Shown here in pieces: positions 1 through 38,030 of a stretch of 38,030 bases of DNA; positions within the stretch are counted from its first letter, which is position 1; each line of letters starts with the position of its first letter. The stretch is from Thermoplasmata archaeon (GTDB lineage: Archaea > Thermoplasmatota > Thermoplasmata > Methanomassiliicoccales > Methanomethylophilaceae). Made by a program: the position numbers and the translations under genes. The notes beneath the pieces were generated by a model. It searched no databases, was not told the DNA's origin, and worked only from the letters and a program-made list of their open reading frames with translations. Location: positions 1 through 38,030 of the forward strand of contig SUSX01000006.1 in the NCBI GenBank assembly GCA_015063195.1, in the 5' to 3' direction.

Positions 1-347
1 AAAACACACCTTTCTTCGAGTTTCTCATAGTCCTCAATGCTGTGGATGATGTGCTGGTCAACGAAAGGTGTGTTTTCCTCATCCATCCTGACGTGTGCAC
101 CGAGGTCTCCAGCCATAACTGAAAGATCCATGAGTCCGATTGCGAAGTCGAAGTCGAAGTATTTCTGACCTGCAACGAATGCCTGTCCGAAGAGCTTGGG
201 GTCGTTTGCCCACTGCTCATATGTTACGTTTCCGGGGAGGAGTTTCCTACAAATACCGCATGCGATAGGGTATGTGGTGAGTCTGTCGACTTCTTCACCT
301 GCAAGTGCGGCAAGACCCCTCTCCATGTGGGTCATTTTCTCTGCCAT
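1..347 (-). CDS. Uroporphyrinogen-decarboxylase-family (MtaA/MtbA-like) methyltransferase, N-terminal part; truncated by window edge
   Basis: Reverse-strand translation from ATG at 347: MAEKMTHMERGLAALAGEEVDRLTTYPIACGICRKLLPGNVTYEQWANDPKLFGQAFVAGQKYFDFDFAIGLMDLSVMAGDLGAHVRMDEENTPFVDQ...; URO-D-type N-terminus; immediately follows a corrinoid protein gene. Confidence 0.75.
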   Translation of the reverse strand, partial: MAEKMTHMERGLAALAGEEVDRLTTYPIACGICRKLLPGNVTYEQWANDPKLFGQAFVAGQKYFDFDFAIGLMDLSVMAGDLGAHVRMDEENTPFVDQHIIHSIEDYEKLEERCV

Positions 348-349
348 GA

Positions 350-988
350 TCACAGCACTCCTTTAAGCCATCCTACACAGTCCTGTGCGTTGTTGTCTCT
401 GTGGTCTGCTCCGATTTCCTCTGCGAATGCGGGCGAGGTTGGTGGTCCACCGATACAGACCTTGACGTTGCTCCTTGTTCCGTTCTCGACGAGTCCGTCG
501 ACGACGGCCTTCATTCCATCCATTGTAGGTGTCATGAGGGTAGACATTGCAAGTGCATTGAGCTTCTCTTTCTCGACGGTCTCGATGATGACGTCTATGG
601 GGACATCCTTTCCGAGGTCGATGACATCAAATCCACCAGCTGTGAGCATTGTCTTGACGATGTTCTTTCCGATGTCGTGAACATCTCCTTCTACAACACA
701 TGTTGCTGCCTTGAGCATCTTTCCGAGATCGTCTTTGGGGATTGCGGGCAAGAGAATGTCAAGTCCGGCGTACATTGTGTGTGCAGACATCAGAACCTGA
801 GGGAGGTATACCTGGTGTGCTGCATATTTCTCTCCGACGATTGACATTCCTGCTACAAGACCCTCGTTAATGGCATCAAGTGCTGCCATGCCTGCATCGA
901 GTGCTTCCTGTGCTGCTTCTTTTGACTGGTCGACTTTTCCGCCGACAACTGCGTCACTCAATTTCTTGAGTATTTCTTCGTTAGTCAT
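350..988 (-). CDS. Methyltransferase cognate corrinoid protein (MtbC/MttC/MtmC-like)
   Basis: 212 aa with N-terminal B12-binding-2 helical domain and the DxHxxG motif (EGDVHDIGKNIV); typical methanogen corrinoid protein. Confidence 0.9.
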   Translation of the reverse strand: MTNEEILKKLSDAVVGGKVDQSKEAAQEALDAGMAALDAINEGLVAGMSIVGEKYAAHQVYLPQVLMSAHTMYAGLDILLPAIPKDDLGKMLKAATCVVEGDVHDIGKNIVKTMLTAGGFDVIDLGKDVPIDVIIETVEKEKLNALAMSTLMTPTMDGMKAVVDGLVENGTRSNVKVCIGGPPTSPAFAEEIGADHRDNNAQDCVGWLKGVL

Positions 989-1348
989 ATCCTCTCTTCC
1001 TTCACCGTAGCCGTGTTTGGGGCACTGCTACAATGTTGATTGATGGATGGTTTTCATGTTGTATATAACCTTACGATGGATGGATGTGATATCCATATTA
1101 ATCAGTGTTAATTAGAAAATCCATATCATTTTTATATGATTAACATAGCCAGCATGTAAAATTTTGTATTAAATTTTGGGAATAAATCCGTATATTAAGT
1201 ACTGTTATTGGAGAAATATTTTAGTATAAAAATACAAAAATCAGTGATTTTTTCAAGTTTATAATATATAAATTTCATTATACTAAATTTTTGTTAGGAT
1301 AGAAATAGTTAAATATAAAATAAAATGAAGTGGTTTTGTAGGAAAAAT

Positions 1349-1678
1349 TTATTCTACAAGATTTTGAAGAAAAATAATGATGTCGTGGAATCTTGATTTA
1401 TTAAGGAAATAAACGTGATCGTTACCGTCTCTGCGGGATGAGATCAATCCCGTAGCTTTCATTTTTCTTATCGCCTGATTAATGCTTTTTTCATCCAAAC
1501 CGAATGCACCGTTGGTGAAGGGCGATCTGAGTTCCTCTTTCGAAAGCCCCTTTGCCAGGGTAAAAACATCTTTGTCTGATAGTGTGGAAAGAATCTCAAG
1601 TTCAGGATCTTCGGATATCATCATGGGGCCTCTTTTAGTCAAACAGATGTGTTTGCTGGGGCGTTGCTGTTTTTCCAT
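1349..1678 (-). CDS. Small winged-helix DNA-binding transcriptional regulator
   Basis: 109 aa; helix-turn-helix/wing pattern (FTLAKGLSKEELRSPFTNGAFGLDEKSINQAIRKMKATGLISSRRDGNDHVYFLN). Confidence 0.6.
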   Translation of the reverse strand: MEKQQRPSKHICLTKRGPMMISEDPELEILSTLSDKDVFTLAKGLSKEELRSPFTNGAFGLDEKSINQAIRKMKATGLISSRRDGNDHVYFLNKSRFHDIIIFLQNLVE

Positions 1679-1711
1679 ATTTTGTAATTGACCCCATGTA
1701 AGTTATAGTTA

Positions 1712-1756
1712 TGGCTCTCCGATAATTTGAGCGGAACTCAAATTATCGGAGAGCCA
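1712..1756. repeat. Perfect inverted repeat, 20-bp arms with 5-nt spacer
   Basis: T GGCTCTCCGATAATTTGAG CGGAA CTCAAATTATCGGAGAGCC A; arms checked base by base. Confidence 0.95.
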
Positions 1757-1792
1757 AAATTATTCTACTTTTACAAAATCCGACGAATTATC

Positions 1793-1800
1793 TTTATATA
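1793..1800 (+). promoter_or_regulatory. Archaeal TATA box (TTTATATA) for the downstream structured RNA/leader
   Basis: TTTATATA about 60 nt upstream of the structured segment, in AT-rich flank; matches the archaeal box A consensus. Confidence 0.5.
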
Positions 1801-1856
1801 TGTGCTAGGAAAATCAACATTTGCACATTGTTTCCTAATTCAAAAGAATATAGAAA

Positions 1857-2170
1857 CCGACCGTCGGTCTCTGACCGTTGGAAGTTTGTGTACTGAACGC
1901 GCCTTTCCGTGGAAAGGTACGGTGCGGACAATCTGTTAATTCACATCCGGATTTCCGAAGGGAAGTCAAAACGTGAGGTAGCGATTCACACGATGGTTCG
2001 TGTGTAATTGAGCAACGAAAGTTGGCTCGTGGTGGCGCGACCGTAAGGTCGAATGTCAAAAATTCGTGAGGATTCATACGGAACAGATATCCAAGCCGTC
2101 AGACTTTGTCTGGTTGGGCAGTTAGGCCTTCGGGCCGCCGGAGGTTCGCCTCCGGTCACTGCCTGACATA
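1857..2170 (+). ncRNA. Candidate structured non-coding RNA or long structured 5' leader (family not recognised)
   Basis: GC-rich island between AT-rich flanks with several hairpins: CCTTTC-CGTG-GAAAGG (1902-1917), GATTTCC-GAAG-GGAAGTC (1950-1967), CACACGA-TGGT-TCGTGTG (1987-2004), GAGCAAC-GAAA-GTTgGCTC (2010-2028), CGACC-GTAA-GGTCG (2038-2051), CAGAC-TTT-GTCTG (2100-2112), and GGCAGT/ACTGCC (2117-2122/2158-2163) enclosing GGCC-TTCG-GGCC and CCGGAGG-TTCG-CCTCCGG. GNRA and UUCG loops appear on the + strand only. Boundaries are approximate. Confidence 0.6.
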
Positions 2171-2189
2171 TGCAGTTATGTGGTAAATC

Positions 2190-4094
2190 ATGGGCGAGAA
2201 TAACACAAGGCGTGAAAGGACATCATTGGTGAAATGGTGTTACGGATGCGATTTACCAATTATCGAGAATGACAGCTGTCCTGTGTGCGGTAATAAAACC
2301 GAATGGATGGACATCGGAATCAGAGACATACGCCCTATTTTTCCATACGATCATAACGTTTTGTGTGAACTGTTATCTGAAAGATACGGTTGTGATGATT
2401 TTTCTTTGTTAAATGATTCCGTAGGTTTGATATGCAGGGATGATTCGAACAGAGACAACATCCTTTACAGTTATCACGGTCATGTAGTAGCCATTGTCAG
2501 AGAACTCATCGATGGCAGTAAAACCGCTACACTTACCACGAACGGTGCATATTTCCTGTCATCATCCATCAAAATAAAATTTGTAATATGTAAGAAGAAA
2601 GCAGTTCCTCACATAACTTCGGGAAAGAATCTCATGGCCATGAGCGTTTTTGAATGCGATGAAGAGATCAAAAAAGGGGATTCAGTCTATGTAATGACAC
2701 TGAACAGAAGACTGGTCGCAGTCGGAATCGCAGAGATGAATGGAAAGGATATGCTTTCCTTTGACAAAGGAGTAGCTGTAAAGATAAAAAAGATTCCTGA
2801 TGTATCAAAGGAAAGAGAATTCAGAAAGACGGATTGGGATGATGTAATAGATGCAAACAAGAAACTCATCAAGAAAAAAGTGACTGCATCGAAAGGATTT
2901 ATCAAATCCATGATGAAAGAATTCGGAGATACTGCGACACTGTCATTTTCCGGAGGAAAGGACAGTCTTGCTGCGTTGCTTCTTCTTATCGATGCGGGAT
3001 ACAGGGTTCCGATTGTGTATGTCAATACAGGATTGGAATATGATGAAACCGTAGATTATGTGAGATATATTGCTGAGCACTATAGCTTGGAAATTGAGGA
3101 ACACTCTGCAAGTACGGAACTTTTCTTCCAGAATTTCGTAAAGTTCGGCCCTCCTGCAGTAGATTACAGATGGTGCTGTAAAACGAACAAACTGCCGTAT
3201 GTTTCCAGGTCGGCATCATCAACACATAATGGCAGAACATTGTCATTCGTAGGACAAAGGATGTATGAGTCAGAGAACAGAAAAAGAAACGGAAGGGTAT
3301 GGACGAATTCATGGGTTCCGGACAACGTCTGTGCATCCCCGATTCAGACCTGGAATTCGATACATGTCTGGATGTATATCTTCATGAAAAATGCCCCTTA
3401 CAATGTTCTGTATACAAAAGGGATGAACAGAATCGGATGTATAATGTGTCCTGCCTCATCCTTCAGCAGTCTGATTACTCCGGTCACCAGTTCTAAGACG
3501 TATGATCGTTGGATTGAGGCAATGGAAGATTACAGAGTAAAACACAATCTTCCGAAAGAATGGATGAAATATGGATTGTGGAGATGGAAATCCGTACCAA
3601 AGGGTGTAATCAATAAGGTAAGAAGACACAACGGTTCCTATCCGGATATTTACGGGAGCTATACTAGAACAGATGATGAATCGATAACCATGCACATTCA
3701 GGACGGATACTCTCCGTGTGTTGTCGGATACAGTATAGAGGCTGCAGTATCTACGAAAGTGGATCTTGACAGGTTAAGGAATTTTACAAAAATCATAGGG
3801 GCAGAGACGGAATTGGATAAGGACAGTCAATGGATCGGTGTCGGATCGGTAACCGTATACGGTGAAGGTTCTATGATTTCCAAAGCAGCGACGCTCTCTG
3901 ATGCCGAGGGTGAGTTGAAACGCATCTTCGAACTGATCGTCAGATCACATGACTGTTCAGGATGCTCTATGTGTGCATCGAGATGTGTAACAGGTGCATT
4001 GGATATTATAGAGCACAGGGTTGAGATCAATCCCGATCTCTGCATAAGCTGCGGTGAATGTTTGACACTGTGTCCGTCAGTGAAGTTCGGATGA
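2190..4094 (+). CDS. PAPS-reductase-like (PP-loop) protein with N-terminal zinc ribbon, PUA-like region and C-terminal 4Fe-4S ferredoxin domain
   Basis: CYGCDLP...CPVCG zinc ribbon; SFSGGKDSLAALLLL PP-loop; C-terminal CSGCSMCASRC...CISCGECLTLCP ferredoxin motifs. Confidence 0.85.
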   Translation: MGENNTRRERTSLVKWCYGCDLPIIENDSCPVCGNKTEWMDIGIRDIRPIFPYDHNVLCELLSERYGCDDFSLLNDSVGLICRDDSNRDNILYSYHGHVVAIVRELIDGSKTATLTTNGAYFLSSSIKIKFVICKKKAVPHITSGKNLMAMSVFECDEEIKKGDSVYVMTLNRRLVAVGIAEMNGKDMLSFDKGVAVKIKKIPDVSKEREFRKTDWDDVIDANKKLIKKKVTASKGFIKSMMKEFGDTATLSFSGGKDSLAALLLLIDAGYRVPIVYVNTGLEYDETVDYVRYIAEHYSLEIEEHSASTELFFQNFVKFGPPAVDYRWCCKTNKLPYVSRSASSTHNGRTLSFVGQRMYESENRKRNGRVWTNSWVPDNVCASPIQTWNSIHVWMYIFMKNAPYNVLYTKGMNRIGCIMCPASSFSSLITPVTSSKTYDRWIEAMEDYRVKHNLPKEWMKYGLWRWKSVPKGVINKVRRHNGSYPDIYGSYTRTDDESITMHIQDGYSPCVVGYSIEAAVSTKVDLDRLRNFTKIIGAETELDKDSQWIGVGSVTVYGEGSMISKAATLSDAEGELKRIFELIVRSHDCSGCSMCASRCVTGALDIIEHRVEINPDLCISCGECLTLCPSVKFG

Positions 4095-4097
4095 CTG

Positions 4098-6014
4098 TTA
4101 CTTCCTTTTCATCCTTCTCTTCTCATTACGCCTTTCCCAACGGTCAACGGTTTCTTTAGATTTCTTATGTCCTTTGGATGCAGCATCTTTGATAAGCTGT
4201 TTGTACTGAACTTCATCATATTGGACAAAGATGTTGTTCTTATACATCATTGCCAAAGAATACATGGCATCGGCACTTCCTTCGGATGCTGCCTGTTGAT
4301 ACAGTTCGAATGCTTTGGAATAATCAATTTCCACTCCGTTACCGTAGAAGTAGTTGTCTGCCAGTTTCCTAAGTTCTGTTTTGTGTGATTTGGCAGCTTT
4401 ATTGATATTGCGTATTACCTTGGAATTTCTGGTATCTTCGATGTGTTTGGTAGCCGATTCAAAATCGAAACCGTGATCCGTTTTGGATAGTTCGGATTTG
4501 TTGACAGCGATCAGATATTCATCGGACAGACTGTTTCTGACATATCTGGCATACCATTTTTTGGATTCTTCGGGATTAATATCTGTTCCGAGTCCGTCAT
4601 GATACATTCTGGCAACGATGTGTTGGGATTCCGCATCTCCCTGTTCGGCGGACATGAGGTACCATTTCAGGGATTGCTGAAGGTCACGTTTGACGATTAA
4701 TCCCTTTCCGTAAATTTTTCCGAGTTTGATCTGAGATTTCATGTGCCCTGCAGTTGCTGCAATGGTATACATTTTAATAGATTCGGATGCGGATTTGAAT
4801 GTTCCTTTACCAGACATGTACATCTCGGCGATGTTGTAACAGGCATCCGTGTTTCCATTTTCATAAGCAATCATGTAAAGTGAGAATGCTTTTTCAGCAT
4901 CGGAATCTCCGATACCTATTTTGTCAAGGAGGGAAGCGTAGTTGAATATTATCTCAGGATCGCCGGATTCTGCAGCTTTCTCGTAGAAAGAAATCAGAGA
5001 TTCTATCTCTTTGTTAATGTTTCCGCGTATCATTCCGTATTTTCTGTAGGCTTCCTGATTCCTGTGGTTGGATGCCATCCTGTAGAAATGCTCTGCCTCG
5101 GACACATCGCCTTTGGCATAAATGTAATCTGCCTTTTTGATAAGTGCTTCAGGATTGTCAAAGATGGATGCACGCCTTATCTTTTCCTTATAATTATCCA
5201 TCCTTCCTTCATCTCTGTCAGTGAGTGCCAGGTTGTACAGTGCGTGAGGGTAGTCGGCATCACCCATTGCTTCAACGGAGTCTGAAGAGTATATAGACTG
5301 GTATTTGTAAATCGGGCACACTTCCCATGGTTTTCCTTCCATGGATATTTTACTGTTATCTATCCAGACAACTCTGTCACAGAAGTTCTCAATCGATCTC
5401 AGGCTGTGTGTACATATAATCACGGTTTTGTTGGATTTTGTAAGTCTTTTGATGAAACCGTAGATCTTGTTGGAAAAGACAACGTCTCCTCCTCCGACAC
5501 CTACGTCGAACAGATAGATGTCCGCATTGATGTTTGTAAGAATTGCATATGACAGACGGGTTCTCATTCCTGAAGAGTAGGTTTTGACGGGATTGTATAT
5601 GTAGTCACCTAACTTCGAATATCTGACAATGGAATCACATATACCCTGAACCCTTTCTTTTTTCATTCCGTGAAGTTCACAGATGAGGAATATGTTATCA
5701 TATCCTGACAGCTCCGGATCAAATCCCAGATTTAGTTCGAGTATGCTGACCACATGCCCGTCGGTTTCAACGGTTCCGGAATCGGGTTGGACAATCTTCG
5801 TAATGAGCTTGAGCAGAGTGGTTTTTCCGCTGCCGTTTCTTCCTATTACTCCGAGGACTTCTCCTTTCTTCACAGATAAGTTGAGATTATCAAAGACGAC
5901 ATTCGTTCTCTTCTTGGGAAGGATCGGAATCCTGTAAGGTATCTTTCTGTCCTGGGATATAATCCGATATTCCTTGTGCAGGTTCCTGATTTCTATGGAA
6001 TTATGCGAGTCCAT
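4098..6014 (-). CDS. Polysaccharide/teichoic-acid-type ABC transporter ATPase (Wzt/TagH/KpsT-like) fused to C-terminal Sel1-like repeats
   Basis: Walker A GRNGSGKTT, signature YSSGMRTRL, then several Sel1 motifs (A..LY..A...G...A.Y.LA.MY..G.G). Confidence 0.85.
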   Translation of the reverse strand: MDSHNSIEIRNLHKEYRIISQDRKIPYRIPILPKKRTNVVFDNLNLSVKKGEVLGVIGRNGSGKTTLLKLITKIVQPDSGTVETDGHVVSILELNLGFDPELSGYDNIFLICELHGMKKERVQGICDSIVRYSKLGDYIYNPVKTYSSGMRTRLSYAILTNINADIYLFDVGVGGGDVVFSNKIYGFIKRLTKSNKTVIICTHSLRSIENFCDRVVWIDNSKISMEGKPWEVCPIYKYQSIYSSDSVEAMGDADYPHALYNLALTDRDEGRMDNYKEKIRRASIFDNPEALIKKADYIYAKGDVSEAEHFYRMASNHRNQEAYRKYGMIRGNINKEIESLISFYEKAAESGDPEIIFNYASLLDKIGIGDSDAEKAFSLYMIAYENGNTDACYNIAEMYMSGKGTFKSASESIKMYTIAATAGHMKSQIKLGKIYGKGLIVKRDLQQSLKWYLMSAEQGDAESQHIVARMYHDGLGTDINPEESKKWYARYVRNSLSDEYLIAVNKSELSKTDHGFDFESATKHIEDTRNSKVIRNINKAAKSHKTELRKLADNYFYGNGVEIDYSKAFELYQQAASEGSADAMYSLAMMYKNNIFVQYDEVQYKQLIKDAASKGHKKSKETVDRWERRNEKRRMKRK

Positions 6015-6016
6015 TT

Positions 6017-6829
6017 TCAGGCCACCTCAGTGAATTTATCTTTGTATCTGAAGAACAGAATCGATCCGACAATCAGGAATGCGGCAGTAAGTATCAGTGA
6101 TCCGGCAACACATTTCACCGAAGGGATTGTACATGTATACAGAATACTATGGAACACTTCTACAAAGTATGTAAGCGGATTGTACCATATTATCTGATCG
6201 AGTGCACTTCCTGCATCGGAGATCAGGAAGAATGTGGGAGTAATCCAAATGAGGAAACCGTAGATAAATCCGAAAGCATACTGTATGTCCCTGTTGAGAG
6301 TGGTCAGAGTGGACATCATCATTGAACATCCGAAACCGAAGAGGAATAGGATGATTATCCATACAGGCAACAACAGGAGTATGGCCGGATCAAACTGGTG
6401 GCCCAGGCACAATCCGAAGATTATTGCCAACGAATATGTGATGATGAATGTAATCATCCTGCTTATGCAATCCGCCAAAGGGGCCAGTATTCTCGGGAAG
6501 TACATCTTGGAAATGTACTTCATGTTGGATTTGATGGCATTGGTCTTCATACATCCTCCGATGTATGATACAACGAACACTCCTGTACAGAGATAGAATG
6601 CATAATCGTCTATGGGCTTCTGTCTGATTGACGAAAATACTATGTAATACATAGCGACGGTGACCATCGCAATGACGATGTGTCTCAGGAATTCCAGATA
6701 CATGTTGCCGTATCTTCCGCCCAGGTTCCTTTTGATCAGATTGAAAAGTACATGACGGTATCTGTGTATCTCATCGAATTCGATACGTTGTTTTTCGATG
6801 GAATCCAGTATGATACTGTCCGGGACCAT
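6017..6829 (-). CDS. ABC-2 type polysaccharide export permease (Wzm/TagG-like)
   Basis: 270 aa, about six hydrophobic segments, NLGGRYGNMYLEFLRH N-terminus typical of ABC-2 permeases; adjacent to the Wzt-like ATPase. Confidence 0.85.
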   Translation of the reverse strand: MVPDSIILDSIEKQRIEFDEIHRYRHVLFNLIKRNLGGRYGNMYLEFLRHIVIAMVTVAMYYIVFSSIRQKPIDDYAFYLCTGVFVVSYIGGCMKTNAIKSNMKYISKMYFPRILAPLADCISRMITFIITYSLAIIFGLCLGHQFDPAILLLLPVWIIILFLFGFGCSMMMSTLTTLNRDIQYAFGFIYGFLIWITPTFFLISDAGSALDQIIWYNPLTYFVEVFHSILYTCTIPSVKCVAGSLILTAAFLIVGSILFFRYKDKFTEVA

Positions 6830-6891
6830 AGAAGATAATAGGCATCATTGGTATAAAAGAGAATATCAGGACGTTGAGGTACATTAACTGT

Positions 6892-7917
6892 TTATGGAGA
6901 GTCGGCCAGTCCGATTCTGGCTGCTATTCTGTCCCATGCACCTGATACTTCAGATCTGTCTACTATTTTCAGACGGATGAATTTACCGTCATTACCGTAG
7001 AAAGAAGCTCTGTGGCATCCATTGTATTCATCATCGATTATGAAAGATTCCACTTTAATTGATGTGCCTGTGATATATGATGAATCCAAAGAGTTGGTCA
7101 CAGAGACATAAAGTGATCCGTCACGTCTTTTCTGCAGCAACAGATAATTCGGTTTCTCGGAACGGATTCTGATGGCAACGGTACTTTTTGCAACAACAAA
7201 ATCATCAACATTTTCTGAATCCCAGCCCGTATCTTTCTGAATACATGATGAGATTTTTTCTATGTCTTCGGACAGTACATATGATTCAGGATGTACAGTA
7301 ACGAACGGTATCAGATTGCTGAACGCATCTGAAATGGCAACTGTATCCTTTAATTGGGAGAATTCCGGTCTCAGGAGGATATATGCAACAGCAAACATGT
7401 CGATCTGTCTGAAGATGTCGGGCATATAGATCATAATGATGTCAACAAAGGATCCCCAATCCCTGCGGTAGATGTAAATCGGATTCCAGAAAGAGATCAT
7501 CAGTTCCAACAGTACTGATATCAGAAGTATCGAACCGAGGCTGTTGTTCTTCCACAACAGTGCGAGACCTGCTACAAGCTGAACTATGTATACAAATACA
7601 AGGACAACACAAAGTATGTCCACAAATCCGAACGTCTCAAGCAAATTGATGTTGTGTATCAGATTGGGAACTGAATTTATGATGAAATATCCGCCTAAGG
7701 ACTGCATCACATATTTGGACGGTACAGCAATAAGCAGGAACAATCCGTATGCCAGAGGCAAAGTCCAACGAAGAATGATCAGTTTGTCCACATACAGTTG
7801 TATATCTTCCCATCCGTATCCGATCACTGCGGATATGACAATTGCAGTGTGGACAATTATGAGGAGTAAGCCGAAACATTTTACGAACCCGAGTGAACGG
7901 AGAGCTTCTTTGATCAT
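6892..7917 (-). CDS. Multi-pass membrane protein of unknown function with a cytosolic C-terminal domain (paralogue of the next gene)
   Basis: ORF track gives 7995 as start, but ATG at 7917 overlaps the upstream stop as ATGA (7914-7917) and gives MIKEALRSLGFVKCF...; several TM segments. Confidence 0.7.
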   Translation of the reverse strand: MIKEALRSLGFVKCFGLLLIIVHTAIVISAVIGYGWEDIQLYVDKLIILRWTLPLAYGLFLLIAVPSKYVMQSLGGYFIINSVPNLIHNINLLETFGFVDILCVVLVFVYIVQLVAGLALLWKNNSLGSILLISVLLELMISFWNPIYIYRRDWGSFVDIIMIYMPDIFRQIDMFAVAYILLRPEFSQLKDTVAISDAFSNLIPFVTVHPESYVLSEDIEKISSCIQKDTGWDSENVDDFVVAKSTVAIRIRSEKPNYLLLQKRRDGSLYVSVTNSLDSSYITGTSIKVESFIIDDEYNGCHRASFYGNDGKFIRLKIVDRSEVSGAWDRIAARIGLADSP

Positions 7918-8876
7918 ATCAGTACCTCCGTTCTGTCTTTCACAGCAATCTTCATCATACGTCCGCAGTCTGAATACAGTGTTATATGGCTGCAATCGTT
8001 GATTTTACCGCTATCGGATTCAATATGTGTGTATGAGAAATCGGAACCGCTGTATGATCCGCAGATGTTGTTGGAGAATGTGACATGTATCCTGTCACTG
8101 TTTTTCCATTTCTGCAATATCATGTATGATTCTTTTGAATTCTCGAATACCGGGATGTTGATTTCGGAATCGATCGGACCTGTATGTTGGATTTGATTTT
8201 CCGTTTCCATTATAGAGAACAGCTTTTCCACATCTTCCCTGAGTATGAAAGACGATTCAGAAACAGCTTTGTTCTGCAGAACGGAACGGGTATTCATTCT
8301 AATCTTTCCTGTAGGGGTGTTCTCTGCTATTTCATTATCGTACAGGACAATGGAATACATGACGTACATGATCATGGTGACGAAGTCAACAGAATGTCTC
8401 TCCAGATAGTAGTCGAATCCGAAACCGTTGATGTGGTATGTGAGAAGCGAGAACAGATACATCCCAATAGTAACCAGAGATGCAATCCTCATAGTAGATG
8501 CATTTCTGGACTGTCCGTTGAGGTAGACATATCCTGAATACATCAGACTTGCACCGAGTGATGCCATTATCATACCGTAGAAGAATATCGAATCTTCCAT
8601 GGATGATATATACGGTATGGAAGTAGTGATTCTGTTAAGTCCCAGTGCAAGTGCACAGAGACCGACAGCTTTCATCTTGTCTTTCTTCTTGTAAACGAAG
8701 AGTATGACTCCCATGAAAATCATGAAAACGGATGAGATGAAGTTAAGTATGTGATTGATCTCACCCAATCCGTTTGACACGGTATGGAATGCTGTATATA
8801 CTCCGAGTATGAACATTGTGATGGACAGGAGATATTCCTTCACTTGGTTCTTCAGCAGTTCCAGGCCTGTATCCAT
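7914..8876 (-). CDS. Multi-pass membrane protein of unknown function with a C-terminal domain like that of its neighbour
   Basis: Several TM segments; C-terminus ...GRMMKIAVKDRTEVLI resembles ...GKFIRLKIVDRSEVSGAW of the neighbour. Confidence 0.7.
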   Translation of the reverse strand: MDTGLELLKNQVKEYLLSITMFILGVYTAFHTVSNGLGEINHILNFISSVFMIFMGVILFVYKKKDKMKAVGLCALALGLNRITTSIPYISSMEDSIFFYGMIMASLGASLMYSGYVYLNGQSRNASTMRIASLVTIGMYLFSLLTYHINGFGFDYYLERHSVDFVTMIMYVMYSIVLYDNEIAENTPTGKIRMNTRSVLQNKAVSESSFILREDVEKLFSIMETENQIQHTGPIDSEINIPVFENSKESYMILQKWKNSDRIHVTFSNNICGSYSGSDFSYTHIESDSGKINDCSHITLYSDCGRMMKIAVKDRTEVLI

Positions 8877-8991
8877 GATTGATAATGTATGCAGTATTAT
8901 TTAAGTGATTTAGAATTGAGAATAACAGATTTCAGAGTCTTTTGTCGGATTTGTAAAGTAGTGTTAAATAACCATAGGTAAATCAGCCAGT

Positions 8992-9639
8992 ATGGATTCA
9001 AAAGTAATCATAGCTGCAGTAGTTGCATTGGTTGTAATTGCTGCAGGTGTCGGGGCCGTATTCATGATGGGAGGCGATGATGACGGTTCAGATGCAATCA
9101 CATACCACGGAAATGGCGGTAAAACAACTGACGGAAGGACATCATATCAGTTCAATGATGCGAAGGTAGCCAACCCTTTGTTTACCAATAATTCATTCAA
9201 GTTTATCGAGTGGAATACTTCTGCAAACGGTAAGGGAACTTCCTATCAGCCTGGAGATATTGCAAAATTGGGCATCGATCTTTATGCAATCTGGGAAGTA
9301 AATTATTCTCCCGGAGAGTTCAGTTGTAACAGTCACAACAATTTACCTGTTTATCTCAACGGTGTGAATGTGGCAGGCAGTTTTGTTTTGGGACTTAAGG
9401 CAGATAATGTGATTGAGTTTTCAGGATATGACAATCTCAAATTAGATCCTACACTGAGTACAGTTAATGAAAAAGTATTCACCGGAACCGATCCCACGGA
9501 GAGAGATTCAGACGGTACTTTCAAAGTGATAATCCTCGGTGCCGAGAGTATCGATTCATATGTTGATACCGACGGTACGGCAGTAGTAGAGTTCACTCTA
9601 AATCGTGATCTCGAAAAACTGAGTATAATAGTCGGTTAA
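8992..9639 (+). CDS. Membrane-anchored extracellular protein with InlB B-repeat (Listeria-Bacteroides repeat)
   Basis: N-terminal TM (VIIAAVVALVVIAAGVGAVFMMGG); ITYHGNGG...FKFIEWNTSANGKGTSYQPGD...DLYAIWE matches the InlB_B repeat pattern. Confidence 0.75.
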   Translation: MDSKVIIAAVVALVVIAAGVGAVFMMGGDDDGSDAITYHGNGGKTTDGRTSYQFNDAKVANPLFTNNSFKFIEWNTSANGKGTSYQPGDIAKLGIDLYAIWEVNYSPGEFSCNSHNNLPVYLNGVNVAGSFVLGLKADNVIEFSGYDNLKLDPTLSTVNEKVFTGTDPTERDSDGTFKVIILGAESIDSYVDTDGTAVVEFTLNRDLEKLSIIVG

Positions 9640-9641
9640 AC

Positions 9642-9667
9642 GGGGTCAAAATCCCCATCTTTTTTTT
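9642..9667 (+). terminator. Hairpin followed by T8
   Basis: GGGG-TCAAAAT-CCCC then ATCTTTTTTTT, just after the stop of the InlB-repeat gene. Confidence 0.6.
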
Positions 9668-9687
9668 ACATCCATAATTATGGAAAT

Positions 9688-9705
9688 GAAGGGCATAAGC
9701 CCTTC
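9688..9705 (-). terminator. Hairpin at the 3' end of the SPFH gene
   Basis: GAAGGGC-ATAA-GCCCTTC, immediately downstream of the minus-strand stop at 9711; no strong T-run on that strand. Confidence 0.4.
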
Positions 9706-9710
9706 TGGTT

Positions 9711-10835
9711 TCACAAAAGCTGCTCCGAACAGTACGGACAGAACTTAGGTGTCTTAGGCAGTGCCGAGATGTCTTCACCGCAGTAGGGGCACCTGTTGAA
9801 CTTCTTTGCTGCCGGGGCTGCTGCGGGTGCTGCAGGAGTCGGTGCAGGTGCAGCTTGTGTGTACTGCTGCTGAGGGGGCGCCTGACCGGGAGCAGGCTGA
9901 CCGCATTCCTTACAGAATTTGTACGGATGGTCGTTGACTCCTCCGCAGAACGGACACATGATCTTAGGCTGCTGCTGTACGGGCTGTTGCTGCTGCATCA
10001 TGCCGCCCTGCATTGCACCCTGCTGCTGACTGAGCTGCTGGTACATCTGTGGGAACAGCAACATTCCTGTACCCATAGCCGCGCCGCCTGTAGATTCTCC
10101 GATAGCATCTGCCATCTGTCCCATGACCTCGAACTGTTTCCATTCTCTTCCGGCACCGGACCTGAACTGCTGGAATTTGTAGATGTCCTCCTGGTATTTT
10201 TCCTCAGTCTGAACGCTGTTGATCTTCAGGTTGAGAAGTTCCAGTCCTCTGTTGGCGAAGTCCGGTTCGATGGAGACCTTTGTGGTCAGTGAGGCCTTCT
10301 CGAGTCCGGTGTAGACGTCCATATAATATTGCTTGCTCAGTTGCTGGGTAATCTGTTCGTTGATGAAACTCTTGAGGAAATCTGTGACAGCAGCTGTGTT
10401 GTAGCTTTTCATTCCTCCGACGAGCTGTGTGATTACAAGTGTCGGGTCGCTGATGCGGTAGAGGTACTCTCCGTTCGCCATGAGCGGAATCGGTGCCTGG
10501 TAATCCTCAGCAACTTTACACATTGCGCGTACGCCCCACTTGCCCTGGAACTGTTTTTTAGAAATGAAGATGACTTTTGCCTTGAATGCTCCTTCTTTGA
10601 ATCCGAGCACTTTTTCATACACCTTCGTGAGGATAGGTATGTTGGCAGTTGTGAGTGTGTGTTTTCCCCCTTCAAACACAGAGAGGACCTGACCGTCCCT
10701 CACAAAGACCGCCCACTGCCAATCGTTGACAATCAGGAGCGATCCGGTTCTGATATATTCCTGATTATACTCCCAAAGGATGTCATTGGGGCCTGCATTA
10801 TCCCATTTAATAACATTCGTTCTTTCTTCTGCCAT
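9711..10835 (-). CDS. SPFH/Band 7 domain protein with Gln/Met-rich linker and two C-terminal zinc ribbons (YdjI / 'virion core protein'-like)
   Basis: N-terminal IKWDNAGPNDILWEYNQEYIRTGSLLIVNDWQWAVFVRDGQVLSVFEGGKHTLTT; C-terminal CPFCGG...CKECG and CPYCGED...CPYCSEQ. Confidence 0.85.
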   Translation of the reverse strand: MAEERTNVIKWDNAGPNDILWEYNQEYIRTGSLLIVNDWQWAVFVRDGQVLSVFEGGKHTLTTANIPILTKVYEKVLGFKEGAFKAKVIFISKKQFQGKWGVRAMCKVAEDYQAPIPLMANGEYLYRISDPTLVITQLVGGMKSYNTAAVTDFLKSFINEQITQQLSKQYYMDVYTGLEKASLTTKVSIEPDFANRGLELLNLKINSVQTEEKYQEDIYKFQQFRSGAGREWKQFEVMGQMADAIGESTGGAAMGTGMLLFPQMYQQLSQQQGAMQGGMMQQQQPVQQQPKIMCPFCGGVNDHPYKFCKECGQPAPGQAPPQQQYTQAAPAPTPAAPAAAPAAKKFNRCPYCGEDISALPKTPKFCPYCSEQLL

Positions 10836-10839
10836 TTAA

Positions 10840-11379
10840 TCACTCCTTCAGATCCAATCCTTTGATGACCTTAATTCTCTCATTGAACGTGTTGATAAGA
10901 TCATCTATGAAACGCTCGACTGCTCTCAGATCATCTTTAACATCAACCTTTCCGTTGTCCATCTCCTTAAGGAGAGAATTGGTTTTCTCACGAAGGAATG
11001 CACCGCTTTCGAGAAGTTTTGCGTCCCATTCAATGACCTCATTGAGCTCGTCCTTAAGTGTCTTAATCGGTTCCCAAAGGCCGCTGTATCCCGATTCTGC
11101 AGATTCGACCTTCTTAAGGTATGTGTCAGCCTTTGTGCGGATTCTATCTGCATCCTTTGCAAGTTCTATGTTGACTGATATCAGAATCCTGTTTATTTCT
11201 GCAAGATCGGTCTTACATTCGGAGAGGGACCTGTAGGCCTCTCTCCTTACTTCCTTGTCAACATCCCTGCGGAGGTTCCTGTCTCTGTATCCCCTGTATC
11301 CGGGAAGAAACATGCATGCGCGTTCGAACAGACCTCTGTCAGAGATTGATTTATCCATTACGTCCTGACCGTAACTCAT
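10840..11379 (-). CDS. Coiled-coil protein of the type often seen beside SPFH proteins
   Basis: 179 aa; FLPGYRGYRDRNLRRDVDKEVRREAYRSL motif followed by long helical segments. Confidence 0.6.
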   Translation of the reverse strand: MSYGQDVMDKSISDRGLFERACMFLPGYRGYRDRNLRRDVDKEVRREAYRSLSECKTDLAEINRILISVNIELAKDADRIRTKADTYLKKVESAESGYSGLWEPIKTLKDELNEVIEWDAKLLESGAFLREKTNSLLKEMDNGKVDVKDDLRAVERFIDDLINTFNERIKVIKGLDLKE

Positions 11380-11382
11380 TGA

Positions 11383-11763
11383 TTATCCCTTCTTTGAAAT
11401 GCTTCTCATGATTACAAGCAACGCCAATACTATGATGAATATGACTATGTAGATCCAGAACGGAACGCTGTCTACATAAACCGATACCATTCCGAGTATT
11501 CCGATTGTTGCGATTATCGTTCCTGTTACAAGATAATATGAAGATTGTGACGGTGAAAGATCAATCTCCTTTTCTTCGAAGAAAGATGTTATCACAAGGT
11601 ACAATCCTATCACGGTGAACATACCGTAAAAGATCTGATACCATTCATCGGGATGTCCTCCGAACTGCCAGATCAGAATTCCTATTGCGGCTGAAAGAAT
11701 GATAATTCCGGCAAGGATGCCGTTTTTAGATCTCTCTGCCATTCTCTTTTCGTTAACTGCCAT
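11383..11763 (-). CDS. Small multi-pass membrane protein
   Basis: 126 aa with about four hydrophobic segments; tightly packed between SPFH-cluster genes. Confidence 0.6.
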   Translation of the reverse strand: MAVNEKRMAERSKNGILAGIIILSAAIGILIWQFGGHPDEWYQIFYGMFTVIGLYLVITSFFEEKEIDLSPSQSSYYLVTGTIIATIGILGMVSVYVDSVPFWIYIVIFIIVLALLVIMRSISKKG

Positions 11764-11775
11764 ATGAACTCCTCT

Positions 11776-13317
11776 TCATACAATCATATTTGCCGGAACA
11801 GCAACGGAGAGTCTTCCCGGTGCCAATGTTCCGAAAGATGCGGACGGAATAATCGTATTGCCGTTGAGTTTACACGGAACGTAGATCAGTTTTCTCACAT
11901 CCGGTTTACTTAGTTTGAGTTTCTTATATGATGATGTGCACTGTGACAAATACTCCATACACATCTTTTCTGCCTCTGAGAATGTGCTCAACGGGAGCAG
12001 GATCTTCCTGCCTGCAGCGGAGGATTCGCCTACGGAATCCTGAATGGATCCGATTCCTTCTCCGGCACTGATGCTTGTCTCTTTACCTTTGAAGCTGTCG
12101 AGGAAACTGCTTTCAGGGCGTTCTTTGAAAATGTCTGTCACTGCGAACTTAGGATTGTTCAGACAGTTCTGATCTATAACGAAATCTGCACATATGAGCA
12201 GATCCTCTTTTACTTCGACACTCTTTTTCTTCCACAGAGAGCCTGTTTCGAAACTGTATCTGAGATCAATTTCCCAGAACGGTACAAGGATGTCCCCGTC
12301 ACCAGATGTAACAGGAATTGTTCCGCCGGCTTTGGCAGATAGTGCATGAGCAACGTTCTTGAACACTTCATTGTACCTTTCTTTGTTGTTGAGGAGGTAT
12401 GTCCATTTCGGGTTGCTCGCCAAAGGCATATCCATGACGTTCTTGATGATATTGAGCATGGACAGTGCATCTCCGCCTGATGTGTTCAATATCTCGATTA
12501 TATTCAGTACCACGTCGCAAATCGATATTTCCTGTTCGACTGCTTGGTACATGATGCCGTAGTTCACATCTGTGAATATGGGGTCTTTGATACTCTGAAG
12601 TATGTTCCTTCCGCTCTTTATGTCGGATTCGGCAGTCATTATGTTGCCGGATAGGAGGTTCTCAAAACCGTCACATACTTTGGAGAGTGCTTCAAACCTT
12701 TGAATCACCAATTCGTTGCCCCTTCCCTTCTTTAGAGTGTTGATGGATTCCTTGAAGTTATTGGACATTATGTGAAACTTACCGTCTTTGGAATCCGTAA
12801 GGAGGTTGGCGTTGTTGATCATCATCGCATAGCTCTGAGATATCGTAAGTGCCTCGTTGATAAGTTCCTGGCTGGAATCGTCCACTGCCAATGCGGATAT
12901 CGATTTGACCCTCTCATTGAATTCAAATGCTTTGGATGACTGATGTACAGGTTTAAACGATCCCTTCGTGGAGAAGGGCAGCGTTATCAGAGAGTTTCCG
13001 AGAAGAGATGTGGTGCTGAACTTGTATTCGTTTAATTCCAATTCTACTTTGGGTCTGATGTTGTTTACAAATATGTTGTGTCTTGCGACAGGATCCACAT
13101 TCTCGGCACCTGCCATGTTAAACCCGGTTGGTATGGAATTACTTATCCAGGACCTTACCTGTCCCATAAGCTGATCCAGATATGCTTTTGCATCGATACG
13201 CTGCTGTGTCGTTCCGCAGTACTGGCATGTGACGTATTCGGAATCCGTCTTCACATCGTCACCGTCCAGGGGTGCCCCACAGTATTTGCATCTGAGTGCT
13301 ACCGATTCCCCTAACAC
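11776..13317 (-). CDS. Zinc-ribbon protein of the SPFH cluster, function unknown
   Basis: N-terminal CKYCGAPL...VTCQYCGTTQQ. Track start is 13359, but GTG at 13317 follows an AGGTGA and avoids a 38-bp overlap with the upstream gene. Confidence 0.65.
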   Translation of the reverse strand: MLGESVALRCKYCGAPLDGDDVKTDSEYVTCQYCGTTQQRIDAKAYLDQLMGQVRSWISNSIPTGFNMAGAENVDPVARHNIFVNNIRPKVELELNEYKFSTTSLLGNSLITLPFSTKGSFKPVHQSSKAFEFNERVKSISALAVDDSSQELINEALTISQSYAMMINNANLLTDSKDGKFHIMSNNFKESINTLKKGRGNELVIQRFEALSKVCDGFENLLSGNIMTAESDIKSGRNILQSIKDPIFTDVNYGIMYQAVEQEISICDVVLNIIEILNTSGGDALSMLNIIKNVMDMPLASNPKWTYLLNNKERYNEVFKNVAHALSAKAGGTIPVTSGDGDILVPFWEIDLRYSFETGSLWKKKSVEVKEDLLICADFVIDQNCLNNPKFAVTDIFKERPESSFLDSFKGKETSISAGEGIGSIQDSVGESSAAGRKILLPLSTFSEAEKMCMEYLSQCTSSYKKLKLSKPDVRKLIYVPCKLNGNTIIPSASFGTLAPGRLSVAVPANMIV

Positions 13318-13321
13318 ACAA

Positions 13322-14254
13322 TCACCTGTTGTACGATATACTGTTGATTCTCGATTCAAGGTATCTTATCTGGGATTCCAGGCGCGCCTCTGCTGCTCTC
13401 AGTTCGCGTATGGATGCATCGTAATATCTTTTGGAGATCTCATCCGATTTCCTGCTCACTGCCGTGTAGCATGCTCTGCAAACATAGATGGACTGATATC
13501 CTTCGTCAGCAACAGGAAGGATGTCTTTCTTTTCTCTTGCCTGTGGGCTGATATCGCTGCTCATCGGGAAGAAGTGCATTCCCTCTCCGGTGGAGTCTCT
13601 GCCGCAAATCCAACATGTTGCAGATTTTGAATAGGATTCGATTTTTCTTTGGTTATCTTCCCCTGTCTCTCCCATCTGTTTACGGTAGTTCATTGCGAGC
13701 TGCTGGAATTCTGCAGCCTTTTTGGGATCCAACCACGCTTCGGCTAGAGAGTACGACTCATTAGCTTCAGCCATCAGCATCAGTGCATATTTTGCCCCGT
13801 CTCTGGTTATTCCGTCGAAGAATTCAACCAGTTGCATATTCTTGTTCCACATCTGTGATTGGAATTTTTTTGCACATTCGATAAGGGCATCTCCTTTGGT
13901 TTTTGCGGAATCCTTTTCTCCAGGCAGTGATCTCACTCTGATGAATTCGGCCATCATATCGCATTCGAGGGCGAGATCCGCTACGACGAATGTTGAAAGT
14001 CCGAGTTCGAACGTATCCGATCCAAGGTTTTTGAGTGCGGCCGATGCATCCGTATGAGCTTTGATGTTACTTCTCTGATCATGAAGAGTAAGGACTGCAA
14101 TCATTGCTTTACAGAGAGGTGTGATGTCACCGTCCTTATCCTTGTCTATTGCTTTTTCCAGATTGTTTATGGCTTTTGAATACTCTTTCCTTTTAACAAG
14201 GTCTTTGGCAATATTCAAAAGCTCATTGTCATTTTTGAAAAAACTCAGCACCAT
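13322..14254 (-). CDS. Helical (TPR-like) N-terminal region plus CxxC...CxxC zinc-binding C-terminal region, function unknown
   Basis: 310 aa; EYSKAINNLEKAIDKDKDG TPR-like start; CWICGRDSTGEGMHFFP...VCRACYTAV; first gene of the SPFH cluster. Confidence 0.6.
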   Translation of the reverse strand: MVLSFFKNDNELLNIAKDLVKRKEYSKAINNLEKAIDKDKDGDITPLCKAMIAVLTLHDQRSNIKAHTDASAALKNLGSDTFELGLSTFVVADLALECDMMAEFIRVRSLPGEKDSAKTKGDALIECAKKFQSQMWNKNMQLVEFFDGITRDGAKYALMLMAEANESYSLAEAWLDPKKAAEFQQLAMNYRKQMGETGEDNQRKIESYSKSATCWICGRDSTGEGMHFFPMSSDISPQAREKKDILPVADEGYQSIYVCRACYTAVSRKSDEISKRYYDASIRELRAAEARLESQIRYLESRINSISYNR

Positions 14255-14446
14255 TTTCCTACCTAAAATATATAGGAAAAGTAGAGTTTAAAAAAGTATC
14301 TGATTCATTTTTTGTCGAATCGCACGGATAAAAATATTCTGAAATAAGTGTATAAAAACCCTACTCAACGTCTGTCCGTATTATGTCTGGATAGCGATGA
14401 TTTAATGATTCGGTTAATAATTCGTAACAATTGCGTATTGACGGAA

Positions 14447-14872
14447 TCATTCGATCTTGACCAAGGTAAGTTTCTCGTCAAGAGGACACTTTATGTCTTC
14501 CACAATCTTCACGATGGTGAATTTATCGGGATTTTTGATGTTACTCGGGCAACAGTATTTGTAATTCTCACAGCCGATGTGGTCACATTCTCTTTTTTCC
14601 ATGGATATTCTGCTGCCGTCTATGGCGTACTTCTTATTCACGGAGGCAAAGAATGCCTTCTTTTCTACTTCGACGACACGTACCTGATCTTCTAGCAGCT
14701 TACACTCATGTCTCGTGTCCCTGAGACCGACTACTTCATACAACGAACCTATGTCGAGATTGAAACAGACGTTCCTGAGTTTACATTCTTTACACTCTGT
14801 GGACGGACCGTTAAAGTAGAATCTGTTCCCGATGCGGGCCTGTGTATCTCCGATCAAAGTGACAAGTGACAT
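14447..14872 (-). CDS. UPF0179 family archaeal protein
   Basis: MSLVTLIGDTQARIGNRFYFNGPSTECKECKLRNVCFNLDIGSLYEVVGLRDTRHECKLLEDQVRVVEVE... characteristic Cys pattern; start placed at the internal ATG. Confidence 0.8.
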   Translation of the reverse strand: MSLVTLIGDTQARIGNRFYFNGPSTECKECKLRNVCFNLDIGSLYEVVGLRDTRHECKLLEDQVRVVEVEKKAFFASVNKKYAIDGSRISMEKRECDHIGCENYKYCCPSNIKNPDKFTIVKIVEDIKCPLDEKLTLVKIE

Positions 14873-14879
14873 TTTATCA

Positions 14880-15956
14880 TCATTCAATTACCATGGTAAG
14901 TTTCGCGATATTCTCAGCGGATTCGCGGTTGAGTCCGTTGTCCCCGAGGATGGTGAATCTGTCTGGCCTTATTTTATGTGCGGTCATCAGGGCATCGACG
15001 ATATCATCGTTCTTGAGTCCCAATTCTGTAGCATTGACAGGTGCACCGATCTTCATCAATGCGTTCCTGATGGATTTCCAGTCTCCTCCGTGGAGATACA
15101 TCATCATAATGCATCCGACACCGCACTGTTCGCCGTGCATCGCCTTTCCGGGGTGCATTATGTCAAGCGCATGGGAGAACATATGTTCGGATCCGCTGGT
15201 GGGTCTGGAGCTTCCTGCAACAGCCATGGATATTCCTGAGATGATTATCGGTCTCATGGCAAGCCAAACGCTTTCCTCGGAGTTCGGTTTGATCATCTTT
15301 GCATTTTCCATGATGGTGTTTGCTGCATGCAATGAAAGTGAATGTGCAGAACTCGAGAAAGGTTCTGCTCTGAGACGGTGTGCGTAATCCCAATCCTTCA
15401 ATGCGGTAAGATTGGAAATGACATCTGCACATCCGGATGCAAGATATCTGTAAGGAGCGTCTGAAATCAGCTTTGTGTCTGCAAGAATGGCTGTGGGGGT
15501 AACTGCCTCTACAGATTTAGGCCCCATATCTGCTTTCAGCGATGCCCTGTTGGATGCAATACCGTCATGTGCAGCCGATGTAGGTACGCTGATGAAAGGA
15601 ATGTTGAGTTTGGAGGCAACCATCTTTGCGATGTCAATCTTGCTTCCTCCTCCTACAGCAACTATGAATTTGGATTTCGTTTCCTTTGCATGTTCAATGG
15701 CCTTTTCCACATTTGACAGGGTTGCTTCGCCTGTCATAAAATCGGAGATCGAATATCCGTCATCGGTAAGGAGATCTTTGATCTGACTTCCGGCGGATTT
15801 GTACGTGTTACTTCCGGAGATAATCATTCCAGTGTTCAAAAAGTTCAGGTGTTTGCTGAGTGGAACGATATCAGTGACGATGTCATGTCCTATCAGCACA
15901 TTCCTTGGAAATTCCATCGACCTTGCCTTGGTAAATTCGTCTCCCATTTTCTCCAT
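14880..15956 (-). CDS. egsA: NAD(P)-dependent sn-glycerol-1-phosphate dehydrogenase
   Basis: AVGGGSKIDIAKMVASKLNIPFISVPTSAAHDGIASNRAS...SGSEHMFSHALD; typical archaeal G1PDH. ATG at 15947 is an alternative start. Confidence 0.92.
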   Translation of the reverse strand: MEKMGDEFTKARSMEFPRNVLIGHDIVTDIVPLSKHLNFLNTGMIISGSNTYKSAGSQIKDLLTDDGYSISDFMTGEATLSNVEKAIEHAKETKSKFIVAVGGGSKIDIAKMVASKLNIPFISVPTSAAHDGIASNRASLKADMGPKSVEAVTPTAILADTKLISDAPYRYLASGCADVISNLTALKDWDYAHRLRAEPFSSSAHSLSLHAANTIMENAKMIKPNSEESVWLAMRPIIISGISMAVAGSSRPTSGSEHMFSHALDIMHPGKAMHGEQCGVGCIMMMYLHGGDWKSIRNALMKIGAPVNATELGLKNDDIVDALMTAHKIRPDRFTILGDNGLNRESAENIAKLTMVIE

Positions 15957-16010
15957 CCAGTATAGGGTATGGGTTAAAAGGTTATAAAAAAGAAATGCCT
16001 AGTCCTGCTT

Positions 16011-16559
16011 ATGAAGGTACTAATCCTGTCAGGAGGTTTCAGAGGAGGAAACACGGATTGTCAGTGTAAATCCCTGTCCGATTATGTGAAATCTCAGGGA
16101 TTGGATGTATCATATATCCTTCTGTCTGAACTTCAGATAGGTCACTGCAGAGGATGTAACGTCTGTTCTGAATCGGGAACATGTTTTCTGAATGACGATA
16201 TGCCTTCTGTCTTCGATTTGTTTTCCGAAGCGGATGTTGTGATATTCGCTACGCCTGTACGTTTCAACGGTCCGTCGTCTGTCATAAAAACGATGATAGA
16301 TCGTTTCCAGGAACTTTGGAACAATCCGGAAAAAGTGAGTCATAAGAAGAGATTTATGTGCCTTTTGGCCAACAGCGGTTCCGACAATCCTGATATCCGT
16401 CCGATGAGAACTGTTTTCAGATCTTTCTGTTACTCTTTCGGGGGAGAATGGGTCGGCGATGCGATATCAATCGGTACCGACCGTACAAAGGACAATGTTG
16501 TCGGCGATGCGATAAAATTCTGGGATGAGGTTTACTCAGCAGTTACCAGGGAATCATAA
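16011..16559 (+). CDS. Flavodoxin-like NAD(P)H-dependent FMN reductase / iron-sulfur flavoprotein
   Basis: MKVLILSGGFRGGNT, CRGCNVCSESGTCFLNDDM, ADVVIFATPVRFNGPSSVIKTMIDRF. Confidence 0.85.
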   Translation: MKVLILSGGFRGGNTDCQCKSLSDYVKSQGLDVSYILLSELQIGHCRGCNVCSESGTCFLNDDMPSVFDLFSEADVVIFATPVRFNGPSSVIKTMIDRFQELWNNPEKVSHKKRFMCLLANSGSDNPDIRPMRTVFRSFCYSFGGEWVGDAISIGTDRTKDNVVGDAIKFWDEVYSAVTRES

Positions 16560-17062
16560 CCTTCCATTTCACCTGTGTCCGCGTCAAGAATGAGAACTTT
16601 GCCCATTATTCCGATGGTTTCGGATATGTATTCAGTTTTGGTCTTCCCTGATTCAATCTCTTTACCGTTAACGAAGAATCCTATGGGCATCACAGAGTCT
16701 GATATTTCGAGTGCGTCGTGAATGAGTCCTTTCTCGGATGTGTGATTAGGGATAGCGATGGTATCGAAATTGGAACAGAGCGTGTCGAACACATCATCCA
16801 GTGTTTCGATACGGGTGATCAGGATGGTGTCCCTTCTTCTTATCTTGACCTCTTTGATAATGTCGCTGTTAATAGACCGTGATGAAAATCCGTCGATATC
16901 CAGAATGCCTACGGTATTGGATTTTGCACACTGTTCTTTCACATTTTCAATGAAGTCTGACCTCTCAGTGAGGTAGGGTTTCCCGTTTCTGAAAGAGAAT
17001 TTTCCGGAAACGAACTCTCCTCTTTTTCCTGAAATCGCTATAATGGGAATCAGCAGAATCAC
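16532..17062 (-). CDS. Short HisA/HisF-like TIM-barrel-related protein (tentative)
   Basis: MILLIPIIAISGKRGEFVSGKF and VGILDIDGF...DIIKEV...ILITRIETLDDVFDTLCSNFDTIAIPN resemble HisA-like strands; 176 aa, shorter than HisA. Confidence 0.45.
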   Translation of the reverse strand: MILLIPIIAISGKRGEFVSGKFSFRNGKPYLTERSDFIENVKEQCAKSNTVGILDIDGFSSRSINSDIIKEVKIRRRDTILITRIETLDDVFDTLCSNFDTIAIPNHTSEKGLIHDALEISDSVMPIGFFVNGKEIESGKTKTEYISETIGIMGKVLILDADTGEMEGYDSLVTAE

Positions 17063-17622
17063 ATCTCTAATTGGAATTCGATACTGTTCAGATATCCTTC
17101 AACATAATCGGAGTTGATGAAATCTGTCATTCCTACGCCGGGAATCACAGAACCTGATGAATCGGATATTCCGAATGATTTCATTGTGTTGATGTATCTG
17201 GTCATGATGCTGCTGTACAGAAGTCCGTCAGGGGAGTTGCATGTAACGACAACCGAGAATTTGTTTACCTTTCCGAGATCGGCACTGATTCCCTTCTCAT
17301 TCTCTGTTACAAGAGGATACATACGGTCAAGGAATGTCTTCAGCGGACCGGTTTCCGAGCTGAAGTACACAGGTGTTGCAAAGAGCAGCATGTCACTTTC
17401 CTTGATTTTGTCGAGGATCTCGTTCATCTGATCCTTCTGAACACACTTTCCGGTTTTCTTGCAGGCCATACAGGATTTGCATCCCCCGAGTCCGAGGTCA
17501 TAGACGTTGATGATTTCTGTTTCGTAATCATATTTTGATGCAAGTTCTGCAGCTTTCTCTATGATCTGAGCGTTGGCACCGTTCTTTCTCGGACTGCCGT
17601 TGACCGCAAGCATTTTCTTCAT
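17059..17622 (-). CDS. Flavodoxin family protein / NADPH-dependent FMN reductase
   Basis: MLAVNGSPRKNGANAQII, CKSCMACKKTGKCVQKDQM, LLFATPVYFSSETGPLKTFLDRMYPL. Confidence 0.88.
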   Translation of the reverse strand: MKKMLAVNGSPRKNGANAQIIEKAAELASKYDYETEIINVYDLGLGGCKSCMACKKTGKCVQKDQMNEILDKIKESDMLLFATPVYFSSETGPLKTFLDRMYPLVTENEKGISADLGKVNKFSVVVTCNSPDGLLYSSIMTRYINTMKSFGISDSSGSVIPGVGMTDFINSDYVEGYLNSIEFQLEM

Positions 17623-17728
17623 AGATGTCGGGATATTCTATGATTAAATAAGTCTGACGAAAGTTAGGGGCATCAGGAATCATTGTTGATTAGCGATTTT
17701 TATATTCACATAAGTGATAACATGCAGT

Positions 17729-18100
17729 ATGGCAGACATCTACAGATGTACAAAATGCGGAAAGATTGTTGAAGTCGAATTCGAAGGCCCAGGAAAACTT
17801 TCCTGCTGCGGAGAGGAGATGATCCTCCAGAAGCCTAAGACTGCAGACTACTCAACAGAGAAGCACGTACCTTACGTCGAGAAGGTCGACGGAGGAGTAT
17901 TGGTCAAGGTCGGTAAAGAGACAGCACACCCGATGGATGATGCCCACTACATCGTTTACATTCAGATCGAGGCAGACGGTGTCATCATGAGGAAATACCT
18001 CAAGCCCGGAGACAAACCCGAGGCATTCTTCAAGACCGATGCTTCCGTGATAAAGGCAGAGGAACTCTGTAACATCCACGGAGTTTGGGTTTCCGAATAA
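17729..18100 (+). CDS. dfx: Desulfoferrodoxin / superoxide reductase
   Basis: MADIYRCTKCGKIVEVEFEGPGKLSCCGEEM...EKHVPYVEKVDGG...AHPMDDAHYIVYIQI...CNIHGVWVSE; start at internal ATG. Confidence 0.93.
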   Translation: MADIYRCTKCGKIVEVEFEGPGKLSCCGEEMILQKPKTADYSTEKHVPYVEKVDGGVLVKVGKETAHPMDDAHYIVYIQIEADGVIMRKYLKPGDKPEAFFKTDASVIKAEELCNIHGVWVSE

Positions 18101-18110
18101 AACTATAAAC

Positions 18111-18130
18111 GGGGCACCTTCCGGTGCTCC
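18111..18130 (+). terminator. 8-bp hairpin downstream of dfx
   Basis: GGGGCACC-TTCC-GGTGCTCC, then a short T-run (ATCTTTT). Confidence 0.45.
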
Positions 18131-18170
18131 GCAACATCTTTTAAAGAAATTTGCTATAGTTGCGGATACA

Positions 18171-18434
18171 ATGATGGAGATGCAGTTAAGGATGAGTTAC
18201 GCGGATTCCACGTCCGCATTGACAGTGTACAACGCAATAGTCCCTGATGATGACGGTTATGTAACATCATCAATTGAGGGAAATGACGTGGTATTCAATC
18301 TGAAAGCTGCAAACGCAGGTCAGATGAGATCCGCAATGGACGATCTCCTGGCGTGTGTGAAGATCGCAGAGGAGGCCTTAGGCCTCGTCTCCGTTTCCGC
18401 TTCTGACCTTGACAGCGATTCCCTTCTTGAATGA
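18171..18434 (+). CDS. KEOPS complex Pcc1-like subunit
   Basis: 87 aa; MQLRMSYADSTSALTVYNAIVPDDDG...NAGQMRSAMDDLLACVKIAEEAL matches the Pcc1 pattern. Confidence 0.75.
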   Translation: MMEMQLRMSYADSTSALTVYNAIVPDDDGYVTSSIEGNDVVFNLKAANAGQMRSAMDDLLACVKIAEEALGLVSVSASDLDSDSLLE

Positions 18435-20306
18435 TTCAACTTCCTTCTTGATGAGAAGTGCACGTCCGGTTGCCAGGAATTTATCGTTCTTGTCTACTAC
18501 AATCACTTCTTCCATGGGTCTGATTTCAGGATCCATGTCGAGTACGAACTGACAGAATGCATTCCTTCCTTCGGAGACGAACGGAACGGAATCATCGTTG
18601 ACAACCACTCTCATGAAGGGTGAGGGTACGGAAGCAAGAATCCTTGCGGCACCTTCGGCCCTAAGGGTGTACAATCCGTCTCCTGCTCTGAGAGACAGGA
18701 TGTGTTCTCCGTCCGAGATGACGTTTCTTATCTTTCCTGTCTTCCTGCTCTTGACGATATCTATCTTTCCGCGGAAGAGAGCGTTTGTTGCTTCTATTCC
18801 GAACTGGTAGTTGGAGATGGCTCTTGCACGGAGCTGGTCTGCATCGTATTCCATCGTTCCGTCATTGTCTATCTCATCGTATTCCTTCACTTCTACGAAT
18901 CCCATCTTCTCGATGAAATCGAAGGTAAGTGCATCAGCGGTGTTTTCTGTCTCCGCATCGGTGAGTTTGGGGAAGAGAGACTGTGCCAAAGGATAGATCT
19001 CATCGAGATCTGCAGGAACCGGTCCGAACGGAGATATGACTATCGGAGTGTATCCTGATCTCCTGACCTTATCGAATTCGGCTGCCCATGCCCTACTGTA
19101 GGGTTTTCCGCTGTCGGGGAATATTGCAGCCTTGTCGGTGGGAGGTACGTATCTTTCCATGACTCTCTTCTCGTATCTGTTGAAAAGAGGCCTTGCTCTT
19201 GATTCAACACCTGTGTAGAACATTGCACCGTCACGGCTGATAGGTTCGGTAAGCTCGAGGAATTCAGAGTGTTCCTTGATACGCCTAAGGGCATCGAGAA
19301 GAGCAGGATGTGCCCTGCATCTCATCTCTACAAGTTCCCAAAGTCTTCCTTCACGGATGTATCTCTTTACGAGTGCGAGTTCCGATGTGATCTGGTACAG
19401 GTTGTGACGTGCTATAACCTTCGTACGCTGATCCTTGGTGAGTTTTTTCAGTGATTCGAGGGTGTGTCCGCGGCATGCAGGGCAGTTACAGTCAAGTGAC
19501 TGCATATCGGCAAGTCTGAATGTTCCGTCAATGAACATAAGTCTGTCATCTCTTGCGAACTTTGCATATGATGCGGAATCAAATAGGTCGCATCCGAGCA
19601 ATGTTGCCAAAGCAAGAATCATGGGGTGTCCTGCACCGAAAAGGTGGACGGGCCTGTTGGGGTTGAGTCCCTTCTTGGATGAGACGATGACATCGACCAA
19701 TTCGAGATACCTGTACTGTTCCATCAGAGGCACTACTCCTCCGATAGGGTGTACGTCCACATCCATGGTGGCCATTTTCTCCGCACAGTATTCTCTCAGA
19801 TCCGGATATACTGAACCCTGAACGACACCGTTGATCATCATCTCTCCTTTCATGTCGCAGGCGACCTGCATCCTTTCCAATGTGACCTCGATGGACTTTG
19901 CAGTCTCTTCTTTGGTCCAGTAGGGTTCGGTGAAGATATCGAGGACTGTTCCGATATCGGTTCCGATATCCTTCTGGAACTGAACCATCTCTTCGTTGGT
20001 GACCTCTACCTCACCGTACATGTGACTCTGAAAAGTTCCTGAATCAGTCATGATGACTCCTTCAAAATCAAGCATTTTGTGGAGTCCTTCTTCCAACGCC
20101 CTTTCCTTAAGGTCGGCGTTGTTCTTGATGATGTATGAATTGGTGATGAGTGCCCTGAAACCGAATTCATCGTAGAGCTCTCTGGGGGGGACTGTGAAAA
20201 TCTTAGGGTTGACTACAGGCAGGAGTGCAGGTGTCTCAAGCACACCGGATCTTGTATGGAACTTACCGATTCTTGCAAGTCCGTCTCTCTTTACTACTTC
20301 AAACAT
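18378..20306 (-). CDS. tgtA: tRNA-guanine(15) transglycosylase (archaeosine) with C-terminal PUA domain
   Basis: FEVVKRDGLARIGKFHTRSGVLETPALLPVVNP...VIMTDSGTFQSHMYG...; CNCPACRG; full-length 642 aa. Confidence 0.95.
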   Translation of the reverse strand: MFEVVKRDGLARIGKFHTRSGVLETPALLPVVNPKIFTVPPRELYDEFGFRALITNSYIIKNNADLKERALEEGLHKMLDFEGVIMTDSGTFQSHMYGEVEVTNEEMVQFQKDIGTDIGTVLDIFTEPYWTKEETAKSIEVTLERMQVACDMKGEMMINGVVQGSVYPDLREYCAEKMATMDVDVHPIGGVVPLMEQYRYLELVDVIVSSKKGLNPNRPVHLFGAGHPMILALATLLGCDLFDSASYAKFARDDRLMFIDGTFRLADMQSLDCNCPACRGHTLESLKKLTKDQRTKVIARHNLYQITSELALVKRYIREGRLWELVEMRCRAHPALLDALRRIKEHSEFLELTEPISRDGAMFYTGVESRARPLFNRYEKRVMERYVPPTDKAAIFPDSGKPYSRAWAAEFDKVRRSGYTPIVISPFGPVPADLDEIYPLAQSLFPKLTDAETENTADALTFDFIEKMGFVEVKEYDEIDNDGTMEYDADQLRARAISNYQFGIEATNALFRGKIDIVKSRKTGKIRNVISDGEHILSLRAGDGLYTLRAEGAARILASVPSPFMRVVVNDDSVPFVSEGRNAFCQFVLDMDPEIRPMEEVIVVDKNDKFLATGRALLIKKEVESFKKGIAVKVRSGNGDEA

Positions 20307-20310
20307 CTAA

Positions 20311-20706
20311 TCACATGATCCTGTTCTTCTGTATATCACAGTAGACCTTTGAAATGGCATTTTTGACAAGTACGTCCGGAATGTCTTCAATAATCGATTG
20401 GTCCCATTCCAATGCGGGACGCTGGATGATCATGGGTCTGGGAGTGCATCCGCATGTTTCCTCATCGGGTTCCAACATCTTGATTTCCAATCCGTTGAGG
20501 ATATCCTTGACCTCCATTCCGTTGATGAAAAGCTGGTTGACGCCGTCGGTAGGTACGCCCTTGTACTGGGATGAGATGTCTGCCGACTGCATTTCGAACA
20601 CAAGATCTCTGAGATACTGTTCCATCTCTTCGGTTGTCTTTCTTCTGATATCCTTGTCAGGAAGTGCTTTGTTTGAGAATCTGTATTCTATGTCAATCAT
20701 TGCCAT
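20311..20706 (-). CDS. Conserved archaeal protein, DUF2703-like (tentative)
   Basis: VNQLFINGMEVKDILNGLEI...CGCTPRP...IPDVLVKNAISKVY resembles DUF2703; start placed at internal ATG so it does not overlap pth2. Confidence 0.5.
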   Translation of the reverse strand: MAMIDIEYRFSNKALPDKDIRRKTTEEMEQYLRDLVFEMQSADISSQYKGVPTDGVNQLFINGMEVKDILNGLEIKMLEPDEETCGCTPRPMIIQRPALEWDQSIIEDIPDVLVKNAISKVYCDIQKNRIM

Positions 20707-20781
20707 ATGCGTGGGATAATCGACATATGAAATAAGGGTTTTGCACAGTACCTTTAAGACGTATGTGCGAATGTCTGAGTT

Positions 20782-21171
20782 ATGGCATTCAGAGCCCCCT
20801 TCCAAAAAGCCCCTGTAGATGAAACGAAAATGGTAATTGTCATGAGATCGGATCTCAAGATGAGCAAGGGTAAAATTGCAGCTCAGGCCTCACATGCCGC
20901 AGTCAACTGCGCATTCGCTGCAAAGAAGAAGGATCCCAAAACATTCGACAAGTGGATGAATGAGGGTCAGCGTAAGGTCGTGCTGAAGGTGGATTCCGAA
21001 GCCAAACTTTTCGAGATCAAGGCAGCAGTGGATGCCAACGGTCTCGTAAATTCCATAATTACCGATGCAGGCCGTACGGAAATCGCACCCGGTACAGTCA
21101 CATGCATCGGAATCGGTCCGACCGGAGAATCCGTTGTGGATAAGATTACAGGCGATCTTTCGATGCTTTGA
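20782..21171 (+). CDS. pth2: Peptidyl-tRNA hydrolase 2
   Basis: VIVMRSDLKMSKGKIAAQASHAAVNCAFAAKK...ITDAGRTEIAPGTVTCIGIGP; start may be ATG 20782 or 20830. Confidence 0.93.
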   Translation: MAFRAPFQKAPVDETKMVIVMRSDLKMSKGKIAAQASHAAVNCAFAAKKKDPKTFDKWMNEGQRKVVLKVDSEAKLFEIKAAVDANGLVNSIITDAGRTEIAPGTVTCIGIGPTGESVVDKITGDLSML

Positions 21172-21781
21172 TGACGGATTTCAGTTCCCTGCACGCCGAC
21201 GGGATATCATCCTGGGATACCACAGCAGATATCACGGCGATACCGTCCGCACCGTTCCCTATAACCTGAGGTGTATTCTCCCTGTTGATTCCGCCGATTG
21301 CTACAATCGGAAGATCAGTCATCTTTCTGAGTTCTCTCAGCATCTCGATGCCGTGTCCTGAACCTGCATCGGATTTGGATGATGTGTCAAAAATAGGACT
21401 CAGGGCTATGTAATCGGAACCGTCCGATATCGCCTTCTCAGCTTCCGATACGGATCCGACCGAACATCCTATTATGAAGTTCCTGTCAACCAGTTTTCTG
21501 ATATCTGGCACAGGCATATCGTCCTGTCCGACATGTATGCCGTCCGCATTGGATCTGATGGCAGCATCCAAACGGTCGTTCACAATGAATGTGACTCCGT
21601 ACCTCTTTGTGATCTCTCTGATTTCCGATGCGATTTTCAGGAATTCCGCATCATCGATATCCTTGTCTCTGAATTGGATGATGTCGGCTCCCCCTTCACA
21701 GGCAAGCCTTGCAACTTCCTGATGGGATCTGCCTTTTGACAGTTGCGAATCCGTTACCACGTAAAGGTCGTAATTCATCAC
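21146..21781 (-). CDS. thiE: Thiamine-phosphate synthase
   Basis: DIIQFRDKDI...FIVNDRLDAAIRSNADGIHVGQDDMP...IGCSVGSVSEA...DYIALSPIFDT. Confidence 0.93.
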   Translation of the reverse strand: MMNYDLYVVTDSQLSKGRSHQEVARLACEGGADIIQFRDKDIDDAEFLKIASEIREITKRYGVTFIVNDRLDAAIRSNADGIHVGQDDMPVPDIRKLVDRNFIIGCSVGSVSEAEKAISDGSDYIALSPIFDTSSKSDAGSGHGIEMLRELRKMTDLPIVAIGGINRENTPQVIGNGADGIAVISAVVSQDDIPSACRELKSVIKASKDRL

Positions 21782-22560
21782 TGCACCTTTGCCATACTGT
21801 CAAGTTCATCATCGGTAAGGTTGCTCAGCGAATCGAAAAGGGATACTTTGAACGATCCCGGGCCTCTGGAGTTAGGTTCTGCCAATTCTCCAGCAACGGT
21901 AAATGCGGTGATTGCGGATGCAACAGATTCGACGGAAGGGCCGTTTGCACCTACATAGCTGGCTACTACACACGAGAGCATGCATCCGGTTCCGGAGACT
22001 CTGTCCATGAGGGCGGATCCGTTCGAGAGTTTCAGGGTCTTTTCTCCGTCTGAAACGAAATCCGTCTCACCGCTCATTGCGGCTATACAGTTGTATTTCT
22101 TTGCCAAAGCCTCTACTGCTGAGGAATCGCTTCCCTGAGATACGGAATCGACACCTCTTACCTCTCCGCCCATTCCTGCTATGAAGTTGATCTCACCTGC
22201 ATTACCTTTGATGACTGCAACCTTTACTTTGGAAAGGATTGTTTCAACAACCTGATTCCTGTAGTTGCTGGCACCTGCTCCTACAGGATCGAAAATAACT
22301 GGAACGGAGTTTTTGTTGGCGATTACACCTGCATGGATCATGGCTTCTACTGTTCTCTCATTAAGAGTTCCGATGTTAAGAACGACGGCAGATGCAATCC
22401 TGGAAATGTCATTGATGTCCTTCACCTCATCAGTCATGATGGGCGATCCGCCGGCACAGATGGTGACATTGGCACAATCATTGACTGTGACATAGTTTGT
22501 GATGATGTGCACGAGTGGTCTGTCGTTCCTGACCTTATCCATGTAGGTGGAAAAATTCAT
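21778..22560 (-). CDS. thiM: Hydroxyethylthiazole kinase
   Basis: PLVHIITNYVTVNDCANVTICAGGSPIMTDE...FDPVGAGASNYR...VSGTGCMLSCVVAS. Confidence 0.94.
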   Translation of the reverse strand: MNFSTYMDKVRNDRPLVHIITNYVTVNDCANVTICAGGSPIMTDEVKDINDISRIASAVVLNIGTLNERTVEAMIHAGVIANKNSVPVIFDPVGAGASNYRNQVVETILSKVKVAVIKGNAGEINFIAGMGGEVRGVDSVSQGSDSSAVEALAKKYNCIAAMSGETDFVSDGEKTLKLSNGSALMDRVSGTGCMLSCVVASYVGANGPSVESVASAITAFTVAGELAEPNSRGPGSFKVSLFDSLSNLTDDELDSMAKVQ

Positions 22561-22679
22561 GAATCCATATAATAGGCGACAGTTATAATTTAATCGGTTT
22601 TCTGTCCTATATTATAGAAAAGCGCGTATGCGTGCGGATAACCTTTTTATAAGGAACGGCTCATGTACGCCTGTTTAAA

Positions 22680-23744
22680 ATGGCTGCAAAAAACAAGAAT
22701 AAAGGAACGAAGGCCAAAAACCCTCAGGTTAAGGCCGATTCGGAACCCATCGATGTAGACATGGATGTCAAAATCGAAACCAAGGATTCCAAAAATGTTG
22801 TTGCAAGTCGCGAGAAGGCAAAAGGCAAAGAGTCATCAGGATTCATGAACTATGTTCGTAAGTCCGATCCGATCATTCTCACATGCTGTGTTGTTTTGAT
22901 CTTGGCATTTGCAGTTGTCATTGGCGCATATGTGAACGCAAATTTCATCTCTCCCGAGTCAGACGACCGTGTCGTTGCTAACGGAGATAAGGTCGAAGTT
23001 GAGTATGTAGGATCATACTTTGCACTCTATGACGAGGAAGGAGCAGTCATTTTCGATACAAACGTTAAGAGTGCAGCTACAAATTCAGAGTACGCAAAGA
23101 GCCCCACCTTCAAGGGAGGAAAATACGATCCTCTTGTATTCACAGTCGGTGGAAGTGACGTCCTCAAGATGTTTGGCGATGCCGTCATCGGAAAGAAGAT
23201 CGGAGAATCCGTTGAGGTTGCAATTCCCGCAGATAAGGGATACGGAACCGCAGATGTCAAGGATTTCAACACAACCGTCACAATCTCAATGGCAAACTCA
23301 ATGACACTTGCAGATTTCAACGAGTTCGTTGACAAGTCATACGATTCAGATGATTTCGATGGAATGATTAGAGTTTCAACACCCTTTGGACTTTCTGTCG
23401 ATGCATCATACAATGAAATTACTGGAAAAGTCAACTATCAGTATGTTGGCGTTGAGTCAACAACCGAAGCAAAAGAACTCACATGTGATGCAGATGTTAA
23501 GTTTACAATCGATTATGAAACTGGAAAAACTTCATTCAATGTAAACTACGAGTTCTCTGAGAACAACGGAATGTTCCTCGCAATCGACAACAACGGATTC
23601 ATCTTTGTAACACAGGACGGAGATGGATACAAGTACAAGGTCGGTTCAGAGGATAACGCCAACCAGGAAGAGCAGAAGGGAGAGACACTCTACTTCTACA
23701 TCAAGGTTGTCGGATTCGTTGAAGAAACCGCAGAAACAGAATAA
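22680..23744 (+). CDS. Membrane-anchored FKBP-type peptidyl-prolyl isomerase
   Basis: Lys-rich N-terminus, one TM (ILTCCVVLILAFAVVIGAYV), then NGDKVEVEYVGSY...VIFDTN...GDAVIGKKIGESVEVAIPADKGYG. Confidence 0.85.
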   Translation: MAAKNKNKGTKAKNPQVKADSEPIDVDMDVKIETKDSKNVVASREKAKGKESSGFMNYVRKSDPIILTCCVVLILAFAVVIGAYVNANFISPESDDRVVANGDKVEVEYVGSYFALYDEEGAVIFDTNVKSAATNSEYAKSPTFKGGKYDPLVFTVGGSDVLKMFGDAVIGKKIGESVEVAIPADKGYGTADVKDFNTTVTISMANSMTLADFNEFVDKSYDSDDFDGMIRVSTPFGLSVDASYNEITGKVNYQYVGVESTTEAKELTCDADVKFTIDYETGKTSFNVNYEFSENNGMFLAIDNNGFIFVTQDGDGYKYKVGSEDNANQEEQKGETLYFYIKVVGFVEETAETE

Positions 23745-23760
23745 GGGGATTTTCCCCTTA
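23742..23760 (+). terminator. Hairpin terminator after FKBP gene
   Basis: TAAGGGGA-TTT-TCCCCTTA, followed after a short gap by CTTTTTTCTC. Confidence 0.55.
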
Positions 23761-23911
23761 TCATCTATAAACTCTTTTTTCTCAAATCCTTCTGTATTCA
23801 CTTCCGTCATTTACTGTTTTATCAGTGAATCTACTAAATTTTTGTTAGATAACTAATCAGTTTAAATCCCTCACATGATGAAACACACAGAATTTCACTG
23901 GAGGTGAATCG

Positions 23912-26161
23912 ATTAGAGATATAGATGGACTAGCAGTTCTGATAATATCGCAGAGACTGCACGACGGCAGTCAGATTTCGAAGGCATTGGATAACATTGT
24001 TTCCGAACTGGAGGAGTCGGGAGTCAACACCATAATCGAGTATGACAACGATTTCGTCACCGAAAACATACGTATACTGAGTGTGGATGCAGATGCAGTT
24101 GTTTTGGATTGGGATCTGTACAATGCAGAATCCATGATCGATAACATCAGGATGTCCGATTCGGATATCGGAATATTCCTGATGGCCGATCCAGATTCCC
24201 TGAGTGATATCCCTGTGAATGTTGTTTCGAATGTCGATGAGTTCCTTTGGGTTCTCGGAGACACTCCGTCTTTCATGGCAGGGAGGATAGCTGCTTCATG
24301 CAGGAGGTACAGGAAAACCATACTTCCGCCCATGTTCAAGAGTTTGGTGGAGTTTTCTGAGGACTATGAATACTCATGGCACACACCGGGACATACTGCA
24401 GGAGCAGCATTCCTGAAAAATTCTACCGGGCGTCTGTTCTACGATTTCTTTGGAGAACAGCTGTTCAGATCGGATCTGTCAATTTCAGTGGGGGAGGTCG
24501 GTTCCTTATTGGATCACAGCGGACCCATCGGTGCTGCTGAAAAGTATGCTTCAAAGGTGTTCGGTTCTGATTTCACCATGTTCGTTACCAACGGAACATC
24601 CACATCGAACAGAGTCGTTCACATGGCATTGACACCTCCAGGAGGTGTCGAGGTGGTTGACAGGAACTGTCACAAATCCATCGAACATTCACTGACGATG
24701 AGTCATGCAATTCCCGTATACATGGTTCCATCAAGGAACGGATACGGAATTATGGGTCCTATCCCGCCCGAGGGTATGACTCCAGGAGCAATTGAGAAAT
24801 CGATATCCGAATCTCCGTTCCTGGATGTGAAGAAAGGAATCAAACCTACCTTGGCAGTTGTCACCAATTCCACATACGACGGAATATGTTACAATGCGGA
24901 ACATGCGGAATATCTCCTATCAAAATCCGTTGATAACATCCATTTCGACGAGGCATGGTATGCGTATGCAAGATTCAATCCTCTGTATGAGGGACGTTTT
25001 GCAATGAGGGATGTCAAGGAATCGGATGCGACAGTATTCTCAACACAGTCTACACATAAGCTGCTGGCAGCACTGTCACAGGCATCTATGGTTCATGTGA
25101 GGAACGGAAAGAAACCGATTGAGAAGTCAATCTTCAACGAGACGTTCATGATGCATGCCTCCACATCGCCGCAGTATGCAATAATTGCATCATTGGACGT
25201 ATCATCAAAGATGATGGATTCCAGCGGATACAATCTGACTCAGGATTCTATCGATGAGGCCATAAGATTCAGACAGATGATGGCAAGGATAGGTTCTCAA
25301 AAAAAGAACGATTGGTGGTTCGGAGTATGGCAGCCTGAATATGTGACTGTCCCGGGAACACATGAAAGATGCAGATTTGAAGATGCTCCTGCAGAGATGT
25401 TGGGAACCGAATCTTCATGTTGGATTCTCAGTAAATACGATTCATGGCACGGTTTTGAGAACATAGAGGATAACTGGGCAATGCTGGATCCCATCAAGGT
25501 TACTGTATTGACGCCCGGAATAGATGCACACGGAAACTACTCCGATTTCGGAATACCCGCAGCGATGGTAGTTTCATATCTGGATGAAAAAGGTATAGTC
25601 AATGAAAAATCAGGAGATTACAATATTCTGTTTTTATTCTCAATGGGTGTTGCTAACGGAAAATGGGGAACTCTCGTTTCTGAGCTCTGCGAGTTCAAGA
25701 GACTCTTCGATTCCGACGAGAAAGTGTCGGAGGTCTTACCCAAAATCTATGCAACTGACCCGAAAAGGTACGAAGATGTCACTCTCAAACAGCTGGCTTC
25801 AGAAATGCACAGGTTTATGAAAGAGAGGAAACAGACAAATGTTGCCAATATGGCATCTTCAATGCTTCCCGAACAGAAGATGACCCCTGCCGATGCATAT
25901 AGGGAACTCATCACAGGAAATGTGGAGCATGTAAAGGTATCCGAAGCGGAGAACCGTATTGCCGCTACAGGAATCGTACCATATCCTCCCGGAGTACCGG
26001 TTCTCATGCCCGGTGAATTCACAGGAAGGAAGAACGAACCCATTCTGATGTATCTGCGTACATTACAGGATTTTGATAAAAAGTTCCCCGGATTCGAACA
26101 CGATTCACACGGAATCGAGGTCATCGATGGGGAGTACTATATGTATTGTGTAAAGGAATGA
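23912..26161 (+). CDS. Orn/Lys/Arg decarboxylase (fold type I, biodegradative family)
   Basis: SWHTPGHTAGAAFLKNSTGRLFYDFFGEQLFRSDLSISV...HFDEAWYAYARFNP...STQSTHKLLAALSQASMVHV. Track starts at TTG 23987; homologous-looking N-terminus extends to ATT 23912 behind GGAGGTGA. Confidence 0.85.
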   Translation: MRDIDGLAVLIISQRLHDGSQISKALDNIVSELEESGVNTIIEYDNDFVTENIRILSVDADAVVLDWDLYNAESMIDNIRMSDSDIGIFLMADPDSLSDIPVNVVSNVDEFLWVLGDTPSFMAGRIAASCRRYRKTILPPMFKSLVEFSEDYEYSWHTPGHTAGAAFLKNSTGRLFYDFFGEQLFRSDLSISVGEVGSLLDHSGPIGAAEKYASKVFGSDFTMFVTNGTSTSNRVVHMALTPPGGVEVVDRNCHKSIEHSLTMSHAIPVYMVPSRNGYGIMGPIPPEGMTPGAIEKSISESPFLDVKKGIKPTLAVVTNSTYDGICYNAEHAEYLLSKSVDNIHFDEAWYAYARFNPLYEGRFAMRDVKESDATVFSTQSTHKLLAALSQASMVHVRNGKKPIEKSIFNETFMMHASTSPQYAIIASLDVSSKMMDSSGYNLTQDSIDEAIRFRQMMARIGSQKKNDWWFGVWQPEYVTVPGTHERCRFEDAPAEMLGTESSCWILSKYDSWHGFENIEDNWAMLDPIKVTVLTPGIDAHGNYSDFGIPAAMVVSYLDEKGIVNEKSGDYNILFLFSMGVANGKWGTLVSELCEFKRLFDSDEKVSEVLPKIYATDPKRYEDVTLKQLASEMHRFMKERKQTNVANMASSMLPEQKMTPADAYRELITGNVEHVKVSEAENRIAATGIVPYPPGVPVLMPGEFTGRKNEPILMYLRTLQDFDKKFPGFEHDSHGIEVIDGEYYMYCVKE

Positions 26162-26165
26162 TAAT

Positions 26166-27644
26166 ATGTCTGATAATGTGAATCAGAAACAGAGTTCCAA
26201 TAAGAAATTGGGAATCATCTCATTGGCACTGATCAATGTGGCTGCGGTTCTCAGTCTCCGTAACTTCCCTGCAATGGCTGTGGAAGGATGGGGAATGATC
26301 TTTTGGTATGTTCTGTTCACTGTATGTTTCCTCTTACCTACGGCATTGGTTGCTGCTGAATTGGCATCAACATGGCCGAAGGCAGGAGGTATATATGCGT
26401 GGGTGAAAGAGGCATTCCCTGGAAAGGGAAGTTTCATCACCATTTGGTGTTCATGGGTGAATAATATCGTATGGTTCCCAACCGTCGTTTCATTCATCAT
26501 GGTTACCATTGCATATGCTATTCTCCAACCTGCGTTGGGAGATAACACGATCTTCATGGCAGTCGTTATGTTGGGAGTGATGTGGATACTCACATTCTTC
26601 AACTTCACAGGAATGAAGCACTCTACAAAACTGTCCACAATAGGTACGGTTATCGGAGCATTGATCCCGATTACCATATTGGTGGTGCTGACATTTGCAT
26701 GGTTGGCTCAGGGAAATGTAAGTGAGATGGGTGACCTCACACTCTCAGCATTGGTTCCCGATATGAACTTCAGTATGCTCACATTCGCTGCAAGTCTTGT
26801 CCTGATGTTCGCAGGAATGGAGATGGCAGGATATCACGCCAGGGAGACTGAGAATCCTCAGAAAGACTATCCTATTGCGATGTTCATTGCAGCATTGGTA
26901 ATCTGTGTCGTCTCCATCCTCGGAACATGGAGTGTAGGAACCCTTGTACCTGCAAGCTTCCTCAACGGACCTGAAGGACTGAACGGAGGTGTGATACAGG
27001 CATTCCAGGTAGCACTTGACAGCTTCAACTTCGGTTGGATGATCGTTCCTCTCGGACTCATGCTTGCTGTCGGTATCGTAGCTCAGCTATCAACATGGAT
27101 GATGGGTCCTGCAAAGGGTCTTGCACCAGCTGCATACAACGGAGACCTTCCCCCTCTGTTCCGTAAGGTGAACAAGAACGGAGCACCCGTGGGAGTATTG
27201 GTAATCCAGGCAGCAGTATCGTCAGGTTTCGTCATACTGTATCTGGTACTCGATGCGCTGAACATTAATGGATACTGGGTATTGGTTGCGATCACATCAT
27301 TGATCAACATCATCATGTATCTCTTCATGTTCACAGCCTTCCTTAAACTGAGGAAGACACAGCCGAATGTCAAACGTCCGTTCAAGCTTCCCGGAGGAAA
27401 GGTGGGAGCATATCTAGTAGGCGGGGTAGCCATTGCTACATTGATCTTCGGATTCATCTTCGGACTGTACCCGTCAGAAACGCTGAGCGAGACTATGACA
27501 GTCGTATACATCATCGGTGTATTCGCTGCAGTCATAGTAATCTCAGTACTGCCTCCTTTCATAATCGACAGGTGGCTGAAGAAGGATTCATGGAAACCTA
27601 CTGCGGAGGAATTGAGAAAGTATGAAGAAAGTAACGACAGTTGA
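26166..27644 (+). CDS. APC-superfamily amino acid permease/antiporter (glutamate:GABA or amino acid:amine antiporter-like)
   Basis: 492 aa, ~12 TM; LRNFPAMAVEGWGMIFWYVLFTVCFLLPTALVAAELASTWPKAGGIYAWVKEAFPGKGSF. Confidence 0.88.
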   Translation: MSDNVNQKQSSNKKLGIISLALINVAAVLSLRNFPAMAVEGWGMIFWYVLFTVCFLLPTALVAAELASTWPKAGGIYAWVKEAFPGKGSFITIWCSWVNNIVWFPTVVSFIMVTIAYAILQPALGDNTIFMAVVMLGVMWILTFFNFTGMKHSTKLSTIGTVIGALIPITILVVLTFAWLAQGNVSEMGDLTLSALVPDMNFSMLTFAASLVLMFAGMEMAGYHARETENPQKDYPIAMFIAALVICVVSILGTWSVGTLVPASFLNGPEGLNGGVIQAFQVALDSFNFGWMIVPLGLMLAVGIVAQLSTWMMGPAKGLAPAAYNGDLPPLFRKVNKNGAPVGVLVIQAAVSSGFVILYLVLDALNINGYWVLVAITSLINIIMYLFMFTAFLKLRKTQPNVKRPFKLPGGKVGAYLVGGVAIATLIFGFIFGLYPSETLSETMTVVYIIGVFAAVIVISVLPPFIIDRWLKKDSWKPTAEELRKYEESNDS

Positions 27645-27653
27645 TTGAAAACA

Positions 27654-27669
27654 GAGGCCGAAAGGCCTC
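27654..27669. terminator. Bidirectional-looking hairpin between convergent genes
   Basis: GAGGCC-GAAA-GGCCTC followed by ATCTTTTC. Confidence 0.5.
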
Positions 27670-27675
27670 ATCTTT

Positions 27676-28551
27676 TCATTCAGAAAGTTCCGGTTCTGTG
27701 TTCGCCGAGAACAGATAAACTCCGAAGAGTACAATCAGCGAACCGATTATAATCAGAGTTGCAGGAATTTCGGAAAAAACAAGGAATCCGAGAACGGAGC
27801 CGAAAACCGGTTCCAACAGACTGGATACTGCAATAAACGATGTTTTCTCATATTTGAGTCCCCAATTGAAAACGGAGTGACCCAGGATAGTACAGAACAC
27901 TGCCATTCCGAGAGCACATAGCAAATCGGCAGTATCGCATATTATCTCATCACCGACCGATATACAAACCAACAATGCGGTCAAAGCAGCGGAAAGATAC
28001 ACAATGAATGTGTATACGGTGGTTGACATACGGCTTCTCTGTCTTCTGCCGATTACGGCATATCCGGCAAACATGACGGATCCAATAAGTGCCAGTATAT
28101 CTCCGTAAAGGCTGTTGTTACCCGAATGGAAATCGTTCAGAGCAATAACAACGACTCCTCCGAATGTTATCATGATGGCAATCCAACCTTTGACCGATAT
28201 CTTCTCCCTGAAGAATATCAGCATGATGGCAGCGATGAAGAATACAGATGTATCCACAAGGACAAGACTTGATGTGATGGATGTGAATCTAAGGGACTCA
28301 AAGTATGCTGCAAAATGGATAGCCAGTACAAAACCACTGATGATGCATAGAATCAGATCTCTCAATTTCAGGGAACGAAGTTCCTTTCTGCAACCGATCA
28401 AAAGAAAAGGAAGGATGATCAGGGAAGCGAAAAGCATCCTATAGAATACCAACGTTATTGATGATGCATCGCTCCAAAGGGTGAAAATCGCCGACGTAGA
28501 TACTGCGGCTGCAGCAAGGAAGATGGCAATTCTTCTGAATCCTGTATTCAT
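27676..28551 (-). CDS. EamA/DMT superfamily transporter
   Basis: 291 aa, ~10 TM, two EamA-like halves (FRRIAIFLAAAAVSTSAIFTLWSDAS...; SLLEPVFGSVLGFLVFSEIP). Confidence 0.85.
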   Translation of the reverse strand: MNTGFRRIAIFLAAAAVSTSAIFTLWSDASSITLVFYRMLFASLIILPFLLIGCRKELRSLKLRDLILCIISGFVLAIHFAAYFESLRFTSITSSLVLVDTSVFFIAAIMLIFFREKISVKGWIAIMITFGGVVVIALNDFHSGNNSLYGDILALIGSVMFAGYAVIGRRQRSRMSTTVYTFIVYLSAALTALLVCISVGDEIICDTADLLCALGMAVFCTILGHSVFNWGLKYEKTSFIAVSSLLEPVFGSVLGFLVFSEIPATLIIIGSLIVLFGVYLFSANTEPELSE

Positions 28552-28587
28552 TTCTTTTCCTGTCTTGTATGAAAGAAAGAAAAGAGC

Positions 28588-29886
28588 TCAGAATATGAGC
28601 TCGAGTTTCTCAAGAATGGATTCGGGATTCTTTCCGAAGATACGGATGATGTTGTCACCTTTGTTACTCGCCTTTTCGACAATAACATCGGGAACGTATC
28701 CTGCATCCTGAATGGCGTATCTGATCAGTTCTCCTGAGAGTGCATTCTTGTGTTTCTTCCTGTCAGTGTATTCGATGGAGAGTCCAACCTCTTCCATGAC
28801 GTCAACCATGTCTTTGGAATATTTCATGTTGAATGCAGACCTGATTTTAGGATTCTTTTCCATTGCTGCAAGAATTGCATAGGAAAGGTGTCCTGCGGTA
28901 CCGAATTTGGATTTGCCGTTTTTCCTCATGGATCCGTTATGGAATGACAGTTTGCCTTCAATGGCAGCAACATCCTCGGGGCCTGCTGCATTCCTGGTTG
29001 CGAATGCGATGTTTACTCCTTTGTTAGGAACTACTTCCTCAGGTGTGATGTTGATAAGTGCATCGGCTGCATCGTCAAGATCATCCAGGATGCGGAATCT
29101 CTCCTTGTCTCCCATCTGTCTGATGATCGGATTAACCAGTTTGTCTCCGTGTCCGATGACATACATGTCCGCGATAGACTGTTGAATCATCTTTCTGGAG
29201 ATGAGAATTGAATTAACGATATCGACACTCTTTGCCATATTTGCTGTGATGAAGGATGACAGTGTACATCCTCCTCCGTGACCTGCCCTTTCAAGTCTGG
29301 GATATTCTATCCTTGTGAATTCTGACGACAGATACAGGTAATCGATTACCGATGTTCCGTTCATATGTCCGCCTTTGAGAAGGACGGATGATGCGTCCTT
29401 TCCGATGACCTCACATGCATATTTTACATCTTCCTCATCTCTGATGGATATACCTGAGAGTACTTCGGCCTCATGCTTGTTGGGTGTGATCAGTTCACAC
29501 ATAGGAATGAGTTTTCTCTTGATGGCTTTGGCGAGATCGTCTCTTGCCAATGAATCTCCCACTCCGGCCACCATGACGGGGTCGAGAATAAGAGGCATCT
29601 CATGATCCTCGAGGATATCTGCGACAACACCGACAGTTTCTGCGCTGTAGAGCATTCCTGTCTTTACGGCTTTGATGTCGACATCCTTGAGTACTGCTTC
29701 CAACTGTGCCTGAATCATATCTGCCGGCACAGGCATAATCTCTTCAACAGCTGTAGTGTTCTGTGCGGTCAAGGCTGTTATTACCGCACAGCAGTGAACA
29801 TCCAATGAACTCATGGCCTTGATATCGGCCTGTATACCTGCGCCACCGACAGAGTCTGAACCTGCGATTGATAGTGCGCATCTCAT
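28588..29886 (-). CDS. thiDN: Bifunctional HMP/HMP-P kinase (ThiD) fused to ThiN-type thiamine-phosphate synthase domain
   Basis: ALSIAGSDSVGGAGIQADIKAMSSLDVHCCAVITALTAQNT; C-terminal ...FATRNAAGPEDVAAIEGKLSFHNGSM...KFGTAGHLSYAIL typical of ThiN. Confidence 0.92.
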   Translation of the reverse strand: MRCALSIAGSDSVGGAGIQADIKAMSSLDVHCCAVITALTAQNTTAVEEIMPVPADMIQAQLEAVLKDVDIKAVKTGMLYSAETVGVVADILEDHEMPLILDPVMVAGVGDSLARDDLAKAIKRKLIPMCELITPNKHEAEVLSGISIRDEEDVKYACEVIGKDASSVLLKGGHMNGTSVIDYLYLSSEFTRIEYPRLERAGHGGGCTLSSFITANMAKSVDIVNSILISRKMIQQSIADMYVIGHGDKLVNPIIRQMGDKERFRILDDLDDAADALINITPEEVVPNKGVNIAFATRNAAGPEDVAAIEGKLSFHNGSMRKNGKSKFGTAGHLSYAILAAMEKNPKIRSAFNMKYSKDMVDVMEEVGLSIEYTDRKKHKNALSGELIRYAIQDAGYVPDVIVEKASNKGDNIIRIFGKNPESILEKLELIF

Positions 29887-30047
29887 AATCCCGGTTATAA
29901 CATCATACTATTAAATCTGGCTCTTTGGAAATCGTCCTCTGTCTGTGATATTATCGGTCAGATGTCCAGTTGTTTTCGGGTATTCATCATCCTGCGGTGA
30001 AGGATTCGGTAACAAGGTTTATATTATGTCTCACGGTTCGAGAGACG

Positions 30048-30422
30048 ATGAAAGCTTACAGTTACCACTTCATTTTCGACGATAACACACAGTACAGGGA
30101 CCTTCTTCCGGTTTTCCCTGACATTTTGAAGATTATTCTCGCCGAGAACGATCACTTCCAGTCACAGGAAGATGAAGAGAACCGTGAGATGTTCATCGCA
30201 ATGAACATGTACGACCTCGAGGAGAACAGAAAGCCTGAGGGATACAACAGAAAGGGTAAGTACAGACTCATTTTCCCCATGGACCGTAAGGAGATGTACG
30301 TCCGCACATTCGTAGGAAAGGCAAACGATGTCAGGCGTATCGGAGAAAAAATTTCTGAGATGTTGTCTACAGCCCATGTGAAGTTCACATCGGCCGAGAA
30401 TGACAACATCGCATTCGATTAA
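30048..30422 (+). CDS. Conserved hypothetical protein
   Basis: ATG at 30048 (MKAYSYHFIFDDNTQYRDLLPVFPD...) with a TATA-like TTTATATTA about 30 nt upstream; track start at 29970 unlikely. Confidence 0.6.
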   Translation: MKAYSYHFIFDDNTQYRDLLPVFPDILKIILAENDHFQSQEDEENREMFIAMNMYDLEENRKPEGYNRKGKYRLIFPMDRKEMYVRTFVGKANDVRRIGEKISEMLSTAHVKFTSAENDNIAFD

Positions 30423-30733
30423 ACCATCAGTGCTACTGATACAAGTATGAACAGAGTACCGATAACTGTCATCACAGACAGAATCTTATCGGTATTCTCT
30501 TTCCTGTTTTCTTTCATCATCAACAGGCAGCATGCACAGTTCATCGCAAGAGCAAGGATGGAGGGGACCATCGTACTCTGATGCGACATAATTGAGATAT
30601 TACATATTATGAGGGAAACGACAGAGGTACAGAATACATATCTGAACCAGCGTTCTTCGAAATGGATCCTGTCCTCTCTTTTGTCTATTTCCACGTATGC
30701 GTTCTTGACGTAACCGTATTCAAGTGAACCCAT
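30419..30733 (-). CDS. Small membrane protein, unknown function
   Basis: 104 aa, 3-4 hydrophobic segments; shares TTAA stop region with the convergent gene. Confidence 0.55.
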   Translation of the reverse strand: MGSLEYGYVKNAYVEIDKREDRIHFEERWFRYVFCTSVVSLIICNISIMSHQSTMVPSILALAMNCACCLLMMKENRKENTDKILSVMTVIGTLFILVSVALMV

Positions 30734-30812
30734 CCTTTCACCATTACTGTGTTGGTGTTCAGAGTATATAAGGCTCTGAGGGGGAGGTCACCGAATCGCC
30801 CGAATCGCCGAA

Positions 30813-32267
30813 TTACTCAAGAAGTTCGTTCCAACAGGCCTCAAGAAGCTGGTTTTCCTGGCGGACATTCTCGTACCTTACCATCTTTTGTTCGATGACA
30901 GTAAGGATCTGTTCGTCCGTGGATGCGGATGATGTTCCTCCGAGGGAGTTGCGTCTTTCGACACACATGTCGACGGTGATGCAGTTGTACACGTCCTCGC
31001 CGATGCAGTCGGAGAACTTGCCGAACTCCTCCAGTGAGAGGTCTTCAAGTTTCTTGTCGGTGTCGATACAGTATCTGACTGCAGCTCCTACGATACCGTG
31101 TGCTTCACGGAACGGGATTCCTTTGACTACAAGATAATCCGCAAGGTCCGTGGCATTAATGAATCCGTTCTCTACGGCGGCTCTCATGCGGTCCGTGTTG
31201 AATCTGATGGTTGAAAGAACAGGGCACATGATGTTGACGCACTGAAGGAGACAGTCCAAAGAATCCATGAGTGCCTTCTTGTCTTCCTGAAGGTCCCTGT
31301 TGTAAGAAAGCGGAAGGCCCTTCTGCATCACGAGCATGTTCATCAGAGTTCCGATGACGGATCCTGTCCTTCCTCTGATGAGTTCGGTGATGTCGGGGTT
31401 CTTCTTCTGCGGCATGATGGACGATCCTGTTGTGTACTTGTCATCCATTTCTACGAAACCGAACTCCTGTGAAGACCAATAGATGAGTTCTTCGGAGAGT
31501 CCGGAAAGGTGGATCTGTGTCTGTGATGCGGCGAATGCAATCTCGGATACGAAATCCCTGTCACTCACAGAATCCAGTGAGTTTTCTGTAGGTCCGTTGA
31601 AACCGAGTGCCTTTGCAGTCATTTTTCTGTCGATAGGATATGTGGTTCCTGCGAGGGCTGCGGCTCCGAGCGGACATTTGTTCATCCTGTTGTATGCATC
31701 CATGAAACGGTCGGCATCCCTGCTGAGTTTGAATGCATATGCAAGATAATGTTGTGCAACAGTTACCGGTTGGGCATGCTGCATGTGAGTGAAACCGGGC
31801 AGGATGGTGTTGCCGTGGTCCTGCGCGATTTTCACCATTACATCGATAAGAGCATCGATGGATGAAACGATTTCAAGGACAGATTCCCTGAGGTACATCC
31901 TATAGTCCGTGGCGACCTGGTCGTTCCTGCTCCTTCCCGTATGGAGTTTTCCTCCTGCGGGTCCGATCAGTTCGGTGAGTCTGAATTCCACGTTGGTGTG
32001 GATGTCCTCGAGGGAGAAGTCCAGTTTGAATTCGCCGTTCTCCATCTCGGCAACTATGGTCTTGAGACCTTCGATAATACGGTCCGCATCATCCTCGGGG
32101 ATAATCTGACATTTTTTGAGCATCCTTACATGAGCCAATGAGCCCATGACATCGAAGAATGCCAATGCCGAATCTGTTTCCAGGGATGTTGTGAAGTCGA
32201 GGGTGGACTCTGCCATCCCTCCTGCGAATCTACCTGACCATAGTGCCTGCTGTGACATGTGCCTCAC
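30813..32267 (-). CDS. argH: Argininosuccinate lyase
   Basis: LWSGRFAGGMAESTLDFTTSL...LHTGRSRNDQVATDYRMYLR...TGSSIMPQKKNPDITELIRG. Start could also be 32258. Confidence 0.96.
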   Translation of the reverse strand: MRHMSQQALWSGRFAGGMAESTLDFTTSLETDSALAFFDVMGSLAHVRMLKKCQIIPEDDADRIIEGLKTIVAEMENGEFKLDFSLEDIHTNVEFRLTELIGPAGGKLHTGRSRNDQVATDYRMYLRESVLEIVSSIDALIDVMVKIAQDHGNTILPGFTHMQHAQPVTVAQHYLAYAFKLSRDADRFMDAYNRMNKCPLGAAALAGTTYPIDRKMTAKALGFNGPTENSLDSVSDRDFVSEIAFAASQTQIHLSGLSEELIYWSSQEFGFVEMDDKYTTGSSIMPQKKNPDITELIRGRTGSVIGTLMNMLVMQKGLPLSYNRDLQEDKKALMDSLDCLLQCVNIMCPVLSTIRFNTDRMRAAVENGFINATDLADYLVVKGIPFREAHGIVGAAVRYCIDTDKKLEDLSLEEFGKFSDCIGEDVYNCITVDMCVERRNSLGGTSSASTDEQILTVIEQKMVRYENVRQENQLLEACWNELLE

Positions 32268-33478
32268 TTCTTGTGTGCTTTTGCCGCAGTCCTGTTGGGA
32301 AGTCCCCAGCAGTAGATGAATCCGGTTGCTGACTTGTGGTCGAACTCGTCACCGACAGCGTATGTTGCCAATCCCTCTTCGTAGAGTGAGTAGGGTGATT
32401 TGCGTCCTACGACCATTGCGTTTCCTTTGAAGAGCCTTACACGGACTGTTCCTGTGACGAATTCCTGTGTCTGGTCGACGAATGCGTCGATTGATTCACG
32501 GAGGACTCCGAACCAGAGACCGTTGTATGCGATCTGTGAGAATCTCTGTTCAATGATCTTCTTGAATTCAAGGACATCCTTCTGGAGTGTGAGGAACTCA
32601 AGTGCCCTGTGTGCGAGTGTAAGGACAGTTGCTGCGGGGCATTCGTATGTTTCCCTGCTCTTGATTCCTACGAGACGGTCCTCGACGTGATCGATACGTC
32701 CTACTCCGTGCTTGCATGCGATTGCATCGAGTTTCTGGATGAGTTCGACACCGTCGAGCTTTTCTCCGTTAAGTGCCTTCGGAATTCCCTTCTCGAATTC
32801 AACTTCTACGTACTCGGGCTCATCGGGAGCATCCTTGGGGTTTGTTGTCCATCCCCATGCCTCCTCCGGAGGTTCGATCCATGCATCCTCGAGGACACCG
32901 CATTCGCAGCTTCTTCCCCAGAGGTTCTCATCAACTGAGAAGGGGTTCTCTTTCTTGACGATGATTTCGATGTTGTTCTGCTGTGCGTATTCGATTTCTT
33001 CCTCACGGGTCATAACCCATTCCCTCATAGGTCCGATGATACCGATTGAGGGGTCGAGTGAAACAATACCTACGTCGAAACGAACCTGGTCGTTTCCTTT
33101 TGCTGTACATCCGTGTGCGATGTATTTTGCTCCCTCACGCTGTGCAATCTCTACGAGGATCTTGACGATGAGGGGTCTTGCGATTGCTGTACTGAGGGGG
33201 TAAACGTCCTCGTACATTGCGTTTGCCTTGAGTGAAGGCCAGATGTATTCCTCGACGAATTCTTTCTTTGCATCGACGAACTCGGCTTTGATTGCTCCGT
33301 TCCTGAGTGCACGTGCGACGATGTCATCGCTGCTCGGAGGCTGTCCTACATTGATAGCGACTGCAATGACGTCGAGGTTGTACTTGTCCTGTAACCATTT
33401 GATAGCGACGGATGTATCCAATCCGCCTGAGTAGGCCAAAACGACCTTTTCTCTGTTGCCTGCGTTTTCAGAGACCAT
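32264..33478 (-). CDS. argG: Argininosuccinate synthase
   Basis: KVVLAYSGGLDTSVAIKWLQDKYN...HGCTAKGNDQVRFD; start at ATG 33478. Confidence 0.96.
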   Translation of the reverse strand: MVSENAGNREKVVLAYSGGLDTSVAIKWLQDKYNLDVIAVAINVGQPPSSDDIVARALRNGAIKAEFVDAKKEFVEEYIWPSLKANAMYEDVYPLSTAIARPLIVKILVEIAQREGAKYIAHGCTAKGNDQVRFDVGIVSLDPSIGIIGPMREWVMTREEEIEYAQQNNIEIIVKKENPFSVDENLWGRSCECGVLEDAWIEPPEEAWGWTTNPKDAPDEPEYVEVEFEKGIPKALNGEKLDGVELIQKLDAIACKHGVGRIDHVEDRLVGIKSRETYECPAATVLTLAHRALEFLTLQKDVLEFKKIIEQRFSQIAYNGLWFGVLRESIDAFVDQTQEFVTGTVRVRLFKGNAMVVGRKSPYSLYEEGLATYAVGDEFDHKSATGFIYCWGLPNRTAAKAHKK

Positions 33479-33713
33479 ATTATCAGGAACAGGGTAAAAC
33501 GCGGGTGTGTATAAAGGTATAGCAACTAAATATACACTCTTGTGTAGATTGTGTTCATTTACGGTCAATGTCATTTGTATGCGACATTACTGTTTGAATG
33601 GAATATTGTGTGAAATCTACGTTATTCCGAATGATCAAGATTTGATTTTAATGTGAAAAATGTTTAGTTTAAAATTTGAGAATTTGTATTGGTGTGCATA
33701 AAAAAATAAAAAG

Positions 33714-33731
33714 GGGGATCTAACGATCCCC
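33714..33731 (-). terminator. Hairpin plus poly-T terminator of the secreted-protein gene
   Basis: On minus strand: GGGGATC-GTTA-GATCCCC followed by CTTTTTATTTTTTT. Confidence 0.65.
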
Positions 33732-34927
33732 TTAAGAGGTTTTAATTATGAAGAACAAGAAGCCTAATACTAAAAGTGCAAGAACGCACATAGCAATGAC
33801 AACAATGTCATCTGTTCCGAGTGATGCCTCTTCAGTTACTGTCTGAGAAGGTCCGGGGATAACGACAGATTCTCCGTCTCCTGCTGGAATCGGCTCATAG
33901 CATGCGGTAAGTACTACGTCTGAATCAGTGACTGTGAACATGTATCCGACAAGTGTTCCGTTATATGCCCATCCGACTGCATAGTATCCTTCTTTTACAG
34001 GAAGTGCAGGAAGTGAGACAGGCTGGCTTTCTGTTGCAGTGATTGTGGATGAAAGAACATCGAAGGAGATTGTGTACTGTGCAGGCGGAAGAATTGAATC
34101 AGCAGGCTGGAATCCTGAGAGTTTGGCCATGACATTAGGAGATTCCCCTGCAGGCACTGTGATCTTGTTCACAAATTGAGCCAACTCGGACTCATTGCTG
34201 GTGGACACATAGATTTCGGGGCAGTCTCCACTGGGGACGTCAATACTGTCTGCACAGTTCCAATGATTCATTTCAATGTCTTTTTCACAGTTTGTAAAAG
34301 TACAATCCGCAATTGAGACATTGATTCCTGCACCGTCGCCTCCGCTGACATAGAATCCTATTCCTGTATTCGTGTCCTCTGAACCGAAGTTGCATCCGTT
34401 CAGGTTCACGTCCCTTGGTCCTGTCCTGACAAGCATTCCTCCGACAGTGGCATCCCATTCGAAATTAACATTTGAGAAGGTTACTGTTCCGCTTTCAAGA
34501 GGGCAGAATCCACGGTAGTCATTTCCGTGATCGCATCCGTTCTTTTCAGGTGCGAAGATTACTGTTCCTTTGTCGGATGCAGTTCCTCCGACAAAGTTGT
34601 CCGCATAGAGGTACACTCCATGTTTTTCACTGTGAGTAGTGACCTTTATCGTGATTGTCTTCCCTGCAAGGTCTACATCAGGATACCAGTCCCTTTCATT
34701 TGTGAAATTGATAGTCCTGTCGCTGTCCCCTGCAAAAGAAAGGACCTTGCCTCTGTTATCTTCATTTAAAATCTGATTAACAAGATTTGTGTTGTCGGGA
34801 TAATCCTTAGAGTAAATCACATCGGGGCTGGGGTCAGCAGCATCCGATCCCCCCCCCCTACAATAGGTGCTAATAAAAGCATAGCTGTAAGGGCGAGGGC
34901 CATAATTGCGCTGAACTTAGATTTCAT
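33732..34927 (-). CDS. Secreted/surface beta-helix-like (adhesin-like) protein with C-terminal TM anchor; interrupted by a G10 tract frameshift in the presented sequence
   Basis: ATG 34927 preceded by GAGGT gives signal peptide MKSKFSAIMALALTAMLLLAPIVGG; body ORF (33732-34820) is in another frame; C-terminal TM DIVVIAMCVLALLVLGFLFFIIKTS. Confidence 0.7.
34849..34858 (-). repeat. Homopolymer of 10 G (C10 on + strand) at the signal peptide/mature junction
   Basis: Counted directly: gat-cccccccccc-ta. Confidence 0.95.
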
Positions 34928-35311
34928 AGTTCGACCTCTAAAATACGAATCCAAGACAGTCATGTGAATATTAAAAGGTTACTTCATCTCTAGCTTTTTA
35001 ATTAACTTCAACATGGTGTAATAATCAGATATATTGAGCTAAAGGAAAATATGCTGTTCTTATGATTCGAAAATAAATTTCCGATATTATCTGTTGATTA
35101 GAATCAAACACAATCATCAGGATTCTTCGAAAAATCTGTCTTTTATGCCGTGTCGTTTTCCGGCCAACTGCGTTGTTCCCTGAACATCAAGTTGTAACAA
35201 TGGAATCAAAACCGATGTGTGGGAAACAGGGTGAACATTCATTGTCTTATTTCAGACAATATATTTTTAATCACAATCACAATGGTCTGATTCTCAATAC
35301 AGGTGTATAAA

Positions 35312-36322
35312 ATGAAGAAAGTAGGCATAATCGGAGGTACCGGTTACACAGGAGGGGAGTTGGCACGCATTCTTTGCACGCACCCCGACATCGAGATTGT
35401 CTCAATGACATCCCGTCAGAATACCGGAAAGAAGGTGTCGGATGTACATTCGTACCTTGACGGATATTTGGACATAGAATTCAGTGAGAAGATCTCAAGG
35501 GAAATTGATCTTGCATTCGTTGCAACACCCCACGGTGTAGCGATGAAAGAGGTTCCGTCACTTCTCGAGTCAGGAATAAAATGTATCGATCTCTCCGGAG
35601 ACTACCGTCTTCATGATGTAAAGACCTATGAACTTTGGTACGGTCATGAGCACACGGATGTGGAAAATCTCCAGGATGCAGTATATGGTCTTCCAGAGCT
35701 GTTCCGTGACGAAATAAAAGGTTCCGATCTTGTAGCAAATCCCGGATGCTATGCTACCGCAACTATTCTGGCCTGCGCACCTTTGGTCAATGCAGGCGTA
35801 GCAAATGACGATATATTCGTAGATGCCAAGAGCGGTACATCCGGAGCCGGAATGGTTCCGACCGTACGTACTCACCATTCATACTGCGGTGAATCGATCA
35901 TCCCGTACAGTGTGGGAACCCACCGCCATACACCTGAGATAGAGATGGTATTGAACAAATTCACAGGAAAGAGTCCCGACGTTCTCTTTGTACCCAACCT
36001 TGTACCGATTGTACGCGGAATTCTTTCATCATGTTATTTCACACTCAAAGAGCCGATGTCTCCCGAGGAGGTGACTGCGATTTACAAGAAGCAGTATGAC
36101 GGAGAGAGGTTCGTTCATGTGACATCCGATGCATCCATAAGCAGTGTTGTCGCATCAAACCATGCACAGGTCAGTGTATCGACCATCGGTAACAAAGTAA
36201 TTGCTTTCGGAGCAATCGACAATCTGGTCAAGGGTGCTTCCGGTCAGGCGATACAGTGCATGAACTTAATGTTAGGATTAAACGAAACAGCCGGACTCAA
36301 CGCTCCGGGATTGGGGGTTTAA
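35312..36322 (+). CDS. argC: N-acetyl-gamma-glutamyl-phosphate reductase
   Basis: MKKVGIIGGTGYTGGELARILCTHPDIEI...NPGCYATATILACAPL. Confidence 0.96.
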   Translation: MKKVGIIGGTGYTGGELARILCTHPDIEIVSMTSRQNTGKKVSDVHSYLDGYLDIEFSEKISREIDLAFVATPHGVAMKEVPSLLESGIKCIDLSGDYRLHDVKTYELWYGHEHTDVENLQDAVYGLPELFRDEIKGSDLVANPGCYATATILACAPLVNAGVANDDIFVDAKSGTSGAGMVPTVRTHHSYCGESIIPYSVGTHRHTPEIEMVLNKFTGKSPDVLFVPNLVPIVRGILSSCYFTLKEPMSPEEVTAIYKKQYDGERFVHVTSDASISSVVASNHAQVSVSTIGNKVIAFGAIDNLVKGASGQAIQCMNLMLGLNETAGLNAPGLGV

Positions 36323-36324
36323 AA

Positions 36325-37551
36325 ATGGTAGATTTCATAGACGGAGGAGTCACAACTCCTGAAGGTTTCAAAGCGATCGGAGTACACAGCGGAGTGAAGT
36401 ACCGTTCCTTGGATCTCGGTCTTGTACGTTCCGAGGTACCCGCAAGTGCTTTTGTCGGATACACATCAAACGAGGTGAAAGCAGCACCCGTTCAGGTGAT
36501 GATGGAGGAAAATTCCCCTACACTTACTGCAGTTGTCGTTAACAGCGGAAACGCAAACGCACTGACAGGACGCCGCGGAATCCAGGATGCGATCACAATG
36601 AAGGAAACGGTTGCATCCGAGCTTAATATCGATCCTAAACAGGTCGGAGTCATGTCCACGGGACTCATCGGACGTTTCATGGATATGCAGAAGATCAAAT
36701 ACGGAATCAGCAAGGCAGCAGGAGAGTTATCAGTGGGTCGCGAGGCAGACAATCTGTTCGCAGAAGCCATCATGACCACTGATACAATAAAGAAGGAATG
36801 TGCAGTCCGTGTACGTCTCTCCGACGGTACGATGGTGTACATCGGTGCAGTATCGAAGGGAAGCGGAATGATTGCACCCCACATGAAGGTACTCCACGGA
36901 ACCACTCTGTCCCTTGTCACAACGGATGCGAAACTTTCTCCCAAGTTCCGTGAAAAATGGCAGGAGATTCTTGACGACAGTATGAATATGGTTTCCGTTG
37001 ACGGAGATCAGTCTACCAACGATACATGTATTCTTCTTGCCAACGGAATGGCAAAAGGAGCATGTGCCGATGACGATCCCCTCTTCTATGAAGCATTGAA
37101 GATTGTTATGTCGAAGATCGCACGCACAATCGCAGTGGACGGAGAGGGAGCAACGAAGCTTATTGAAGTACAGGTACACGGAGCTGCAACAAAGGAAGAT
37201 GCCCGTAAAGCAGTACGTAAGATCATCAACTCGCCTCTTGTCAAATCTGCAATTTTCGGATCTGATCCCAATTACGGACGTATCATGATGGCACTCGGTA
37301 ACAGCGGCGTCAAGTTTAACCTCGAAGAGGTACGCCTTGTGATCAAAGGCGGAGAGATGGAAGTTCCAATCCTTGATGCAGGTGCGCCTGTCTTCCAGGA
37401 GGAACGTTCCGTTGAAGTTGTACGTATGGCGATGGACAACAAAGAAGTCGCAATCATACTCAATCTTGCGAACGGAGATGAATCAGCAGTCGGATGGGGA
37501 TGCGATCTTACATACGACTATGTCCGTATCAACGCGGAATACGCTACATGA
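36325..37551 (+). CDS. argJ: Glutamate N-acetyltransferase / ornithine acetyltransferase
   Basis: GVTTPEGFKAIGVHSGVK...NSGNANALTGRRGIQDA...GVMSTGLIG...FGSDPNYGRIMMALG. Confidence 0.96.
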   Translation: MVDFIDGGVTTPEGFKAIGVHSGVKYRSLDLGLVRSEVPASAFVGYTSNEVKAAPVQVMMEENSPTLTAVVVNSGNANALTGRRGIQDAITMKETVASELNIDPKQVGVMSTGLIGRFMDMQKIKYGISKAAGELSVGREADNLFAEAIMTTDTIKKECAVRVRLSDGTMVYIGAVSKGSGMIAPHMKVLHGTTLSLVTTDAKLSPKFREKWQEILDDSMNMVSVDGDQSTNDTCILLANGMAKGACADDDPLFYEALKIVMSKIARTIAVDGEGATKLIEVQVHGAATKEDARKAVRKIINSPLVKSAIFGSDPNYGRIMMALGNSGVKFNLEEVRLVIKGGEMEVPILDAGAPVFQEERSVEVVRMAMDNKEVAIILNLANGDESAVGWGCDLTYDYVRINAEYAT

Positions 37552-37560
37552 GGTGTCTGT

Positions 37561-38030
37561 ATGGATGATGTATATCTCCTGAAGTTCGGAGGCAACGCCA
37601 TAAAGGGAGAGAAGGATCTGGCACGTCTTGCCGGAGAAGTATCGGGACTCATCAAGGAAGGTGCCAAGATCATCCTCGTTCACGGAGGGGGTCCTGAGAT
37701 CAATGCCGAGATGGAAAGAATAGGTCTCGTTCCTACGAAGGTTGCAGGGGTCAGGGTAACGGACGATGCAACTCTCGAAGTTGCCGAGAAGGTGCTCAGG
37801 CAGATCAATGCGGATGTAGTGCTAGCAATGAAGGATGCAGGTGTAGAGGCCCTCGGCCTTCCCGGATACATGGTAGCATCATTCGAAAGGAGGAAGCCAT
37901 ACACAGTAGTGGATGACGGAAAGGAAGTATTGGTCGATCTCATAAATGTCGGGGAGGTCGTTTCTGCAGACGAGGTTGTCATCTTCGATCTGCTTAACAA
38001 CGGAATCACTCCGGTCATTTATCCCATAGG
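37561..38030 (+). CDS. argB: Acetylglutamate kinase, N-terminal part; truncated by window edge
   Basis: Translation from ATG 37561: MDDVYLLKFGGNAIKGEKDLARLAGEVSGLIKEGAKIILVHGGGPEINAEMERIGLVPTKVAGVRVTDD... Confidence 0.94.
   Translation, partial: MDDVYLLKFGGNAIKGEKDLARLAGEVSGLIKEGAKIILVHGGGPEINAEMERIGLVPTKVAGVRVTDDATLEVAEKVLRQINADVVLAMKDAGVEALGLPGYMVASFERRKPYTVVDDGKEVLVDLINVGEVVSADEVVIFDLLNNGITPVIYPI

Follow-up and report, generated by a model that had tools for sequence, protein, structure and literature searches.

A run of ten guanines in the signal-peptide region of a surface-protein gene raises the question of whether a gut methanogen can switch this gene on and off by changes in tract length, or whether the gene is simply broken or misassembled. 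The gene lies in a 38,030-nucleotide window (the whole stretch of DNA analysed), which is contig SUSX01000006.1 (C65 in our numbering of contigs) of the Methanomethylophilaceae MAG GCA_015063195.1 (G000), a genome of 1.19 Mb in 93 contigs and 85% complete. Argininosuccinate synthase places this genome next to MAGs labelled Methanomethylophilaceae or Methanomassiliicoccales, several of which derive from sheep, goat and horse gut samples.

The coordinates given in the initial annotation are right in every detail. On the minus strand, ATG 34927 opens a 36-codon frame, MKSKFSAIMALALTAMLLLAPIVGGGDRMLLTPAPM, with a clean signal peptide (MKSKFSAIMALALTAMLLLAPIVGGG...), which runs through exactly ten G at 34858-34849 (C10 at 34849-34858 on the plus strand; codons 24-27 of the leader), just after the hydrophobic core of the signal peptide, and stops at TGA 34819-34817. 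A Shine-Dalgarno-like GAGGT (34938-34934) lies 6 nt upstream of this ATG and favours it over an in-frame upstream ATG at about 34963, and our reading of the sequence further indicates a candidate archaeal TATA box, TTTTAATATT, at 34976-34967 (minus strand), about 40 nt upstream of the start. The body of the protein (33732-34820, minus strand) is open over 362 codons in a different frame without internal stop, and its first listed start, GTG 34820, overlaps the stop of the short frame (GTGA). In silico, tracts of 8 or 11 G join both parts into a single ORF of 394 or 395 aa, in which the signal peptide is followed by SDAADPSPDVIYSK... and the C-terminus forms a predicted transmembrane helix, whereas the 10 G of the assembly leave the gene in an OFF frame.

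The function of the body is less evident. The C-terminal helix (33735-33815, minus strand; body residues 336-361) is the only well-predicted part of an AlphaFold model (blocks 341-360 at pLDDT 86-89, mean pLDDT of the model 45). The "adhesin-like" character proposed in the initial annotation is only weakly supported, as no adhesin domain reached threshold and the sole indication is a Listeria-Bacteroides repeat (PF09479) match at 33903-34076 (minus strand; body residues 249-306) below the gathering score (E=5e-4, 20.5 bits against a cut-off of 27). Leucine-rich repeats were not detected. A search with the body found no relative among the genome contigs searched and, within the genus, only the C-terminal repeat. 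The gene lies between argG (argininosuccinate synthase; 32264-33574, minus strand) and the divergent argC-like gene (N-acetylglutamyl-phosphate reductase; 35303-36322, plus strand). In those relatives in which both neighbours could be compared (loci L079-L082, L085, L088 and L090) argC and argG start within a few hundred bases of each other without the surface gene, so that the latter (within 33575-35302) is an accessory insertion.

The number of long G runs in this genome is by itself unremarkable. A first-order Markov model of the window expects 0.016 G/C runs of 10 or more in the window, and 0.49 runs of 10 or more and 2.2 of 9 or more in the genome, compared to three observed loci of 10-11 G and none of exactly 8. 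What stands out are the lengths, the otherwise intact alternative frame and the positions. All three loci, the only ones with 8 or more G, are situated at gene 5' ends. The second locus, shared between contigs C79 and C11, is a 498-aa surface protein (MNNGKIMLFSVLILALSMFVACLSLSDASEGGGAEPV...) with a hydrophobic C-terminus and a weak pectate-lyase-like adhesive domain match, whose tract sits at the end of the signal peptide (MNNGKIMLFSVLILALSMFVACLSLSDAS-E-Gn-AEPV), as in the window. The third, on contig C40, carries G11 six codons into a winged-helix gene (MFTSKS-Gn-FVANPK), which has only distant homologues in two genomes of the family. This gene begins about 44 bases behind a UG26-type reverse transcriptase (L011:1-2397), a candidate defence RT, and is possibly a phase-variable partner of a defence system.

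Indications of length variation come from contig ends. C79 and C11 share 117 upstream and 4 downstream bases, but possess 11 and 9 G, respectively. With 11 G the gene is open, with 9 G it stops about ten codons after the tract. Likewise, in the sister genome G001 two contigs (C12 and C34) share 77 + 11 bases and differ by having 12 and 11 G, 12 bp before a BspA-type surface gene. The simplest account is that the assembler met two tract lengths and broke. However, Illumina or PCR stutter could contribute, and we regard this pattern as suggestive and not as proof. An apparent pair of 10 and 11 G in the related genome G039 (C49/C37) was discarded as paralogues, because the flanks diverge after 84 bases.

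The recurrence of long G runs at the 5' ends of other surface genes, which the initial annotation had suggested as a check, was confirmed in this genome, in the sister species and across the family, and supports the phase-variable interpretation. All six genomes of the genus have runs of 9-12 G, and in the four genomes with a complete list of G7 runs there are 36 runs of exactly 7, one of 8 and 19 of 9 or more. This gap at 8 and hump at 9-12 resembles the distribution reported for Campylobacter, in which 9 and 10 dominate and 7, 8, 11 and 12 are less common (PMC6321876). When one rule is applied to both classes, 12 of 35 long tracts, but only 3 of 41 G7 runs, lie near the start of a gene with a hydrophobic N-terminus (Fisher p=0.0036), although by the same rule about two thirds of the genus tracts are not next to a secreted-protein start. 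Tracts occur in the signal peptide (window, C79), before it in the coding region (L071, L072, in frame or one or two bases away) and in the 5' UTR (L051, L053, L065, L066, L069). In L051, L053 and L060 poly-C tracts directly follow TATA-like boxes a few bases before the start codon, which suggests promoter-spacing or 5'-UTR switches. L065 and L069 are homologous surface genes with the same neighbour in two species, each with a tract in front, and L051 and L071 are members of the BspA-type leucine-rich-repeat (LRR) surface proteins (PF13306).

In the family, 79 of 102 genomes have runs of 9 or more, including the single-contig genomes G017 and G019, and in G017 two of them lie inside the signal-peptide genes MVSKTVIMIIVAAAVAVSVAGVVIAEGGDD... 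and MNSIYIIGALLAAAVCVGTGAYVVVGGGDD..., while two genera of the family (g6 and g12) have none. As such runs are scattered through the phylum (127 of 197 genomes), we rejected their number as evidence of a family-specific enrichment, and only G039, G040 and a few others stand out. Runs of 18-26 G in other MAGs of the family (L205/L211 in G096, with up to G26; G025:C53:3594-3618; G022:C35:60127-60144), some in opposed pairs, could be sequencing artefacts or further loci and were not used. G039 is extraordinary in having 97 tracts, and of 84 distinct tracts read, 41 are tied to a gene with a hydrophobic N-terminus. A tblastn search recovered forty copies of one family (within loci L229-L278 and L282-L341), in which the signal peptide NYNFPSRLNITVLFAAALFLAAAFFVTYSEPNESDAA directly follows a tract of 10 (2 copies), 11 (19), 12 (18) or 13 (1) G. 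A few may be two ends of one broken locus, and as copies were gathered around tracts, tract-free copies could have been missed. The bodies tested are BspA-type LRR proteins. For signal-peptide genes of G039 with the G run in the coding strand, the automatic frame call is 7 ON to 26 OFF, with bodies open as far as read.

Tracts are not confined to surface genes. G11 is found inside D12-class DNA adenine methyltransferase genes in two genera (PF02086, E=2e-61 and 3e-56), namely L073 of the genus genome G005 (L073:948-1802), in frame and beside a type II restriction gene, and L245 of G039 (L245:1414-about 2265), which is interrupted near codon 30 and OFF. We consider both as candidate archaeal phasevarions, although most bacterial phasevarions are type I/III systems. 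The mismatch-repair protein MutS (MutS_V, PF00488) is absent from all six genus genomes, but was found in 11 of 14 control genomes, including Haloferax and Methanosarcina, and its absence fits high slippage.

We interpret the gene as a simple-sequence contingency locus, and regard this interpretation as well supported although it lacks read-level or expression evidence at this tract, so that a fixed frameshift at this one gene is not excluded. Slippage during replication would add or remove G residues, such that 8 or 11 G yield a secreted protein anchored by its C-terminal helix (ON), while 9 or 10 G yield a short leader peptide (36 residues at 10 G), which makes the assembled consensus an OFF cell. 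The locus is most likely one member of a poly-G phasome in the Methanomethylophilaceae, acting mainly on surface proteins through tracts in the signal-peptide region or 5' UTR, and also on DNA adenine methyltransferases and a winged-helix gene. That length changes are biological and reversible, that they switch expression, and that they serve the avoidance of host antibodies, viruses or grazers, or adhesion bet-hedging, is inferred.

Among the alternatives, the most persistent, though still unlikely, is that in the absence of MutS G runs expand everywhere and surface genes are merely tolerant sites, so that lengths change without being a maintained adaptation. The many tracts in intergenic regions or unrelated genes and the occurrence of G runs throughout the phylum agree with this view. 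By contrast, the enrichment near secreted-protein starts, the retention of G10-13 at one position in about 40 paralogues, the tracts in two methyltransferase genes (a classical phase-variable class) and the absence of tracts from genera g6 and g12 argue against it. This view concerns purpose and does not deny switching. We also have to consider that the true tract is a fixed 8 or 11 G and the gene constitutively ON, as short reads miscall long G runs, the MAG is fragmented, and long tracts lie closer to contig ends than G7 runs (7/26 against 3/41, p=0.034). This appears improbable, because even with a fixed length here the placement at signal-peptide 5' ends recurs in many genomes, including single-contig ones, paralogues within one genome differ in length, and two long tracts of this genome (C65, C40) assembled through without a break. 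It is similarly doubtful that ribosomal or transcriptional slippage (homopolymer recoding is known in prokaryotes, PMC3711429) or reinitiation at GTG 34820, which would yield a body without signal peptide, makes the run a recoding or dosage element. The OFF stop overlaps a start codon of the body frame both in the window (GTGA, 34817-34820) and at C40 (ATGATG, L011 around 1020-1058), but we saw no such overlap for the 9-G frame of C79/C11, many tracts lie in 5' UTRs where recoding is meaningless, and tract lengths differ among similar paralogues. Least likely is a simple pseudogene, for although the gene is an accessory insertion, OFF in the consensus and without a full-length homologue on which selection could be measured, its 362 codons, anchor, leader and ribosome site are otherwise intact, and decay is not expected to produce the same tract placement, with ON and OFF examples, in independent genes of the same and related genomes.

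The mechanism itself is classical. The tracts parallel the poly-G/C contingency loci of Campylobacter in their length (mostly 9-12), in translational switching by frame, in intergenic tracts, in surface targets and in the many loci per genome, but they occur in Archaea, their targets are signal-peptide regions of surface proteins and BspA-type LRR paralogues, and their switching is so far putative. In Neisseria, homopolymers likewise lie in the promoter (porA) or coding region (the autotransporters nalP and mspA) of surface proteins (PMC3639595, PMC3723659), comparable to the tracts between TATA-like box and start codon in L051, L053 and L060, although here with archaeal promoters and secretion. 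A survey of 99 genomes, 18 archaea included, proposed short poly(A)/poly(T) tracts at gene starts as an inactivation system, but reported that poly(G) and poly(C) do not lie closer to 5' ends (PMC2831843), and mononucleotide repeats were found to be generally suppressed in Euryarchaeota (PMC4060949). In the open-access literature searched, which leaves earlier mention elsewhere possible, we found no report of multi-locus repeat-driven phase variation in archaea, in agreement with the initial annotation, which called slippage in poly-G tracts of surface genes little described there.

It is more likely than not that host-associated methanogens of the Methanomethylophilaceae possess true multi-locus poly-G phasomes, including an array of about 40 independently switching BspA-type surface genes in G039 and phase-variable DNA adenine methyltransferases. 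If so, they would be commensal archaea with a switching repertoire comparable to that of Campylobacter. Repeat-driven phase variation is studied almost only in bacteria, above all pathogens, and gut methanogens with tens of putative switches would make it testable whether host association, rather than virulence, drives such systems. Annotation pipelines may well have called the OFF genes pseudogenes. Such switches would also imply that the surface of these methane producers is heterogeneous within a population, which bears on vaccines, phages or antibodies aimed at rumen methanogens.
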